Origin: Miltoncostaea oceani
GTDB lineage: Bacteria > Actinomycetota > Thermoleophilia > Miltoncostaeales > Miltoncostaeaceae
Reading direction: 5' to 3'
DNA length: 64,000 nt
Assembly (NCBI RefSeq): GCF_018141545.1
Contig: NZ_CP064356.1
Span: forward strand, 434,001-498,000
Shown: positions 1 to 64,000 of the stretch, in pieces
How the letters are laid out: each line of letters opens with the position of its first letter
How positions within the stretch are numbered: position 1 is the stretch's first letter
Notes under the pieces: generated by a model
Seen by the model: the letters and a program-made list of their open reading frames with translations, nothing else
Databases searched by the model: none
Told to the model about the DNA's origin: nothing
Translations under genes and position numbers: made by a program

Positions 1-417
1 GATCTCGATGTCGCTCGACTGACCGCTGAAGCCGCCGGAGAGCTGGTGGATCATGATCTTCGCGTTCGGCAGCGCCATCCGCTTGCCGGGGGCGCCGGCC
101 GCCAGCAGCAGCGCGCCCATGCTCATCGCGATGCCCATGCAGATGGTCGACACGTCGGGCTTGATGAACTGCATCGTGTCGTAGATCGCCATGCCCGCGT
201 ACACCGACCCGCCCGGCGAGTTGATGTAGATCGAGACGTCCTTGTCGGGGTCCTCGCTCTCCAGGTGGAGCAGCTGGGCCACGATCAGGTTCGCGATCTG
301 GTCGTCCACGGGGGTGCCGAGGAAGATGATCCGCTCGTTGAGCAGGCGGGAGTAGATGTCGAAGGAACGCTCGCCGCGCGAGGTCTGTTCGACGACCATC
401 GGTATCAGTGGGCTCAT
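1..417 (-). CDS. clpP: ATP-dependent Clp protease proteolytic subunit (partial, 3' end outside window)
   Basis: The first 139 residues of ClpP, the serine peptidase that forms the double-heptamer chamber of Clp proteases in the cytoplasm. The N-terminal half carries the family's handle and head features: [11 protein letters not shown] near residue 25, YINSPGGSV near 66, a nucleophile serine in the [10 protein letters not shown] stretch near 97, and [12 protein letters not shown] with the catalytic histidine near 122. The ATG at 415-417 gives a start without a long propeptide. The reading frame leaves the window before the catalytic Asp region. The first upstream gene on the same strand ends 10 bases away, so clpP may be read through from it. 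Assignment is firm. Confidence 0.97.
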
Positions 418-426
418 GCGGCCAGA

Positions 427-738
427 CTACGCCTCCAGCAGCGTGATGCGCCCCTGGTCGTCCATGTCGAGGCGGTGGGGGCGGTCGTCCACGCTCTCCG
501 CCGCCCGGTCGATGATCCGCACGGTGAGCACCACCCGGTCCCCGTCGATGCGCGCCCCGCGGAACGAGGAGCGCCCCGGCGGGGTCACCGCGCGCACCCC
601 GTCGGGCGAGCTCTCCGCGCCGGCGACGGTCACCCGCGCACCGGGGGCGAAGAGCGCGGCGAAGGCCTCGGGACCGGTGTTCAGCGCACCGACGTACGTC
701 TTCCCGAACTGGCGGGCCTGGTCGTAGCTCGGCGTCAT
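427..738 (-). CDS. NTF2/SnoaL-like small protein
   Basis: A 103-residue protein with the look of the cone-shaped NTF2-like fold: an N-terminal helix (YDQARQFGKTYVGALN), a FAALFAPGARVTVAG strand pair, then alternating strands ending in RLDMDDQGRITLLEA. This fold serves as a small-molecule pocket or enzyme in very many families, so no substrate can be given. Its ATG overlaps the stop of the upstream membrane-protein gene by four bases (ATGA, 735-738), which argues for translational coupling and for both frames being real. It sits between the molybdopterin oxidoreductase module and clpP. Cytoplasmic, no signal peptide. Confidence 0.7.
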   Translation of the reverse strand: MTPSYDQARQFGKTYVGALNTGPEAFAALFAPGARVTVAGAESSPDGVRAVTPPGRSSFRGARIDGDRVVLTVRIIDRAAESVDDRPHRLDMDDQGRITLLEA

Positions 739-1061
739 GCGGCGCGGATGACGAAGACGACGTAGACGAGCAGCACCACGACCCCCAGTGTCAGTGCGGC
801 GGCGGTGAGGGCCGACATCGGGGCCCGCTCGCCGCTGCGCAGCTCCCCGTCGGCGGTGGCGCCCGCCGCCCGCCGGGTGCGCCGGCGCTCCGCCACCACG
901 ATGGCGGCGACCGCGAGCACGGTGGCGATCGACAGGCACGGCAGCGGGCCGAGGCCGCTCAGCGGCAGCAGCAGCAGCAGCAGGATCCAGACCGGGATGC
1001 CGACGGCGGCGGCCCGGCCGACGCGCCGGGTGAGGCGCTCGATCTGGTCGAAGTCGTCCAG
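735..1061 (-). CDS. small integral membrane protein, start codon uncertain
   Basis: An open frame of about 110 residues between the oxidoreductase gene and the NTF2-like gene. It has a charged N-terminus (DDFDQIERLTRRVG), a long hydrophobic block that could be two membrane passes (PVWILLLLLLPLSG and then a valine/alanine-rich segment), an Arg-rich loop, and a C-terminal pass ending VLLVYVVFVIRAA. The four-base ATGA overlap with the next gene supports translation. No ATG, GTG or TTG precedes the first hydrophobic block. The given 5' end is a CTG; an ACG at 1083-1085 lies six bases after a GGAGG and overlaps the oxidoreductase end; a GTG at 918-920 would delete the first membrane block. Function unknown; it may be a membrane partner of the adjacent molybdoenzyme. 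Confidence 0.55.
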   Translation of the reverse strand: MDDFDQIERLTRRVGRAAAVGIPVWILLLLLLPLSGLGPLPCLSIATVLAVAAIVVAERRRTRRAAGATADGELRSGERAPMSALTAAALTLGVVVLLVYVVFVIRAA

Positions 1062-1074
1062 CGGCGGGTCGATG

Positions 1075-1674
1075 TCAGAAGGCGTAGCGCTCCTCCTTCC
1101 ACGGGTCGGCCTCGTTGTTGTAGCCGAGGCGCTCCCAGAAGCCGGGTTCGTCGTGGTCGAGGATCTCGAGGCCGCGCAGCCACTTCGCGCTCTTCCAGAA
1201 GTAGAGGCTCGGCACGAGCAGGCGCAGCGGCCCGCCGTGCTCGGGCTCCAGCGCCCGCCCGTCGAACCGGTAGGCCAGCATCACGTCGCCGGCGCGCAGG
1301 CGCTCCAGCGGCATGTTGGCGGTGTAGCCCTCCTCGGCGTGGGCGACGCAGTTGGTCGCACCGTCCTGCAGGCCGAGGCTCTCGAGCAGCGGCCAGAGGG
1401 CGACGCCCTCCCAGACCGTGTCGAGCTTCGTCCACGTCGTCACGCAGTGGATGTCGCAGGTGACGCGGGTGACGTCCTGGGCGAGCAGCTCGTCGTACGT
1501 CCAGCGCAGGGGGCGGTCGACGAGGCCCCAGATGCGCAGGTCCCAGTCCTCGGGGACGGAGCGGTACGGGATCGACCCGGCGTGCAGCACCGGGAAGTCG
1601 CGCACCAGGTGCTGGCCGGGAGCGAGGCGCGCGCGCTCGTCGTCGCTGATACCGCGGTTGCGAAGCAGTCCCAT
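1075..1674 (-). CDS. sulfite oxidase-like molybdopterin-dependent oxidoreductase
   Basis: A 199-residue protein of the oxidoreductase molybdopterin-binding (SuoX/MsrP-like fold) family, close in type to the YuiH group. The core has HAGSIPYRSVPEDWDLRIWG, then VTCDIHCVTTWTKLD at about 71-85, where Cys77 is the likely molybdenum ligand, followed by GVALWPLLESLGL, YTANMPLERL and a C-terminal PSLYFWKSAKWLRGLEIL block typical of the family. It lacks a Tat signal, a heme domain and the dimerisation domain of sulfite oxidase proper, so it is probably cytoplasmic. A GGAGGG ribosome site precedes the ATG. A three-pass membrane protein follows almost directly. The oxidised substrate cannot be told from sequence. 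Confidence 0.85.
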   Translation of the reverse strand: MGLLRNRGISDDERARLAPGQHLVRDFPVLHAGSIPYRSVPEDWDLRIWGLVDRPLRWTYDELLAQDVTRVTCDIHCVTTWTKLDTVWEGVALWPLLESLGLQDGATNCVAHAEEGYTANMPLERLRAGDVMLAYRFDGRALEPEHGGPLRLLVPSLYFWKSAKWLRGLEILDHDEPGFWERLGYNNEADPWKEERYAF

Positions 1675-1706
1675 GGGCCCTCCGTCGTCGGCGCTCCCCC
1701 CCGCGG

Positions 1707-1716
1707 ATAGTACGCT
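1707..1716. promoter_or_regulatory. overlapping divergent -10 boxes
   Basis: Two -10-like hexamers overlap here. On the minus strand TACTAT (1712 to 1707) lies about 32 bases before the oxidoreductase ATG, which also has a Shine-Dalgarno site. On the plus strand TACGCT (1711-1716) lies 9 bases before the kelch gene GTG, so that transcript would be leaderless. Inferred from spacing and base content only. Confidence 0.45.
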
Positions 1717-1725
1717 GGCCGCCAC

Positions 1726-2670
1726 GTGCGTTACCTGCTCGCCGCACTCGCCACCCTCGTTCTGCTGGCGGGGTGCTCCGACTCGTCGCCCGCCTGGCGA
1801 CCCCTCGCCTCGGCGCCGGAGGCGCGCACGGAGGTCGCCGGGGCCGCGCTCGCTCGGCGGGTCGCCGTCGTCGGCGGGCTCACCGCCACCGGGCAGGCGT
1901 CGGCGCGCGTCGACCTCTACGACCCGCGGCGGGCGCGCTGGATCCGGCTGCCCGACCTGCCCGAGGCGCGCCACCACGCGATGGCCGCCACCCGCGGCGG
2001 CCGGCTGTACGTCGTCGGCGGGTACCGGCCGGCGTCCGAGGGCGGCGCGCCGGCGGACACCGCCTGGGTGCTCTTCGACCGCCGCTGGCGGCCGCTGCCG
2101 CGGCTGCCGGAGCCGCGGGCCGCGGGGGGCGCCGCCATCGTGCGCAACCGGCTCTACGTCATCGGCGGCGTCAGCGACGCGGCGCCGCGGACCCTGGCGG
2201 CGACGTCGCTGCACCTCGACCTGCGGACCCTGCAGTGGACCCCGTTCCCCGGCGTCACGCCGGCGCGCGAGCACCTCGGGGTGACGTCGCTCGCCGGGCA
2301 GGTCTACGCGGTCGGCGGGCGCACCGCCGACCTCCGCACGAACGTGGCGACCGCCGAGGCGTACGACACGCGGCGGGGCGCCTGGACGCGGCTGCCGGAC
2401 GCGCCGACCGCGCGCGGCGGCAACGGCGCCGTCGCCGCGGACCGCCGCATCGTGGTGGTCGGCGGCGAGCGCCCCGGGGGGACGATCCCGCAGGTCGACG
2501 CCTACGACCCGTCGACGGGGTCGTGGCGGACGCTGCCGGCGAGCCCCCGGCCGCGCCACGGCGCCGCCGTGGTGGGGATCGGGCGGACGGCGTACCAGGC
2601 GATGGGCGGACCCGAGCCCGGCCTCTCGGTCAGCCCGACCCTCATGGCGCTGCGGGTGCCGCGGGACTGA
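1726..2670 (+). CDS. kelch-repeat lipoprotein
   Basis: A 314-residue exported protein. The N-terminus is a lipoprotein signal with lipobox LLAGC (lipidated Cys17). The rest is a string of kelch units, each showing a pair of glycines after hydrophobic residues (VVGG, YVVGGY, YVIGG, YAVGG, VVVGGE), then a Tyr/Asp-containing YDP or YDTR strand and a downstream Trp (RWIRLPDLP, AWTRLPDAP, SWRTLPAS). About five or six such units would close a beta-propeller anchored on the outer face of the membrane. Propellers of this type bind proteins or sugars or carry galactose-oxidase-like chemistry; no copper ligands were recognised, so a binding role is more likely. Ends tail to tail with the YihY gene within a TGATCA palindrome. 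Confidence 0.85.
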   Translation: MRYLLAALATLVLLAGCSDSSPAWRPLASAPEARTEVAGAALARRVAVVGGLTATGQASARVDLYDPRRARWIRLPDLPEARHHAMAATRGGRLYVVGGYRPASEGGAPADTAWVLFDRRWRPLPRLPEPRAAGGAAIVRNRLYVIGGVSDAAPRTLAATSLHLDLRTLQWTPFPGVTPAREHLGVTSLAGQVYAVGGRTADLRTNVATAEAYDTRRGAWTRLPDAPTARGGNGAVAADRRIVVVGGERPGGTIPQVDAYDPSTGSWRTLPASPRPRHGAAVVGIGRTAYQAMGGPEPGLSVSPTLMALRVPRD

Positions 2671-3639
2671 TCAGCCGCGGGGGCGCGGCGGCTCGTCGCG
2701 CACGAAGAGCCCGCGGAGGAACCGCAGCACCTCCACCGCGAGCCCCGGGCCGGGTTCGCCCCCCGGCCGCCCCGTGCGGACGCCGCGCCACTCGGCGGCG
2801 AAGGCGGCGGTGATCAGCACGGCGTTCGCCGCGAGGTACACGAACACCAGGAACACCACGACGGCGGCGAGCGACCCGTAGATCACGTTGTAGCGGCCGA
2901 ACTCGTCGATGAACGCCGCGAAGCCGACGGTCAGGGCCCACAGGGCGACCGCCCCGACGAGGCACGCGGGCCACAGGTCGCGCACGGGGGGCGACGCCGT
3001 CGGGACCCACCGCAGCAGGACGATCAGCAGCAGCGTGCCGACGACGATCGGGACGACGATCTGGGCGACCTCGTAGAGCAGGCCCGAGATGCCGACGAGG
3101 TCGCCGGCGCGCGACCCGCCGACGCGCGTCGCGACGGTGATGCCCGCCGACGCCGCCAGCAGGACCGTCGCCACCAGCAGCATCGCCAGGTCGACGAGCT
3201 TGCCGACGGCGACGGGCCGCGCGGGGGTGTCCGGGTCGATGTCGTCGAGGCTCCCGCGGATCGCGCCCATCATGCCGCTGGCGGTCCACAGCAGGGTGAG
3301 GAGGCTGAGGATCCCGACGGTGCCGGCGTTCTCGCTCACCCCGCGCAGCGACTCCTCGATCTCGTCGGCGCCGGCCTCCGTGAGCGGGAGGGCGTCGGTG
3401 AGGGCCTCCGTGAAGTCGGCGCGCAGCTCCTCGTCTCCCAGCACGAGCCCCGCCACCGACGTCAGCAGCAGCATCAGGGGGAACAGGGAGAGCAGCACGT
3501 AGTAGGCGATCGCCGCCGACTGCCGGGGCCCGCGCGCCTCGAAGAACCGCGTCGCCGACCGCCGCACCCACTCCGTCGCCCGCCACAGCAGCAGGTCCCG
3601 CCGGCCGGGGGCGTCCGCGTCGCCGGGCTCGGTGGGCAT
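2671..3639 (-). CDS. YihY/BrkB family inner-membrane protein
   Basis: A 322-residue protein with six predicted membrane segments at roughly 40-67, 105-125, 150-172, 190-210, 222-245 and 255-282. It contains the family landmarks: AIAYYVLLSLFPLMLLL in the first segment, LWTASGMMGAIRGSLDDI in the second, and GRYNVIYGSLAAVVVFLVFVYL near the end. The family was once named ribonuclease BN, but that activity belongs to another protein; its role is unknown, with suggestions of transport or envelope function. The gene is last in an apparent operon with the phosphatase-like and DUF1015 genes, five bases after the former. Confidence 0.9.
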   Translation of the reverse strand: MPTEPGDADAPGRRDLLLWRATEWVRRSATRFFEARGPRQSAAIAYYVLLSLFPLMLLLTSVAGLVLGDEELRADFTEALTDALPLTEAGADEIEESLRGVSENAGTVGILSLLTLLWTASGMMGAIRGSLDDIDPDTPARPVAVGKLVDLAMLLVATVLLAASAGITVATRVGGSRAGDLVGISGLLYEVAQIVVPIVVGTLLLIVLLRWVPTASPPVRDLWPACLVGAVALWALTVGFAAFIDEFGRYNVIYGSLAAVVVFLVFVYLAANAVLITAAFAAEWRGVRTGRPGGEPGPGLAVEVLRFLRGLFVRDEPPRPRG

Positions 3640-3644
3640 CCCCG

Positions 3645-4481
3645 CTATCTCCTCGACAGGCTCCGCAGGAGGTCGATCGTGTCACCGTCGTGGGCGGCGG
3701 ACACGCGGAAGCGGCTCTCCAGGTCGAGGGGGACGCCCGGCAGGTCCTCGACGCGGGGCATGCCGACGAGCAGCCCCGTCTCGCGGGCGACGAGCTGCGC
3801 GGCGGCCACGTCGACGGCGCGGCCCGGTCCGAGGCCGGCCATCGCGTCGCCCCGGCCGCCGGCGACGTGGCAGAGCGACAACGCCAGCGACCCGAGGGCG
3901 CGGAGGCGGCCGGCGCGGCCGTCGAGGCGTCCCGCGGCGCGGGCGACGCGGGCGGGGGTCGCCCCCTCCAGCAGCAGCACCGGCAGCCGCCGGGGGTCGG
4001 GTGGCGGCTGCGCCGCGAGGCGCTCCCCGTCGCGCCAGGCGCCCCGGCCGCGCGCGGCGGTCCACTCCTCGCCGGTGCCGTGGTCGCGCACCAGGCCGAG
4101 CGTCACGTCGCCCATCGCCGGACCCCCGGACAGCGCGATCGACGTCGCGAAGAGCGGCATCCCGCGCTTCGCGTTCAGGCTTCCGTCGATGGGATCGACG
4201 ACGACGAGCGGGATGTCGGCGCCCCCGCCGCCGAGGACGACCTCGCCGGCCTCCTCGCTCAGCACCCGCATCGGCCGGCCGAGCGCCTCCAGCTCCTCGA
4301 GGACGACGTCCTCGGCGACCCGATCGATCAGGACGGTCACGTCACCGCCGGCGCCACGCCCCTGGGGCTCGCGGCGGCGGTCCGGCGTCATCGCGGCGGC
4401 GGCGTCGGCGATGCGGTCGCATGCACGCCGGAACGCCGCCAGCCATTCCTCGTGGTCGGCCCCCGGGCCCTCCTCAGGCAT
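3645..4481 (-). CDS. inositol monophosphatase family protein
   Basis: A 278-residue member of the Mg-dependent, lithium-sensitive phosphatase superfamily (IMPase, FBPase, CysQ, HisN). It has the first metal-site segment VLSEEAGE (75-77 SEE) and the signature VVDPIDGSLN at 94-103. The usual C-terminal WDxAAG motif is replaced by AVDVAAAQLV, keeping the Asp that binds metal and sugar but losing the Trp. Substrate could be inositol phosphate, histidinol phosphate, PAP or another small phosphate ester; neighbours do not settle this. Its ATG overlaps the DUF1015 gene stop by eight bases, suggesting that the two are coupled. Confidence 0.85.
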   Translation of the reverse strand: MPEEGPGADHEEWLAAFRRACDRIADAAAAMTPDRRREPQGRGAGGDVTVLIDRVAEDVVLEELEALGRPMRVLSEEAGEVVLGGGGADIPLVVVDPIDGSLNAKRGMPLFATSIALSGGPAMGDVTLGLVRDHGTGEEWTAARGRGAWRDGERLAAQPPPDPRRLPVLLLEGATPARVARAAGRLDGRAGRLRALGSLALSLCHVAGGRGDAMAGLGPGRAVDVAAAQLVARETGLLVGMPRVEDLPGVPLDLESRFRVSAAHDGDTIDLLRSLSRR

Positions 4482-5688
4482 CGACCAGCGAGTGGAACGC
4501 CACGCCGGTCAGCAGCTTGGGGAAGAAGTAGGTCGACTTCTGGGGCATCGTCTCGCCCGCCTCGGCGACGTCGGCGACGGCCGACTTGGGGATGCCGCGC
4601 AGGATCACGGCGGCGGCGATCGCGCCGGAGGCGACGAGCCCGGCGGCCTCGGCGGCGTCCTTGGTGTACGACAGGACCTCGTCGTGGGCCAGGGCGGCCT
4701 GGTCGGCGCCGAGGTGCGGGACGAGGATCTCGCGCTCGAGCGCCGCGACGTCGAGCCGCTCGGCGGGCGACATGCCGGGGCGGGCGGGGGCGGTGAGCAG
4801 GCGCATGCCGTCGGCGGTGACCAGGCCGAGCGCCGCGGAGTCCTCGGGCGCGGCCTCCAGCGCGGCGAGCAGCGCGTCGAGCCCGGCGACGGGGGCGGCG
4901 TCGAACGCGGCGTCGGCGCCCTCGGGCCAGCGGGTCAGCAGGCGGTGCGTCGGGAGGACCACGAGGCCCGGGTCGTCGAGGGCCGTCAGCCCCATCAGCA
5001 CCCGGTCGTGTGGGCCGTCGCCGCCGCCGGCGGCGCGCACCTCGTCACGGTAGGCGAGGGCCGTCTCGTACCGGTGGTGGCCGTCCGCGATCAGGATCCA
5101 GCGGTCGCGCATCGCCTCGGCCACGCCGGCGGCCGCGGCGGGGTCGGCCACCCGCCAGAAGCGGTGGACCGTGCCCTCGGCGTCGCGCACCTCGGCGTCC
5201 GGCTCGCCGGTGGGGGCCACCGCCGCCCACGCGACGCCCTCGGCGTCGGGGTAGAGGCCGAAGACCGGCGACAGGTTGGTCCGCACGGCGCGCGTCAGGC
5301 GCAGGCGGTCCTCCTTCGGGCCGGCGTGGGTGCGCTCGTGGGGGCGCACGACGCGGGCCTCGTACGGCTCCAGCCCGACGGCCGCCAGGATCGTGCGCCG
5401 CTCCCGCGGGACGCCGTCGCCGAGCGTGAAGGACTGGGTCCAGGCGATCAGGACCGGCTCCTCCGAGCGGGTCAGCACGCCGTCGTCGCACCACGCGGAG
5501 ATCAGCCCGGCGACCTCGTCGTAGCCCACCTCCGGCAGGATCAGCCGGACGGCGTTGTAGGGGCTGACCGCGAGGTAGCCGCGGCGCTCCTCCGCCGAGA
5601 TGACGTCGTACGGCGGCGACACGAGGGTCCCGAGGGGGCCCGCCGCGGCGGCGTAGCGCAGGGCGCGGAAGGGTCGGACGTCGGCCAC
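4474..5688 (-). CDS. DUF1015 family protein
   Basis: A 404-residue cytoplasmic protein of the DUF1015 family. Conserved blocks seen are PFRALRY (6-12), SPPYDVIS (24-31), PYNAVRLILPE (43-53), RPHERTHAGPKEDRLRL (115-131), NLSPVFGLYPD (138-148), LIADGHHRYETALAYRDE (199-216) and KSTYFFPKLLTGVAF near the end. The DGHHR block resembles the ParB/sulfiredoxin-type nucleotide-binding motif found in the serine kinases SerK and SbnI; that parallel is inference. Starts at a GTG eight bases after TAGAGT, so the transcript is probably leaderless. First gene of the operon that runs to the phosphatase and YihY genes and divergent from the helicase gene. Confidence 0.88.
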   Translation of the reverse strand: MADVRPFRALRYAAAAGPLGTLVSPPYDVISAEERRGYLAVSPYNAVRLILPEVGYDEVAGLISAWCDDGVLTRSEEPVLIAWTQSFTLGDGVPRERRTILAAVGLEPYEARVVRPHERTHAGPKEDRLRLTRAVRTNLSPVFGLYPDAEGVAWAAVAPTGEPDAEVRDAEGTVHRFWRVADPAAAAGVAEAMRDRWILIADGHHRYETALAYRDEVRAAGGGDGPHDRVLMGLTALDDPGLVVLPTHRLLTRWPEGADAAFDAAPVAGLDALLAALEAAPEDSAALGLVTADGMRLLTAPARPGMSPAERLDVAALEREILVPHLGADQAALAHDEVLSYTKDAAEAAGLVASGAIAAAVILRGIPKSAVADVAEAGETMPQKSTYFFPKLLTGVAFHSLVDA

Positions 5689-5696
5689 GACCGGCG

Positions 5697-5702
5697 ACTC
5701 TA
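5697..5702 (-). promoter_or_regulatory. -10 box TAGAGT, leaderless start of DUF1015 gene
   Basis: TAGAGT read leftward, followed by 8 bases and then the GTG start at 5688. This spacing puts the transcription start at or beside the start codon. Confidence 0.5.
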
Positions 5703-5755
5703 CCAGCGGGTCGGCGGGTCGTCCGTCACCGCCGCGCGGTGTCCGGCGGGCGGGC

Positions 5756-5761
5756 TACCAT
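5756..5761 (+). promoter_or_regulatory. -10 box TACCAT, leaderless start of helicase gene
   Basis: TACCAT followed by 9 bases and the GTG at 5771, with no Shine-Dalgarno site between. It faces away from the TAGAGT of the DUF1015 gene, so the two share one divergent promoter region. Confidence 0.45.
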
Positions 5762-5770
5762 GACCGGTCC

Positions 5771-8731
5771 GTGACGAGCGACCTGACCCCCGAGCAGCGC
5801 GCCGCGGTCACCCATCCGGGAGGGCCGGCGATCGTGCTCGCCGGCGCCGGCGCCGGCAAGACGCGCGTCCTCTGCCGCCGCCTCGCGTGGCTCGTCGGCG
5901 AGGGCGCCGCGCCCGACGAGATCCTCGCCCTCACGTTCACCCGCGAGGCGGCCGTCGAGCTGCGCGCGCGGGCGGAGGACCTGCTCGGCACCTCCCACGA
6001 GACCCTGCGCGTCACGACGTTCCACTCCTACGCGCAGGAGCTGACGCGCATCCACGGCGTCGAGCGCGGCCTGCTGCCGTCGGTCACGGTGGCGCGCACC
6101 GAGGACCGGATGCTGATGCTCCTCGACCGGCTCGACGAGCTCGACCTGCGCCTCCACGACCTCCGCGGCGACCGCGCCCAGCTCGTCGAGGACCTCGTCG
6201 CGCGCATCGACGCCTGCCGCGACCAGCTCGTGCCGGCCGAGGCGTACCGGCGCTGGGCCGAGGCGCGGGTCGAGGGGGCGCGCTCGGGCTCCGACCTGCA
6301 CAAGGCGCGCCGGGAGCTCGAGATCGCCCGCGTCTACGAGACCCACGACCGCTGGCTGGCGGAGGAGGGCCGCGAGGACTTCGGGTTGTCGATCGTCCGG
6401 GCGCTGGAGCTGATGCGCGCCCACCCCGATCGCCGCGAGGCCGCCCAGGCCGGCGCCCGCCACGTGCTCGTCGACGAGTTCCAGGACACCAACCACGCCC
6501 AGGCCGAGCTGCTCTACGCCGTGGCGGGGGCGTCGGAGAGCCTGGTGGTGGTCGGCGACGACGACCAGGGCATCTACCGCTTCCGCGGCGCCTCGGCGAA
6601 GAACATCCTCGACTTCCGGGCGCGGTACCCCGCCGCGGCCGAGCTGCGCCTCGAACGCAACCATCGCTCCACGCAGACGATCCTCGACGCCGCCACGGCC
6701 GTCGTCGCGCCGATCGCCGACCGCGCCCCGAAGCACAGCGTCGCCCTGCCCGACGCCGCGGGCCCGCCGCCGCGCTTCTGGATCGCCCCGGACCCGGACG
6801 GGCAGGCACGCGCCGTGGTCGAGCGCATCGTCGCCCTCGCGGGGGAGGGGGTGCCGCTCGAGGAGCAGGCGGTGCTGATGCGGGCGGTGCGCCTGGAGGC
6901 CCGCCCCCTCGTCGAGGCGCTGGAGCGCGCGGGCGTCCCCCACCAGGTGCGCGGCGGCATCGGCCTGTTCGAGCGGCGGGAGGTCCGCGCGGCGGTCGCG
7001 TGGTTGCGGGCGGCGTGCGACCCGTCGGCGGTGCAGGAGCACCTGCGCATCGGCGCCGACCCCCGGTTCGGCATCCCCTGGGAGGACCTTGCGGACGCCG
7101 TCACCGCGGCGGCCGCCGGTGGCGGCGGCGTGACCGGTGCGCTCGGGCGGGTGGCGCGCGCCGGCACGGCCGGCCCGCTGGCGGACGCCCTCGACGAGAT
7201 CGGTCGCGCCGCCGCCGAGCTGCCGGCCGCCGACGCGCTGCGCGTCGCGATCGACCGCTCCGGCCTGCGCGCCGCGGCGATCGCGACGGGGGGAGCCGAG
7301 GGCGCGGCCCGGCTCGCGGGCCTCGCCGCGCTGGAGCGCCTCGGCCGCGAGATCGCGGGGCGGGACCCCGCCATCGACGCCCCCGGCCTGTCGCAGCTGC
7401 TCGCCGGCCTCGCCGCCATCGGCTACCGGGGCGAGGGCGTCGCCCCACGCGAGCGCATCGGCGTGCAGGTGATGACGATCCACCAGGCCAAGGGGCTCGA
7501 GTTCGACGCGGTCTTCGTGGTCGGCATGACCCGGGCGGGGTTCCCGGGGGCGGACCGCAGCCGCGTGGACATCCCCGACCAGCTCCTGCCGGAGGTCCTG
7601 CCCCGCGGCCGCGACGCCCACGTCGCGGAGGCGCGCCGGCTGGCGTACGTCGCGATGACCCGTGCACGCCGCCACCTGGTTCTCTGCGCGCCCGCCCACA
7701 ACGGGGCCGGCATCGCGCAGACCCCGTCCCCGTTCTTCGAGGAGGCCCGCGCCGTCCTCGGCGCCGAGGTGGAGGAGGTCGGGGAGGCGCCGGAGCGCGC
7801 GCTGCTCGCCGCCGTGGGCGTCCGCCGGGCCGCCTTCGAGCGCGCGTCGCTGCGCGCCGCCCAGGCCGCGGCCGACGGCGCCGCCGACGCCGACGCGATG
7901 CGGATGGAGGCGGCCCGCGCCGCCGACGCGCTCGTCGACGCCCGCGCCGCGGTGCTGCGCCCCCCGCCGCCGCCCGCCCCCGTCGTCGCCCCGGCCCGCC
8001 CGGCCCGCCCGGGCCTCGAGATCAGCCCGAGCGCCGTCGAGCTCTACCGCGGCTGCCCCCTGCGCTACCGCTACGCGATGGTCGACCACGTGCCGTCGCC
8101 GCCGAGCGTCGCCCGCGCCATCGGGGTCGCCGCGCACTCGGCCCTGGAGGCGCAGTACCGGCCCGACGGCCCGGGGGGCGACGGCGAGGCCCTCGTCCGC
8201 CGGTTCGCGGTGGCGCTGAAGCGCGAGGGCGTGGCGGACACGGCGGAGGGCCGGCAGGCGCTCGCCCGCGGCCGCGACGCCCTGCCCGACTACCACGACC
8301 GCCTGGTGCGGAGCCGCACCCGGCCCGTCGCGGTGGAGCGGGCGTTCACGCTCACCGTCGGCCCCCACCGGGTGCACGGCCGCATCGACCGCATCGACGC
8401 GCACCCCGCGGGCGGTCACCAGCTCGTCGACTACAAGACGGGCAAGCCGCCGACGGCGGGCGCCCGCGGCCCCGGCGACGACCTGGTGCTGCGGCTCTAC
8501 ATGCTCGGCGCCCGCGAGGCGTGGGGGATCACCCCCCGCGGCGCGACGCTCGTGCACGTGCTCGACGGCGACACCCGCGGCGTGCACCCCGACGCCTCCG
8601 ACGACGCGATGGTGGTGGAGGCGGTGCGCGACGCGGTGGAGGGCATCTCGGCGCGGGACTTCACGCCCCGGCCGTCGTGGGCGTGCCGCAGCTGCGACTT
8701 CGCGTTGATCTGCCCGGCGATCGACCGATGA
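5771..8731 (+). CDS. UvrD/PcrA-type helicase fused to RecB-like Fe-S nuclease (AdnB-like)
   Basis: A 986-residue superfamily 1A motor with a C-terminal nuclease. Motor motifs in order: Q-motif LTPEQRAAV, Walker A AGAGAGKT (24-31), ALTFTREAA, LVDEFQDTN (about 232-240), VVVGDDDQGIYRFRGA, ERNHRST, VMTIHQAKGLEFDAVFV (about 568-584) and YVAMTRARRHL. After an Ala/Pro linker comes a PD-(D/E)XK domain with DYKTGKP near 887 and four cysteines (Cys762 in YRGCPLRY and Cys972, 975 and 981 in CRSCDFALIC) in the spacing of the Fe-S staple of AddB, AdnAB and Cas4. The family resects DNA ends; this looks like one half of an AdnAB-type enzyme, but no AdnA partner lies here. GTG start, four-base overlap with the next gene. 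Confidence 0.93.
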   Translation: MTSDLTPEQRAAVTHPGGPAIVLAGAGAGKTRVLCRRLAWLVGEGAAPDEILALTFTREAAVELRARAEDLLGTSHETLRVTTFHSYAQELTRIHGVERGLLPSVTVARTEDRMLMLLDRLDELDLRLHDLRGDRAQLVEDLVARIDACRDQLVPAEAYRRWAEARVEGARSGSDLHKARRELEIARVYETHDRWLAEEGREDFGLSIVRALELMRAHPDRREAAQAGARHVLVDEFQDTNHAQAELLYAVAGASESLVVVGDDDQGIYRFRGASAKNILDFRARYPAAAELRLERNHRSTQTILDAATAVVAPIADRAPKHSVALPDAAGPPPRFWIAPDPDGQARAVVERIVALAGEGVPLEEQAVLMRAVRLEARPLVEALERAGVPHQVRGGIGLFERREVRAAVAWLRAACDPSAVQEHLRIGADPRFGIPWEDLADAVTAAAAGGGGVTGALGRVARAGTAGPLADALDEIGRAAAELPAADALRVAIDRSGLRAAAIATGGAEGAARLAGLAALERLGREIAGRDPAIDAPGLSQLLAGLAAIGYRGEGVAPRERIGVQVMTIHQAKGLEFDAVFVVGMTRAGFPGADRSRVDIPDQLLPEVLPRGRDAHVAEARRLAYVAMTRARRHLVLCAPAHNGAGIAQTPSPFFEEARAVLGAEVEEVGEAPERALLAAVGVRRAAFERASLRAAQAAADGAADADAMRMEAARAADALVDARAAVLRPPPPPAPVVAPARPARPGLEISPSAVELYRGCPLRYRYAMVDHVPSPPSVARAIGVAAHSALEAQYRPDGPGGDGEALVRRFAVALKREGVADTAEGRQALARGRDALPDYHDRLVRSRTRPVAVERAFTLTVGPHRVHGRIDRIDAHPAGGHQLVDYKTGKPPTAGARGPGDDLVLRLYMLGAREAWGITPRGATLVHVLDGDTRGVHPDASDDAMVVEAVRDAVEGISARDFTPRPSWACRSCDFALICPAIDR

Positions 8732-9597
8732 CGGCGATCTCCTCGTTCGCGGCGGGGACGGCGGTGGAGGGTGTCTACGCCGTGCGCCGCAAGGAGCGCC
8801 GCCTGTCGCGCCAGGGCCGCCCGTTCCTGGCGCTCACCCTCGCCGACGCGACGGGTGCGGTGCCCGCGGTGATCTTCGACGAGGCCGACTTCTTCGGGGA
8901 GCAGTTCGAGGAGGGCGACCGGGTGCGCGTCACGGGGCGCGTCACGGAGCGCGACGGCCGGGTGAGCCTCACCGTCGGCCACCTGCGGCCCGCCGCCGAC
9001 GAGGGCGTCGCCGCCGACCTGCTGCCCCGCAGCCACCGCGACCCCGACGAGCTGTTCGGCTTCGTCCTCCACCTCGCCGACGAGGTCGCCGACCCGGGGC
9101 TCCGCCGGGTGCTCGACGCGTTGACGGGCGACGACGACCTGGCGACGGCGTGGCGGACGATGCCGTGCACCCGCTCCGGCCACCACGCCTACATGGGCGG
9201 GCTCGTCGAGCACACCGTCGGCGTGACGGCCGTCGCGCAGGCCCTCACGACGTGGCACCCGCGACTCGACTCCGACCTGCTGCTGGCGGGGGCCCTGGTG
9301 CATGACATCGGCCACGCCCGCGCGTTCCGGCTGGGGGCGACGTTCGAGCTCACCGACGAGGGCCGCCTGCTCGGGCACGTCGCCATCGGCCACGAGATCG
9401 TCGGCGACGCCGCACGCCGGGCGGGCCTCGACGCGACCCGCCGGGCCGAGCTCCTCCACGTCATCGACTGGCACCACGGCCCGCCGCCCGGCCAGGCGCC
9501 GGGCGCCGCGGGGCCCGAGGCGCTCGCGCTGTGGAGGGCGAACCAGCTCGAGACCGGCGTGAAGGCCCGACTGGAGGGCCCGGGCCCGGTCGACTGA
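8728..9597 (+). CDS. OB-fold/HD-domain 3'-5' exonuclease, YhaM family
   Basis: A 289-residue protein with an N-terminal OB-fold (about 1-95; RPFLALTLADATGAVPAVIFDEADFF, then DRVRVTGRV) and a C-terminal HD phosphohydrolase domain. HD metal ligands visible are His152 in SGHHAYMGGLVEHT, the HDIGH box at about 192-196, HVAIGHEIV and HVIDWHHG. This is the layout of Bacillus YhaM and staphylococcal Cbf1, Mn-dependent 3'-5' exonucleases acting on RNA and single-stranded DNA. The ATG overlaps the helicase-nuclease stop (ATGA), so the two products are made together, which hints that DNA ends may be its substrate here. That last point is inference. Confidence 0.9.
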   Translation: MTAISSFAAGTAVEGVYAVRRKERRLSRQGRPFLALTLADATGAVPAVIFDEADFFGEQFEEGDRVRVTGRVTERDGRVSLTVGHLRPAADEGVAADLLPRSHRDPDELFGFVLHLADEVADPGLRRVLDALTGDDDLATAWRTMPCTRSGHHAYMGGLVEHTVGVTAVAQALTTWHPRLDSDLLLAGALVHDIGHARAFRLGATFELTDEGRLLGHVAIGHEIVGDAARRAGLDATRRAELLHVIDWHHGPPPGQAPGAAGPEALALWRANQLETGVKARLEGPGPVD

Positions 9598-9687
9598 GAG
9601 GTTCTGGCAGGAACGCGGGTCCGCACTGGACCTGTGGCCGCCCCTCCCTGGCCCTTCGTCGAGCCGCGCCGGGATGCGGGCCGGGGG

Positions 9688-9693
9688 TACGGT
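9688..9693 (+). promoter_or_regulatory. candidate -10 box TACGGT for VWA gene
   Basis: TACGGT lies about 64 bases before the ATG at 9758. An AAGGGG ribosome site (near 9744) precedes the start, so this gene would have a normal leader, unlike its neighbours. No clear -35 box is seen. Confidence 0.3.
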
Positions 9694-9757
9694 TGCGGCG
9701 CACGCCGGCCGAAGAGTCGACCGACGCCTCCCTGTCACGGATCAAGGGGTACCGCAC

Positions 9758-11338
9758 ATGACACGCACCTCCGGGCCCGGGCGGCTGCTGCGCCGCTCGG
9801 CGGCCCTCGCCGGCGTCCTCGCCCTGTTCGCCTCGGGCACCGCCCTCGCGGACGTGACGGGGACGGTCACGAACTCCGCGGGTGTCCCGCTGCCGGGCAT
9901 CAGCATCCGCGCGACGGAGGCGGACGGGAGCTTCGGCGACTCCGCCACCACCGACGCGAGCGGCAAGTACACGCTGAGCTTCTTCTCCCCGTCGCCCCCG
10001 TTCACCGTGACGGCGACCTACTCCGACCCGTGCCGTGACTCGGCGACCCGGGAGCTGTCGTCGACGTCGCCGGCGATCCCGGACGGCACCGTCCAGAACT
10101 TCACGCTCGACCCCTTCCTGTTCTGCGCGCCGTTCTTCTCCCCGAGCGGCCAGCCGGAGGCGACCGGCAACGCCTGGCCCGAGCGCGGCCAGATCCTCTC
10201 CGGCGCCGGCGGCGTCACGTACCTGCGGGTGCTCGCGCCGTTCGACGCGTCGGCCTTCAGCCTGACGCTCGCCGACGGGACCCCCGTCGGCGGCGGCACC
10301 GACGAGAGCCTGCTGACCCTCACGGCGCCCGCGACCCCCTACAACGGCCCCGTGAACCTGACGTACACCGTCGGCGGCGTCGCCACCACGCGTGCGCTGG
10401 GGACGCTGGTCTCCGGCCAGGTGCTGAACCCGAACCCGCCGGCGGGCGTGAGCGACCTCGCCGCGATCGTCGACATCTCCGGCAGCATGTCGAGCGCCGA
10501 CCCGACGTTCCGCCGCAAGGCGGCGGTGCAGCTGCTCGTCGACCTCTCCGGCCAGGGTGACCGCCTCGTGGCCACCGGCTTCGACGACGCGTTCACCGAG
10601 ATCTTCCCCCGCACCACCATCGCCGGGGAGGCCTCGAAGAACGGCCTGAAGCGCCTCGCCCGCCAGCGGATCGTCAACGACGGCGGGACCGACTACACCG
10701 TCGGCATCGGCGAGGCGTTCAACGCCCTCGCCGCGGACCCGCTGAACCCGGCGACGCCGAAGGCCGCGATCTTCCTGACGGACGGCGCGAACAACGGGAC
10801 TTACCAGAACACCCACCTGCGGTTCGCCTTCAACGGCACCGGCCGCCCGTGGCCGATCTGCGTCGTCCGGCTCGGGACGAGCGGCTTCGCCGCCGCCGAC
10901 ACGGCGCGCCTGAAGCGGATCGCCCGCGAGACCGGCGGCGTCTACAGCGCGACGCCGACGAACACCGAGCTGGAGAACCTCTACTTCCAGTGCCGTGGCC
11001 GCACCTCCGGCGCGAGCACGCTGCTGAAGAAGACGGCGACGTACAAGGTCGGCCAGCGCCGTGTCTACTCCCGCGCCATCAAGAAGGGCCAGCGCAAGGC
11101 GACGTTCTTCGTCGGCTGGGGCGTCGGCAAGTACGCCATCCAGGCCGTGCAGCCGGGCGGCAGGACCTACACGAAGTCCACCGGCAAGGCCGTCCGCCTC
11201 GTCCGCGGGAAGACCTTCGCGTTCTTCGAGGTCCAGAACCCGAAGGCCGGTCTCTGGCGCCTCCGCGTCACGCGCCTCGCGACGGGAGCCCCGACGGACA
11301 AGGCCACCACGACGGTGACGGTGCAGAAGAGGCGTTAG
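9758..11338 (+). CDS. secreted VWA-domain protein with carboxypeptidase-regulatory-like domain
   Basis: A 526-residue exported protein. The signal peptide ends at ALA-D (about residue 31). Residues 32-105 form a carboxypeptidase-regulatory-like beta domain (DVTGTVTNSAGVPLPGISI... ASGKYTLSF). A von Willebrand A domain spans about 230-430 with MIDAS residues DISGSMS (from Asp239), a threonine in GGTDYT and LTDGANN near 340. The C-terminal 100 residues are rich in Lys/Arg with a beta-sandwich look and no membrane anchor or sorting signal. VWA domains bind protein ligands through a metal ion, so a role in surface adhesion or assembly is likely; the partner is unknown. Fairly GC-poor codons are not seen, so no sign of recent transfer. 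Confidence 0.82.
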   Translation: MTRTSGPGRLLRRSAALAGVLALFASGTALADVTGTVTNSAGVPLPGISIRATEADGSFGDSATTDASGKYTLSFFSPSPPFTVTATYSDPCRDSATRELSSTSPAIPDGTVQNFTLDPFLFCAPFFSPSGQPEATGNAWPERGQILSGAGGVTYLRVLAPFDASAFSLTLADGTPVGGGTDESLLTLTAPATPYNGPVNLTYTVGGVATTRALGTLVSGQVLNPNPPAGVSDLAAIVDISGSMSSADPTFRRKAAVQLLVDLSGQGDRLVATGFDDAFTEIFPRTTIAGEASKNGLKRLARQRIVNDGGTDYTVGIGEAFNALAADPLNPATPKAAIFLTDGANNGTYQNTHLRFAFNGTGRPWPICVVRLGTSGFAAADTARLKRIARETGGVYSATPTNTELENLYFQCRGRTSGASTLLKKTATYKVGQRRVYSRAIKKGQRKATFFVGWGVGKYAIQAVQPGGRTYTKSTGKAVRLVRGKTFAFFEVQNPKAGLWRLRVTRLATGAPTDKATTTVTVQKRR

Positions 11339-11443
11339 CGCGGACAAGCGCCTCTCGCGGCGGCTTCGCCGCTGATCGCGAGAACGGCGCGGACGGCGGC
11401 ACCGGCTGCCGCCGGGAACGGCCGCCGAAAAGGACTAGGCAGC

Positions 11444-11474
11444 GCACCGGGGTCGACTTCGTCGCCCCCGGTGC
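11444..11474. terminator. stem-loop between convergent genes
   Basis: GCACCGGGG pairs with CCCCGGTGC around a loop that can itself fold at CGACTTCGTCG. It separates the VWA gene and ychF, which converge here. There is no T-run, so it would act as a strong hairpin without the classical tail. Confidence 0.55.
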
Positions 11475-11480
11475 CGGTCC

Positions 11481-12557
11481 CTAAACGTTAAATCTGACCT
11501 GGATCACGTCGCCCTCCTGGACGATGTAGTCCTTGCCCTCCATGCGGAGGGTCGCGGCCTCGCGGGCCCTGCTCCAGGAGCCGGCGGCGACGAGGTCCTC
11601 CCAACCGACGACCTCGGCGCGGATGAAGCCGCGTTCGAGGTCGGAGTGGATCTTGCCGGCGGCCTGGGCGGCGGCGGTGCCGCGGGTGATGGGCCAGGCG
11701 CGGGCCTCGGGCGGGCCGGAGCCGGTGAAGAAGGTGACGAGGTCGAGGAGCCGGTAGGCGCCGGCGACGACGGCGTCGGCGCCGCGGGTCTCGCCGAGCT
11801 CCATCTCGCGGGCGAACTCGGCGGCCTCCTCGGGGTCCATCCCGGCGAGCTCGAGCTCGGTGCCGACGGGGAGGGCGAGCGCCTGCGCGCCCTGGGCGGC
11901 GGCGTGCGCGGCGAGCCCCTCGGGGGGTTCGAGCTGGTCGTCGGTGTTGGCGATGTAGAGGACCGGCTTCGCGGTGAGGAGGCCCATGTCGAGGGCGATC
12001 GCGAGGGCGTCGTCGTCGCCGACGAGGCGTGCGGGGCGGCCGGCGTCGAGGGCCTCGGCGATGCGCTCGAGGGCGGGGAGCTCGGCGACGGCCCCCTTCT
12101 CGCCGGCGCGTGCCCCCTTGCGGACCTTGTCGAGGCGGCGTTCGACCTGCTCGCGGTCGGCGATGGCGAGCTCGAGGTCGACGGCCTCGGCGTCGGCGAC
12201 GGGGTCGACGCGTTCCTCGGGGTGGGGGACCTCGGCGTTCGCGAAGGCCCGGACGACGTGGAGGAGGGCGTCGGCCTGGCGGAGCTGCCCGAGGGCGGCG
12301 CCCCCGAGGCCCTCGCCCTGCCCGGCGCCGGCGGCGAGGCCGGCGATGTCGACGAGCTGCACCTGGGCGGGGACGCGGCGCGGGATGTCCTGGGCGTCGG
12401 CGATCGCCTGGAGGCGCGGGTCGGGGACATCCGCCATCGCCCGCGCCGGTTCACGGGTCGTGAACGGGTACGGCGCGATCTCGGCGTCCGCTCCGGTGAC
12501 GAGGGCGAAGAGCGCCGTCTTGCCGGCGTTGGCCCTGCCGACGAGTCCGAGGTCCAT
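11481..12557 (-). CDS. ychF: YchF/OLA1-type P-loop ATPase
   Basis: A 358-residue member of the Obg-related YchF group, which binds ribosomes and hydrolyses ATP in preference to GTP. Seen are the G1 loop GLVGRANAGKTALF at 4-17 (variant of the usual GLPNVGKST), switch region PYPFTTREP, VQLVDIAGLAAGAGQGEGLG as G3 with the family's Gly-rich extension, a helical coiled insert (AIADREQVERRLDKV), YIANTDD as the altered G4, and a C-terminal TGS domain ending IVQEGDVIQVRFNV. The family usually has a Glu at the end of the G4 block where this has Asp. Regulates translation fidelity and stress response in other bacteria. Confidence 0.93.
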   Translation of the reverse strand: MDLGLVGRANAGKTALFALVTGADAEIAPYPFTTREPARAMADVPDPRLQAIADAQDIPRRVPAQVQLVDIAGLAAGAGQGEGLGGAALGQLRQADALLHVVRAFANAEVPHPEERVDPVADAEAVDLELAIADREQVERRLDKVRKGARAGEKGAVAELPALERIAEALDAGRPARLVGDDDALAIALDMGLLTAKPVLYIANTDDQLEPPEGLAAHAAAQGAQALALPVGTELELAGMDPEEAAEFAREMELGETRGADAVVAGAYRLLDLVTFFTGSGPPEARAWPITRGTAAAQAAGKIHSDLERGFIRAEVVGWEDLVAAGSWSRAREAATLRMEGKDYIVQEGDVIQVRFNV

Positions 12558-12580
12558 CTAGTGCCCCGTGGGGAGGGGGG

Positions 12581-12811
12581 TCAGGATCCCCCGAAACCGA
12601 CGCGGCCGGGCGCCTCGCCCGGCGGGAGCCGCACGTAGACGAGCTCGCCCTGGTCGACCCAGAACGTCCCCTCGTCGGATTCGATCGCGCGCCAGGCGGG
12701 GCCCTTGCCCGCCGCCAGGTCGCTCGTGAACCCCTCGGCCACCTCGGCGTCAACCGTCAGCTTGAGGACGGTGCCGCCTTCGAATCCCAGTTCCAGCCGT
12801 CGTGTCGCCAT
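12581..12811 (-). CDS. small conserved-looking protein of unknown function
   Basis: A 76-residue protein predicted to be all beta: RRLELGFEGGTVLKLTVDA, then EVAEGFTSDLAAGKGPAWRAI and a strand pair EGTFWVDQGELVYVRLP. No family is recognised. TAGACT lies 8 bases before its ATG, and the TAG of that box is the stop codon of the upstream epimerase gene. It is the gene before ychF on the same strand, 23 bases away. Confidence 0.65.
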   Translation of the reverse strand: MATRRLELGFEGGTVLKLTVDAEVAEGFTSDLAAGKGPAWRAIESDEGTFWVDQGELVYVRLPPGEAPGRVGFGGS

Positions 12812-12819
12812 GGCCGGGG

Positions 12820-12825
12820 AGTCTA
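12820..12825 (-). promoter_or_regulatory. -10 box TAGACT overlapping an upstream stop codon
   Basis: TAGACT on the minus strand, 8 bases before the ATG at 12811. Its first three bases are the TAG stop of the epimerase gene (12823-12825). A leaderless transcript for the 76-residue protein and ychF is inferred. Confidence 0.45.
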
Positions 12826-13257
12826 CCCGGCGGCGCCGTGGCCGGCCTGCACCAGCTCGGTGAGGACGCCGAGGGTGGAGCGGGGGTGGACGAAGCCGAC
12901 GACGTGCCCGCCGAGGCCGCGCCGGCCGGCGGTGTCGATGACCTCGGCGCCGCGGGCGGCGAGGTCGGCGAGGGCGGCGTCGACGTCGGGGACCTCGAAC
13001 GCGACGTGGTGGAACCCGGGGCCGCGGCTCGCGAGGAACCGGGCGATCGCGCCCTCGGGGTCGAGGGGCCGGATCAGCTCGACCGCCCCGCCGGACCCGC
13101 CGTCGGCGAGGAGCGCCTCGACGCCCTGGGCCTCCATCACCTCGCGGACGACGACGGTGAGGGGGAACGCCCGCGACATCTCGGCGAGGGCGGCGTCGAG
13201 GTCGGCGACGACATAGCCGACGTGGTGGATGGGGCCGAGCCCCGGGATCGGGTTCAC
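12823..13257 (-). CDS. mce: methylmalonyl-CoA epimerase (VOC family)
   Basis: A 144-residue protein with two beta-alpha-beta-beta-beta modules of the vicinal oxygen chelate fold. Likely metal ligands are the His of IHHVGYVVADLDAAL (about 11-12), the His of GPGFHHVAFEVPD and the Glu of LTELVQ; SRAFPL, EALLADGGSGGAVELIRPLD and HPRSTLGVLTEL match methylmalonyl-CoA epimerases, which interconvert the 2R and 2S isomers in propionate breakdown. No mutase or carboxylase is nearby. Starts at a GTG that overlaps the stop of the next gene upstream by four bases (GTGA). Confidence 0.85.
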   Translation of the reverse strand: MNPIPGLGPIHHVGYVVADLDAALAEMSRAFPLTVVVREVMEAQGVEALLADGGSGGAVELIRPLDPEGAIARFLASRGPGFHHVAFEVPDVDAALADLAARGAEVIDTAGRRGLGGHVVGFVHPRSTLGVLTELVQAGHGAAG

Positions 13258-14348
13258 GGGACGGGCACCAGCCTCGGGTTGGGGCGTTCCTCGCGGCCGA
13301 CCTTCGCGCAGGGGACGCCGTCGACGCGGACGACGTCGGCGGTGAAGTCGTTCGGGCCGCGGAGCAGGGAGCTGCCGACGCCGTAGGCGTCGACGGGGAC
13401 GCCGGCCTCCTCGAAGGCGCGGATGCGCGGAGCGTCGAAGCCCCCGGACGCGACGATGCGGACGGCGTCGTGGCCGGCGTTGTCGAGGGCCCGGCGGACC
13501 TTCCAGACGAGCTCGGGAACGACGCCGGTGGGGCGGAAGCGGCCCATCTCGTGCCAGAGGGAGCGGTCGACCATCGTGTTCGAGGTGTCGAGGCGGACGC
13601 CCCACAACCGTGGGCCGAGCGCGTCGGCGACCTCGAGGGCCGTCCGGACGGAGTCGTTCTCGAAGTCGACGAGGACGGTGACGTGGAGGTGCTCGGCGAA
13701 GCGGTCGGCGAACTTGCGCGCGGCGAGCACGGTGTCGCCCGCGTACGCGGCGATGAGGCCGTGGGGGACGGTGCCCATGCCCTTGCCGCCCCACCACGAC
13801 GCCTGGGCGTCGGTCGACACGCCGATGGCGCCGGCGACGTGCGCCGCCCACCCGTCGCCGGTCTGGACCTGCCAGTGGTCGAAGCGGGCGGGGAAGTAGA
13901 GGATCGGCTTGCCGCCGGCGGCGGCGACGACGTCGCGGACGTTGCGGCTGATGAGGGTGCGGCGGGCGAGCACGCCGAGGTAGAGCGTCTCGAGCGACGC
14001 GAACAGGCTGTAGTCGCCGCGGATGGTGAGGACCGGCTCCCACGGCTCGATCTCGTCGCCGTCGTGGAGCGCCATCACCTCGAGGCGGTCCCAGCCGTCC
14101 TCCCATGCGCCGTCGGGGCGCCGGCGCCCCGAGCAGAGCTTCAGGATCGCGATGGCCTCGTCGACGCCGCCGAGCACGGACCGCTCGCGCTGGAACACCT
14201 GGACGAGCACGTCGGGGTGGTGGTCGTCGGCCTCGAGCACCGCGCGGGTGAACGTGAAGTACGCGTCGCTGTAGTAGCCGTCGCGCATCTTCGTGACGGG
14301 GAGCTGGAACGTCTCGGGCGGCAGGCGGACGCCCCGCGCGGTGGTCAC
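13254..14348 (-). CDS. pncB: nicotinate phosphoribosyltransferase
   Basis: A 364-residue enzyme that joins nicotinate to PRPP in NAD salvage. Matches are TFQLPVTKMRDGYYSDAYF (PncB-type N-terminus), SLFASLETLYLGVLARRTLISRNV, KPILYFPARFDHWQVQ, GVSTDAQASWWGGKGMGTVPHGLIAAY, TVLVDFENDSVRTALEVADAL, LWGVRLDTSNTMVD and the phosphate-binding RIVASGGFDAPRI. Length fits the shorter archaeal and actinobacterial type rather than the 400-plus enterobacterial one. GTG start within a GTGA overlap with the YcnI gene. Confidence 0.92.
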   Translation of the reverse strand: MTTARGVRLPPETFQLPVTKMRDGYYSDAYFTFTRAVLEADDHHPDVLVQVFQRERSVLGGVDEAIAILKLCSGRRRPDGAWEDGWDRLEVMALHDGDEIEPWEPVLTIRGDYSLFASLETLYLGVLARRTLISRNVRDVVAAAGGKPILYFPARFDHWQVQTGDGWAAHVAGAIGVSTDAQASWWGGKGMGTVPHGLIAAYAGDTVLAARKFADRFAEHLHVTVLVDFENDSVRTALEVADALGPRLWGVRLDTSNTMVDRSLWHEMGRFRPTGVVPELVWKVRRALDNAGHDAVRIVASGGFDAPRIRAFEEAGVPVDAYGVGSSLLRGPNDFTADVVRVDGVPCAKVGREERPNPRLVPVP

Positions 14349-15013
14349 CGGGGGGGCTCCTCGTCGCCGGGCAGCGTCAGCGGCCGCGTCGACCACAGGA
14401 ACCCGACGGCCAGCATGGCGAGGGCGGCGATGGCGATGGCGATCACCCCGAGCCAGATGCCGACGCCGGAGTCGTCCGACGACGACGAGGAGGAGGACGA
14501 CGTGGACCCCCCGGTGGCGGGGGCGGCGCCCTCCGCCGCGATCGTGACGCGCGCCGCGGGGCCCGGGTCGCCGGGGCCGCTCTCGACGGCGCCCTCGGTC
14601 TCCGGCGGCCCGGTCCAGGGCTTCACCTGGCCGTCGGCGTACGTCTGGCGGGCGGGCCACACGGCCTCGCCCTCGCCGAAGGCGGTGCCGAGGAACGTGA
14701 AGTCGGCGTAGCGCTCGGGCGGGATGCTCCCGCCGCCCCACACGATGGAGCGGATCCGCCCGTCGGCCCCGCGGATCGGCGTCACGTCCCAGCCGCGCGG
14801 GGGCTCCCCGAGGCTGTAGACGGTGACCTGCTCGGGCACGTCGAGCCGGACCCGCGTCGTCGGCAGGTCGCGCTCGGAGGGGACGCGGGCGGTGAACTCG
14901 GTCGCCTCGCCCTGGGTGACGGTGGTCGGGAGCACGTCGACGTGGGCGGCGGCGGGGGCGGCGACGGCGAGGAGCGCGGCCGTCGCGAGGAGTGCCCGCA
15001 CGAGGCGGCTCAC
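14345..15013 (-). CDS. YcnI-like DUF1775 copper-binding protein
   Basis: A 222-residue exported protein. After a signal peptide cut at AAA-H, the mature protein begins with the histidine typical of YcnI (HVDVLPTTVTQGE), which together with other residues binds Cu(II) in the Bacillus protein. The DUF1775 beta-sandwich runs to about residue 165 (TEFTARVPSE, WDVTPIRG, IRSIVWGGGSIPPERYADFTF). A Ser-rich stretch of nine serines and acidic residues leads to one C-terminal membrane anchor (WLGVIAIAIAALAMLAVGFLW). Probably a copper chaperone on the outer membrane face. Coupled on both sides by GTGA overlaps. Confidence 0.88.
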   Translation of the reverse strand: MSRLVRALLATAALLAVAAPAAAHVDVLPTTVTQGEATEFTARVPSERDLPTTRVRLDVPEQVTVYSLGEPPRGWDVTPIRGADGRIRSIVWGGGSIPPERYADFTFLGTAFGEGEAVWPARQTYADGQVKPWTGPPETEGAVESGPGDPGPAARVTIAAEGAAPATGGSTSSSSSSSSDDSGVGIWLGVIAIAIAALAMLAVGFLWSTRPLTLPGDEEPPR

Positions 15014-15435
15014 GGGCGCAGGGAGTCGGTGAGGGCGTCGAGCATGGCGACGTACATTAGTGCCTGGACGCGCTCGCTCAGCGCGATGCGGTACGTGAAC
15101 GCCATCGGCCCCGCGGCGTCCGACTCGAGGCTGATGCGGGTCCCGTCGGGCTCGGGGGAGAGGATCGTGGTGGTCCGCGCCCGCAGCCCGAGGCCCCGCG
15201 CCGTCCACGTGATGCGCGCCCGGTCGTCGACCTCGGTGAGGCGGGGGCGGGTGTAGTAGTCGCGGCCCTTCGGGTCGCGGAGGTGCAGGTCGAGGCGTGT
15301 GCCGGGTTCCAGCGGCCCGTCGACCTCGGCGGTGAGGCAGTGGGGGTTCCACCCCGGCCAGTCGGCGAAGGCGGTCCAGCGGTCCCAGACGGCGGCGGGC
15401 GTCGCCGGCGCCACCACCGTCACCACGACGCCCAC
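15010..15435 (-). CDS. SRPBCC-fold (polyketide cyclase-like) protein
   Basis: A 141-residue START/SRPBCC domain: VVTVVAPATPAAVWDRWTAFADWPGWNPHCLTAEVDGPLEPG at the N-terminus is the typical first strand plus two short helices, and a long C-terminal helix (RVQALMYVAMLDALTDSLRP) would line the hydrophobic pocket. Such proteins bind lipids or aromatic compounds; the ligand is unknown. GTG start; the start and stop both lie in tight junctions of a leftward gene chain. Confidence 0.82.
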   Translation of the reverse strand: MGVVVTVVAPATPAAVWDRWTAFADWPGWNPHCLTAEVDGPLEPGTRLDLHLRDPKGRDYYTRPRLTEVDDRARITWTARGLGLRARTTTILSPEPDGTRISLESDAAGPMAFTYRIALSERVQALMYVAMLDALTDSLRP

Positions 15436-15437
15436 GT

Positions 15438-16256
15438 CTAGAGGCGGGAGGCGCCCTCGGCGCGGATCAGGGCCTCCATGGCCGCGCGGCCGACGAGGAG
15501 GTCGCTCTGGCTGGGCTCACGGGTCGCGAACCCCGACTGCATGGCGTGGCCGACGCCGTGCACGAGCCGCGAGACGGGGTGCTCGGGGCGGCGCGCCGAG
15601 AACGAGAAGACCTCGACGGCGGCGCCGATGCTGAGCGCCGACATGGCGGTGCGGACACCGAACGTCGGGCGGCGCACCAGCTTGCGGGTGACGGTGTTGC
15701 CGATCACGGTCGAGACCACGAGCGGCAGGATCAGGTTGCTCCCGCAGCGCTCGTGCTCCTTCGCGTGGCCCTCGGCGTTGGCGACCTCGTCGGCCCCGCC
15801 GGCCTCGTACGCGGCGATGCTCTTGTGCTCCACGGCGTGCCAGATCGCTGCCCGGGAGCCGCGCAGGGTGAGCACGGCGGGGGCGAGGCCGGCGACGGCG
15901 CCGACGATCTCCTGCGCGAGGATCGACCGCAGCCGGCGCCGGGCGACGGCGGCCACGACGGTCGCGCCGACGGCGGCGCCCACCGTCGCCCGGTCCTCCA
16001 TCGCGAACCGCGCCTGCGGCAGCCCGCGCCGGACGGCGGGCAGCACCGCGAACGCCTCGCCGAGCCGCACCAGGCCGCGGGCGACGGGCATGTCGGTGAG
16101 CCGGCCGGCGCGGAACAGCTGCTTGCGGCCCGACGCGACGACCATGCGCCCGTCGTCGTCGCGCACCGCCGCCGCCCAGTGGCTCGGGCCGTGGACGAGG
16201 AGGCCGTTGGCGAGCGCCATGCCGCCGAGCCGGTTGCCGCGCGGGGGATCAGCCAT
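15438..16256 (-). CDS. DUF1385 family membrane protein
   Basis: A 272-residue DUF1385 protein. Family marks are RLGGMALANGLLVHGPSHWAAAVR at 8-31, the IWHAVEHKSIAAYE histidine-rich block, HAKEHERCGSNLILPLVVSTVIGN and RRPEHPVSRLVHGVGHAMQSGFATREPS. Hydrophobic segments near 95-115, 125-142 and 195-212 suggest several membrane passes. The invariant His/Glu/Cys residues look like a metal site. Function unknown; in other bacteria the gene often lies near prfA or rpmE, which is not the case here. Confidence 0.85.
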   Translation of the reverse strand: MADPPRGNRLGGMALANGLLVHGPSHWAAAVRDDDGRMVVASGRKQLFRAGRLTDMPVARGLVRLGEAFAVLPAVRRGLPQARFAMEDRATVGAAVGATVVAAVARRRLRSILAQEIVGAVAGLAPAVLTLRGSRAAIWHAVEHKSIAAYEAGGADEVANAEGHAKEHERCGSNLILPLVVSTVIGNTVTRKLVRRPTFGVRTAMSALSIGAAVEVFSFSARRPEHPVSRLVHGVGHAMQSGFATREPSQSDLLVGRAAMEALIRAEGASRL

Positions 16257-16261
16257 GCGGG

Positions 16262-16699
16262 TCAGGGTAGCGGGACGGGGCCGGGGGCGACGCCCGCGGC
16301 CCCGCCGCCGTCGCCGGCGACCGCCTCCGCCTCGATCTCGACGCGCCAGCGGGGGTCGAGGAGGGCGGCGACGACGACCATCGTCGCGGCGGGCCGCGCC
16401 GCGCCGAGCACGCGGCCGTGCACCTCGGAGACCGCGTCGGCGTCGCCGGGGTCGGTGAGGTAGACGCGGGTCCGGACGACGTCGTCGAGGCCCGCCCCGG
16501 CGGCGGCGAGGGCCTCCGCGATGATCGTGAGGCACCTCTCGGCCTGGGCCCCCGCGCCCGCGGGGCACCCGCCGTCCGGCAGCACCGGGGCCGTCCCCGA
16601 CACCAGCACGCGGTCGCCGACCCGCACGGCCCGGCTGAACCCGATCGACTCCTCGAACGGCGACCCCGACGCGACGCGCAGGCGGCCCGGGCGGCTCAC
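16262..16699 (-). CDS. RidA family protein
   Basis: A 145-residue member of the YjgF/YER057c/UK114 group. VASGSPFEESIGFSRAVRVGDRVLVSGTAPV, QAERCLTIIAEALAAAGAGLDDVVRTRVYLTDPGD and PRWRVEIEAEAV match, including the Arg of RTRVYL and the Glu of VEIEAEA that line the trimer pocket of enamine/imine deaminases. Members with these residues hydrolyse reactive 2-aminoacrylate; without biochemical evidence the role stays general. GTG start overlapping the thyX stop by four bases. Confidence 0.88.
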   Translation of the reverse strand: MSRPGRLRVASGSPFEESIGFSRAVRVGDRVLVSGTAPVLPDGGCPAGAGAQAERCLTIIAEALAAAGAGLDDVVRTRVYLTDPGDADAVSEVHGRVLGAARPAATMVVVAALLDPRWRVEIEAEAVAGDGGGAAGVAPGPVPLP

Positions 16700-18336
16700 G
16701 GGACCCGGCGCCGCGCCTCCTGCCGGCGCTCCGCCGCGAGGCGCCCCGCGGCGGGGTCGCTCGCATCGACGAACGACATCATCCCGGCGATCGCCCGGTG
16801 GCCCGCGACCTCGGCGATCTGCCGGTGCATCTCCCGCGCGACCCAGCGGTACGACTCGTGGCCCTGCGGCTGGCTGCGCAGCTCGATCAGGTGCATCGCC
16901 TCGCGTGCGTTCATGACCATCGTGAAGCGGATCCGGTGGGCGAGGGTGACGGCGTAGGGGGCGTGCGCCGGCAGCTCCGCGGCGAGCGCGTCGTGCAGGG
17001 CGGTGCACGACGCCTGCACGGCGGCGTAGTCGGCGGCGACGCCGGCGGCGACGACCGCGTCGGGCACGTCGTACCCGAGCCGCGGGGTGAGGGGCTGCGC
17101 CTGCAGGCTGAGCATGCGGTGCCGCTGCAGGTCGCGGTACGCGCCGTAGTCGCAGACGACCTCGAAGGCGTAGGTGGTCGCCTCGAGCCCGCGCCCGGGA
17201 CGCTGGCGGCGGTCGCCGCGCTCCCCGGCCCACGCCCGCAGGGCGTCGGCCCGGGCGGCGGGGTCCATCGCGGCGACCGCGTCGCGGACGTCGGCGAGGC
17301 CGCGCCCCGACGACGGCCAGAGGGCGTGGGCGAGCACGCGCTCCTCGCCGTCGGGGTCGAAGTCGACGAGGTGCACCTCGGGGCCGCGCGGGGCGGCGGA
17401 CGGCGGCGGCCCGAGCCGGGCGGCGAGCGCCTCGGCCGCCCGGTCGCCCGTGGCCATGTACGCGCCGGTCGCCCCGCCCCGGTCGGGGCGGTCGACCCGG
17501 GTGAGGAACGCGGGGATCACCTTGCGCAGCTCCCGCAGCATCGCCGTCGCGCAGTCCCGCGCCTCCGGCAGGGGGTGGGCGGCGAGGCGGATCAGCATCG
17601 CCTCGTACGCCTGCCCCGACGCGTAGATGCCGACGTTGGCGGTCGTCGCCGCGGGCAGCAGGCCGCGCAGCAGGTCGAGGGCCCGGGCCCGGACGGCGCG
17701 TTCGCGGGCCGCGGCGGGCGTGCCCGGCTCCTCCGGCACCTCGGCCCCCACGTGCTCCACCAGGCGCGGCAGCAGCGCGGCGTACCCCGCGAAGGCGGCG
17801 TCGAGGGTGCCGACGTAGGCGGGGCCGAGGTCGGGGTGGCCGAGCACCGCCGCGGGGCGGTGGTAGCGGTACGCCCCGCCGGGGCGGTCGGTGAAGGCGA
17901 TGTAGCGGGTGGACTGCTCGAGGTAGCTCGCGAGGCGGCCCCACTGCAGCACCTTCGTCAGGACGTTCGAGGTGCCCTCGACGGCGACGTGGGCCCCCCC
18001 GAGCTGCGCGACCGAGTCATCGCCGTACTCGGCGAGCACCCGTTCGTAGAGGGCGTCGGCGCGCTCCTCGCCGACCCGGGGCGGGCCCCCGCCGGGCACG
18101 GCGCCGTCCCCGGGGAGGAACTCGTCGACCAGGAGGCGCCGCAGCGACTTCGGGCTGCGCGAGTAGCGCGCGAAGAGCGCTCCTTTGACGACCTCGGGCA
18201 GCCCCGTCAAGGCGAAGACGGGTCCGATCGTGTCGGTGACGTACGGAGCCACCCGTTCGCGCTCTCGTTCGTCCAGGTCGACGTTGGTCAATTCATGCCA
18301 TTCGGGGCGGTTCCCAGGGATGCGGATCACCGCCAT
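16696..18336 (-). CDS. thyX: tandem-domain FAD-dependent thymidylate synthase-like protein
   Basis: A 546-residue protein, about twice the length of ordinary ThyX (220-250). It seems to contain two ThyX-like halves. The first has ARYSRSPKSLRRLLVDEF (57-73), YGDDSVAQLGGAHVAVEG (104-121) and QWGRLASYLEQSTRY (131-145), a changed form of the RHRxxSxNExSxRY signature that lacks RHR. The second has YAFEVVCDYGAYRDLQRHRMLSLQAQPLTPRLGY, in which Arg405-His406-Arg407 and the Ser are kept but the NExS part is not, and THRIRF-like and LRSQPQGHESYRWVAREMH segments that match the substrate-binding C-terminus. ThyX methylates dUMP using FADH2. Whether this form is active needs testing. Confidence 0.85.
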   Translation of the reverse strand: MAVIRIPGNRPEWHELTNVDLDERERERVAPYVTDTIGPVFALTGLPEVVKGALFARYSRSPKSLRRLLVDEFLPGDGAVPGGGPPRVGEERADALYERVLAEYGDDSVAQLGGAHVAVEGTSNVLTKVLQWGRLASYLEQSTRYIAFTDRPGGAYRYHRPAAVLGHPDLGPAYVGTLDAAFAGYAALLPRLVEHVGAEVPEEPGTPAAARERAVRARALDLLRGLLPAATTANVGIYASGQAYEAMLIRLAAHPLPEARDCATAMLRELRKVIPAFLTRVDRPDRGGATGAYMATGDRAAEALAARLGPPPSAAPRGPEVHLVDFDPDGEERVLAHALWPSSGRGLADVRDAVAAMDPAARADALRAWAGERGDRRQRPGRGLEATTYAFEVVCDYGAYRDLQRHRMLSLQAQPLTPRLGYDVPDAVVAAGVAADYAAVQASCTALHDALAAELPAHAPYAVTLAHRIRFTMVMNAREAMHLIELRSQPQGHESYRWVAREMHRQIAEVAGHRAIAGMMSFVDASDPAAGRLAAERRQEARRRVP

Positions 18337-18345
18337 CCTATTGGG

Positions 18346-19683
18346 GTGCGCCCGGGACCCATCGCCATGCTCGCCGGCATCGTCGCCCTCGCGGTCGCCG
18401 GGGGCGCCGGCGTGCAGGGCGCCGGGACGGCGGCCGAGGCGGGTGTCGAGCCGGCGCCGCCGCCCGCGTACTGCCGGGTGCGGCCGGCGCCGGCGTGGCC
18501 CGCGTTCACGGCGGGGGGCGCCGCCCCCGACCTGACGGCGTTCCAGGACTACCGCGCGGGCCTCGGCATGGGCGCCGCCGACCGCGGCGCCGGCGTCACG
18601 ATCGCCGACATCGAGTACGAGTGGCGCGCGGGGCACGTGGAGCTCGCCCCCCGGGCGCTGGCGCCGGGCGATCGGAGCGGCCTGCCCTCCGAGTACCGCG
18701 CCGCCGAGCACGGCACCGCGGTCCTCGGCGTCCTCGGCGCGTCGGAGGACGGCCGCGGCGTGACCGGCCTCGTCCCCGACGCGACCCTGGTGCCCGTCTC
18801 GCCGCGCATCAGCCCGTACCAGCCGTGGCAGGAGGTCACGGCCGCGGCGGCGACGCTCGGTCCCGGCGACGTCATCCTCATCGAGCTGCAGGCGGGCCTG
18901 AACGCCGGCGGCGCCCCGTTCGCGCCGATCGAGGTCTACCCGGAGATGCGCGCCGCGATCCGCGCCGCGGTGGACAAGGGCATCGTCGTCGTCGAGCCCG
19001 CCGGCAACGGCGGCGGCGACATCGCCCGGCTCGGCGAGCTCGCCACCCCCGCCGCCACCTGGCTCGCGGGGCCGTCGGCGCCCGGCCACTCCGGCGCCCT
19101 GATCGTGGCGGGCGGCGGGGCCGGCACCGACGAGACCGGCACCGGCGACCGCCGCCGCGTGCCGGGGTCGAACCACGGCGCCCGCGTGGACCTGCAGGGC
19201 TACGGCGCGGGCGTGGTCACCGCGGGCTACGGCGACGCGCCGTGGAGCCCCGTCGGCGACGCCGGGTACACCGCCTGCTTCGACGGCACGTCCAGCGCCG
19301 CCGCCACCGTCGCCGGCGCCGTCGCGGCCCTGCAGTCGGCGGAGATCGCGCGCGACGGCACCCCCCTCACCCCGCAGCGGGTGCGGGACCTGCTGGTGGC
19401 GACCGGCGTCCCCCAGGCCGACCTCGCCGACGGGTGGATCGGGCCGCGGCCCTCGGTGTCGGCGGCCGTCGCCGCGCTCGGCGACGAGGCGGTGCCGCCC
19501 CCCCGCCGACCGCGATCACCCCGCCGCCGGCGGCGGGTGGCGGCACGCCCGTCCCGGCCGCGCCCCCGGTGCCCTCCGGCGGCGCCGCCCTGCCGGCGGC
19601 GCCGGCCGTCTCCGCGACGTCCGTCGCGACCCCCGCCGCACGCACGCTGCGCGCGTCCCTCGACCGCCGCACGCGGACGCTGA
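18346..19683 (+). CDS. subtilisin-like S8 serine protease, frame broken near C-terminus
   Basis: A secreted protease with signal-like MLAGIVALAVAGGAG and a complete S8 triad: Asp88 in TIADIEYEW, His122 in AEHGTAVLGVLGA and Ser316 in DGTSSAAATVAGAVA, plus the oxyanion Asn in EPAGNGG. The catalytic domain ends near residue 380. The frame given runs through a seven-C run at 19498-19504 into an Arg/Pro-rich tail that looks like a shadow frame; one extra C would join it to a natural Pro/Ala linker and C-terminal domain (next entry). Start chosen at GTG 18346, only 9 bases from the divergent thyX start; an internal ATG at 18367 is also possible. Confidence 0.8.
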   Translation: MRPGPIAMLAGIVALAVAGGAGVQGAGTAAEAGVEPAPPPAYCRVRPAPAWPAFTAGGAAPDLTAFQDYRAGLGMGAADRGAGVTIADIEYEWRAGHVELAPRALAPGDRSGLPSEYRAAEHGTAVLGVLGASEDGRGVTGLVPDATLVPVSPRISPYQPWQEVTAAAATLGPGDVILIELQAGLNAGGAPFAPIEVYPEMRAAIRAAVDKGIVVVEPAGNGGGDIARLGELATPAATWLAGPSAPGHSGALIVAGGGAGTDETGTGDRRRVPGSNHGARVDLQGYGAGVVTAGYGDAPWSPVGDAGYTACFDGTSSAAATVAGAVAALQSAEIARDGTPLTPQRVRDLLVATGVPQADLADGWIGPRPSVSAAVAALGDEAVPPPRRPRSPRRRRRVAARPSRPRPRCPPAAPPCRRRRPSPRRPSRPPPHARCARPSTAARGR

Positions 19684-19907
19684 CCCTGCGCCTCGGGGCC
19701 CTCGCCCCGCGCGCCGTGGTGCGCGTCGGCACCCGCACGGTGCGGGTGACCGCCGGGCGCGTCGTGCTGCGCGGCGTCCGCCGCGGCGCCCTCGTGGTGC
19801 GCGTCGCGCCCCCACGGCGCTCCGCGGCGTCGGTGCGGGCCGTCGCGTGGCGGGTCACGGTCCCGGCGCGCGGCGCCCCCCGCGTCGTCCCGCTCCGCAC
19901 CCCCTAG
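19505..19907 (+). other. out-of-frame C-terminal continuation of the S8 protease
   Basis: In the +1-shifted frame after the C-run, translation gives a Pro/Ala/Gly linker (TAITPPPAAGGGTPVPAAPP) and then about 80 residues of alternating strands (TLTLRLGALAPRAVVRVGTRTVRV...) that end at a TAG. Composition and strand pattern are those of a real secreted C-terminal domain, whereas the unshifted frame is nearly all Arg and Pro. Either an assembly indel in the homopolymer, a real frameshift mutation or slippage would explain it. Confidence 0.65.
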
Positions 19908-19911
19908 GGGG
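19900..19911. terminator. palindrome at convergent gene ends
   Basis: CCCCCTAGGGGG is a perfect 12-base palindrome that contains the TAG closing the shifted protease frame and lies six bases before the end of the DUF427 gene. It may stop transcripts from both sides; it has almost no loop, so the call is weak. Confidence 0.3.
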
Positions 19912-19917
19912 GCGCGC

Positions 19918-20322
19918 TCACCAGCCCCAGGTGCCGGGGGCGCCCTTGAACGGGCCGACGATCTCGTCGGTGATCCAGCCGCCGTAGAAGTCGCCCTCCT
20001 GGCTGCGGACGCGCTCGCCGCCGACGCGGCACTCGTCCATCGCCGCCGGGTAGACGGCGACGTGGCCGGCGAGCGCGGCGAACCGCGGCGACGGCTCCGG
20101 GTACCACCACGCGGCGCGGGCAGCGGTGCGGCCGCCGCCGGTCACGTCCAGGTAGGCGGCGCGGCCCTTCCACTCGCAGAAGCTGGAGCCCTCCGCCGCC
20201 GTGAGGACGCCGTCGGCGAACGCCTCGCGGGGGAGGTAGAACGTCGGCGGGTGGCTCGTCTCGAGCACCCGGAGCGCCGCCGTGGTGTCGGCCACGACGA
20301 CGCCGCCGAGGACGACCTCCAC
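19918..20322 (-). CDS. DUF427 family protein, N-terminus not resolved
   Basis: A DUF427 protein of at least 134 residues: VEVVLGGVVVADTTAALRVLETSHPPTFYLPREAF, FCEWKGRAAYLDV, AAWWYPEPSPRFAALAGHVAVYPAAMDECRV and the ending GDFYGGWITDEIVGPFKGAPGTWGW. The same frame upstream to about 20385 encodes ESVWDYPRPPRVDRDARR, which is the usual DUF427 N-terminus, but no ATG, GTG or TTG precedes it. The 5' end listed is the first GTG. The true start may be a rare codon, or a base may be wrong in the sequence. Family role unknown; small beta-barrel fold, cytoplasmic. Confidence 0.8.
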   Translation of the reverse strand: MEVVLGGVVVADTTAALRVLETSHPPTFYLPREAFADGVLTAAEGSSFCEWKGRAAYLDVTGGGRTAARAAWWYPEPSPRFAALAGHVAVYPAAMDECRVGGERVRSQEGDFYGGWITDEIVGPFKGAPGTWGW

Positions 20323-20404
20323 CCGCCGCGCGTCGCGGTCGACGCGGGGCGGGCGGGGGTAGTCCCAGACCGACTCCTGCCCGGGGCCGGGCGGGACCGG
20401 CCTC

Positions 20405-20773
20405 CTACCAGGGCGCAGTGGACCCGCTCGTGTCGGTCTGCTCCATCGGCCAGACCTCGGGCAGCTCCACGCCGAAGTTCCCGTCGTCGTCGCCGTGCTT
20501 GGCGACCCACTCGGTGAAGTTCGGGATCGAGAAGCCGACCACCCGGAAGCTGTGGCGGTCGACGCGGACGATCAGCTCGCGCTCGGGGTCGAGCACGGCG
20601 AGCGCCGGGCTCGGGATCCCGTAGGAGCAGTGGTAGGCGTCCTTCTCCTTGTCGTACCGCGTCATCGCGTCGGACGGGGTGTGGGTGCCGCCGCCGACGG
20701 CCGACGCCGGCTCGACGCCCTCCTCGGGCGGCTGCGGCCCGGCGCCCGACCCGGGCGGGGGAATGGTGCTCAT
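20405..20773 (-). CDS. hypothetical protein
   Basis: A 122-residue soluble protein with a disordered Pro/Gly N-terminus (about 1-35) and a compact core: TRYDKEKDAYHCSYGIPSPALAVLDPERELIVRVDRHSFRVVGFSIPNFTEWVAKHGD. The pairing of a YD..KDAY strand with LDPERELIVRVDRHSFRVVGFSIPNF resembles short DUF2283-like beta units, but this is only a resemblance. Its ATG overlaps the yqeY stop (ATGA). No function can be named. Confidence 0.7.
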   Translation of the reverse strand: MSTIPPPGSGAGPQPPEEGVEPASAVGGGTHTPSDAMTRYDKEKDAYHCSYGIPSPALAVLDPERELIVRVDRHSFRVVGFSIPNFTEWVAKHGDDDGNFGVELPEVWPMEQTDTSGSTAPW

Positions 20774-21237
20774 CGGTCTCCTCCCAACAGGCGTTGCACG
20801 ATCACACGGACCTCTTTCCCGTCGGCCGTGCCGCCGACACGGCCCATGACGGCCTTCATCACCCTGCCCATGTCGGCGGGGCCGGCGGCGCCCTCCGACG
20901 CGATCACGTCGGCGACGACGGCCTCGATGGCCGCCGCGTCCATCTGCGCGGGCAGGTAGGCCTCCAGCACCGCCATCTCCTGCTCCTCGCGGCTGACGAG
21001 GTCGTCGCGCCCGCCGGCGCGGAACTGCTCGATCGACTCCCGGTGCTGCTTCACGATGCCGCGCAGCACGCGCACGGCGGCGTCGTCGTCGAGCGGGGTG
21101 CGGGCCTCGATCTCGGCGTTCTTCAGGCTCGACCGGGCACGACGGATCGCGTCGCGGCGGAGCGTGTCACCCGCCCGCATCGCGTCCTTGAGGTCGCCGT
21201 CCAGTCGCGCGGCGATGCCCGTGGTGCCGTCCGCCAT
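20770..21237 (-). CDS. yqeY: GatB/YqeY domain protein
   Basis: A 155-residue YqeY-type protein: RLDGDLKDAMRAGDTLRRDAIRRARSSLKNAEIE, then KQHRESIEQFRAGGRDDLVSREEQEMAVLEAYLPAQMD and the C-terminal helical unit ADMGRVMKAVMGRVGGTADGKEVRVIVQRLL. The C-terminal domain is shared with the tRNA-binding tail of GatB amidotransferase, so a tRNA-linked role is suspected. A TAGAGT box precedes it by 30 bases. Co-transcribed with the downstream hypothetical gene. Confidence 0.9.
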   Translation of the reverse strand: MADGTTGIAARLDGDLKDAMRAGDTLRRDAIRRARSSLKNAEIEARTPLDDDAAVRVLRGIVKQHRESIEQFRAGGRDDLVSREEQEMAVLEAYLPAQMDAAAIEAVVADVIASEGAAGPADMGRVMKAVMGRVGGTADGKEVRVIVQRLLGGDR

Positions 21238-21267
21238 CCGTCCACCCTCCCCCTGGTTCCGGGAGTG

Positions 21268-21273
21268 ACTCTA
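21268..21273 (-). promoter_or_regulatory. -10 box TAGAGT overlapping an upstream stop codon
   Basis: TAGAGT on the minus strand, 30 bases before the yqeY ATG. Its TAG (21271-21273) is also the stop codon of the preceding TIGR02206 gene. A GGGGGAGGG ribosome site lies between, so this transcript would carry a short leader. Confidence 0.4.
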
Positions 21274-21963
21274 GCCCGCCGTGCCGTCCGCGGCCGTGCG
21301 GCGACCGTCGAAGGGCCGGTCGAGGAGCCAGAACAGGACGACGGCGAGCGCGGTCCCGGTCGCGATGTACCAGGGCCAGGGGCCCATCACGTCGAGCAGG
21401 CTGCCCCCCGGCGGGGGCTCCCGCAGGTACATGTAGTTCCCGCCGGTCAGGAGGCTGCCGACCGCCGCGGCCGCGGTGACGACCAGGCTCGCGGCGAACA
21501 CCCGCCGCACCGCCCCGGGCCGGGGGGTGTGCCGCCGCCCCCACGCCAGCAGCACGGCCGCCACCACCACGCCCGAGTGGGCGATGACGAACCACCACCA
21601 GCGGTAGTCGGGGAACCCCTGCCGCAGGTCGGGCGTCGCGAGCGCCTGCACCGTCGCCGTGAACGCCCAGAAGTAGGTGAGCTCGAACGCGAGGGGGACC
21701 GGCCGCCAGAGCGCGACGACGGCCGCGATGGTCGCCGCGTCGGTGAGGTGGAGGGGCAGGTCCCCCCGCGGCGAGAGGCCCTCATCGGCGTGGTGCACGA
21801 TGTGGAAGCCGACCTCGTTGACGAGGAGCGCGACCGCCAGCACCCGTGCGGCCGTGCCGACCCACGGGGCGCCCGGGTCGCGGCGGGCGGCGCCGCCGAG
21901 CGCGACCGCCGCCGCCCCCGTGACGGCGAGCACCACGAGGTGCTGGGTGGAGAGCAGCTCCAC
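21271..21963 (-). CDS. TIGR02206/YwaF-like membrane protein
   Basis: A 230-residue protein with about six or seven membrane segments. Family marks are HLVVLAVTGAAAVAL at the start, NEVGFHIVHH, LPLHLTDAATIAAVVAL, ELTYFWAFTATVQALATPDL, HSGVVVAAVLLAW, GGNYMYLREPPPGGSLLDVMGPWPWYI and a basic C-terminus. The conserved His, Asp and NYMYL..P residues face the membrane and suggest a transporter or membrane enzyme, but no member has a known function. Ten bases downstream of rarA's upstream end on the same strand, though probably separately transcribed. Confidence 0.82.
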   Translation of the reverse strand: MELLSTQHLVVLAVTGAAAVALGGAARRDPGAPWVGTAARVLAVALLVNEVGFHIVHHADEGLSPRGDLPLHLTDAATIAAVVALWRPVPLAFELTYFWAFTATVQALATPDLRQGFPDYRWWWFVIAHSGVVVAAVLLAWGRRHTPRPGAVRRVFAASLVVTAAAAVGSLLTGGNYMYLREPPPGGSLLDVMGPWPWYIATGTALAVVLFWLLDRPFDGRRTAADGTAG

Positions 21964-21972
21964 GGGCCGCCC

Positions 21973-23340
21973 CTAGAAGGGCTCCGGGTCCGCGGCGTCC
22001 CCCCCGGCGTCGTCGCCCTCGCCGCGCAGTGCGCGCAGCCGGGCGGCCCGCTCCCCCTCGACGCCGCGGTCGGTGGGGTGGTGCAGGCGGACGCCCTCCA
22101 GCCCCTCGGGCATGAGCGACCCGGCGACGTACCCGTCGGGGAAGTCGTGCGGGTAGCGGTAGCCCTCGCCGTTGCCGAGGCCCCGGGCGTTCGCGACGCT
22201 GCCGTCGCGCAGCGCCAGCGGCGGCCGCCGCGCCCCCTCGCGCTCGACCATCCCGAGGGCCGCGTCGATCGCGCGGTACGAGGCGTTCGACTTCGGCGCC
22301 ATCGCGATGTACGTCGTCGCCTGCGCCAGCGCGATCCGGGCCTCCGGCAACCCGACGAACTCCACGGCGCGGCCGGCGGCGACGGCCACCGACAGCGCCT
22401 GCGGGTCGGCGTTGCCGACGTCCTCGCTCGCGGCGACGATCAGCCGCCGGGCGATGAACTTCGGGTCCTCGCCGCCCTTCAGCATCACCGCGAGGTAGTA
22501 GATCGCCGCGTCGGGGTCGCTTCCGCGGAGGCTCTTGATGAAGGCCGATATCGTGTCGTAGTGGGCGTCGCCCTGGCGGTCGTAGACGACGGCCCGACCG
22601 CCGGCGGCGCCCTGCACCGTCTCCAGGGCGATGGCGCGGCCGTCGGCGGTGTCCGCCGCGGCCGCCTCGAGCAGGTTCAGGGCGCCGCGGGCGTCGCCGC
22701 CGGCGCGCGCCACGATCGCCGCGCGGGCCTCCTCCCCCAGCGTCACCCGGCCCGCGAGCCCCGCCGGGCTCGCGACGGCCCGGTCGAGCAGGGCGGCGAC
22801 GTCGTCGGGGCCGAGGGGCTCCAGCACCCAGACCCGCATGCGCGACACGAGCGCCGCGTTGACCTCGTACCAGGGGTTCTGGGTGGTCGCGCCGATCAGG
22901 GTCAGCAGCCCGTCCTCGACGGCGGGCAGCAGCGCGTCCTGCTGGGCGCGGTTGAAGCGGTGGATCTCGTCGAGGAACAGGACCGTCGGCGTCCCCGCGG
23001 CGAGGCGGTCGCGGGCGCGCGCCATCACGGCCCGGACGTCGGCGACGGTGGCGGAGACGGCCGAGAGCTCCTCGAAGGCCGCGGACGTGCTGTGCGCGAC
23101 GACCCGCGCGAGCGTCGTCTTGCCGCTGCCCGGTGGCCCGTAGAGCACCATCGACGGCACCCGGTCGGCGACGATCGCGGCGCGCAGGGCGCCGTCGGGG
23201 CCGAGCAGCGCCCGCTGCCCGACGACGTCGTCGAGCCCCTCGGGCCGCATGCGGGCGGCGAGGGGGCGGGTGCGCGACAGGCGCGCCTCGACGGCCTCTC
23301 CGAAGAGGTCGCCCTGGGGTGGTCCCTGGCCGCGGGCCAT
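21973..23340 (-). CDS. rarA: replication-associated recombination protein A (RarA/MgsA)
   Basis: A 455-residue AAA+ ATPase related to clamp loaders. Walker A GPPGSGKT (68-75), Walker B FLDEIHRF (122-129), sensor [20 protein letters not shown], arginine finger region and the C-terminal tetramerisation part [38 protein letters not shown], then [11 protein letters not shown] and [14 protein letters not shown]. The family acts at stalled forks and at ends of duplex DNA. Overlaps the MFS gene stop by one base (TGATG), so it is read with that gene. Confidence 0.95.
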
Positions 23341-24551
23341 CAGGCGGCCGCCGCGCGGACGCGCCGGTCGGGGAGCAGCAGGGCGAGCGCGCCGCCGACG
23401 AGGGGCAGCGCGGCGACGCCCCAGAGGGCGGCCTCGCGGCCCGCGGCGTCGGCGATCGCGCCGAACAGGGCGAGGCCCGGCGGCGCCGAGCCGATCGCGC
23501 CGAAGCCGATCATGAGACCGGCCGCGAGGGCGAGCCGGCCGGGGAGGTAGTCCTGACCCATCATCACCGTCACCGAGAAGGAGGACATGAGGACGAACCC
23601 CGCGGCGGCCAGCGGCACCAGCGCCACCGTCCCGTCGAGGAGCAGGAACGCGCCGAGGAGCGGCGCCACGAGGGGCATGCTCCAGATCAGCATGGACCGG
23701 CCGCCGACGCGGTCGGCCAGCGCCGCGCCGGCGAGGGTGCCGGCCGCGCCCGCGCCGGAGAACGCGACGACCGCGAAACCGGCGGCCTGGTCGGAGAACC
23801 CGCGCTGGTCGGTCAGCAGCAGCGGCACGAGCGCGAGGACGCAGAACTGCGTCCACGTGCGCATGCTCGTGACGAACAGGAGCAGCGTGATGCTGGACGT
23901 CCGCGCGCGGGGCGGGACGCCCGCCGTGCCCGCCGCCGCACGCGGCACGACGGGGATCGCGATGCGGCGCCGCTCGTGGTGCAGCCAGGCGGCGACCACC
24001 AGGCCGGGGACCAGGAAGACGAGCGTGGCGCGGGCGTCGAGGAACGGGATGAACAGCGCCGCGAGGAGCGGGCCGGCGGCGAACCCGGCGTTGCCGCCGA
24101 GCATGAACCAGGCGAGGCCCGTCGCCTTGCGCTCCGCGCTGATCTGGTTCGCGACGCGGGCGGCCTCCGGGTGGAAGGCCGCGATCCCGAGCCCCGAGCC
24201 GACGATGCAGGCCAGCACGCCGAGGTAGCCCCCCGCCAGGCCCGACATCGCGAGGCCGGCGGCGGCGACCGCCACCCCGCCCCACACGAAGACGGTCATC
24301 GAGCGCCGGTCGGCGAGCAGCCCGAAGAACGGCTGGATCGCCGACGAGACCAGCAGCGATGCCCCCAGGATCATCGAGGCGGCGAGGTCCGAGAGCGCGT
24401 AGATCGCGGTGAACACCGGGATCATCGCGGGGACCGCGCCGACGGTCGCGTCGATCACGAAGTGCCCCGACGCCAGGAGCGTGATCCCCCGCCGGTCGAT
24501 CGCCCCGGTGCCGGCGCGCGGCGGTGCGACGGCGGGTGCGGTCGCGCTCAT
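23340..24551 (-). CDS. MFS transporter
   Basis: A 403-residue protein with twelve hydrophobic segments. The loop 2-3 signature is LADRRSMTVFVWG, and matching half LADRVGGRSMLIWSMP occurs in the second half, as in drug-efflux and fosmidomycin-resistance type carriers (Fsr-like: RGITLLASGHFVIDATVGAVPAMIPVF at the start is typical of Fsr). The exported compound is not known. TAGAGT stands 6 bases before the ATG, so the mRNA is probably leaderless, and the promoter is back to back with that of the 70-residue gene. Confidence 0.88.
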   Translation of the reverse strand: MSATAPAVAPPRAGTGAIDRRGITLLASGHFVIDATVGAVPAMIPVFTAIYALSDLAASMILGASLLVSSAIQPFFGLLADRRSMTVFVWGGVAVAAAGLAMSGLAGGYLGVLACIVGSGLGIAAFHPEAARVANQISAERKATGLAWFMLGGNAGFAAGPLLAALFIPFLDARATLVFLVPGLVVAAWLHHERRRIAIPVVPRAAAGTAGVPPRARTSSITLLLFVTSMRTWTQFCVLALVPLLLTDQRGFSDQAAGFAVVAFSGAGAAGTLAGAALADRVGGRSMLIWSMPLVAPLLGAFLLLDGTVALVPLAAAGFVLMSSFSVTVMMGQDYLPGRLALAAGLMIGFGAIGSAPPGLALFGAIADAAGREAALWGVAALPLVGGALALLLPDRRVRAAAA

Positions 24552-24557
24552 CCCGGC

Positions 24558-24563
24558 ACTCTA
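24558..24563 (-). promoter_or_regulatory. -10 box TAGAGT, leaderless start of MFS gene
   Basis: TAGAGT, six bases (GCCGGG), then the ATG at 24551. The clearest leaderless arrangement in the window. Confidence 0.55.
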
Positions 24564-24583
24564 CGCCGGGTCCCCGGGCGGGC

Positions 24584-24589
24584 TAGTGT
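24584..24589 (+). promoter_or_regulatory. -10 box TAGTGT, leaderless start of small gene
   Basis: TAGTGT, six bases (CGTCCC), then GTG at 24596. Divergent from the MFS promoter 20 bases away; a regulator bound between them could control both. Confidence 0.5.
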
Positions 24590-24595
24590 CGTCCC

Positions 24596-24808
24596 GTGCC
24601 GGGCGGACGCGAGATCTCGGGGGCCGACGTGCGGGCGGCGGCCGCGGCGGGGGGAGCCGACCCCGCGGCGCTGGACGCGGCCGTGCGGCCCGGCGACGCG
24701 TTCGCCTCCTACGAGGACCTGCTCGCCGCCTGCCCGCCGGAGCGCATCGGCCTCACCCCGGGAGCGCACGCGGCCGTGCTGTCGCCCCTCTTCGGCGAGT
24801 TCGAGTAG
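24596..24808 (+). CDS. small protein of unknown function
   Basis: A 70-residue acidic, alanine-rich protein (GREISGADVRAAAAAGGADPAALDAAVRPGDAFASYEDLLAACPPERIGLTP...). Three short helices are likely, with no membrane segment and one Cys. No family recognised. The reading frame, codon use and a TAGTGT box 6 bases before the GTG support it as a real gene with its own promoter. It ends three bases before the convergent membrane-protein gene. Confidence 0.6.
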   Translation: MPGGREISGADVRAAAAAGGADPAALDAAVRPGDAFASYEDLLAACPPERIGLTPGAHAAVLSPLFGEFE

Positions 24809-24811
24809 CGC

Positions 24812-25477
24812 TCAGTCGGGGGCCGTCGCCGGCGCGCCCCGGACGGGCTCGATGCCCGCGACCTCCTCGAGGTTGCCCTCGGCGAGGGGGTCGGGCCGCT
24901 TCTCCCACCAGGCGGCCGTCGTCGCGAGGTCGTGGGCCCGTGACCCGACCAGCGCGAAGCCGAGCGAGCAGAGCAGGATCACCAGGGGGGTGAGCGACCC
25001 GGCGTCGACGCCGAAGAACCCGATCGGGGTGTCGAACCGGGCGTCGGCGAGGGAGGTGTAGAGCACGCCGACCGCGAGCGAGGTGATGATCCAGAGGGGC
25101 ACCGCCTGGATCAGCCAGTGGCGCCGCACGACGCGGGTCACGACCGCCTCGTGGACGACCATCAGCGCGATGCCGCAGATGATCGTCGCCCACAGGCCGG
25201 TCGGGCCGACCGAGTCGCCGATGACCCCGAGCGCGCTGTCGGTGCTGCCGACCTCCTGCGTCTCGCCCTGGATCATGGTGCCGAGGACGTGGTTGAAGTC
25301 GAGCGTCGTGTGCCCCTTGCGGAACGACCCCTGGATCATGATCAGGAAGACGACCGCGCCGACGGCGCCGCTGATGACCGGGGCCACGACCGCCCGCGCG
25401 ACCCGCCCCAGCCCGCCGCCGCGCCGGGCCTCGTCGCGCTCCCGGTGGGTGGGGCGCGGGGCGGGGGCGTCGCTCAC
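24812..25477 (-). CDS. four-pass membrane protein of unknown function
   Basis: A 221-residue protein with a basic cytoplasmic N-terminus (THRERDEARRGG) and four hydrophobic segments at about 33-55, 90-112, 120-140 and 155-178. The loop between the first two (FRKGHTTLDFNHVLGTMIQGETQEVGSTDSA) is polar and conserved-looking; the C-terminal 40 residues are soluble. No family recognised. GTG start in a GTGA overlap with the zinc-ribbon gene upstream, so the two probably work together. Confidence 0.7.
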   Translation of the reverse strand: MSDAPAPRPTHRERDEARRGGGLGRVARAVVAPVISGAVGAVVFLIMIQGSFRKGHTTLDFNHVLGTMIQGETQEVGSTDSALGVIGDSVGPTGLWATIICGIALMVVHEAVVTRVVRRHWLIQAVPLWIITSLAVGVLYTSLADARFDTPIGFFGVDAGSLTPLVILLCSLGFALVGSRAHDLATTAAWWEKRPDPLAEGNLEEVAGIEPVRGAPATAPD

Positions 25478-25737
25478 GGCGCCTCCTCCTCGTGGGGGTT
25501 GGCGCGCAGCCACGAGATGCGCAGGAACAGGTCGCGGTCGCTGACGTCCTGCTCGATCTCGAACCCGGTGCCGCACAGGGGGCAGGCCGTGAACGGCTGG
25601 AACGCGGGGACGCCGTCCTCGTCGGACGCGCCGGTCGGGATCAGCAGCAGGTCGCCCCAGCAGTCCGGCGTGGGGCACCGCACGCGCGCGTCGATGTTGG
25701 CGAACGCGCTCTTGGTGAGGGTGGGCGTCTCGCTCAT
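25474..25737 (-). CDS. small zinc-ribbon-like protein
   Basis: An 87-residue protein with cysteine pairs RCPTPDCWG (Cys21, Cys26) and ACPLCGTG (Cys52, Cys55), spaced as in a zinc ribbon, followed by the acidic helical end FEIEQDVSDRDLFLRISWLRANPHEEE. No signal peptide. An in-frame ATG 18 bases upstream (25755) is an alternative start. Coupled by GTGA to a four-pass membrane protein. Role unknown; a metal-bound adaptor to the membrane partner is a reasonable guess. Confidence 0.7.
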   Translation of the reverse strand: MSETPTLTKSAFANIDARVRCPTPDCWGDLLLIPTGASDEDGVPAFQPFTACPLCGTGFEIEQDVSDRDLFLRISWLRANPHEEEAP

Positions 25738-25832
25738 GGCCACTCCGGGCATCATCGCGTTCCGAGCCACTACATTTGGTGAAGCGTCGTGGTGGCGACG
25801 CGGTGTCGCTCGGCGTCGCCGGGGGAAAAGGG

Positions 25833-25865
25833 TAGAATCCCACCTAGAATCGCTGGTTAACCAGC
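25833..25865 (+). promoter_or_regulatory. twin -10 boxes and 14-bp palindrome before the cysteine operon
   Basis: TAGAAT occurs twice (25833-25838 and 25845-25850). Right after the second lies GCTGGTTAACCAGC (25852-25865), a perfect 14-base palindrome that would cover the transcription start and early leader. The gene start with a GGGAGAC ribosome site follows at 25884. This has the placing of a repressor operator for the sulfur-carrier operon. The bound protein is unknown. Confidence 0.55.
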
Positions 25866-25883
25866 CGCAGCACGGGAGACAGC

Positions 25884-27071
25884 ATGGCGCGCAGCTACCA
25901 GGATCTCCTCGCGTCCGCTCGGGAGCAAGTGCCGGAGGTGCAGGTCGCCGACCTCGCCGCCCGCCGCCAGAAGGGCGACAGCCCACTGGTCATCGACGTC
26001 CGCGAGCAGAGCGAGTGGGACGAGGGACACATCCCCGGGTCGATCCACATCCCCCGGAGCTTCCTCGAGAGCAGGATCGCCGGCGTCGCGACGCCGGACC
26101 AGGAGGTCATCCTGAGCTGTGCGTCCGGCAACCGGTCGCTGCTCGCCGGCACGACCCTCCGCGAGATGGGCTTCGGGAACGTCGGGAGCCTCGCGGGCGG
26201 GTTCGCGCGGTGGAAGCAGAGCGGCCAGGACTGGGACGTCCCGAAGACGCTCACCCCGGACCAGCGCTCCCGCTACAGCCGCCACGTGCTCATCCCCGAG
26301 ATGGGCGAGGAGGGCCAGCTGAAGCTGCTCGACTCGAAGGTGCTCCTCATCGGGGCGGGCGGGCTCGGCTCCCCCGCGGCGTTCTACCTCGCCGCGGCCG
26401 GCGTCGGCACCCTCGGCCTCGTCGACGACGACGTCGTGGACGCCAGCAACCTGCAGCGCCAGATCATCCACACCACGGACCGCGTGGGGATGAACAAGGG
26501 CGAGTCGGCGAAGATCGCGATCGAGGCGCTCAACCCCGACGTGACGGTGAACACGTACCCGTTCCGCGTCGACAAGGGGAACGTCCTCGACCTGATCGCG
26601 GACTACGACGTGATCATCGACGGGACCGACAACTTCCCGACGCGGTACCTCATGAACGACGCGTCCCTCATGGCCCGCAAGCCGCTGGTGCACGCCAGCA
26701 TCCTGCGCTTCGAGGGCCACGCGTCGGTGTTCACCCCGTACGAGGGGCCCTGCTACCGCTGCCTCTTCCCGGAGCCGCCGCCGCCCGACATGGCGCCGTC
26801 CTGCGGCGAGGCGGGCGTGCTCGGCGTGCTCTGCGGCGTCGAGGGCGGGATCATGGCGACCGAGGCGATCAAGGTCCTGCTCGGCATCGGCGACACCCTC
26901 TCGGGCCGCCTGCTGATCTACGACGCCCTCGAGATGGCGTTCACCGAGCTGAAGATCCGCCGCGACCCGGACTGCCCGGCCTGCGGCCCGAACGCCGAGC
27001 TCGAGTTCCGCGACTACGACGCCTGGTGCGCGGGCGTCGGCCGCCACGCCGCGGCCGTGGCGGGCGCATGA
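25884..27071 (+). CDS. moeZ: rhodanese-E1 fusion: sulfur-carrier adenylyltransferase/sulfurtransferase (MoeZ/MoeB-like)
   Basis: A 395-residue fusion. Residues 1-118 are a rhodanese domain (LVIDVREQSEWDEGHIPGSIHIP) with persulfide cysteine Cys79 in LSCASGNRS. Residues 125-395 are a MoeB/ThiF E1 domain: YSRHVLIPEMGEEGQ, nucleotide loop GAGGLGS (157-163), DDDVVDASNLQRQIIH, DGTDNFPTRYLMND and zinc cysteines in CYRC (290, 293) and CPAC near 370. In mycobacterial MoeZ the rhodanese domain is at the C-terminus, so the order is reversed here. It should adenylate the C-terminus of the next gene's carrier and pass sulfur to make the thiocarboxylate. ATGA overlap with cysO. Confidence 0.93.
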   Translation: MARSYQDLLASAREQVPEVQVADLAARRQKGDSPLVIDVREQSEWDEGHIPGSIHIPRSFLESRIAGVATPDQEVILSCASGNRSLLAGTTLREMGFGNVGSLAGGFARWKQSGQDWDVPKTLTPDQRSRYSRHVLIPEMGEEGQLKLLDSKVLLIGAGGLGSPAAFYLAAAGVGTLGLVDDDVVDASNLQRQIIHTTDRVGMNKGESAKIAIEALNPDVTVNTYPFRVDKGNVLDLIADYDVIIDGTDNFPTRYLMNDASLMARKPLVHASILRFEGHASVFTPYEGPCYRCLFPEPPPPDMAPSCGEAGVLGVLCGVEGGIMATEAIKVLLGIGDTLSGRLLIYDALEMAFTELKIRRDPDCPACGPNAELEFRDYDAWCAGVGRHAAAVAGA

Positions 27072-27346
27072 GCGTCGTCCGGATCCCCCCGGTGCTCCGC
27101 CAGGCCACCGGGGGGGAGCGCGAGATCGAGGTCGACGGCTCCACCGTCAGCGAGGTCCTCGACGCGCTCTACGAGAAGCACCCCGCCGTCCGGACGCAGC
27201 TCGTGACGCCCGAGGGCGACCTGCACAAGTTCGTGAACGTGTACCTCAACGACGAGGACGTCCGGCTGCTGTCGTGGCTCGACACCGAGGTCGGGGACCG
27301 GGACACCCTCCTGATCCTCCCGGCCATGGCGGGAGGGGCCGCCTGA
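27068..27346 (+). CDS. cysO: CysO-type sulfur carrier protein with masked C-terminus
   Basis: A 92-residue beta-grasp (ubiquitin-like) carrier: VVRIPPVLRQATGGEREIEVDG, VSEVLDALYEKHPAVRTQL, FVNVYLNDEDVRLL and the end DTLLILPAMAGGAA. The usual active terminus is Gly-Gly; here two alanines follow it, so it must be trimmed before activation, most simply by the JAMM protease encoded three genes on. The thiocarboxylated form donates sulfur to CysM. Lies within a four-base overlap with the E1 gene and a one-base overlap with cysM, so the three are made in step. Confidence 0.93.
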   Translation: MSVVRIPPVLRQATGGEREIEVDGSTVSEVLDALYEKHPAVRTQLVTPEGDLHKFVNVYLNDEDVRLLSWLDTEVGDRDTLLILPAMAGGAA

Positions 27347-28314
27347 TGGTCCCCGCCGCGGGACTCGCGTCCCCGCCGTCGGAGGTGTCGCGCGACCTGG
27401 TCGGGACGATCGGGGACACGCCGCTCGTCGAGCTGCAGCACATCTCGCCGAACCCCGAGGTGCGGATCCTTGCGAAGCTCGAGAGCCACAACCCGACCGG
27501 CTCCATCAAGGACCGGACGGCGCTGTCGCTGATCGAGGACGCCGAGCGGCGCGGCAAGGTGCGCCCCGGCGACACGATCATGGAGCCCACGTCCGGCAAC
27601 ACCGGCATCTCGCTCGCCATGATCTGCCGGGTCCGCGGCTACAAGCTCGTCGCGGTCATGCCCGAGAACGTGACCCCGGAGCGCCGCCAGCTGCTCACCC
27701 TCTACGGCGCGGAGATCGTGCCGACCGACGGGGAGTTCGGCTCGAACGGCGCCGTCGAGGTCGCGACGCGGCTCGCCGCCGAGAACGGCCTCTACATGCC
27801 GTTCCAGTACGGCAACCCGGCGAACCCGCAGGCGCACTACGAGGGCACGGCGGAGGAGATCGTCCGCGACTGCCCCGAGCTCGACGTGTTCGTGGCGGGC
27901 CTCGGCACGGGCGGCACCCTGATGGGGTCGTCGCGGCGCCTGAAGGAGCACCGCCCCGACATCCAGATCATCGCCTGCGAGCCGCTGCAGGGCGACCCGG
28001 TGAGCGGCCTGCGGAGCCTCGACGACGGCTTCATCCCGCCGATCCTCGACGTCACGAAGCTCGACCGGAAGCTGCTCGTCGCCAACCGCGACGCGATCGT
28101 CATGACGCGCCGGCTGGCCGCGGAGGAGGGCATCTTCGCGGGCGTGTCGTCGGGCGCCGTCATCCACACCTGCGCCCGCGTCGCGTCGCGCATGACCCGC
28201 GGCACGATCGTCGGGATCATCTGCGACGGCGGCTGGAAGTACCTCTCGTCGGGCCTCTGGACGGACGACGTCGACGCGGTCGAGGACCGGGTCGACCGCG
28301 GGATCTTCTGGTAG
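27346..28314 (+). CDS. cysM: cysteine synthase, CysM (thiocarboxylate-dependent type)
   Basis: A 322-residue fold-type II PLP enzyme. Schiff-base Lys55 in NPTGSIKDR, cofactor phosphate loop near GTGGT (about 190), substrate loop PTSGNTG (81-87) and the C-terminal VSSGAVIHTCARV. LVGTIGDTPLVELQHIS at the N-terminus and ICDGGWKYLSSGLW at the C-terminus match mycobacterial CysM, which uses O-phosphoserine and CysO-thiocarboxylate in place of free sulfide. The gene neighbours agree with that type. TGATG junction with cysO. Confidence 0.94.
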   Translation: MVPAAGLASPPSEVSRDLVGTIGDTPLVELQHISPNPEVRILAKLESHNPTGSIKDRTALSLIEDAERRGKVRPGDTIMEPTSGNTGISLAMICRVRGYKLVAVMPENVTPERRQLLTLYGAEIVPTDGEFGSNGAVEVATRLAAENGLYMPFQYGNPANPQAHYEGTAEEIVRDCPELDVFVAGLGTGGTLMGSSRRLKEHRPDIQIIACEPLQGDPVSGLRSLDDGFIPPILDVTKLDRKLLVANRDAIVMTRRLAAEEGIFAGVSSGAVIHTCARVASRMTRGTIVGIICDGGWKYLSSGLWTDDVDAVEDRVDRGIFW

Positions 28315-28324
28315 ACACGGCTTC

Positions 28325-28735
28325 GTGAGGATCAGCCAGGAGCTCGCCCGTGAGCTCGTCGACCACGCGGTCGCCGACCTCCCCAACGAGTGCTGCGGGA
28401 TGATCGCCGGCCGCGGGGGCACCGCGACCCGGGTGCTGCGCGCCGGCAACAGCGAGGGCAGCCCGTTCATGTACGTCATGGACCCGCGCGAGCAGCTGCG
28501 GATCATGGACGCCATCGACGACTCCGGCGACGACCTGCTCGCGATCTACCACTCGCACACGCGGTCGGCGGCGTACCCCTCGCGCACCGACGTCGAGCTC
28601 GCGTTCTACCCGGATACGCTGTACCTCATCGTGTCCATCGCCGACCGCGACGCGCCCGAGATCCGGGCGTTCCGGCTGCGCAAGGGCGCCCCCGAGGGAC
28701 AGCAGATCGCCGAGGAGAGGGTGGAGATCGTATGA
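28325..28735 (+). CDS. mec: JAMM/M67 metallopeptidase (Mec family)
   Basis: A 136-residue JAMM-domain peptidase. Zinc site: Glu22 in LPNECCGMIAG, His76 and His78 in IYHSHTRSAAYPSRTD, Ser86 and Asp89. In mycobacteria Mec cuts cysteine from the CysO-Cys adduct; related JAMM enzymes remove residues after the Gly-Gly of carrier precursors. Both jobs would fit here, because the carrier ends GGAA. GTG start ten bases after cysM with no evident Shine-Dalgarno site; overlaps the next gene (ATGA). Confidence 0.93.
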   Translation: MRISQELARELVDHAVADLPNECCGMIAGRGGTATRVLRAGNSEGSPFMYVMDPREQLRIMDAIDDSGDDLLAIYHSHTRSAAYPSRTDVELAFYPDTLYLIVSIADRDAPEIRAFRLRKGAPEGQQIAEERVEIV

Positions 28736-29448
28736 GGACCCGTACGCGCATCGTGGCCACGACCGCGACGGCGCTCGCCCTGGCCGGCCTCGCCGGTTGC
28801 GGCGGCTCGTCGGACACCGTGACGCAGACCGTCACCACCGACGACGTCCCGACGACGGCGCCGACGACCGCCGCGACGACGACGGCGGCGCCGACCACGA
28901 GCGCGACCCCGGCCACGATCGGCGACGACCGGCTCCCCCCGCCCGGCACGATCGACGGCACCGAGAGCGGCACCAGCCGCCCCCTCGACGACGCGCAGGA
29001 GTTCGTCGACGCGCTCTACCAGGTGGGCGACCCCTCCAAGCCGGCGGCGCAGCAGCGCCTCGAGTCGGCGGGCTACGCGGGCGGCATCCTCCGCGACGAG
29101 CTCGGCTCGGACGCCACGAGCGGCATCGCCCTGTTCCGCACCTACGCGATCGCGCTCCGCGACGACGCGGCGGCCCAGAGCGAGGTCGACGACGCCGCCG
29201 ACGAGGTCGACACGGCGAGCTCCGCCCCCTCCACGGACATCGAGGTGCCGGACATCCCGGGCGCGCGCGCCCTGCGGCTCGACATCGACCAGGCCGGCAC
29301 CACCGGCTCGGTCGTCTTCGTGACCTTCGCCTCCGGGCCGTACGTCTACGGCCTGCAGGGCGTCAGCACGGCGGCGGAGCGCCTGCCGCAGGACGCGATC
29401 GTCGCGGCCGCGCAGGAGCTCTACACCCGGGTGAGCGCCACCCCGTAG
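28732..29448 (+). CDS. putative lipoprotein, last gene of cysteine operon
   Basis: A 238-residue exported protein with lipobox LAGC (Cys23), a Thr/Ala-rich spacer (about 28-70) and a soluble domain of about 165 residues (DDAQEFVDALYQVGDPSKPAAQQRLESAGYAGGILRDEL ... ALRLDIDQAGTTGSVVFVTFASGPYVYGLQGVS). No family recognised. The ATGA overlap with mec makes it a member of the same operon, but a lipoprotein has no obvious part in cysteine synthesis. A strong hairpin follows. Confidence 0.75.
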   Translation: MRTRTRIVATTATALALAGLAGCGGSSDTVTQTVTTDDVPTTAPTTAATTTAAPTTSATPATIGDDRLPPPGTIDGTESGTSRPLDDAQEFVDALYQVGDPSKPAAQQRLESAGYAGGILRDELGSDATSGIALFRTYAIALRDDAAAQSEVDDAADEVDTASSAPSTDIEVPDIPGARALRLDIDQAGTTGSVVFVTFASGPYVYGLQGVSTAAERLPQDAIVAAAQELYTRVSATP

Positions 29449-29460
29449 GTGCCCGGGAAC

Positions 29461-29494
29461 GGCCGCGGCCCCCGGTCTCCCGGGGGCCGCGGCC
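29461..29494. terminator. perfect 15-bp stem-loop between convergent genes
   Basis: Bases 29461-29475 pair without mismatch with 29480-29494 around a TCTC loop. All but one or two pairs are G-C. It ends the cysteine operon and the NYN gene, which meet here. There is no T-run on either side. Confidence 0.75.
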
Positions 29495-29519
29495 CGACCC
29501 GTGTCCCACCGCCGGCCGA

Positions 29520-31370
29520 TCAGGCGGTGGTCGGCTCGGCCTTCTTGCGGGTGCGGCGCTTCGGCGCGGCCGGTGCGGCGTCGTCCGTGGCGGCCGGGGC
29601 CTCCTCGGTCGTCGCGGCCGGCTCGGCCTTCTTGCGGGTGCGGCGCTTCGGCGCGGCCGGTGCGGCGTCGTCCGTGGCGGCCGGGGCCTCCTCGGTCGTC
29701 GCGGCCGGCTCGGCCTTCTTGCGGGTGCGGCGCTTCGGGGCCGGGGCCTCCTCGGCGACCGGCTCCGTGGCGACGGCGTCGGCCACGGGCGCCTCGGCGG
29801 CGACCTCGGCCTCGGCCGTCTTGCGGGTGCGGCGCTTGGGCTTCGGCGCCTCCTCCTCGGCGGCGGGCTCCGCGACGGCGGCCTCGGCCACCGGCTCGGC
29901 CGCGCCGGCGCGGCGGCGGACGCGGCGGCGGCCGGCGGGCGCCGGGGCCTCCTCGTCGGCCGGGGCGGCCGCGGTCAGGGCGTCGCCCGACGGCGGGGTG
30001 GAGCTCTCGTCACCGAGGGTGGCGACCGGCTCCACGGGCGCCTCGTCCGGCGCCGGCACGGCGGCGTCGGGCTCGGGGGTCGCGCGACGGCGGCGACGGC
30101 GGCGGGCGTCGGCCTCCTCGGTCTCCGCGGCGACGGGTGCCTCGGGGGCCGCCTCCGGCGCGGCCTCGGCGGGCTCCTCGGGCGCGATCGGCTCGAGGTC
30201 CTCGACCGTGGGCTCCGGGTCGGTGCCGGCGCCGCGGCGGCGACGGCGGCGGGTGCTGCGCGCGGGCGCGGCGCCCTCCGCGACGTCGGTGGCCTCGACG
30301 AGCTCGGGGATGTCCTCCTCGACCTCCGGGCCGAGCATGATCATGTCCTCGTACGAGATCGGCTCGTCGAGGGGCGGCAGCGTGCCGAGGTCGAGGTCGG
30401 GGGTCGGCGTGACGACCACCTCGAACACCTCGGCGTCGGGCGCGAGGCCCTCGGTGGCCGGGGTGGCGGGGGCGCCGACGGACGCCTCGGAGCGTCCGCG
30501 GCCACCACGGCGGCGGCGCCGGCGGACCTCGCCGTCCTCGCCGGTGCGCTCGGAGGCGCGGTCGGCGGAGGGGGTCGCGACGGCGGCGGCGGCCATGGCC
30601 GGCGGCGGCGCGAGGGTGGTCGTGCCGAGCTCGACGCGGTAGGTGCCGCTGCGCGGGTCGGTCTCGAGGCGCACCATGCCGGTGCCGCCGGCCTCCTCCA
30701 GGAACTTGGAGAAGGTCGAGAAGCCGTGCTCGCTCTCGTCGAAGGCGGGGTACTTGCGGCGCATCGAGTCCTTCACGATGCTCGCGAGCGGCCACTCGAC
30801 GCCCTCGCGCTGCAGCGCGGTGAGCGTCTCCTGCAGCAGCTGGACGGGGTTCAGGTTGAGGCCGCTGCCCTGGCTGCGGCGCGCCGTCGATCCGCCCGCC
30901 GCCTCGGCCGCGAGGCGGTCGTAGAAGATGAACTCGTCGCAGTTGGCGATCAGCAGCTCGCTGGCCGACTCGCGGTTGCCGACGCCGATGACGCGCTTGT
31001 TCAGCTCGCGCAGCTTCCCGACGAGCGGCGTGAAGTCGCTGTCGCCGGACACGATCACGAAGGTGTTCACGTGCTCGCGGCTGTAGGCCAGCTCCATCGC
31101 GTCCACGGCCATCTGGATGTCGGCGCGGTTCTTGGCGCCCTCGCGCGCGGACGGCATCTCGATGAGGCCGAGGCCGGCGTTCATCAGCTCGTGGCGCGCG
31201 TCGCGGTACCGGCTCCAGTCGGCGTAGGCACGCTTCACGATCACGCGCCCCTTCTCCGCCAGGCGGTTCAGGACCAGGTGGATGTCGAAGTCGGCTCGTC
31301 CCTTGGCCCCGGGTCGGGCCATGTTCTCGAAGTCGACCAGCACGGCGAGTGAGCTCTCGTGCTCAGCCAT
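29520..31370 (-). CDS. NYN-domain RNase-like protein with OST-HTH/LOTUS domain and basic repeat tail
   Basis: A 616-residue protein. Residues 5-155 form a NYN (PIN-like) nuclease domain with acidic residues Asp13 (VLVDFENMA), Asp84, Asp90, Asp110 and Asp112 (IVSGDSDFTPLVGKLRE). Residues about 173-260 look like an OST-HTH/LOTUS RNA-binding domain (NPVQLLQETLTALQREGVEWPLASIVKDSMRRKYPAFDE... FSKFLEEAG). From 275 on it is disordered: acidic/Ala-Pro segments alternate with Arg or Lys clusters ([26 protein letters not shown]), and the end holds 29-residue repeats. Probably an RNA-processing or RNA-binding protein; ribonuclease activity is inferred from the fold. Confidence 0.85.
   Translation of the reverse strand: MAEHESSLAVLVDFENMARPGAKGRADFDIHLVLNRLAEKGRVIVKRAYADWSRYRDARHELMNAGLGLIEMPSAREGAKNRADIQMAVDAMELAYSREHVNTFVIVSGDSDFTPLVGKLRELNKRVIGVGNRESASELLIANCDEFIFYDRLAAEAAGGSTARRSQGSGLNLNPVQLLQETLTALQREGVEWPLASIVKDSMRRKYPAFDESEHGFSTFSKFLEEAGGTGMVRLETDPRSGTYRVELGTTTLAPPPAMAAAAVATPSADRASERTGEDGEVRRRRRRGGRGRSEASVGAPATPATEGLAPDAEVFEVVVTPTPDLDLGTLPPLDEPISYEDMIMLGPEVEEDIPELVEATDVAEGAAPARSTRRRRRRGAGTDPEPTVEDLEPIAPEEPAEAAPEAAPEAPVAAETEEADARRRRRRRATPEPDAAVPAPDEAPVEPVATLGDESSTPPSGDALTAAAPADEEAPAPAGRRRVRRRAGAAEPVAEAAVAEPAAEEEAPKPKRRTRKTAEAEVAAEAPVADAVATEPVAEEAPAPKRRTRKKAEPAATTEEAPAATDDAAPAAPKRRTRKKAEPAATTEEAPAATDDAAPAAPKRRTRKKAEPTTA
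29533..29745. repeat. 87-bp in-frame tandem repeat in the NYN gene
   Basis: A unit beginning at 29533 recurs at 29620 and again in part at 29707, a period of exactly 87 bases (29 codons). The first two copies look identical. Each encodes an acidic/Ala linker plus PKRRTRKKAE. Older, diverged copies continue toward 29900. Copy number may vary between strains. Confidence 0.85.
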
Positions 31371-31531
31371 GGGGTTCTCCAGATCTTTCTCGGTGGGCCG
31401 CCCGGAAGCGGGCGGCGGGTCAGGCGGCGTGATGCCGGTGCCCGCGCGTACGCAGGCGGCCGGAATGGTACCAGTCGCGGGAAATCCGGCCCTTCGGGGA
31501 CCGGATCCAGCCCACGGGGGGCTCTCGTCAC

Positions 31532-31537
31532 TACAAT
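31532..31537 (+). promoter_or_regulatory. gltA: candidate -10 box TACAAT for citrate synthase
   Basis: TACAAT is the best -10 match in the 227-base gap between the NYN gene and gltA. The start codon follows 60 bases later with an AAGGGAAAG ribosome site. No good -35 box is seen. The rest of the gap shows nothing gene-like; the minus strand near 31380 has a ribosome site for the NYN gene. Confidence 0.45.
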
Positions 31538-31597
31538 CGACCGGAGACTCTGGGGCACCGGCAGGGTGCGCAATCCGCGTCAAGGGAAAGCTTCTTC

Positions 31598-32926
<1,329 letters not shown>

Positions 32927-32937
32927 ACCGCACGTCC

Positions 32938-32953
32938 GCCGCCGCGCGGCGGC
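32938..32953. terminator. GC-only hairpin after citrate synthase
   Basis: GCCGCCGCGCGGCGGC is a perfect inverted repeat between the convergent gltA and MarR genes; with a four-base loop it gives a six-pair stem. No T-run. Confidence 0.45.
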
Positions 32954-32959
32954 CGCCCC

Positions 32960-33442
32960 TCAGGGGGTGGTCGTCGCGCCGGCGCCGGCGTGGTCCGCGA
33001 CCACGCCGAGCAGCTCCACGAGCTGCGCCAGCTCATCGTCGTCCAGGGCGTCCCAGATGCGCCGGACGAGGACCTCGCGCCCGGGCAGGGCGTCCTCCGC
33101 CAGCGCGGCGCCCCGGTCGGTGAGGTGGGCGTGCACCATGCGGCCGTCGGTCGGGTGGGGCAGGCGCTCCACCAGCCCGCCGCGCTCCAGGCCGTCGACG
33201 AGCTTCGTGACGTTCGGCCGCGTCACGCCGAGCTCGTCGCCGAGGGCGTGGAGGCACGCCCGGCGCTCGCCCTTGCAGCACAGGGCCTCGATCACCTCGA
33301 GCTTGGCGTCGGACAGGCCGTACCCCGCGGCGTGGCGGTCGAGCTCGCGCGACGCGGCGCACGCGACGCGATCCAGGGCCTCCACGGCGCGCCGCGCCAG
33401 CTCGTCCCGGCCCGGGGCGCCGTCGGTCGTTGACCGGTTCAT
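32960..33442 (-). CDS. MarR family transcriptional regulator
   Basis: A 160-residue winged-helix protein: DRHAAGYGLSDAKLEVIEALCCKGERRACLHALGDELGVTRPNVTKLVDGLERGGLVERLPHPTDGRMVHAHLTDRGAALAEDAL. The recognition helix is VTRPNVTKLVDGL and the wing is HPTDGRMVHAHLT. Cys-Cys in the second helix could sense oxidation, though that is a guess. TACCGT lies 8 bases before the ATG; the neighbouring divergent SHOCT gene has its own box 40 bases off, so the regulator may control that pair. Confidence 0.9.
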   Translation of the reverse strand: MNRSTTDGAPGRDELARRAVEALDRVACAASRELDRHAAGYGLSDAKLEVIEALCCKGERRACLHALGDELGVTRPNVTKLVDGLERGGLVERLPHPTDGRMVHAHLTDRGAALAEDALPGREVLVRRIWDALDDDELAQLVELLGVVADHAGAGATTTP

Positions 33443-33450
33443 CACCTCGG

Positions 33451-33456
33451 ACGGTA
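33451..33456 (-). promoter_or_regulatory. -10 box TACCGT, leaderless MarR gene
   Basis: TACCGT followed by 8 bases and the ATG at 33442. Confidence 0.4.
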
Positions 33457-33495
33457 CCACCCCCCACCCGCGCGTCGTCAAGGCGCGGGCCGCGC

Positions 33496-33501
33496 TAGGC
33501 T
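33496..33501 (+). promoter_or_regulatory. -10 box TAGGCT, leaderless SHOCT gene
   Basis: TAGGCT, 7 bases, then ATG at 33509. Shares the 33443-33508 region with the divergent MarR promoter. Confidence 0.5.
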
Positions 33502-33508
33502 GCGGGAC

Positions 33509-33778
33509 ATGACCGATCCCCAGGAGCAGATGCGCCAGGCGGCGCGCGAGGTGGGCCAGGAGCTCTCCCGCGTGATCGACCAGGCCACCCGTCTCGCCCG
33601 GCAGGCCGGAGAGGACCTCGGCCGGCTCGTCGGCGACCCCCGCACCGCCATGCGCCCGAAGCCCCGCCACGACTCCCCCGCGGACCTGATCCGCGAGGTC
33701 GGGCGGCTGCGCGACGAGGGCCTGATCACGGAGGAGGAGTTCCAGGCCAAGAAGGCCGAGCTCCTGACCCGCGTATGA
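33509..33778 (+). CDS. SHOCT-domain protein
   Basis: An 89-residue soluble protein. The N-terminal half is an amphipathic helix (QAAREVGQELSRVIDQATRLARQAGEDLGRLV). The C-terminal SHOCT module is SPADLIREVGRLRDEGLITEEEFQAKKAELLTRV, a short helical hairpin used for oligomer contact or tethering. Function unknown. Overlaps the next gene by ATGA. Confidence 0.88.
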   Translation: MTDPQEQMRQAAREVGQELSRVIDQATRLARQAGEDLGRLVGDPRTAMRPKPRHDSPADLIREVGRLRDEGLITEEEFQAKKAELLTRV

Positions 33779-34137
33779 GCGCGCCCGAGGGCTGGGCCCC
33801 GCTCCTCGACCGCCTCCAGCCGTACGTCTCGCCCGAGTGGCACCGCCACGCGAACGAGAGCGGCGACCAGGGCTGGGTGCGGCTGATCCTGCTGGTCGAC
33901 GCGCACCACCAGCTGTCGACGCCGCGGGTCAGCGAGAAGGTCGCGATGACGATGGCCGACCTCGCCCGTGACCGCGAGGCCGAGCGCGAGGGCTGGGAGG
34001 CCATCCGCGAGAAGGCCGCCACCGAGCGCATGGAACTGGTCGCGAGCCTCGTCGACGCATCCGAGGACCTGCTGCCCGAGGAGCTGATGGTGCTCTTCGT
34101 GCGCTCGATCGACGCCGTCCCGCCGAGCATGGGGTAG
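33775..34137 (+). CDS. hypothetical protein
   Basis: A 120-residue mainly helical soluble protein (WVRLILLVDAHHQLSTPRVSEKVAMTMADLARDREAEREGWEAIREKAATERMELVASLVDASEDLLPEEL). No family recognised. It is translationally coupled to the SHOCT protein (ATGA), so the two may form a complex. Confidence 0.7.
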   Translation: MSAPEGWAPLLDRLQPYVSPEWHRHANESGDQGWVRLILLVDAHHQLSTPRVSEKVAMTMADLARDREAEREGWEAIREKAATERMELVASLVDASEDLLPEELMVLFVRSIDAVPPSMG

Positions 34138-34197
34138 CCGGCGATCGCCGGCGGTAGGCACCCCACCGACGAGGACCGCGAGCAGGCGGCCCTCCCG

Positions 34198-34479
34198 GTG
34201 CTCGAGGAGATCCTCACCGCGTCGCGCGCACGCGACGGCGACGCCCTCGCCGAGCTCTACGACGAGCACGCCGTCTGGCTCGCCCCCGAGGGCACGCTGC
34301 GGGGGCGCGAGGCCGCCGTCGCCGCCCACGCCGCGATCGCGTCGGACGCGGTCGGCTGGTCGGCGCCCCAGCAGAACGGCGCCCGCGCGGCGCTGCGCTG
34401 GTCGGGCGCCTCCGGCGCCCGCGGCGCGATCGTGGTGGAGATCCGCCGCGGCCGCGTCATCTTCGCCGCCTCCGCCTAG
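34198..34479 (+). CDS. SnoaL/NTF2-like protein
   Basis: A 93-residue protein with the SnoaL-like pattern: LEEILTASRARDGDALAELYDEHAVWLAPEGTLRGREAAVAAHAAI followed by strands ending RRGRVIFAAS. The family covers ketosteroid-isomerase-like pockets. The frame stays open 60 bases upstream without another start codon; GTG 34198 has no good ribosome site. Ends tail to tail with sixA, the two stops overlapping in CTAG. Confidence 0.72.
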   Translation: MLEEILTASRARDGDALAELYDEHAVWLAPEGTLRGREAAVAAHAAIASDAVGWSAPQQNGARAALRWSGASGARGAIVVEIRRGRVIFAASA

Positions 34480-34970
34480 CCCCTCGCCCTCGCCGACCGC
34501 CGCAGAGCGGACGCCGGGTAGAGGGCCCGCAGCCGCCCGCCCCCCGGCCGGGGCCGGTCGACGTCGAGCACGGCGAGGGTCCCGCGGCCGAACGCCACCG
34601 CCGCGCCGCCGGTGATCTCCGAGACGATCCGCGACAGGTCGGGCTGGTGGCCGCACACGAGGACGGCCCCGGCGCCGGGGTGGGCGAGGAGGGCGTCCTC
34701 GACGGCGCCGAGGTCGGCGCCGGGCGCGAGCCCGCGGTCCTCGCGCACGGGGGCGCCGAGCGCCTCCGCCACGATGTCGGCGGTCTGACGGCACCGCGTC
34801 AGGGGGCTGCAGACGACGGCGTCGGCGGTGATGCCGAGGCGGGTCATGCCGGCGGCCTGGGTCCGCATCCGCGCGACGCCCTCCGGCGTGAGCGGGCGCG
34901 ACCCGTCGCGGTCGCCCGGTGCGGGTCCGGCGTCCGCGGCGATGCCGTGTCGCAGCAGCAGCAGGCGCAT
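34476..34970 (-). CDS. sixA: phosphohistidine phosphatase SixA-like
   Basis: A 164-residue histidine phosphatase of the branch-2 short type. Catalytic RHG at 7-9 (LLLLRHGIA), second Arg in VCSPLTRCRQTADIV and second His in LVCGHQPDLSRIV. SixA removes phosphate from histidine residues, as on phosphotransfer proteins; a PTS phosphorelay is encoded 9 kb away (DhaM-HPr-EI), but a link is speculative. Read leftward, 56 bases before it lies aceB. Confidence 0.87.
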   Translation of the reverse strand: MRLLLLRHGIAADAGPAPGDRDGSRPLTPEGVARMRTQAAGMTRLGITADAVVCSPLTRCRQTADIVAEALGAPVREDRGLAPGADLGAVEDALLAHPGAGAVLVCGHQPDLSRIVSEITGGAAVAFGRGTLAVLDVDRPRPGGGRLRALYPASALRRSARARG

Positions 34971-35026
34971 GGGGCACGCGTGCGGCGCGCGCCCGGCCAC
35001 CGGCCGGGACGCGCGCCGCGCCGCGA

Positions 35027-36622
35027 TCAGTCGATCATCGAGTAGGCCGGCAGCGTCAGGAACTCGACGAACTCGTCGGAGGTCGAAATGTCGTCGAAGA
35101 GCGCCGCGGCACGGTCGAAGTACGAGTGCAGGTTCTCCGGGTACTGGCCGTGGATCTTCTCCAGTTCCTCGGCGAGCAGCGTGCGGAAGAGCTCGGTGTC
35201 GACCGTCCGGCCGTCGTCGAGGACGCCCTTCTCCGAGTGGATCCACTGCCACACCTGGCTGCGGGAGATCTCGGCGGTGGCGGCGTCCTCCATCAGGTTG
35301 TTGATGGGGACGCAGCCGATGCCGTTGAGCCAGGCACCGAGGTACTGGACCCCGACGGAGATGTTGAGCCGCAGGCCGGCCTCGGTGATCGGGCCCTCGG
35401 GCACGAACGTGAGGAGGTCCTGCGCCGTGATCTCGACGTCCTCGCGGAGGCGGTCGATCTGGTTCGGGCCGGGCATGACCGCGTCGAACGCCTCGACCGC
35501 GATCGGCACGAGGCCCGGGTGGGCGACCCAGGTGCCGTCGTGGCCGTTGTTGGCCTCGCGCTCCTTGTCGGCCTTCACCTTGGCGAGGGCCTCGGCGTTG
35601 GCGGCCTCGTCGTTCTTGATCGGGATCTGTGCCGCCATGCCACCGATCGCGTGCGCGCCGCGCTTGTGGCACGTCTTGATCGCGAGCAGCGAGTAGGAGC
35701 TCATGAAGTGCGTGGTCATGGTGACCAGGGCACGGTCGGCGAGCACGAAGTCGGGGCGGCTGCGGAACTTCTTGATGACGCTGAAGATGTAGTCCCAGCG
35801 GCCGCAGTTCAGGCCGGCCGAGTGGTCGCGCAGCTCGTAGAGGATCTCCTCCATCTCGAACGCGGCGAGGATCGTCTCGATGAGGACGGTCGCCCGGACG
35901 CTGCCCTGCGGCACGCCGATCTCGTCCTGCGTCATGACGATGATGTCGTTCCAGAGGCGCGCCTCGAGGTGGCTCTCCATCTTGGGCAGGTAGAAGTACG
36001 GCCCGGAGCCCTTGGCGAGCAGGTTCTTCGCGTTGTGGAACATGTAGAGCGCGAAGTCGAAGATGCCGGCGGAGACCTGGTCGCCGTCGACCGTCACGTG
36101 CTTCTCCAGCAGGTGCCAGCCGCGGGGCCGCACGAGCAGCGTCGCGAGGTTCTCGCCGAGCCGGTACTCCTTGCCCTTCTGGCTGAAGCTGATCGTGCCG
36201 TCGACCGCGTCGCGCAGGTTGATCTGCCCGTTGAGGGTGTTCTCCCACGTCGGCGTGTTGGAGTCCTCGAAGTCCGACATGAAGACCTTCGCGCCGGAGT
36301 TCAGCGCGTTGATGATCATCTTGCGGTCCACGGGGCCGGTGATCTCGGCGCGGCGGTCCTGGAGGTCGGCGGGCGCCGGGGCGACCTTCCACGACGGGTC
36401 GTCGCGGATCGACTTCGTCTCGGGGAGGAAGTCGGGCAGCTCGCCGGCGTCGAGGCGCCGCGCGCGGTCCTCGCGGGCCGCGAGGAGCTCGCGGCGGCGG
36501 GGCTCGAAGGCGCGGTGCAGCTTCGCCACGAGCGCGAGCGCGTCGGGGGTGAGGATCTCCGCCATCTCCGGCGTCACCTCGGCGGTGATCTGCATTCCCT
36601 CGGGCAGGGTGATCGTGCTCAT
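35027..36622 (-). CDS. aceB: malate synthase A
   Basis: A 531-residue malate synthase, condensing glyoxylate with acetyl-CoA. Motifs include [112 protein letters not shown] and [37 protein letters not shown] with the catalytic Asp. No isocitrate lyase is in the window. A ribosome site AGGAAAGG precedes the ATG and TAGTCT lies about 40 bases upstream. Confidence 0.97.
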
Positions 36623-36661
36623 GGCTGGGGTGACACCTTTCCTCGTCGCGTCAACCCCCGG

Positions 36662-36667
36662 AGACTA
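36662..36667 (-). promoter_or_regulatory. aceB: candidate -10 box TAGTCT for malate synthase
   Basis: TAGTCT on the minus strand, 39 bases before the aceB ATG, followed by a leader with an AGGAAAGG ribosome site. Confidence 0.4.
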
Positions 36668-36687
36668 CCGCCTCGGCCGACCCCGGA

Positions 36688-38103
36688 TCAGGCGGCCCCG
36701 GGGACCTGGGCCACGAGGACGCTCGCGACGAGGACCACCACGAGCGACAGCGCGAGCTCCGCGCTCGCGGTGCGGCGCACCAGGCGGAGCGTCGGGGTGT
36801 TCGGGCGGGAGATGCGCTCGACGGCTGCGACGATGCGCCGGTTGTAGAGGGCGATCAACGCGATCGGGGCGAGCAGCGCCAGCTTGATGAGGATGCTGCG
36901 CCCGTACGAGGTGTCCCAGAGCTGGGCGGGGTCGGAGAGCTCGCCCACCGACCGGACCACCCCGGTGGCGACGGCGACGGCGACGGCGACGAGGGCGACC
37001 CGCGAGAACCGGCTCAGGACCTTCGCCGCGACCCCCGGGCCGGCGACGGCCGCGACGCGCGGCAGGCGCAGGTGGGTGACGACGACGAGCGCGAGGCCCG
37101 CCATCCACACCGAGACCGCGACGACGTGGACGAGGTGGGCGCCGACCTGCAGCACCGGCAGGGGCGCCACGCTCGCGTGGCCCTGGGCGGCGACGCCGCC
37201 GAGCACCGTGCCGAGCAGGGCGACCATCGCGAACGTCGCGACCGGGGCGGCGGTGGCCTGCGGGGGCTTCGGGTCGCCGGCGCCGCCGTACTCGCGAAGG
37301 AACAGGACGCACCCGAGGGCGAACAGGCCGAACAGCAGGGCCCCGCGGAGCTGCACGAGGGAGCCGAAGCGCGTGTCGCCGAGCACCTGGCTGATGCCCT
37401 GGGCGTCGCGGAGCGCGTCGAGGACCCCGACGCCGAGCACGCTCGCGCTGTGCACCACCAGGAGGTAGCCCTCGGCGAGCATCGCCCCGACCGCGAGGGC
37501 GCCGAACGCGACCCAGAACACGTCGCGGCCCCAGGCGAGGACCGCGTCGCGCTCGGTGTCCTGCGCCCCCGTCAACCCGGACCGCGCCGCCGGGCCCCAC
37601 ACGAGCCAGCGGAACGCCACCAGGCCGAGCAGCCCGCCGAGGCCGACGATCTCGAGGAAGCGCGCGCTGGTGCTCCACCACCCCGTCTCGGAGGGGCCCG
37701 TCTCGGAGCCCCCCAGGAAGGGCTCCGCCAGCTCGCCGTCCCCGACCCCGAACACGAAGACGCCCGGGATGACGTGCGAGTCGGCGCCGATGATCGAGTA
37801 GCGGACGGTGTACGTGCCGTCCGCGAGCCCGGGCCGCAGCGGGATCTCCACGGTCCGCCGGTCCTCGCCGCTGCGGGACGGACCCGACTGGACGGGGTTG
37901 CCGTCCTCGTCGACGACCTCCTCGGACTGGCGCTGGAGGATCTCCACCGGTTCGCTGAACGTCAGGGTGACGACGGCGGGGGCCTCCGCGACGCTCGTGT
38001 CGGCCGCCGGGGTCGTCGACTGGAGCACCGCGTGCCCCATCGCGGTGCCCGACGCCACCAGGAACGCAACGGCCGCGAGGGCGGCGATCAGGAGGCGGCG
38101 CAC
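36688..38103 (-). CDS. CopC-CopD fusion, copper resistance/uptake protein
   Basis: A 471-residue membrane protein. A signal peptide ends before His24 (MGHAVLQSTTPAADTSVAEAP), the first residue of a CopC domain (24-130; EPVEIL, YSIIGADSHVIPGVFVFGVG with the second His). After a short acidic linker comes a CopD domain with about eight membrane segments (RFLEIVGLGGLLGLVAFRWLV, AQGHASVAPLPVLQVGAHLVHVVAVSVWMAGLAL, SILIKLALLAPIALIALYNRR). The histidines in GHAS and HLVH are candidate copper ligands. GTG start. It may carry periplasmic copper into the cell. Divergent from fabI. Confidence 0.9.
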   Translation of the reverse strand: MRRLLIAALAAVAFLVASGTAMGHAVLQSTTPAADTSVAEAPAVVTLTFSEPVEILQRQSEEVVDEDGNPVQSGPSRSGEDRRTVEIPLRPGLADGTYTVRYSIIGADSHVIPGVFVFGVGDGELAEPFLGGSETGPSETGWWSTSARFLEIVGLGGLLGLVAFRWLVWGPAARSGLTGAQDTERDAVLAWGRDVFWVAFGALAVGAMLAEGYLLVVHSASVLGVGVLDALRDAQGISQVLGDTRFGSLVQLRGALLFGLFALGCVLFLREYGGAGDPKPPQATAAPVATFAMVALLGTVLGGVAAQGHASVAPLPVLQVGAHLVHVVAVSVWMAGLALVVVTHLRLPRVAAVAGPGVAAKVLSRFSRVALVAVAVAVATGVVRSVGELSDPAQLWDTSYGRSILIKLALLAPIALIALYNRRIVAAVERISRPNTPTLRLVRRTASAELALSLVVVLVASVLVAQVPGAA

Positions 38104-38151
38104 CGGTCGATCGTGGCGGTCGGCGCGGCCCCGCGCAACCGGGCACGGTGC

Positions 38152-38157
38152 TAGTTT
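38152..38157 (+). promoter_or_regulatory. fabI: candidate -10 box TAGTTT for fabI
   Basis: TAGTTT lies 54 bases before the GTG of fabI in the gap from copCD. The leader holds a GGAGG ribosome site at 38202-38206. Confidence 0.35.
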
Positions 38158-38211
38158 GCCGCCCGGATCCGGGGTCGTACGTCCGGAGATGCAGCCATCC
38201 GAGGAGGGCCC

Positions 38212-38994
38212 GTGCCCGAGCTCCTTGAGGGGAAGACCGGCCTCGTCGTCGGCGTGGCCAACAAGCGCAGCATCGCGTGGGCCATCGCGCGGCGACTCGA
38301 CGAGGCGGGAGCCCGCCTCGTCCTGACCTACCAGGGGGAGCGCACCGAGAGGGACGTGCGCAAGCTCGCCGCCACCCTCACCACCCCGCCCGCCGCGATC
38401 CTGCCGCTCGACGTGCAGGACGACGCCCAGACCGCGGAGACCGTCGCCGCCGCCGGCGAGGCCCTCGGCGGCATCGACGTCCTCGTCCACGCCGTGGCGT
38501 TCGCCCGCCCCGAGGACCTCGGCGGACGGTTCATCGACACCGACCGCGAGGGCTTCCACCTCGCGCTCGACATCTCCGCCTACTCCCTCGCCGCCCTCGC
38601 CCGCGAGGCCGAGCCCCACATGCGGGCACGCGGCGGCGGGTCGATCATGGCCCTCTCCTACATCGCCGCCGACCGCGCCGTGCCCGGCTACAACGTGATG
38701 GGCGTCGCCAAGTCGGCCCTCGAGTCGATCGTGCGGTACCTCGCGTGGGACCTCGGCGACGGCGGCATCCGCGTCAACGCCATCTCCGCGGGCCCCGTCC
38801 GGACCCTCGCCGCCCGCGGCATCCCCGGGTTCGGGACGATGGCCGACACCATCAACTCGCGCGCCCCGCTGCGCCGCGAGATCACCCAGGACGAGGTCGG
38901 CGACGTCGCCCTGTTCCTCGCCTCGCCGCTGTCGGCGAGCGTCACCGGCGAGACGATCTTCGTGGACGCCGGCTTCCACGCGATGGGCCTCTGA
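38212..38994 (+). CDS. fabI: enoyl-[acyl-carrier-protein] reductase (NADH), FabI
   Basis: A 260-residue short-chain dehydrogenase of the FabI type, last step in each round of fatty acid elongation. NAD loop GVANKRSIAWAIA (14-26), AVAFARPEDLGGRF, and active-site Tyr160 and Lys167 (GYNVMGVAK, the FabI spacing of six residues), then RVNAISAGPVRTLAARGIPGF and LRREITQDEVGDVALFLASPLSASVTGETIFVDAG. GTG start after GAGGAGG. Target family of triclosan and isoniazid-type inhibitors elsewhere. Confidence 0.96.
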   Translation: MPELLEGKTGLVVGVANKRSIAWAIARRLDEAGARLVLTYQGERTERDVRKLAATLTTPPAAILPLDVQDDAQTAETVAAAGEALGGIDVLVHAVAFARPEDLGGRFIDTDREGFHLALDISAYSLAALAREAEPHMRARGGGSIMALSYIAADRAVPGYNVMGVAKSALESIVRYLAWDLGDGGIRVNAISAGPVRTLAARGIPGFGTMADTINSRAPLRREITQDEVGDVALFLASPLSASVTGETIFVDAGFHAMGL

Positions 38995-39011
38995 GGGAGG
39001 GGGCCGGCGGC

Positions 39012-39641
39012 GTGCGTATCGGCGTCGTCGCCGACACGCACGTCGGGGAGCAGCTCCCCACGCTTCCCGAGGCGGTCGTTCGGGCCCTCGCGGGCGTCGA
39101 CCTGATCCTCCACGCGGGCGACATCAGCGTCCCGTCCGTCCTCGACCGGCTGCGGCGCATCGCCCCCGTCGTCGCCGTGCGCGGCAACCACGACCGGCGC
39201 GTCCGCGGCCTGCCGCGCGACGTGGTCGTGCGCGTCGGCCGCCACCGCATCGGCCTCACCCACGGCGCCCGCGGCCTCCTCGTCGAGCTCCCCGCCGTCG
39301 CGGTGTCGCTCATCGCGGGGCGGCCCGTGCTGCCCGGCTTCGACCGCGCCATGCGCCGCCGCTTCGGCGACGTCGACCTGATCGTGACCGGGCACCTCCA
39401 CATACCCGTCCAGCGGACCGTCGACGGCGTCCCCCGCTTCTCGCCCGGCGCCGTCTACGTGGTCGAGGACGGCCGCACCCGCGACCCGACCGGCCCCCGC
39501 GCGCGGGCGTACCGGCGGTTCCGCGCCGGCGTCCCACCCGAGGCCCGGGTCCCGTCGATCGGGATCATCGACGTCGACGAGGACGGCCTGCATCCCCGCC
39601 GCGTCCCGATCGGCCCCGTGCGCGCCGCGGCCGCCCGGTGA
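39012..39641 (+). CDS. YfcE/MJ0936-like metallophosphodiesterase
   Basis: A 209-residue calcineurin-like phosphoesterase. Metal ligands seen: DTH (8-10), AGDIS, RGNHDRR, LTHGARG and TGHLHIP. The family hydrolyses phosphodiester bonds in small substrates. The 30 or so residues after GHLH (RTRDPTGPRARAYRRFRAGVP) are a basic insertion not common in the family. GTG start 17 bases after fabI with a GGGAGGGGG ribosome site; GTGA overlap with the next gene. Confidence 0.87.
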   Translation: MRIGVVADTHVGEQLPTLPEAVVRALAGVDLILHAGDISVPSVLDRLRRIAPVVAVRGNHDRRVRGLPRDVVVRVGRHRIGLTHGARGLLVELPAVAVSLIAGRPVLPGFDRAMRRRFGDVDLIVTGHLHIPVQRTVDGVPRFSPGAVYVVEDGRTRDPTGPRARAYRRFRAGVPPEARVPSIGIIDVDEDGLHPRRVPIGPVRAAAAR

Positions 39642-40825
39642 GCCGCCCGGCCGGCCCGGCGGCGCCCCTCGCGGAGCTCGAGGAGTGGTTCCTGCGCCGC
39701 GGGCTGCCGCACCTGCAGGCCGACTACGACCCCCGCGAGGACACCCTCACGCGACTGCGGCCCGCCCTGCTGTTCCTCTTCGCCGCCGGCCTGGCGGTCG
39801 TGCTGCGCCCCGACTGGCCGTGGTGGCAGCGCATCCCCGCCGTCCTCGTCGGCCTCGCCGTCGCCGCGGGGGTCCTGATCGGCCTGAACCTGGTGCGCGG
39901 CCGCCCGCCGCTCGGCGGCGACCGCGTCGGGTTCCCGGAGGCGGGGGTGCTGGTGCTCGCGCCCGCCCTCGCGAGCGCCGTCCTCGGCGACGACCCGGGC
40001 CGGGTCGCCCTCGTCGCCGCCGGGTCGCTCGCGGCGGCGGCGGTCGTCTACGTCCTCACCAGCCTCGGTGTCGTCCCCCTGCTGCTGCACCAGGGGCGCC
40101 CCGCGGTCGAGGGGCTCGTCGCGACGGCGTCGGTGGCCGTCCGGGCGCTGCCCCCCCTGCTCGCGGTGCTGCTGTTCCTGTCGCTCGCGTCGGAGACGTG
40201 GCGGGCGTTCGGGCGGCTCGAGGGATGGCGGTTCGGGTCCGTCCTGATCGGCTTCGGCCTGCTGTCCGGGGTGATCCTCGTGCTCGGGCTGGCGCGCGAG
40301 CGGCGCGCCCTCTACACCCCGGCCCCCGGGCCGGAGCTCGAGCGCGACGCCCGGGCGACCCCGGCGCGGGCCCTCGTCGAGGCCGGCGTCGCCCCCACGT
40401 CGCCGCCGCTGAACCGCATCGCGCGGATCAACGTCGCGACGGCGCTGATGGTGTCGCTCGGGTCCCGCGTCCTCGCGGTCGGGGTGGCGGTCGGCGTCGC
40501 GTTCCTGGTCTTCGGCCTCCTGATCGTCGACCGGCAGCTCACGACCGAATGGGTCGGCGAGGCCCCCCACGTGCTGCTGGCCGTCGACATCTCCGGTCGC
40601 GAGGTGATCGTCAGCGAGGCGCTCGTGCGGGTCGCGGGCGCGCTCGGGGGCTTCGCGGCCCTCTACTTCGTCGCCGTCGCGCTCGGCGACGCACGCAACC
40701 GCGAGGAGTTCCTCGACGACGAGCTCGACCGGGTGCGCCGCGTCATGGCGGCCTGGTCCTACTACCGCGGGGCGCTCGCCGCACCGGGAGCGCCCCCGCC
40801 CGGCCCGGGGACGACCCTCCCCTAG
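39638..40825 (+). CDS. multi-pass membrane protein of unknown function
   Basis: A 395-residue protein with a soluble N-terminus ([30 protein letters not shown]) and about eight hydrophobic segments, the first at 43-62. A cytoplasmic loop near 225-260 is charged ([25 protein letters not shown]). The C-terminus has an acidic/basic helix ([30 protein letters not shown]). No family recognised. Coupled to the phosphodiesterase gene (GTGA). The stop overlaps that of ilvD in CTAG. Confidence 0.75.
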
Positions 40826-42660
40826 ACCTCGGGGACGACCCGCACGGCGCCGCGGGCGGCGCTCGTGGCGAAGGCGGCGTAGGCGCGGAGCGCGGGCGTG
40901 ACGTTGCGGGGACGCGCCTCCACCGGACGCCACCCCGCCCGGTCCTGCGCCGCCCGCCGCGCCGCGAGCTCGTCGTCGGAGATCGCGAGGTGGATCGTCC
41001 GGCCCGGGATGTCGATCTCGATGCGGTCGCCCTCCTGAACCAGCCCGATCGCGCCGCCCTCGGCGGCCTCCGGCGAGCAGTGGCCGATGGAGAGGCCCGA
41101 CGTGCCGCCCGAGAAGCGCCCGTCGGTGACGAGGGCGCAGTCCTTCCCGAGGCCCTTCGCCTTCAGGTAGCTGGTGGGGTAGAGCATCTCCTGCATGCCC
41201 GGCCCGCCGCGCGGCCCCTCGTAGCGGATGACGATGACGTCGCCCGGCTCGATCCGGTTCGACAGGATCGCCTGCACCGTCGCGTCCTGGCTCTCGAAGA
41301 CCCGCGCCGGCCCGGCGAAGCGCAGGATCGAGTCGTCGACGCCCGCCGTCTTCACGATGCAGCCGTCGAGCGCGATGTTGCCCTTCAGCACCGCGAGGCC
41401 GCCGTCGTGCGAGAAGGGGCTCTCCGGCGAGCGGATCGCGCCGCCCTCGCGGTCGAGGTCGAGCTCCGTCCAGCGGTTCGACTGGGAGAAGGCCTGGGTG
41501 GTGCGCACGCCGCCGGGCGCCGCCATGAAGAAGTCGTGGACCTCCTCGGCGTCGCTGCGGCTCACGTCCCACCGCTCCAGCGCGTCGCCGATCGTCGGGG
41601 CGTGCACCGTCGGCTCGTCCCGGTTGATCAGCCCGCCCCGGTCGAGCTGGCCGAGGATCGCCATGATCCCGCCCGCCCGGTGCACGTCCTCCATGTGGAC
41701 GTCGGGCTTCGCCGGGGCGACCTTGCAGAGGACCGGCACCCGCCGCGACAGGGCGTCGATGTCGTCCATCGTGAAGTCGACGCCGCCCTCGTGGGCCGCC
41801 GCCAGGATGTGGAGGACCGTGTTCGTCGAGCCCCCCATGGCGATGTCGAGCGCCATCGCGTTCTCGAACGCCGCCTTCGTCGCGATCGACCGGGGCAGGA
41901 CGCGGGCGTCGTCCTCCTCGTAGTGGCGGCGTGCGAGGTCGACGACCAGGTGGCCGGCCTCGACGAAGAGCCGCCGCCGGTCCGAGTGCGTGGCGAGCGT
42001 CGACCCGTTGCCCGGCAGCGACAGGCCGAGGGCCTCGGTGAGGCAGTTCATCGAGTTCGCGGTGAACATGCCGGAGCAGGAGCCGCACGTCGGGCAGGCG
42101 GCCTCCTCGACGGTGGCGATCTCCGCGTCCGTGTAGGCGTCGTCGGCGGCCATCACCATCGCGTCGACGAGGTCGAGGGCCTGCAGGCGCCCCTTCAGCA
42201 CCGCCTTGCCGGCCTCCATCGGCCCGCCCGAGACGAACACGGCGGGGATGTTCAGCCGCATCGCGGCGTTCAGCATCCCCGGCGTGATCTTGTCGCAGTT
42301 GGAGATGCAGACCATGGCGTCGGCGCAGTGCGCGTTGACCATGTACTCGACGGAGTCGGCGATGATCTCGCGCGACGGCAGCGAGTAGAGCATGCCGTCG
42401 TGGCCCATCGCGATGCCGTCGTCCACGGCGATCGTGTTGAACTCCTTCGCGACGCCCCCCGCCTCCTCGATCTCGCGCGCCACGAGCTGGCCGAGGTCCT
42501 TCAGGTGCACGTGCCCCGGCACGAACTGGGTGAAGGAGTTGACCACCGCGATGATCGGCTTGCCGAAGTCGGCGTCGGTCATCCCCGTCGCGCGCCAGAG
42601 GCCGCGCGCGCCGGCCATGTTGCGGCCGTGGGTCGTGGTGCGGGAGCGATAGGGGGGCAT
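40822..42660 (-). CDS. ilvD: dihydroxy-acid dehydratase
   Basis: A 612-residue IlvD enzyme for branched-chain amino acid synthesis, converting dihydroxy acids to 2-keto acids with an Fe-S cluster. Motifs: [94 protein letters not shown]-like [17 protein letters not shown] and a C-terminal KARPRN-like tail ([16 protein letters not shown]). Length matches the 610-residue enterobacterial type with a [4Fe-4S] cluster. A TAGATT box lies about 51 bases upstream. Confidence 0.97.
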
Positions 42661-42711
42661 GTCGTCCTCGGGCGTTCGTCGTTGTCGGTGGCGATCCGCC
42701 GCCGACCCGGC

Positions 42712-42717
42712 AATCTA
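42712..42717 (-). promoter_or_regulatory. ilvD: -10 box TAGATT overlapping an upstream stop codon
   Basis: TAGATT on the minus strand, with its TAG being the stop codon of the epimerase gene (42715-42717). The leader to the ilvD ATG is about 45 bases. The short gap (42661-42714) shows no leader-peptide or T-box structure. Confidence 0.4.
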
Positions 42718-43740
42718 GCCCCCGGCGAGCCCCGGGAGGGGGCGGGTGACGAGCCCCTCCGCGACGTACCACCGGACGGTCGCGGCCATCCACTCCTCGA
42801 CCGGCGTGTAGACGAGGCCGAGGTCGCGGGTGGCGCGGGACCCGTCGTAGGCGTGTCCGTGCAGCAGCGTCCGGACCATCTCGCGGCAGACCGGGGGGCG
42901 GCGGCGCCGCAGGCGCGCGACGAGCTCCACGCCGGTGGCCATCGTCATCGCCACCGGGGCCGGCAGACGGCGGGGGCCCTCCCGCAGCCCGGCGATGCCG
43001 CCGATCAGGTCGATCGCCTCGCCCACCCCGAGCACCGCGCCGCACAGCAGGTACCGCGCGCCGGGGGCGCCGTGGGCCTCGGCGCGCAGGTGGCCGTCGG
43101 CGCAGTCGCCGATCTCGACGAGCGACATCCGCGAGTCGACGACCATCCGCAACCGCCCGTTGAGGGCGTCGATCAGGATCTTCGCGGTGCCGCGCGTCCG
43201 GCCGGGCCCCTGCACCGAGGCGGGGTTGACGCAGACGAGCTCCAGGCCGAGGCGGGCGGACTCGGCGAGGGCCTCCCGCTCGGCCGCGAACTTCGAGCGC
43301 TCGTAGTGGGAGAGGAACGTGCCGCGGTGGGGTGAGTCCTCCGTCGCGACGGTCCCGTGCGCCTCGCCGATGGTGGCGGCCGACGACGTCAGCACCAGGC
43401 GACGCACCCCCGCAGCGGCGGCGGCGCGGACGGCGTTGCGGGTGCCGGTGACGTTCATGCGCTCCAGCTCGCCCGGGTCCGGCAGGCAGAAGCCGTTGAG
43501 GCCGGCGACGTGGTACACGACCTCGGCGCCCCGCATCGCCCGCTCCAGCGACGCCGGGTCGAGGATGTCGCCGCGGACGACCTCGGCCCCGGCCCCCGCC
43601 AGAACCCCGGCGGAGGCGTCGGACCGCGCGAGCGCGCGCACGGGGCGTCCCGCCGCGACGAGGCGGTCGAGGATGGCGCGCCCCACGAAGCCGCCGCCGC
43701 CCGTGATCAGGACGGGGCCGGTCGGCGCCGCGGTGCTCAC
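42715..43740 (-). CDS. NAD-dependent epimerase/dehydratase family protein
   Basis: A 341-residue extended SDR. Cofactor loop GGGGFVG (14-20), DILDPASLERAM, VYHVAGLNGF, LTSSAATIGE and the catalytic HYERSK (Tyr-x3-Lys), then VCVNPASVQGPGRTRGTAKILIDAL. It resembles the dihydroflavonol 4-reductase / 3-beta-HSD-like group, so the substrate could be a sterol-like, sugar or ketone compound. GTG start overlapping the DhaM fusion gene stop by four bases, which puts it at the end of the glycerol operon, perhaps by chance. Confidence 0.88.
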   Translation of the reverse strand: MSTAAPTGPVLITGGGGFVGRAILDRLVAAGRPVRALARSDASAGVLAGAGAEVVRGDILDPASLERAMRGAEVVYHVAGLNGFCLPDPGELERMNVTGTRNAVRAAAAAGVRRLVLTSSAATIGEAHGTVATEDSPHRGTFLSHYERSKFAAEREALAESARLGLELVCVNPASVQGPGRTRGTAKILIDALNGRLRMVVDSRMSLVEIGDCADGHLRAEAHGAPGARYLLCGAVLGVGEAIDLIGGIAGLREGPRRLPAPVAMTMATGVELVARLRRRRPPVCREMVRTLLHGHAYDGSRATRDLGLVYTPVEEWMAATVRWYVAEGLVTRPLPGLAGG

Positions 43741-46211
43741 GAGGTGCTGACGGCGACCAGCCGGCGGACGGCGTCGGCGTCCTGCGCCGCGAGGGCGAGG
43801 CCGGCGAGCTCGGCGGCCGCGGCCGTGTCGAGGCTGCGGACCCACTGCTTCACCAGCGCGACCCGCGGCGGGGCGACGCTCAGCTCGTCGACGCCCAGGC
43901 CGACGAGCAGCGGCACGGCGACGGGGTCCGATCCGGCCTCGCCGCACACCGCGACCCGGCACGGGTGGGGCCGGGCGGCCTCGGTCACCGTCGCCACCAG
44001 GCGCAGCACCGCCGGGTGGACGGGGTCGGCGAGCCGCGCGAGGGCCCCGTTGCCGCGCTCGGCGGCCATCGTGTACTGCGTCAGGTCGTTCGTCCCGATG
44101 GAGAGGAAGTCGACCTCGGCGGCGACGGCCCCCGCGAGCAGCGCAAGGGAGGGGACCTCCACCATCGCCCCGACCTCCACCTCCCCGGCGGTGATCCCGT
44201 CGTGCTCCAGCGACGCCCGCGCGTCGTCGAGGATCGCGCGCGCCTCGTGCAGCTCCCGCAGCTCGCTGACCATGGGGAACATGATCGACAGGGGGCCGCC
44301 GGCGGCGGCCCGCAGCGCCGCGCGCAGCTGGGTGCGCAGCACGTCGGGGCGCGCGAGCGACAGGCGCAGCCCGCGGACGCCGAGGAACGGGTTCTCCTCG
44401 TGGGGCATGCCGAGGTAGGCGAGGGGCTTGTCGGCGCCGGCGTCGAGGGTCCGCAGCACCACCCGCCGCCCGCCCATCGCGGTGACGGCCGCCGCGTAGG
44501 CGGCGTGCTGCTCGTCCTCGTCGGGCGCGTCGGCGCGGCCGAGGAACAGGAACTCGCTGCGCAGCAGCCCGACGCCGTCGGCGCCCGATGCGGCGGCCGC
44601 CGGCATGTCGCCCGGGGCGCCGGCGTTGGCGGCGACCTCGACGTGACGGCCGTCGGTGGTGACCGCCGGCTCGTGCGCCCGTTCGCGGGCGGCCGCCGTC
44701 GCGGCGGCGTCGTCGCGGGCGCGGGCCTCGTGCCGGGCCAGCGCGTCCGGGCCGGGGTCGACGACCACCGTGCCGGTGTCGCCGTCGACCAGCAGCGTGG
44801 TCCCGTCGGCGACGCCGAGCACCGCGGGCCCGGCGCCGGCCACCGCCGGGATGCCGAGCGACCGGGCGATGATCGAGGCGTGCGACGTGGGCCCGCCGCC
44901 GGCCGTCACGATCGCGGCGACGCGCCCCGGGTCGAGGGCCGCGACCTCCGCCGCGCCGAGGTCGCCCGCCACGAGCACCCCGGCCGCCGGGCCGGCGTCG
45001 GCGGCGCCGGTGAGGATCGCCGTGACGCGGCGCCCCAGGTCGAGCACGTCGTCGCGGCGGGCGCGCATGTACTCGTCGTCGAGGTCCTCGTACCCGGCCG
45101 CGGCGGCGCGGATCGCGTCGTCGTAGGCGCGCGCCGCGGGCGCCCCCGCGGCGATGGCCTCCTCCGCCGGTCCGGTGAGCGCCTCGTCGCCGACGAGCAG
45201 CACCTGGGCGGCGAGGATGTCCGCCGCCTCCGGCGCCGCGCCCGCCCGCAGCTCCTCGAGCTCGCGGCCGGCCCGCGCGAGGGCGGCGGCGAGGGCCGCC
45301 GACTCCGCCGCGGGCTCACCCGCGGGCGCGTCCGGCAGGTCGGCCGTGGCGCCGCCGCGCGGCCGCGCCGGACCGGCGCCGCGGCCGGGCGCGGCGGGCA
45401 CCCCGTGCAGCTCGTCCCCGGGGGCGGGGGGAGCGACCTCGGCGGGTCCCGCGTGCGCGGGCGCGGCCGTGGCCGTCGGTGCGGCCTGCGGGCCGTCGCC
45501 CTCCTCCACCAGGGCGCGGATCGCCTCGATCGCCGCGTCGGCGCCGGGGCCGCGCGCCTCGATCGCCACCCGGTGGCCGTGGAGCGCCCCGAGCACCGAC
45601 AGCCCGGTCATGCTGCGCGCCGACGCGGGGCCCCGCCCGGTCGTCAGGTTCGTCAGCCGCACCTCGGCGCCCGCGTCGGCGGCCGCGCGCACGACGGCGG
45701 CCGCGGGGCGGGCGTGCAGGCCGTGGGCGGCGCCCACGCGGGCCTCGGCGCGGGTCCAGCCCGCATCGTCGTCGTCGCCCGGCTCCGGGGCGGGCGCGTC
45801 GCCGCCGCCGTCGCCGAGGTGGGCGACCTTGCCGGCCAGCCCGCCGCGCGCCTCGCGCGCCACCTCCTCGATGGTGCCGCCGGCGCGGGCCGCGGCCGCC
45901 GCGGCGACGGCGCCCTCCACCACCGGCGCCTCGCACAGGGTCACCCGGGCCCGGGTCGCGTCGGGCACCAGCTCGAGGGCCGTCTCGGCGCTCAGCACGG
46001 CGGAGCCGAGGTCCATCAGCACCAGGACGTCCCCGTCGCCGGCGCGCTCGATCGCCTCCATCACCCGGACCGCGTCGGTGCCGAGCTCGCCCGGCTCGTC
46101 GATGCCCCCCGCGGCCTCGAGGGGGACGTCCGGGCCGGCCATCCCGCGGGCGAGCTCCACGACGCCCTCCGCGAGGCGGGCGCTGTGGGACACGATCACG
46201 ATCCCGACCAC
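43737..46211 (-). CDS. dhaM: DhaM-HPr-Enzyme I triple fusion, PEP:dihydroxyacetone phosphotransferase
   Basis: An 824-residue phosphorelay protein. Residues 1-130 are a DhaM/EIIA-Man domain (MVGIVIVSHS, His9; LMDLGSAVLSAETALEL). Residues 152-245 are HPr with the phosphocarrier His166 (AAHGLHARPAAAV) and RSMTGLSVLGALHGHRV. From about 262 to the end is a full Enzyme I: TSHASIIARSLGIPAVAG with His444, GVGLLRSEFLFLGR, PENPFLGVRGLR-like and the C-terminal VAVCGEAGSDP. E. coli DhaM has only a partial EI, so this one could take phosphate from PEP by itself and pass it to DhaL. GTG start; thirteen bases after glpC. Confidence 0.93.
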   Translation of the reverse strand: MVGIVIVSHSARLAEGVVELARGMAGPDVPLEAAGGIDEPGELGTDAVRVMEAIERAGDGDVLVLMDLGSAVLSAETALELVPDATRARVTLCEAPVVEGAVAAAAAARAGGTIEEVAREARGGLAGKVAHLGDGGGDAPAPEPGDDDDAGWTRAEARVGAAHGLHARPAAAVVRAAADAGAEVRLTNLTTGRGPASARSMTGLSVLGALHGHRVAIEARGPGADAAIEAIRALVEEGDGPQAAPTATAAPAHAGPAEVAPPAPGDELHGVPAAPGRGAGPARPRGGATADLPDAPAGEPAAESAALAAALARAGRELEELRAGAAPEAADILAAQVLLVGDEALTGPAEEAIAAGAPAARAYDDAIRAAAAGYEDLDDEYMRARRDDVLDLGRRVTAILTGAADAGPAAGVLVAGDLGAAEVAALDPGRVAAIVTAGGGPTSHASIIARSLGIPAVAGAGPAVLGVADGTTLLVDGDTGTVVVDPGPDALARHEARARDDAAATAAARERAHEPAVTTDGRHVEVAANAGAPGDMPAAAASGADGVGLLRSEFLFLGRADAPDEDEQHAAYAAAVTAMGGRRVVLRTLDAGADKPLAYLGMPHEENPFLGVRGLRLSLARPDVLRTQLRAALRAAAGGPLSIMFPMVSELRELHEARAILDDARASLEHDGITAGEVEVGAMVEVPSLALLAGAVAAEVDFLSIGTNDLTQYTMAAERGNGALARLADPVHPAVLRLVATVTEAARPHPCRVAVCGEAGSDPVAVPLLVGLGVDELSVAPPRVALVKQWVRSLDTAAAAELAGLALAAQDADAVRRLVAVSTS

Positions 46212-46224
46212 GGCGGCCCCCCGG

Positions 46225-47457
46225 TCAGTCGAGGCCGTAGGCGCGGTGGAGCATCTCGATCGGGTGGACCGAGGGACGGTCCGTGGCGGCGGCGATGTGC
46301 CAGCGGCACGTCTCGGAGTCGCAGACCGACAGGTCGGCCCCGGACGCCCGGACCTGGTCGAAGAGCGACCGGCCGACCTCCATGCCGATGTCGTACTTCT
46401 CGGCCTTCAGCCCGTAGGTGCCGGCGACGCCGCAGCAGACGGCGTCGACCTGGGTGGCGCGGAGCCCCGGGATCAGGTCGAGCAGCTCCATCGCCGGTGT
46501 GCCGACGCCGTGGCCGCGCTGCTGGCAGGGGGCGTGGTACGGCACCGCCATGTCGACGGCCCGCATGTCGGTGCGCAGCTCGCCGCGCTCGTGCATGAGG
46601 ACGAGGTACTCGCAGATGTCGTACATGCGCTCCGACACGACCCGCAGGTCGTCGTCGTCCACCCCGAGGATCTCGTTCGCCTCGCGCTTGAGCATCAGCC
46701 CGCAGCTCGTGGAGGTGGCGACGATGTCGTGGCCGGCCCGCGCGTAGGGGGCGAGCTGGGCGGCGAGGCGGCGGACGTAGGAGCGGGCGGCGTCGTACTG
46801 GCCGTTGCTCTGCAGCGGCAGGCCGCAGCAACCCTGCTTCGGCACGATCACCTCGAGCCCGTTGTGCTGCAGCACCTCGACGGCGCGGGTGCCGGTGTCC
46901 GGCTCGTAGAAGTTCGCGGCGCACCCGTGGAAGAAGACCACCTGGCGCGCGGCGGCGGCCGCGTCCGGGGGGCGGCGCAGCCGCCGGCGGGTGCGGCTCT
47001 GGAAGGTGCGGCCCGCCCACCGCGGGAGCGCGGCCCGGCGGTGGATGCGCAGCACCTTCTCGAGGACCCACCGGAACGGCCCGAACGACGTCGTCCAGTT
47101 GGCGATCGGCGCGACGGGGGCGCCCATCCAGCCCGCGAGCGTCGGCCGGGCGATCAGGCGGTCGCGCAGCGACACGCCGCGGCTCTCCGCGAGGGCCGCC
47201 TTCGCCTGGTTGTTGATCTCCGCGATCTTCACGCCCTGGGGGCAGACCTGGGTGCAGATGCCGCAGCTCGAGCAGTAGTCGAGCGAGTCGTCGGCCACCC
47301 CGTCGCCGCGGTAGCGCTCGGCCTGCGGGCCGACGTACTTCGGCCCGGGGAACAGGGGCGTCGCCGCCGCCACCGGGCAGTAGGTCTCGCAGATCGTGCA
47401 CTTGACGCAGTGGTCGAGCGAGTCGCGCATCAGCTCGTGCAGCTGGTGCTCACTCAT
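46225..47457 (-). CDS. glpC: glycerol-3-phosphate dehydrogenase subunit C (Fe-S)
   Basis: A 410-residue GlpC. Two [4Fe-4S] motifs near the N-terminus, CVKCTICETYCP (17-28) and CSSCGICTQVCP, then two CCG domains (FFHGCAANFYEPDTGTRAV ... CCGLPLQSNG and VPYHAPCQQRGHGVGTPAMELL ... CCGVAGTYG) that in related proteins bind a noncubane cluster. GlpC anchors the GlpAB dimer and hands electrons to quinone. ATGA overlap with glpB. Confidence 0.95.
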   Translation of the reverse strand: MSEHQLHELMRDSLDHCVKCTICETYCPVAAATPLFPGPKYVGPQAERYRGDGVADDSLDYCSSCGICTQVCPQGVKIAEINNQAKAALAESRGVSLRDRLIARPTLAGWMGAPVAPIANWTTSFGPFRWVLEKVLRIHRRAALPRWAGRTFQSRTRRRLRRPPDAAAAARQVVFFHGCAANFYEPDTGTRAVEVLQHNGLEVIVPKQGCCGLPLQSNGQYDAARSYVRRLAAQLAPYARAGHDIVATSTSCGLMLKREANEILGVDDDDLRVVSERMYDICEYLVLMHERGELRTDMRAVDMAVPYHAPCQQRGHGVGTPAMELLDLIPGLRATQVDAVCCGVAGTYGLKAEKYDIGMEVGRSLFDQVRASGADLSVCDSETCRWHIAAATDRPSVHPIEMLHRAYGLD

Positions 47458-48704
47458 GTGCCCTCCTGGATCGCGGACGCCGCGCGGTACCCGCCCGCGA
47501 TGGCGATGCCCTCGCCGGACTTCTCCCGCCACGGCAGTGCCCCGGCGACGATGGACCCCGCCGCCCACAGGTTCTCCCAGACCGGCTCGCCGCCGGGCCC
47601 GACCGGGCGCCCGCCGGCGTCGACCGCGACGCCGGCCGCCATGAGCGGCTGGTGGTCGAGGTGGCGGGAGGAGAGGCCGCGGTCGCCCTCGGCCGGGCCG
47701 GTGACCGGCAGCCCGAGGACCACCTCGTGCAGCGCCCCGTGGGAGTCGAGCTCGATGCCGCCGGCCGAGAACCCGCCGGTGGCGAGCACGACGGCGTCCG
47801 CGGCCAGCGTGCGCGTCCGTGCCGCCTCCTGGACCCGCACGCCGGTGAGGCGGCCGCCGTCGCCGGCGCTGCCGACGGCGGACGGGCCGAGCACCAGGCG
47901 GCCCCCGGCGGCGCGGAGGGCGGCCGTCAGGGCCGCGTTGAGGCGCAGCCCCGGAACCGACGGCGGGACGGTGGGGACCTCCGCCACCGGGGCGCCGGCC
48001 CGGCGGGTCACCTCGGCGAGGGCCTCGGCGGGGCGTGCCATGCCGAGCACCGCGGGCATCAGGATCGTCTCGCCGTCGCGGGCGACCCCGCGCAGGGCGT
48101 CGCCCAGCACCGCGCGGAAGGGGGCGTCGTCGAGCGCCCGCGCGAACACCTGCGCCGCGACGTCGGCGCGCCCGGGGCGCGGCGAGGCGTCGACCTCGGC
48201 GTGGCGCACCTCGACGGGGCCGCCCGGCAGGTCGGCGCGCCGCAGGTTGTCGGCGAGCAGCGACGGGAAGAAGTCCTTCAGCGCCGTCAGGCCGACGGCG
48301 ACGAGGCGCCCGCCGGACCGCAGGTCGCCGGCGGCCATCGCGGCGGGGGCGAGCGCCGTGGGGCGGGGCACGCCGACCGCGGTCGGCAGCAGCATGTTCC
48401 CGGCGGTGCCGCCCACGTAGTCCAGCTCGGGCACCAGGCCGCGGAACCACTCGAGCGCCTCGTCGAGGGCGGGGGCGAGGTGCGCGTAGGGGTGGCCGGG
48501 GTTGGCCTCCGTGAAGCCGGCCATCTCCTCCCGCGGCGACGTCACGCGGCCGGGCGCGTACCCCAGCACGTCGATGGTGCCCGGCGACAGCGGCAGGCTG
48601 CCGGCGCCCTTCGCGACCACGGTGACGTGGGCGCCCTCGCGCGCCAGGCGGATCCCGGCGACGAGGCCCGCGAGCCCCGCGCCGATGACGACGACGCGGC
48701 TCAC
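47454..48704 (-). CDS. glpB: glycerol-3-phosphate dehydrogenase subunit B
   Basis: A 416-residue flavoprotein: FAD loop VVIGAGLAGLVAGIRLAREGAHVTVVAKGAGSLPLSPG, ADAVVLATGGFSAGGIELDSHG and a C-terminal NLWAAGSIVAGALPWREKSGEGIAIAGGYRAA. This matches GlpB of the anaerobic-type enzyme, the middle subunit that contacts GlpC. GTG start overlapping the glpA stop by four bases; glpC follows with ATGA. Confidence 0.93.
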   Translation of the reverse strand: MSRVVVIGAGLAGLVAGIRLAREGAHVTVVAKGAGSLPLSPGTIDVLGYAPGRVTSPREEMAGFTEANPGHPYAHLAPALDEALEWFRGLVPELDYVGGTAGNMLLPTAVGVPRPTALAPAAMAAGDLRSGGRLVAVGLTALKDFFPSLLADNLRRADLPGGPVEVRHAEVDASPRPGRADVAAQVFARALDDAPFRAVLGDALRGVARDGETILMPAVLGMARPAEALAEVTRRAGAPVAEVPTVPPSVPGLRLNAALTAALRAAGGRLVLGPSAVGSAGDGGRLTGVRVQEAARTRTLAADAVVLATGGFSAGGIELDSHGALHEVVLGLPVTGPAEGDRGLSSRHLDHQPLMAAGVAVDAGGRPVGPGGEPVWENLWAAGSIVAGALPWREKSGEGIAIAGGYRAASAIQEGT

Positions 48705-50272
48705 GTCGGCGGCGTCACGGGGAGGTGCTCGACGTCGAGCGTGCCCTGGAAGATCCAGTCGTCCAGGCAGGCCTGGCGCATCTGGTCCCCGTGTAGGATC
48801 GGCTCGAGCCCCAGCCAGCGGTGCTGGAGGAACTGCAGCAGCAGCGCGTCGGCCTTCGGCGCCTCGGCGTCGCCGAGCCCGTGGAGGATGCCGGTGGCCC
48901 GGTAGGTGCAGAAGCCGCCCTGGCACGGCCCCATGCCGAGCCGCAGCACGCGCCGCACGTCGTCGAGGTTCATGCCGGGGCGCCGCGCGGCCGCCTCGAT
49001 CAGCCGGCGCCGCGGCATCAGCTCGCACTCGCAGACGAGCTGGTCGTCGGCCATCGCCTCCTCCTGGGCGGCGAGGCGCGACCCCAGCCAGTAGTGCCGT
49101 CCGTCCTCGGAGCCCGGCATGGCCTCGTCGGCGGTCGTGCAGGCGCGCGCGGTGCCGAGCTGCGCGCACATCGCGTCGACGACGGTCTCCGCCATCAGCC
49201 GGTACGTCGTCAGCTTGCCGCCGGTGATGGTGAGGAACCCGCTGACGCCGTCGCGGGACAGGTGGTCGACGAGCGCCAGGCCGCGGCTCATGTGGCGGGT
49301 GTCGGCGTCCGGGTCGGCGCGCTCGTCCTTGAAGAGGGGCCGCGAGCCCGTCCACGCGTGCAGCGCCCGGGCCTGGCGGAAGCCGGGCACCAGCACCTCG
49401 CCGGAGTCCAGCATCTGCTGGACCTCGTCGGAGTGGATGTCGAGGTCGTCGGGGCTGTCCGCGGCGGTGTCGGTCGTGCCGATCACGCAGACGGTCCGGA
49501 TCGGGACGAGGATGTCGCCGTCGCCGGGGTGCTCGCAGCGGTTGACCACCGTGTTCACCAGCCGGTGGTTCATCGCGATCATGATCCCCTTGCCGGGGAC
49601 GACGGTGACGCCGGGGCAGTCGGCCATGTCGGCGATCTCGCCCGCCCAGATGCCGCCGGCGTTGACCGTGAACCCGGCCTCGATGCGCACGACGCGCTCG
49701 TTGCGGTTGTCGTGGCAGACGGCCCCCGCGACGCGGTCGCCGTCGCGCACCACCTCCGTCACCCAGTGGTACGGGAGGATCCGGGCGCCGTGCTCGACCG
49801 CCGAGCGCTGGTTCGCCCACAGGAGCTTCCAGGCGTCGATGGACGCGTCGGCCACCTCGAACGCGCGGGAGATGCCGGGGTTGATGCGCGGCTCGCGCCG
49901 CAGCGCGTCGGCGACGGGGATCTCCTGCACCGGCACGCCCGTCGCCCGGGCCCCGGCGAGGAACCGGTCGGCGTAGTCGGGGTCGTCGGCGGGGGTCGTG
50001 ACGAACAGGCCGCCCGTGTCCTCGACGGCCTCCGCGGCGATGCGCTTCACCGTCGCGCTCTCCTCGGCGCACTCGGTCGCCGACCGCGGGTCGGAGATGA
50101 CGTACCGGCCGCCCGAGTGCAGGAGCCCGTGGAAACGGCCGGTCGTCCCCTGCCCCAGGTCGACCCGCTCGACGAGGATGCAGCGGAAACCCCGCATGGC
50201 GGCGTCGCGAACGACCCCGAGGCCGGTCGCGCCGCCGCCGATGACGAGGACGTCACATTCCAGGGTGTCTAT
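48701..50272 (-). CDS. glpA: glycerol-3-phosphate dehydrogenase subunit A (probable ATA start)
   Basis: A catalytic subunit of about 523 residues oxidising glycerol 3-phosphate to dihydroxyacetone phosphate. [52 protein letters not shown] is the FAD domain; [16 protein letters not shown] and [17 protein letters not shown] are further landmarks. The C-terminal BFD-type [2Fe-2S] domain has CECE and GPCQGGFC. No ATG, GTG or TTG lies near the start. An ATA at 50270-50272 is 7 bases after GGAGG and overlaps the glpK TAG stop in ATAG, the same geometry as the ATGA junctions of this operon. A CTG at 50261-50263 is the alternative. Confidence 0.92.
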
Positions 50273-51783
50273 TCCCCGTCCTCCTTCTCCACCCAGTCGA
50301 ACGACTTCGTGACCGCCTTCTTCCAGTGGCGGTACTCGACCTCGCGCTGCGACTGGTCCATCGCGGGCGTCCAGCGCTTGTCCTCCTGCCAGTTCTCCCG
50401 CAGGTCCTCCTGCTCGGCCCAGAAGCCGACGGCGAGGCCGGCGGCGTAGGCCGCGCCGAGCGCGGTGGTCTCGGCGACCGCGGGGCGGATCACGTCGACG
50501 TTGAGCAGGTCGGCCTGGAACTGCATGAGCAGGTCGTTCTGCACCATGCCGCCGTCCACCTTGAGCGCCGTGAGCTCGACGCCGGAGTCGGCGGCCATCG
50601 CCTCGACGACCTCGCGGCTCTGGTACGCCGTCGCCTCGAGCGTCGCCCGGGCGATGTGCCCGACGGTGACGAAGCGGGTGAGGCCGGCGATGACGCCGCG
50701 GGCGTCGCTGCGCCAGTACGGGGCGAAGAGGCCGGAGAACGCCGGCACGAAGTAGACGCCGCCGTTGTTCTCGACGGACTTCGCGAGCTCCTCGACCTCG
50801 GGCGCCGCCTTGATCACCTTGAGGTTGTCCCGGAGCCACTGCACCAGGGCGCCGGTGATCGCGATCGACCCCTCCAGCGCGTAGACGCAGGGGCCGTCCC
50901 CGATGCGGTACGCGGCGGTGGTGATGAGGCCGTGGGTGCTCTGGACGGCCTCGGTGCCCGTGTTCAGGAGCAGGAAGTTGCCGGTGCCGTAGGTGTTCTT
51001 CGCCTCGCCGACGGCGAAGCAGGTCTGGCCGAAGAGGGCTGCCTGCTGGTCGCCGAGGTCGCCGGCGACCCTGACGCCCTTCACCGAGTCGATGGCGGCC
51101 TCGCCGTAGACCTCGCTCGACGAGCGGATCTCGGGGAGCATCGCCCGGGGGACGCCGACGATCTCGAGCAGCTCGTCATCCCAGGCGAGCGACTCGAGGT
51201 CCATCAGCAGGGTCCGGCTGGCGTTGCTCACATCGGTGATGTGCAGGCCCCCGTCGACGCCGCCGGTCAGGTTCCAGATGACCCACGTGTCCATGTTGCC
51301 GAACAGGAGGTCGCCCGCGTCCGCCTTCTGCTGGGCGCCCTCGACGTTGTCGAGGATCCACCGGACCTTCGGCCCGGAGAAGTACGTCGCGATCGGCAGC
51401 CCCGTCTTCGGGCGGAGCCGGTCCTGGCCGCCGTCGGCCATGAGCTTGTCGCAGATCTTGTCGGTGCGGGTGTCCTGCCACACGATCGCGTTGTAGACGG
51501 CCTTGCCGGTCGTCCTGTCCCACACCACCGCCGTCTCGCGCTGGTTGGTGATGCCGATCGCCGCGAGGTCGTCCTTCGTCAGGCCGGCCGACTCGAGCGC
51601 CTCCCCGATGACCTCCTCGGTGCGCGCCCAGACCTCGGCGGGGTCGTGCTCGACCCATCCCGGCTTGGGATAGATCTGCTCGTGCTCCTTCTGGGCGATC
51701 GACTTCACCCGCCCACCGTGGTCGAAGATCATGAAGCGGGAACTGGTCGTCCCCTGGTCGATCGCGCCTACGTAATCAGCCAC
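50269..51783 (-). CDS. glpK: glycerol kinase
   Basis: A 504-residue FGGY kinase giving sn-glycerol 3-phosphate. [16 protein letters not shown] (phosphate 1), [70 protein letters not shown] and [28 protein letters not shown]. The His phosphorylated by PTS in firmicutes (in the HHxE loop) is not evident. GTG start two bases after dhaL's stop codon. Confidence 0.97.
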
Positions 51784-51785
51784 GT

Positions 51786-52441
51786 CTACTCCGATCCGTC
51801 GATCTCTGCGGCCCACGTCCGCGCGGCGCACCGCACGAGAAGGGCACTCGATGTGGCACCCGGGTCCTGGTGCCCCGCACTGCGCTCGCCCAGGTAGCTG
51901 GCGCGGCCCTTGCGCGCGACGAGCGGGATGGTGGCCCGGGTGCCCTCCTCGGCCCCGTCCGCTCCGCGGGCGAGCACCTCGGGGAACGACGCGCCGTCGG
52001 CCAGCGCCGCGCGCATCGCGGCGGCGGCGGGCATCAGGGCGTCCACCATGGTCTTGTCCTCGGGCTCGGCCTTCCCCCGCGACCGCACGCCGGCGACGCC
52101 GGCCTCGAAGCACGCGACCCAGCCCTCCGGGGAGAGCGGGGACGTGCCCGCGGCCGATCCGAACTGCAGGAAGAAGGTGCCGTAGAGCGGGCCGGCGGCG
52201 CCGCCCACCTTGGAGATCAGCGCCATGCCGACCGCGCGCATCAGCCCCGGGACGTCGCCGGGCTCCTCGGCGTCGAGCTTGTCGAGCACGGCGCGCATGC
52301 CGCGGTCCATGTTGATGCCGTGGTCGGCGTCGCCGATGGCCGCGTCGAGCCGCGTGAGCTCGTCCTTGGCCTCGGCGACCGCCCCGGCGAAGTCGCGCAG
52401 CCACGCCGCGACCTCGCCGGCCGGTATCCGCCGGTCGCCGC

Positions 52442-52445
<4 letters not shown>
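51786..52445 (-). CDS. dhaL: dihydroxyacetone kinase ADP-binding subunit DhaL
   Basis: A 219-residue DhaL. Acidic Mg/ADP triad in [17 protein letters not shown], then [28 protein letters not shown] and the C-terminal [25 protein letters not shown]. In PTS-linked kinases ADP stays bound and is rephosphorylated by DhaM. Coupled to dhaK by ATGA. Confidence 0.95.
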
Positions 52446-53442
<997 letters not shown>

Positions 53443-53443
<1 letters not shown>

Positions 53444-54351
53444 CAGAGCTCGTCCTCCGCGACCTCGCCGCGCTGGACCAGGTCGGGGTCCGCGGGCTTG
53501 TGCCGGGCCTTCAGGACGTCGTTGATGAGGAAGTCGTAGATGAAGGCGCCGATGACGGCACCGATGATGGGCGCGACGATCGGGACCCACCAGTACGCGT
53601 CGAGGTTGCCCTGGACGCCGGGCAGGGCGCTGTCGCCCCAGCCGGCCATCCACGCGAAGAGCCGCGGACCGAAGTCGCGGGCCGGGTTGATGGCGTAGCC
53701 GGAGTTCGCGCCGAACGACATGCCGATCGCCATGACGCCGAACCCGATGACGATGGCTCCCAGGTTGCCCTTGGGCGGGATGTTCATCGTGTCGATGACG
53801 GCGAACACGATGATGATCAGCAGGGCGGTGCCGGTGATCTCGGAGACGATCGGACCCCAGTAGTCGGTGAAGTACTGGGCGGGTCCGGTGACGAAGATGC
53901 CGACGGTGCTGGCGTCCTTGTTGCCGACGCCCGCGGCGTTCTCGGCGGCGTCGATCGCGTCCTTGTAGTTCAGGAAGACGATCGCGGCGCCGACGAAGGC
54001 GCCGACGACCTGCGCGGCGATGTAGCCGGGGACCTTGCTCCACGCGAAGCCGCGGCGCAGCGCGAGCGCGATGGTCACGGCCGGGTTGATGTGCGCGCCG
54101 CTGATGCCGCCGGCCACGTAGACGCCCATGATGACGGCCATGCCCCACCCGAAGGTGATGAGCAGCCAGTCGCCGTTGCTGATGGTGCCATCACCGCGGC
54201 CGGACTGGGGGAGGCCCGCGACGGCCATCGCGACCACCCCGGTGCCGAAGGCGATAAGGACGAGGGTGCCGAGGAACTCCGAGAGGAGTTCACCCGCCTG
54301 GGTGTTGCGCCAGTCACCACGCCGGGTGCCGGCATAGGTCGCTTCTGCCAC
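53443..54351 (-). CDS. glpF: glycerol facilitator aquaporin
   Basis: A 302-residue MIP channel with six membrane segments and two half-helices. NPA boxes are at 89-91 (GAHINPAVT) and in [14 protein letters not shown]; the Asp after NPAR marks the glycerol-conducting group. First gene of the glycerol operon. GTG start with GGAAGGGAGGG before it. The N- and C-terminal extensions (about 20 and 25 residues) are cytoplasmic. Confidence 0.95.
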
Positions 54352-54470
54352 GCTCCCTCCCTTCCGGGGGTTGTAACGATCGCCACGAGTATCCCCCCGC
54401 GACGTCGGCCGGGAAACCCCCTCCGGTGTCTCACCTGCAGTTTCCGGCCTTTCGACTTACGCCGTAAGCC
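54352..54470 (-). promoter_or_regulatory. glycerol operon control region with CTTACG-C-CGTAAG palindrome
   Basis: The 119-base gap before glpF is the only promoter-sized space upstream of the eight-gene operon. It contains a 13-base inverted repeat at 54456-54468 (six-base arms, one-base centre) and more A/T than its surroundings near 54370 and 54440. No exact TAnnnT at leaderless spacing is seen. A glycerol-sensing regulator site is possible; the regulator gene is not in the window. Confidence 0.4.
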
Positions 54471-55091
54471 TCAGGCGGGTGAGCCGGGCTCGGCGTCGGC
54501 GGCGGGGCGGCGGGAGAACGCGATGCGGTTCTCGGTGCCGGCGAGCAGGCGCCGCATGTTGGAGCGGTGCAGCACCAGGACGCCCGCGCACCCGATCGCG
54601 ACGAAGACGACACGCGACGTGGGGTAGCCCATCGCCCAGACGACGGGGGTCGCGGCGGCGGCGGCGACGATGCTCGCGAGCGACGAGTACCGGGTCGTCA
54701 CGAGGACCACGGCCCACAGGGCGAGCAGCAGCACGGCGGCGAGCGGCATCAGGCCGATCACGGCGCCCCCGCCGACGGCGACGCCCTTGCCCCCCTTGAA
54801 GCGCAGCCAGACGGGGAAGACGTGCCCCGCCATCGCGGCGCCGGCGGCGACGGCGGGCCACGGGTCGTCGGTGATGAGGCGCGCGAGCAGCACGGCGACG
54901 ACGCCCTTGCCGATGTCGAGCGCCATGACCGAGATGCCCATACCCTTGCCCAGGGCGCGGAACACGTTCGCGGCGCCGAGGTTGCCGCTCCCCACGGTGC
55001 GCAGGTCGATGCCCTTGGCGCGCCCCGCGAGGTAGGCGAACGGGATCGACCCCAGCAGGTACGCGACGACGGTGGCGACGAGGGCGTTCAC
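54471..55091 (-). CDS. plsY: glycerol-3-phosphate acyltransferase PlsY
   Basis: A 206-residue five-pass membrane enzyme that acylates glycerol 3-phosphate from acyl phosphate, the first step of phospholipid synthesis. The three conserved loops are GSIPFAYLAGRAKGIDLRTVGSGNLGAANVFR, VFPVWLRFKGGKGVAVGGG and RYSSLASIVAAA. GTG start overlapping the pgsA stop (GTGA). Lies between pgsA and the glycerol operon. Confidence 0.95.
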   Translation of the reverse strand: MNALVATVVAYLLGSIPFAYLAGRAKGIDLRTVGSGNLGAANVFRALGKGMGISVMALDIGKGVVAVLLARLITDDPWPAVAAGAAMAGHVFPVWLRFKGGKGVAVGGGAVIGLMPLAAVLLLALWAVVLVTTRYSSLASIVAAAAATPVVWAMGYPTSRVVFVAIGCAGVLVLHRSNMRRLLAGTENRIAFSRRPAADAEPGSPA

Positions 55092-55678
55092 GGCTCGCGC
55101 AGCGCCTCGGGCGAGGTGGTCGGCTTGCTCGCGAAGATCCGCCAGCGGGCGACCAGGAAGTAGTGGGCCCCGCTCAGCACGGTCAGCACGAGCGCGAGGC
55201 CGAGCAGGGCGTCCTCGACGGCGCCGGCGACTCCGGGGGCGATGATGCAGGCGACGGCGACGTTCTGGCTGAGGGCCTTCGCCTTGCCGAAGCGCCCCGC
55301 CGAGATGATCACGTCCTCGGACGCGGCGATCATCCGCAGCCCCGTCACCGCGAACTCCCGGCCGATGATGATCATCGCCGCCCACGCCGGCACGTCGCCG
55401 GTCTCGACCAGGCAGACGAGCGCCGCCGACATGAGGAGCTTGTCGGCGAGGGTGTCGAGGAACGCGCCGGCCACGGTGACGAGGCCGCGCGACCGCGCGA
55501 GCCAGCCGTCGACGGAGTCGGTGACGCAGGCCGCGACGAAGACGCCGAAGGCCCACCAGCGTCCGCCCGGGATGTCATCGACGAGGATGAGGACCATCAA
55601 CGGCGGGATCGCCACGATCCGCGCCGCGGTGAACCAGAGCGGCGCGTTCAGTGGGCCGGATCGCACGCCGCGCAGCAT
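55088..55678 (-). CDS. pgsA: CDP-diacylglycerol--glycerol-3-phosphate 3-phosphatidyltransferase
   Basis: A 196-residue membrane enzyme with the CDP-alcohol phosphatidyltransferase signature DSVDGWLARSRGLVTVAGAFLDTLADK (the DxxDGxxAR-x8-GxxxDxxxD pattern). It uses glycerol 3-phosphate to make phosphatidylglycerol phosphate. About five membrane segments. The pair with plsY, both users of glycerol 3-phosphate, stands upstream of the genes that make and burn this compound. Confidence 0.93.
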   Translation of the reverse strand: MLRGVRSGPLNAPLWFTAARIVAIPPLMVLILVDDIPGGRWWAFGVFVAACVTDSVDGWLARSRGLVTVAGAFLDTLADKLLMSAALVCLVETGDVPAWAAMIIIGREFAVTGLRMIAASEDVIISAGRFGKAKALSQNVAVACIIAPGVAGAVEDALLGLALVLTVLSGAHYFLVARWRIFASKPTTSPEALREP

Positions 55679-55712
55679 ATCCGCCGCCCCCGGCCGGGCC
55701 GCGGCGGCCGCG

Positions 55713-56762
55713 TCAGGCGTGCGCGGCCGCCTGCAGGCTCTCGCCGGCGGTGACGGGGTACCAGCAGGCGGCCTCGTGACCGGGGGTGAGGGTCGCGAGC
55801 GGCGGCACCTCGGTACGGCACTTCTCGGGCACCTCCTCGCCGGCCCCGGCGACGAGCCGCGCCTTCGGGCACCGCGGGTGGAACGGGCACCCCGGCGGGG
55901 GGTCGGCGGGCGACGGGACGTCGCCCGTCAGAACGATCCGGTCCCGCGTGGTGCCCTGGTGCCCCTTCGGGACCGCCGACAGCAGGGCGGCGGTGTACGG
56001 GTGGCGGGGGTCCTCGTAGAGCTCGTCGGCGCCCGCGACCTCGACGATGCGGCCGAGGTACATCACGGCGATCCGGTCGGACACGTGCCGCACCACGCCG
56101 AGGTCGTGGGAGATGAACAGGTACGTCAGGTCCCGTTCGTCCTGCAGGTCCTTCAGCAGGTTCAGGATCTGCGCCTGGATCGAGACGTCGAGGGCCGAGA
56201 CCGGCTCGTCGGCGACGATCATCAGGGGGTTCAGCGCCAGGGCGCGCGCCACCCCGATGCGCTGGCGCTGCCCGCCGGAGAACTCGTGGGGGTACCGGTT
56301 GTAGTGCTCCGGGTTGAGCCCGACGCGCGCCATCAGCGCCTGGACGTCGGCCTTGGTGTCGCCCTCGACGCCGTGGATGCGGAACGGCTCGGAGATGATC
56401 GCGCCGACCGGGTGCCGCGGGTTCAGCGAGGCGTAGGGGTCCTGGAAGATCATCTGCATGTCGCGGCGCATGGTGCGGAGGTCGCTCCGCCCGAGGTGCG
56501 AGACCTCCTTGCCGTCGAACCGGATCTCGCCGGACGTCGGCTCGAGGAGGCGCGTCACCAGCCGCGCCGTCGTCGACTTGCCGCACCCCGACTCGCCGAC
56601 CAGCCCGAGCGTCTCGCCGCGGTTGATCGTGAAGCTCACGTCCTCCACGGCCTTCACCGCGCCGACGGCGCGCTGGAACAGGATCCCCCGGGTGATGGGG
56701 AAGTGCTTGGTGAGGTGGGCGACCTCGAGCAGCGGCCCGTCGGGGACGGGGGCGGTGCTCAT
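55713..56762 (-). CDS. oppF: oligopeptide ABC transporter ATP-binding protein OppF-like
   Basis: A 349-residue ATPase: Walker [10 protein letters not shown], signature [34 protein letters not shown], switch [13 protein letters not shown], and the OppF/DppF C-terminal extension with [16 protein letters not shown] and two later cysteines that hold an Fe-S or zinc site in Dpp proteins. Pairs with the next gene to power the importer. Start ATG in an ATGA overlap. Confidence 0.95.
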
Positions 56763-57778
56763 GCGGCGGCGTCCTCGAGGCGGGCCCGGCGCTCGGCCCA
56801 CAGCCGGACCTTGTCGGCGGCGGAGAGGTGGCAGGCGTCGCTGTGGGCGTCGTCGCCGACCATCGGCGGCCGCTCCGTGTCGCAGGGGCTGAAGCGGTGC
56901 GGGCAGCGGGGGTGGAACGGGCAGCCGGGCGGCACGTTGATGAGGGACGGCGGCGCGCCCTCGATCGGCAGCAGCCGCTCGACGCGCACGTCGGGGCGGG
57001 GGATCGACTCGAGCAGGCCCCACCCGTAGGGGTGGCGGGGACGCTCGAAGACCTCGTCGCGGTCACCGAGCTCCACGGGCCGGCCCGCGTACATGATCAT
57101 CACCCGCTGGGCGACGTCGGCGATGACGCCGAGGTTGTGGCTGATCAGGACGACGCCGATGCCGAGGCGGTCCTTCAGCTCCGCGATCAGCTCGAGGATC
57201 TGGGCCTGGACCGTCACGTCGAGGGCCGTGGTCGGCTCGTCGGCGATGAGCAGGTCGGGTTCGAGGACGAGGGCCATGGCGATCATCGCGCGCTGGCGCA
57301 TGCCGCCGGAGAACTCGTGGGGGTACTGGCGGGCCCGCTGCTCGGGGGCGGGGATGCCGACCCGGCGCAGGGCGTCGACCGCCATGGCGGCCGCGACCGA
57401 CTTCGAGACGTCGCGGTGGGCGAGCACCGACTCGGCGACCTGGTCGCCGACGCGGTGCATGGGGTGCAGCGACGTCATCGGGTCCTGGAAGACCATGCCG
57501 ACGCGCTCGCCGCGGAGGCGGCGGAGCTGGCGGTCGGGGAGCGTCAGCAGGTCGACGCCGTCGAAGAGGACCTGGCCGCTGACGCGCGCGCGCGTGCGGT
57601 TGATGAGGCCCATCACCGTCATGAACGTGACGCTCTTGCCCGACCCCGACTCCCCGACGACCCCGAGGGTCTCGCCGGAGCGCAGGGTGAAGCTCGCGCC
57701 GTCCACCGCCTTCACGAGGCCGTCCTCGGTGGGGAAGTGGACGACGAGGTCGCGCACCTCCAGCAGCGGCGTGCTCAT
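56759..57778 (-). CDS. oppD: oligopeptide ABC transporter ATP-binding protein OppD-like
   Basis: A 339-residue ATPase: [81 protein letters not shown] and [17 protein letters not shown] in the C-terminal extension. ATGA overlaps on both sides. Confidence 0.95.
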
Positions 57779-58740
57779 CGGTACCGCACGCGGGGGTCGA
57801 GGTACGCGTAGACGATGTCGCTCACCAGGCTGAGCAGCGCCACGGCGAACGAGGCGAGCACGACGACGGCGAGCACGCCGGGCAGGTCTCCGGAGTCGGT
57901 CGAGATGAGGATGTAGTTGCCCAGGCCCGGCATGTTGAAGACGGTCTCGGTGACCACCGTGTTGCCCACGAGGATCGCGAGGTCGATGCCGAGGAGGGTG
58001 ACGATGGGCGTCACGCCGGCCCGCAGGCCGTGGCGGGCCACGACCCGCCGTTCGCTGACGCCCTTGGCGCGCGCGGTGCGGATGAAGTCCTCGCCCATCG
58101 TGTCGATCATGTTGCCGCGCACCACGCGGGCGTAGATCGCCGCGAACAGGAGGGCGAGCACCGACCAGGGCAGGATCATGTGGAGGAACCAGTCGACGGG
58201 GTCCTCGGCGAAGGGCACGTAGCCCGTGCCGGGGAGGATGTCGAGCTTCTCCCAGAAGACGTAGAGCGAGATCAGCCCGAGCAGGAACACGGGCGTCGAC
58301 ACCCCGATGAGGGCGAAGCCCATCGAGATGCGGTCGGCGGCCGTGCGCCGCTTCAGGGCGCTGAGCACGCCGATCGGTATGCCGATCAGCAACCACAGGA
58401 TCGCTCCGCCGATGGCGATCTGCAGCGTCACCGCCGTCCGGGAGATGATCTCCTCCCGTACCGGCGACCGGGTGTTGTACGAGATCCCGAGCCCGGGCCA
58501 GCCGTACTCGTCGCCGAGCATCAGGCGCTTGATGTACAGGCCGTACTGGACGGGGACCGGCTTGTCGAGACCGAGCTGCTCCTCGACCTCGGCGATCAGC
58601 TCCGGGGTGGGGCTGCGTCCCGCGAAGGCGACGGCCGGGTCGGTCGACGGCAGCACGAAGAAGATCGTGAACGCGACCAGCGTGACCGCGAAGACCACGA
58701 GGACCACGTAGATGAGCCGGCGGATGATGTAGCGGGTCAT
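57775..58740 (-). CDS. oppB: ABC transporter permease OppB-like
   Basis: A 321-residue permease with six membrane segments. RYIIRRLIYVVLVVFAVTLVAFTIFFVLPS is the characteristic first pass, DKPVPVQYGLYIKRL the first periplasmic loop of the family, and the coupling helix is IRTARAKGVSERRVVARHGLRAGVTPIVT. Forms the channel together with the OppC-like permease. Preceded by a strong intergenic hairpin. Confidence 0.94.
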   Translation of the reverse strand: MTRYIIRRLIYVVLVVFAVTLVAFTIFFVLPSTDPAVAFAGRSPTPELIAEVEEQLGLDKPVPVQYGLYIKRLMLGDEYGWPGLGISYNTRSPVREEIISRTAVTLQIAIGGAILWLLIGIPIGVLSALKRRTAADRISMGFALIGVSTPVFLLGLISLYVFWEKLDILPGTGYVPFAEDPVDWFLHMILPWSVLALLFAAIYARVVRGNMIDTMGEDFIRTARAKGVSERRVVARHGLRAGVTPIVTLLGIDLAILVGNTVVTETVFNMPGLGNYILISTDSGDLPGVLAVVVLASFAVALLSLVSDIVYAYLDPRVRYR

Positions 58741-58762
58741 TGGTGTCCGGGGGCGGCGAGCC

Positions 58763-58788
58763 GGGACGGGGCGTCCGTGCCCCGTCCC
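58763..58788 (-). terminator. intra-operon stem-loop after oppA
   Basis: GGGACGGGGC pairs with GCCCCGTCCC around a six-base loop, in the 77-base gap between the substrate-binding protein gene and oppB. No T-run. Such hairpins often protect the abundant binding-protein mRNA or weaken expression of the genes after it. Confidence 0.6.
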
Positions 58789-58817
58789 GTCAGCCCGTCA
58801 GTGGTCCCGGCCTCCCC

Positions 58818-60740
58818 TCAGTTCTGGAGGGACGGGTCGACCGCGACGCGGGACAGCGCCATCTCGGTGCCGTTCTGGTCCATGTCGTAACGGGTCACCG
58901 CGGGGCCGATCAGGTCGATCGCCGTGGCGTCCATGAGCGGGACCCAGGGGACGATCTCCTCGGTGATCTTCTTGTCGAGGGTCTCCCAGCAGGTCGTGCG
59001 CTCCTCGCCGGTCAGCGGGGTGCAGGCGTCGATGTCCGCATCGACGCTCGGCACGCCACCCTCCGGGATGGTCACCCCGAGCTCCCCGGCCTGCTGCTCC
59101 GTCACGCCGACGAGGGAGAACGCGGTGTTGCCGCTCGGGATCAGGTTCCGCCCGTCGAACAGCACCATGAAGGTGCTCGGGTCGGCGTAGTCCTTGCCCC
59201 AGCCGTTGCCGGCGGAGAGCGGGATCTTCCGGGCCGTGGTGCTCGACGCGTCGTTGACGGCCGAACGCGACAGCTCGCGGGTCTCGATCTCGAGGCCGAT
59301 CTCGGCGGCGGACTGCGCGATGATCGGCGACATCGTCGACCACGGCGCGAAGTTGCGGTTGACGTTGACGATGCCCTTGCAGGCCGGCGCGTCGCAGATG
59401 CCGTCCTGGTCGGTGTCGTACTTCGACTGCGCCATCTCGGCCTTCGCGGCCTCCACGTCGCCGGCGAACGGCGGCTGCTGGAACGGCGCGTACGCGTCGG
59501 AGGTGAGCGACGGCATCATCGTGTCGGGGAGCACGTCGGTCGGCGTGCTGCCCTGGACCGGGCCGCCCCAGGCGCGCTGGATGCCCTCGAGGTCCATCAC
59601 GAGGTTCAGCGCCTTGCGGACGTGGACGTCGTCGAACGGCGGCGTCGTGAGGTTCATGTACATGAACCACAGGCGGTCGCCGGAGTTGACGCGCAGCTTC
59701 TCGCGGATGTCCGGGTCCTGGAGGTAGCGACGCAGGACGGCGTTCGGCGGCGTCTCGAACGACCCCTCGAGCTCACCGCGCTCGATCTTGGTGAAGATGT
59801 CGTCGAGGTTGGTGTTCACGGAGATCTCGAAGCGGTCCGGGTTGCTCTGCCGGATCTCCGTGTCGTCGGTGGCGGGGTCGTAGTTCGGGTTCCGGACCAT
59901 GTTCAGGCCCGTGTTCGGGTTGAAGCCGGAGATGGGCTTCTGGCTGGCGCAGCTCGTGATGTCCAGCTTGTCGGAGCCGTCGATCATGTACGGGCCGGTC
60001 GCGATCACGTAGCGGCCGTACTCCGCCGCCCGGGTGTGGCACTTCGCCACCTCCTCGGGGATCGGCGCGGTGGCCGGCATCGCGAGGCGGTAGAGGAAGT
60101 CACCCGTCGGGGCGGTGAGCGTGAAGCTGATCGTCTGCGGGTCGGGCGTGGCGATGCCGGAGATCGTGTCGGCGTCGCCGGCCGCGAACTCCTGCATGCC
60201 CTCGATGACGTTGTAGTAGAAGCCGTACTGGGCGGCGACGCTCGGCGTGCCGATGCGCTCGAAGGCGAACTTGATGTCCTCGGACGTGACCGCGCGGTTC
60301 ACCGGCGGCCCGAACTCCACGCCCTCCTTGAGGGTGAACGTGTAGGTGAGGCCGTCCTCGGACGGCTCGGGGATCTCGGTCGCCAGGTCGGCGACGAGCT
60401 CGTTGCCGGCGGGGCCGGCGGTGAACGGGTAGCTCACCAGGGTCCGCAGCAGCAGCGAGTTGTAGATCGTCCAGGCGCTGCCGAAGTACTCGCCGCTGGG
60501 GTCGAAGCCGTCGCTCTGGGCGAAGTCGGTGTTGGCGATCCGGTAGGTGCCGCCGGGGGCGGGCTCGCCGAAGTCCACCGGCCCACCGAGCTGCTCGATG
60601 ACGGCGGTGATGTCGTCGGAGCCCCCGCCACCGGTCGTGTCCGCGGCGTCGTCGTCGTCCCCGCCACAGGCGGCGAGTCCGAACGCGGCGACGCAGGCGA
60701 GGGTGGCGACCCCCGCGCGTACGAGCCATCGTCGTGTCAT
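58818..60740 (-). CDS. oppA: ABC transporter substrate-binding lipoprotein, family 5
   Basis: A 640-residue SBP_bac_5 protein, longer than E. coli OppA (about 543). Lipobox LAAC gives lipidated Cys25, followed by an Asp/Gly spacer. Landmarks are YRIANTDFAQSDGFDPSGEYFGSAWTIYNSLLLRTLVSY, TYTFTLKEGVEFGPPVNRAVTSEDIKFAFERI, GTGPYM-like ATGPYMIDG and HVRKALNLVMD. It captures peptides or related solutes outside the membrane. An insertion with Cys pairs (DQDGICDAPACKGIVNV) looks like a Ca-binding or disulfide loop. GGAGG precedes the ATG. Confidence 0.93.
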   Translation of the reverse strand: MTRRWLVRAGVATLACVAAFGLAACGGDDDDAADTTGGGGSDDITAVIEQLGGPVDFGEPAPGGTYRIANTDFAQSDGFDPSGEYFGSAWTIYNSLLLRTLVSYPFTAGPAGNELVADLATEIPEPSEDGLTYTFTLKEGVEFGPPVNRAVTSEDIKFAFERIGTPSVAAQYGFYYNVIEGMQEFAAGDADTISGIATPDPQTISFTLTAPTGDFLYRLAMPATAPIPEEVAKCHTRAAEYGRYVIATGPYMIDGSDKLDITSCASQKPISGFNPNTGLNMVRNPNYDPATDDTEIRQSNPDRFEISVNTNLDDIFTKIERGELEGSFETPPNAVLRRYLQDPDIREKLRVNSGDRLWFMYMNLTTPPFDDVHVRKALNLVMDLEGIQRAWGGPVQGSTPTDVLPDTMMPSLTSDAYAPFQQPPFAGDVEAAKAEMAQSKYDTDQDGICDAPACKGIVNVNRNFAPWSTMSPIIAQSAAEIGLEIETRELSRSAVNDASSTTARKIPLSAGNGWGKDYADPSTFMVLFDGRNLIPSGNTAFSLVGVTEQQAGELGVTIPEGGVPSVDADIDACTPLTGEERTTCWETLDKKITEEIVPWVPLMDATAIDLIGPAVTRYDMDQNGTEMALSRVAVDPSLQN

Positions 60741-60837
60741 GCGGTTCCTCCGCAGTCGTGCGTTGTCGGGAGCCCCAGGCGCCGCCGGCCGGGCACGTGT
60801 GCCGCCGTGGTGGGGGGCGTGGAGGGACGGCGCCGGC

Positions 60838-61824
60838 TCACGACCGGTCCGCCCGCGGGTCGAGGGCGTCGCGCAGTCCGTCGCCCAGGAGGTTGAACGC
60901 GAGGACCGAGACGAGGAGGAAGAGGCCGGGGAAGAGCCACAGCCACCACACCACGTCGAAGTTCTCGAGCGAGTCGCTGACCATGTTCCCCCAGGAGGGC
61001 GTCTCGTCGGGGACGCCCAGGCCGAGGAACGAGAGGTAGGCCTCGAAGAGGATGTTGCTGGGGATCAGCAGCGACGCGTAGACGATGATCGGGGAGATCA
61101 GGTTGGGCAGGATCTCCCGGAACATGATCCGCAGGTCGCCGGCGCCGAGCGAGCGGCTCGCCTCGACGAACTCGCGCTCGCGGAGGGACAGGGTGTTGCC
61201 GCGGACGAGCCGCGCCACGTAGGGCCAGGTGAACAGCGAGATGATCAGGATCACCAGGCCCATCCCCGGCTTGATCGTCCCGAAGAAGCAGCCCTCCTTG
61301 GAGGTGCTGCACGCGGCGACGATGCCGATCGCGAAGAGCAGCAGCGGGACCGAGAGGATGATGTCGGTCGTCCGCGAGATGAACGTGTCGAGCGCGCCGC
61401 CGTAGTAGCCGGCGATGACGCCGAGGACGATCCCGACGACCACGGCGATCAGCGTGGCGACGACGCCGACGAGCAGCGACACCCGGGTGCCGTAGATCGT
61501 CCGCACGAAGACGTCGCGGCCGCTGTTGTCGGCCCCGAACCAGAAGCTCGAGGTCGGGCCCTCGGGGATCCCGAAGACGTCGGTCGTCTCGCGCTGGAAG
61601 AGCTCGTTGGGCCCGTGGCCCACGAGGGCGGCGAACGCCGGCGCGAAGATCGCGAGGAGGACGAGCAGCAGGATCACCGCGAGGCCGGCGAGCGCGAACC
61701 TGTCCTGCCGGAACCGCATCCAGAAGAGCTGGGAGGGCGACCGCCCGACGATCGAGGCCGACTCGGTCGCCTCGGGCGGGGGCGCGTCGGGCGCGCCCGC
61801 GGTCTCGGCCGCCGTGGTGCTCAC
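60838..61824 (-). CDS. oppC: ABC transporter permease OppC-like
   Basis: A 328-residue permease with a cytoplasmic N-terminus of about 45 residues containing RSPSQLFWMRFRQDRFALAGL, six membrane segments, the loop FGADNSGRDVFVRTIYGTRVSLLVGV typical of OppC/DppC, and the coupling helix REREFVEASRSLGAGDLRIMFREILPNLISPI. First gene of the operon, which is unusual since oppA normally leads. GTG start; a 97-base gap follows before oppA. Confidence 0.94.
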   Translation of the reverse strand: MSTTAAETAGAPDAPPPEATESASIVGRSPSQLFWMRFRQDRFALAGLAVILLLVLLAIFAPAFAALVGHGPNELFQRETTDVFGIPEGPTSSFWFGADNSGRDVFVRTIYGTRVSLLVGVVATLIAVVVGIVLGVIAGYYGGALDTFISRTTDIILSVPLLLFAIGIVAACSTSKEGCFFGTIKPGMGLVILIISLFTWPYVARLVRGNTLSLREREFVEASRSLGAGDLRIMFREILPNLISPIIVYASLLIPSNILFEAYLSFLGLGVPDETPSWGNMVSDSLENFDVVWWLWLFPGLFLLVSVLAFNLLGDGLRDALDPRADRS

Positions 61825-61908
61825 CGGCGGGCGTCCGCCCTCGAGGTCACGGCGGTCCCGCCGTGAGAGCGGGGTGTGTGGGCGGTGTCGGGCTCATGGG
61901 AAGGCGGC

Positions 61909-61972
61909 ACCATACCCCCCTCGTGGCGAACTTCACATGGCCCCCGTGCACATTGTGATCCGGATAAATCCG
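61909..61972 (-). promoter_or_regulatory. opp operon promoter with two small palindromes
   Basis: TATGGT on the minus strand (61909-61914) is a good -10, about 85 bases before oppC. Upstream of it, in the most A/T-rich stretch of the window, are CACATTGTG (61949-61957) and CGGATAAATCCG (61961-61972), both inverted repeats, in the place where regulators of transport operons often bind. The rest of 61825-62002 shows nothing gene-like. Confidence 0.45.
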
Positions 61973-62002
61973 CTGCTTTTCGCGACTTTGGCCGGGACCG
62001 GC

Positions 62003-62233
62003 CTAGCCATGCGGCCTCCGGCGTCGGGTCACAACATAGATCGTGACGATCAGCACGATCAACCCCACCAGGGTCCCCCATCGCACCGCGCCGGGGCGCT
62101 CGTCGCTCAGCAGGGTGATGACCCCGGCGCCCACGATGAGCGCTCCCGTCGCGAGCTGGAGCCGCCGGAACGGCCCCGGATCGGGCAGCGGGGGGCGGTC
62201 GTCGTCGCGGGGCGTCCCCGGGTCGCCGGTCAC
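62003..62233 (-). CDS. small two-pass membrane protein
   Basis: A 76-residue protein: a polar proline-rich N-terminus (PRDDDRPPLPDPGPFRRLQ), hydrophobic segments LATGALIVGAGVITLLS and WGTLVGLIVLIVTIYVV, and a basic tail RRRRPHG. Function unknown. GTG start overlapping the upstream gene by GTGA, and the two proteins look alike in layout. Confidence 0.65.
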   Translation of the reverse strand: MTGDPGTPRDDDRPPLPDPGPFRRLQLATGALIVGAGVITLLSDERPGAVRWGTLVGLIVLIVTIYVVTRRRRPHG

Positions 62234-62517
62234 CCGTCGTCCTCGGGGAAGGCGTCGCGCAGCATCCGCTCGCGCCGCCGCGCGGTGAGCACCATCGCGC
62301 CGAGGACGACGACGACGCCGATGATCGCCCCCCACGGCAGGTCGTCCGCCGTCCCCGTGGCGAACGCGACGACCACCACGACGACCACGACGAGCGCGCC
62401 GACGGAGGCGATCGTGGTGACCGGGCCGCGCGCCGCCCACCGTGGCGTCCGGGGCCGTGCGGGCGGGGGCTCGCCGGGTGGGCGCGGCGGCGGGCGACGA
62501 CGGTTCGGGGTCTCCAT
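62230..62517 (-). CDS. small two-pass membrane protein
   Basis: A 95-residue protein with a Pro/Arg-rich N-terminus, two hydrophobic segments (TIASVGALVVVVVVVVAFATG and WGAIIGVVVVLGAMVLTA) and a charged tail RRRERMLRDAFPEDDG. No family known. TAGCCT lies 6 bases before its ATG, so the mRNA is probably leaderless. Confidence 0.65.
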   Translation of the reverse strand: METPNRRRPPPRPPGEPPPARPRTPRWAARGPVTTIASVGALVVVVVVVVAFATGTADDLPWGAIIGVVVVLGAMVLTARRRERMLRDAFPEDDG

Positions 62518-62523
62518 GTGCGG

Positions 62524-62529
62524 AGGCTA
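62524..62529 (-). promoter_or_regulatory. -10 box TAGCCT, leaderless start
   Basis: TAGCCT, six bases (CCGCAC), then ATG at 62517. The remaining bases up to 62640 hold only the leader of the chemoreceptor gene, with an AAGGGG ribosome site. Confidence 0.45.
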
Positions 62530-62640
62530 GCGACGCGGCGTCGCGGGGCGCGCCGGCCCGCCCGTGCCTTTCATTCAAGCCGGGTCACGTTATTCCGATG
62601 ACACGGGGGTAACCTCCACTCTCCCTCAAGGGGCACACTC

Positions 62641-63816
62641 ATGCGCATCGCCTCGTCACGGCGTGGCAGCGACGTCCTCGGCCAGGTGGCCGACCGGCTC
62701 GACAGCCTCAACTCCCGGTGTGCCGCCGAGCTCGTCGCCGGCCTGCAGGCGATGGAGACCGGCGACCTGACCCGCCGCGTCACCCCGGTCACGACCCTCG
62801 TCGACGACCGCTCCGGCGACCCCGCCGTCGACGCGGTGGTCGAGCGGATCAACGCCCTGATCCTGAACGTCCAGTCCGCCGTCGGCGCCTACAACACCGT
62901 CTCGGCGGACTACGCCGCGGCCCTGGGCGACGCCTCGAGCCTGAAGCCGCTGCAGGCGCGCCTCGACTCGCTCACCGACAACTGCCTCGCCGGCCTCACG
63001 GAGGGCCTGTCGAAGCTGGCCTCCGGGGACCTCACGCACGTCGTCACCCCGGTGACCACCCCCGTGTCGGCGGCCCCCGGCGCGGAGCTCGGCACCCTCG
63101 CCTCCACCTTCAACGTCACTCTCGAGCGGATGCAGAGCTCGATCGAGGACTACAACCGGATGCGCGGCGAGCTCGGCACCGTCATCGACGAGATCCGCGG
63201 AATGGCGGGCAGCCTCGCCGCCGCGTCGCAGGAGATGTCCGCGACCGCCGAGGAGACGGGGTCGTCGGTCGACGGCATCGCCCAGCTGATGGTGGGCGTC
63301 GCCGAGGGCGCCGGCCGCCAGGACCAGATGATCGAGACGGCCGCCCGCGTCGGCGACGAGGCGGTGTCCCTGGCCTCCGAGGCCCGCGACGTGGCCGAGC
63401 GGGGCGTGCGCCTGACGGTCGAGATCGCCTCGATCGCCGACCAGACGAACCTCCTCGCCCTGAACGCCGCCATCGAGGCCGCCCGCGCCGGCGAGCAGGG
63501 CCGCGGCTTCGCCGTGGTCGCCGACGAGGTCCGCAAGCTCGCCGAGTCGGCGTCCGCGGCGTCCGAGCAGACGCGCGCGGCGTTCAGCGAGCTGGCCGGC
63601 AGCATCGAGCGCACCTCCGGGTGCGTGGACCAGCTCGCCGGTGCGACCCGCGAGGTCTCGGCCGTCACGCGCGAGACGCGGGCGACCGCCGAGCAGGTCT
63701 CCACGGCGACCCGCGAGACGAGCGCGGCCAGCCAGGAGGTCGCGGCCTCGAGCGAGCAGCTCGCCCGGACCGCCGAGCGGCTCGCCGAGTCGGTCGGGCG
63801 CTTCCAGGTCGGCTGA
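62641..63816 (+). CDS. soluble methyl-accepting chemotaxis-like protein with repeated HAMP-like modules
   Basis: A 391-residue cytoplasmic protein without signal peptide or membrane segment. Two similar modules occur at about 14-60 and 98-150: [33 protein letters not shown] and [35 protein letters not shown], each with the GDLT core of HAMP domains; a third coiled segment follows ([18 protein letters not shown]). The rest is a chemoreceptor signalling hairpin, tip at [41 protein letters not shown] (about 262-302). It may signal to CheA from the cytoplasm. No che genes are nearby. Confidence 0.88.
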
Positions 63817-63824
63817 ACCGGCAC

Positions 63825-63865
63825 GCCGGGCCGGGCGCCCCCCCTCCCGGGGCGCCCGGCCCGGC
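63825..63865 (+). terminator. 17-bp GC stem-loop after the chemoreceptor gene
   Basis: Bases 63825-63841 pair perfectly with 63849-63865 around a seven-base loop (CCCTCCC), eight bases after the stop codon. No T-run follows. Confidence 0.75.
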
Positions 63866-63929
63866 GGGTGCCGTCCCCGGTGCCCGATGGTCTGCCCGGA
63901 AGGGCCTGCCCGGCCGCGACGGCCGGGGG

Positions 63930-63935
63930 TACGAT
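63930..63935 (+). promoter_or_regulatory. -10 box TACGAT before the last gene
   Basis: TACGAT followed by 10 bases and the ATG at 63946; GGGAG between them could also act as a ribosome site. Confidence 0.4.
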
Positions 63936-63945
63936 CGGCCGGGAG

Positions 63946-64000
63946 ATGACCGTCCCGCCCGCAGGGCGCACGCGCATCGGCGCGTGGCCCGGACGCGTGG
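63946..64000 (+). CDS. start of an unidentified gene (partial)
   Basis: ATG followed by 18 codons (MTVPPAGRTRIGAWPGRV) before the window ends. A promoter-like box lies 10 bases upstream and a strong terminator closes the gene before it, so this is the likely start of a new unit. Too short for any assignment. Confidence 0.45.
   Translation, partial: MTVPPAGRTRIGAWPGRV

What the first reader, a model, noticed from the sequence alone, without database searches (positions are those of the whole stretch)
5771..9597. AdnB-like helicase-nuclease translationally coupled to a YhaM-type exonuclease
The helicase carries a complete SF1A motor and a four-cysteine RecB-like nuclease domain, yet no AdnA half is next to it. 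Instead the stop overlaps the start of an OB/HD 3'-5' exonuclease. YhaM proteins are usually studied as RNases; a fixed partnership with a DNA end-processing motor suggests a DNA role, for example trimming single strands made by the helicase. This may be a break-processing module not yet described.
Basis: partly seen in the sequence, partly recalled or inferred. Interest (0 to 1): 0.6.

Follow-up and report, generated by a model that had tools for sequence, protein, structure and literature searches.

The report
DNA-repair helicase-nuclease operon with YhaM exonuclease
A bacterial gene pair, a DNA-unwinding nuclease followed by an exonuclease usually studied as an RNA trimmer, is inherited together in one bacterial family and carries the same promoter element as DNA-break-repair genes, so the pair probably works on damaged DNA, although the partnership itself is unproven.

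Summary
In detail: a 986-aa UvrD-type helicase fused to a four-cysteine PD-(D/E)XK nuclease (5771-8731) overlaps by 4 bp a YhaM-family OB/HD exonuclease (8728-9597). In the window's family 34 of 34 genomes with both genes have them side by side. The "fixed module" reading is weaker: the genome also has AddB-AddA; in sister families a convergent PAC2 gene separates the two; about 11 genomes keep the nuclease without the syntenic YhaM, and several families keep YhaM in place without the helicase. YhaM's tie to break repair is already known (Bacillus yhaONM). New here: (1) a promoter element, GTCCG-N10-TAnnnT, precedes the operon in 15 of 18 loci, and also addBA and a UvrD-like helicase in this genome, and recQ, recJ, sbcD, udg and ruvA in a relative; it has the spacing of the mycobacterial PafBC damage promoter. 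(2) In sister families the helicase motor is mostly decayed while nuclease residues and cysteines are invariant. Best reading: a repair-regulon operon for DNA end processing in which YhaM trims 3' DNA; direct partnership is inferred. New variant of a known kind.

The parts
5771..8731 (+). UvrD/PcrA-type SF1A helicase fused to a C-terminal four-cysteine PD-(D/E)XK (RecB/Cas4-type) nuclease, 986 aa, GTG start
   Evidence: Pfam PF00580/PF13361/PF12705; motifs and invariant residues; AlphaFold2 model pLDDT 88.7, pTM 0.82 matching UvrD/PcrA/Rep and AdnB
8728..9597 (+). YhaM-family exonuclease: N-terminal OB fold, C-terminal HD domain, 289 aa; ATG overlaps the helicase stop
   Evidence: PF01336 + PF01966; PDB 9h3f E=2.3e-26; HD pair H192/D193 and H152/H153/H162/H217/H249/H250 invariant in 18 relatives; model Z 21.7 to 9h3f
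5741..5761 (+). promoter-like element GTCCG-N10-TAnnnT (GTCCGGCGGGCGGGCTACCAT), about 10 bp before the helicase start
   Evidence: conserved in 15 of 18 loci of the family; only exact match in the 64 kb window; same element before addB and a UvrD-like helicase of this genome
4474..5688 (-). DUF1015 protein, divergent neighbour; conserved left border of the block
   Evidence: PF06245; synteny in relatives
3645..4481 (-). inositol-monophosphatase-family protein; conserved left border of the block
   Evidence: PF00459; synteny in relatives

Best explanation
A two-gene DNA-repair operon. A damage-type promoter (GTCCG-N10-TAnnnT) drives a single-chain 3'-to-5' helicase with an iron-sulphur RecB-type nuclease, which unwinds and cuts DNA at ends, gaps or flaps, and, by overlapping translation, a YhaM-family Mn-dependent 3'-5' exonuclease that removes 3' single-stranded DNA left by that activity. 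It works alongside AddAB where AddAB is present, and is the only RecB-family enzyme found in some relatives. Shown by computation: the operon, its conservation in the family, intact catalytic residues, and the promoter element shared with other repair genes. Inferred: damage induction, iron-sulphur cluster, polarity, DNA as YhaM's relevant substrate, and any physical contact.
For: Adjacent and same strand in 34/34 family genomes with both genes, gap -1 to 20 bp, while the gene after YhaM is not conserved. Motor, nuclease and HD residues intact in the family. Promoter element in 15/18 loci. In relative G019 the element occurs 17 times at N10 spacing against a mean of 5.0 at ten other spacings, and 9 against 0.9 directly before ORFs; those nine are RecQ, SbcD-like nuclease (followed by an SbcC-like ATPase), UDG, RuvA, RecJ, HU, FtsZ, SerA and an E1 dehydrogenase. 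In the window genome the three exact matches in about 100 kb in hand precede hel-yhaM, addBA and a UvrD-like helicase; also addB in G007 and a UvrD-HRDC helicase in G113. Independent AddB-AddA-YhaM gene order in two genomes of another family. Literature: YhaM degrades ssDNA in vitro (PMC11347170); yhaONM is SOS-induced in Bacillus (PMC3896406).
Against: No expression or binding data. Element matches in G019 also precede FtsZ, SerA and a metabolic enzyme, and recA, uvrA, uvrB, ruvC, pcrA and mfd of G019 have none, so it could mark a wider promoter class. The element was defined from the helicase promoters and the repair count is post hoc. YhaM persists without the helicase in several families and the nuclease without the syntenic YhaM in about 11 genomes, so neither needs the other. 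YhaM's best-documented in vivo work is on RNA (PMC11347170), and a B. subtilis yhaM deletion was not a mutator (PMC5627055).
Confidence: 0.55

Rival explanations
1. Neighbours by inheritance, not partners: the class ancestor had IMPase, DUF1015, helicase-nuclease, (PAC2) and YhaM in one block; loss or absence of the convergent PAC2 gene in the window's lineage left helicase and YhaM abutting. YhaM remains a general 3' exoribonuclease that merely rides on the helicase transcript.
For: Helicase, convergent PAC2, YhaM order in families f5/f7/f9/f10 (52 genomes with the two within 5 kb; PAC2 confirmed in the loci read); PAC2 sits elsewhere in the window genome; Gaiellales-like families keep DUF1015 and YhaM without the helicase. 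YhaM acts on RNA in Staphylococcus (PMC11347170).
Against: In every genome with both genes on one contig they kept the same strand and order (34 + 57) although the next gene downstream changes; short gaps in the family; repair-gene promoter element upstream; independent AddBA-YhaM linkage.
Confidence: 0.28
2. The helicase-nuclease is the main break-resection enzyme of these bacteria, standing in for AddAB/RecBCD, with YhaM as its dedicated accessory.
For: Seven relatives at 93-99% completeness have no other RecB-family nuclease-helicase detected (G019, G031, G037, G049, G061, G067, G095).
Against: The window genome and others carry AddAB or RecB as well; no inverse pattern; G019 also has recQ, recJ and sbcD-like genes for resection; in the sister families the motor is mostly decayed.
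Confidence: 0.1
3. An anti-phage or anti-plasmid nuclease, like the UvrD-Cas4 fusions proposed to act in defence loci, or Gabija.
For: UvrD-Cas4 fusions often lie in defence contexts (PMC5704561); PADLOC GajB models match the motor.
Against: The GajB match is to the generic UvrD motor; neighbours are housekeeping-type genes kept in place across the class; no defence gene seen in the flanks read.
Confidence: 0.04

Closest known systems
UvrD-Cas4 (pfam12705) helicase-nuclease fusions, Hudaiberdiev et al. 2017 (PMC5704561)
   Same: UvrD-type SF1 motor with a Cas4/RecB-like nuclease in one chain; often stand-alone; no separate partner subunit
   Different: No YhaM link or repair-type promoter in the passages read; motor decay with a kept nuclease in a whole lineage not mentioned there; membership in their monophyletic clade was not tested
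AdnAB (mycobacterial helicase-nuclease), AdnB subunit
   Same: Motor plus C-terminal nuclease layout; AdnB chains match the model over about 630 residues at 3.3 A; grouping with AdnB not rejected
   Different: No AdnA; the C-terminal CxxC...C motif is in the first gene, not the second, of three actinobacterial pairs, while the window protein has it
Bacillus yhaONM (SbcD-like YhaO, SMC-like YhaN, YhaM)
   Same: YhaM encoded with DNA-end processing enzymes and induced with the SOS regulon (PMC3896406)
   Different: Partner is an SbcCD-like pair, not a UvrD-nuclease; LexA there, a PafBC-like element here
Bad, bacterial DNA2-like helicase-nuclease (PMC7430649)
   Same: Single-chain helicase with a four-cysteine iron-sulphur RecB-family nuclease
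   Different: SF1B 5'-3' motor with the helicase domain C-terminal to the nuclease; no YhaM link known
Mycobacterial PafBC / P1 promoter, tTGTCRgtg-8nt-TannnT (PMC5656591)
   Same: GTC to TAnnnT distance identical (15 nt); precedes repair genes
   Different: C instead of R after GTC, flanking letters not conserved; no PafBC homologue was identified

Membership tests
YhaM 3'-5' exonuclease family | N-terminal OB fold and C-terminal HD domain over the full length | tested here: met
YhaM 3'-5' exonuclease family | HD-domain metal/catalytic residues (H192/D193 in S. aureus) | tested here: met
   H192, D193 and other histidines invariant in 18 relatives, aligned to 9h3f
YhaM 3'-5' exonuclease family | NCBI equivalog cut-off for YhaM (460 bits) | tested here: not met
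   109.3 bits: family-level relative, not NCBI's equivalog
YhaM 3'-5' exonuclease family | Mn-dependent 3'-5' exonuclease activity, hexamer | not testable with these tools
   needs purified protein
UvrD-Cas4 (pfam12705) fusion | UvrD motor fused to a C-terminal pfam12705 nuclease with four cysteines | tested here: met
UvrD-Cas4 (pfam12705) fusion | belongs to the published monophyletic fusion clade | tested here: inconclusive
   window clade next to other-phylum fusions in the free tree with support 7.8 only; the published sequences were not in hand
AdnAB (AdnB) | encoded next to an AdnA subunit | tested here: not met
   neighbours are DUF1015 and YhaM; no AdnA among PF00580/PF12705 matches of the genome
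AdnAB (AdnB) | motor groups with AdnB in a tree | tested here: inconclusive
   free tree separates them; constrained tree not rejected, p-AU 0.79
AddAB | AddA or AddB subunit by curated model | tested here: not met
   addA_Gpos 111.7 bits against cut-off 707.65; a true AddB-AddA pair lies elsewhere in the genome
PafBC (RecA-independent) damage regulon | GTC placed 15 nt before TAnnnT, upstream of repair genes | tested here: met
PafBC (RecA-independent) damage regulon | full consensus tTGTCRgtg | tested here: not met
   GTCCG with unconserved flanks; GTCAG and GTCGG variants little or not enriched
PafBC (RecA-independent) damage regulon | PafB/PafC WYL regulators present | tested here: inconclusive
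   only crude motif searches in G019, nothing found

The most novel reading that the evidence does not exclude
A previously undescribed PafBC-like DNA-repair regulon in this actinobacterial order includes a two-protein end-processing machine, a single-chain helicase-nuclease plus a YhaM DNA exonuclease, that serves as the only RecB-family resection system in several streamlined relatives, while in sister families the same protein has become a motor-dead nuclease.
Probability: 0.18. Interest if true: 0.72.

Novelty: new variant of a known kind. Interest (0 to 1): 0.5.

Why it matters
YhaM is treated mainly as an RNase, yet it is now seen linked to three different kinds of DNA-end processing enzymes: SbcCD-like in Bacillus, AddAB in one actinobacterial family, and this helicase-nuclease. 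If the family's YhaM acts on DNA in the cell, its role in many Gram-positives needs re-reading. The promoter element also gives a concrete, testable candidate for a DNA-repair regulon in a class for which I found no study of the damage response, and the lineage with a dead motor and a kept nuclease is a natural experiment on what the helicase half is for.

Tried and rejected
AdnB with a lost AdnA as a firm identity: the free tree puts AdnA, AdnB, PcrA, other-phylum fusions and the window clade apart, but the test does not reject window+AdnB, so left open. A pair conserved in the fused helicase-nucleases of other phyla: no YhaM found in the loci L032-L091, up to about 6 kb each side. Inverse correlation with AddAB/RecBCD: not seen. 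YhaM neighbours in the rest of the phylum: mostly unrelated genes, except AddB-AddA-YhaM in two of six f29 genomes with YhaM. The element before YhaM in families without the helicase, or before the helicase in Solirubrobacterales-like families: not found. WYL/PafBC genes in G019: crude motif search found none, not conclusive. Defence system: PADLOC matches are generic UvrD motor matches.
Full report
What is there. The window (C1:434001-498000 of a 4.54 Mb, 3-contig genome) holds, on the + strand, a 986-aa protein at 5771-8731 with a UvrD/PcrA-type SF1 motor and a C-terminal PD-(D/E)XK nuclease, and at 8728-9597 a 289-aa OB/HD protein of the YhaM family. The stop and start overlap as ATGA. To the left, divergent, lie DUF1015 (4474-5688) and an IMPase-family gene (3645-4481). 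The closest named relatives of the helicase are Thermoleophilia / Miltoncostaeales metagenome assemblies. Family codes f1, f5 and so on below are the tool's own unnamed codes; my use of 'Solirubrobacterales-like' and 'Gaiellales-like' for them is inference.

Is the protein intact? Motor residues K30, D235, E236, Q266, R299, H571, K574, G575, E577, R631 and nuclease residues H789, D873, D887, K889 with cysteines 762, 972, 975, 981 are present in all of 17 family members and 26 fused proteins of other phyla. The AlphaFold2 model (pLDDT 88.7, pTM 0.82) matches UvrD/PcrA/Rep (Z 33-41, rmsd 8-12 A) and AdnB (Z 31-33, rmsd about 3.3 A over 624-644 residues). Four cysteines spanning the domain are the signature of the iron-staple nucleases AddB, Cas4, DNA2 and Bad (PMC7430649); the cluster itself is inferred here. 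YhaM's model matches the cryo-EM YhaM 9h3f in the HD part (Z 21.7, 2.7 A, 180 residues).

Which helicase is it? A motor tree places the window clade (its family plus the Solirubrobacterales-like families, SH-aLRT 100) apart from AdnA, AdnB, AddA, PcrA and the fusions of other phyla, but the order of these groups is weakly supported, and a tree with the window clade joined to AdnB was not rejected and scored slightly better (p-AU 0.79). In three actinobacterial AdnAB-type pairs the CxxC...C motif is in the first gene and not the second. So 'AdnB-like' describes the layout; descent is open. The genome has no AdnA but has a real AddB-AddA pair (L004:5323-11558), a PcrA and a UvrD-like helicase.

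How conserved is the pair? Among 249 genomes of the class, YhaM is in 234. In the window's family, all 34 genomes with both genes have them abutting, -1 to 20 bp. 42 genomes of the family were searched; in two that lacked one gene and that I read (L142, L160), the helicase lies next to DUF1015 and runs towards a contig end. In families f5, f7, f9 and f10, 57 genomes have both on one contig, always same strand and helicase first, 52 within 5 kb and mostly about 1 kb apart, with a convergent PAC2 gene between in the loci read. In f3 and f11, YhaM sits directly beside DUF1015-IMPase with no helicase. About 11 genomes of f5/f7/f9 keep the nuclease but only a distant YhaM paralogue. The simplest history is one ancestral block, with PAC2 lost from or inserted into it in one lineage and the helicase lost in another. 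The right border of the block is YhaM: the next gene differs among family members. So linkage is old, coupling is local, and neither partner depends on the other.

An unexpected pattern. In f5, f7 and f9, 29 of 38 sequences have lost two or more of ten core motor residues (for example K30 in 7 of 8 f5 sequences, K574 in 17 of 24 and H571 in 15 of 24 f7 sequences) and only six have lost none, yet all 38 keep the four nuclease residues and four cysteines; f10 and the window's family keep the motor. Selection holds the nuclease; the motor has decayed, as in AddB. These proteins still neighbour YhaM.

With or instead of AddAB? Within the family, AddAB is found in several genomes, RecB-type enzymes in others, and in seven genomes of 93-99% completeness (G019, G031, G037, G049, G061, G067, G095) the window-type protein is the only RecB-family nuclease-helicase detected. 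There is no replacement pattern.

Regulation. The gap before the helicase carries GTCCG-N10-TAnnnT about 10 bp before the start codon, present in 15 of 18 family loci whose flanking sequence has diverged. It is the only exact match in the 64 kb window (0.47 expected). I then tested it elsewhere. In G019, a relative from which I took 1.39 Mb in stretches, the motif occurs 17 times with N10 against a mean of 5.0 over ten other spacings, and nine times against 0.9 within 4-70 bp of an ORF start; one-letter variants are little or not enriched. The nine genes are RecQ, an SbcD-like nuclease followed by an SbcC-like ATPase, UDG, RuvA, RecJ, HU, FtsZ, SerA and an E1-dehydrogenase fusion. If 40-80 of about 1450 genes are repair genes (my estimate), five of nine has probability 1e-6 to 5e-5; this is post hoc. 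In the window's genome only about 100 kb is in hand, and its three exact matches lie directly before hel-yhaM, addB (L004:5296) and the UvrD-like helicase (L158:1215). G007 has it before addB, and G113 and G134 have it in the loci of a UvrD-type helicase (HRDC-bearing in G113). The GTC-to-TAnnnT distance equals that of the mycobacterial RecA-independent P1/PafBC promoter tTGTCRgtg-8nt-TannnT (PMC5656591). recA, uvrA, uvrB, ruvC, pcrA and mfd of G019 lack it, and no PafBC gene was found by a crude search, so I call it PafBC-like in form only.

Other links of YhaM to break repair. In two f29 genomes YhaM directly follows AddB-AddA (L162, L163), but not in the two others of that family that I read. 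In Bacillus, yhaONM is LexA/SOS-regulated and described as a putative double-strand-break repair cluster (PMC3896406). B. subtilis YhaM degrades ssRNA and ssDNA with Mn (PMC11347170); a yhaM deletion did not raise the mutation rate (PMC5627055).

Conclusion. The pair is real and most likely a DNA-repair operon. That YhaM trims 3' DNA made by the helicase-nuclease is the most economical mechanism but is inferred; inherited neighbourhood with an RNA role for YhaM remains the main rival.

Noticed in passing
L118-L135, L182-L201: In Solirubrobacterales-like families the window-type protein has a decayed helicase motor but an invariant four-cysteine nuclease (29 of 38 with two or more core motor residues lost).
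   Followed up: partly
L260, L262, L271, L272, L220, L246 (genome G019); L004:5296; L158:1215; L139:1471; L154:813: GTCCG-N10-TAnnnT element before recJ, recQ, sbcD-like, udg, ruvA, HU and ftsZ in G019, and before addB and UvrD-like helicases in the window genome and relatives: a candidate DNA-repair regulon.
   Followed up: partly
L162:1680-9142 and L163: Gene order AddB-AddA-YhaM in two genomes of another actinobacterial family (f29), an independent link of YhaM to a break-resection enzyme.
   Followed up: partly
L097-L102, L104, L110-L112, L118-L137: A convergent PAC2-family gene lies between helicase and YhaM in the sister families; in the window genome PAC2 is at C1:3.397 Mb, about 14 kb from addBA.
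   Followed up: no
class-wide, f5/f6/f7/f9 genomes: Many genomes of other families hold two YhaM-type genes, one syntenic and one more distant paralogue.
   Followed up: no
family f1: AddAB, RecB-type enzymes, or neither are scattered among closely related genomes, suggesting frequent loss or exchange of the main resection enzyme.
   Followed up: partly
window 9674-11338: Downstream gene with VWA, carboxypeptidase-regulatory and Ig-like domains, a probable secreted or surface protein, not conserved next to YhaM in relatives.
   Followed up: no
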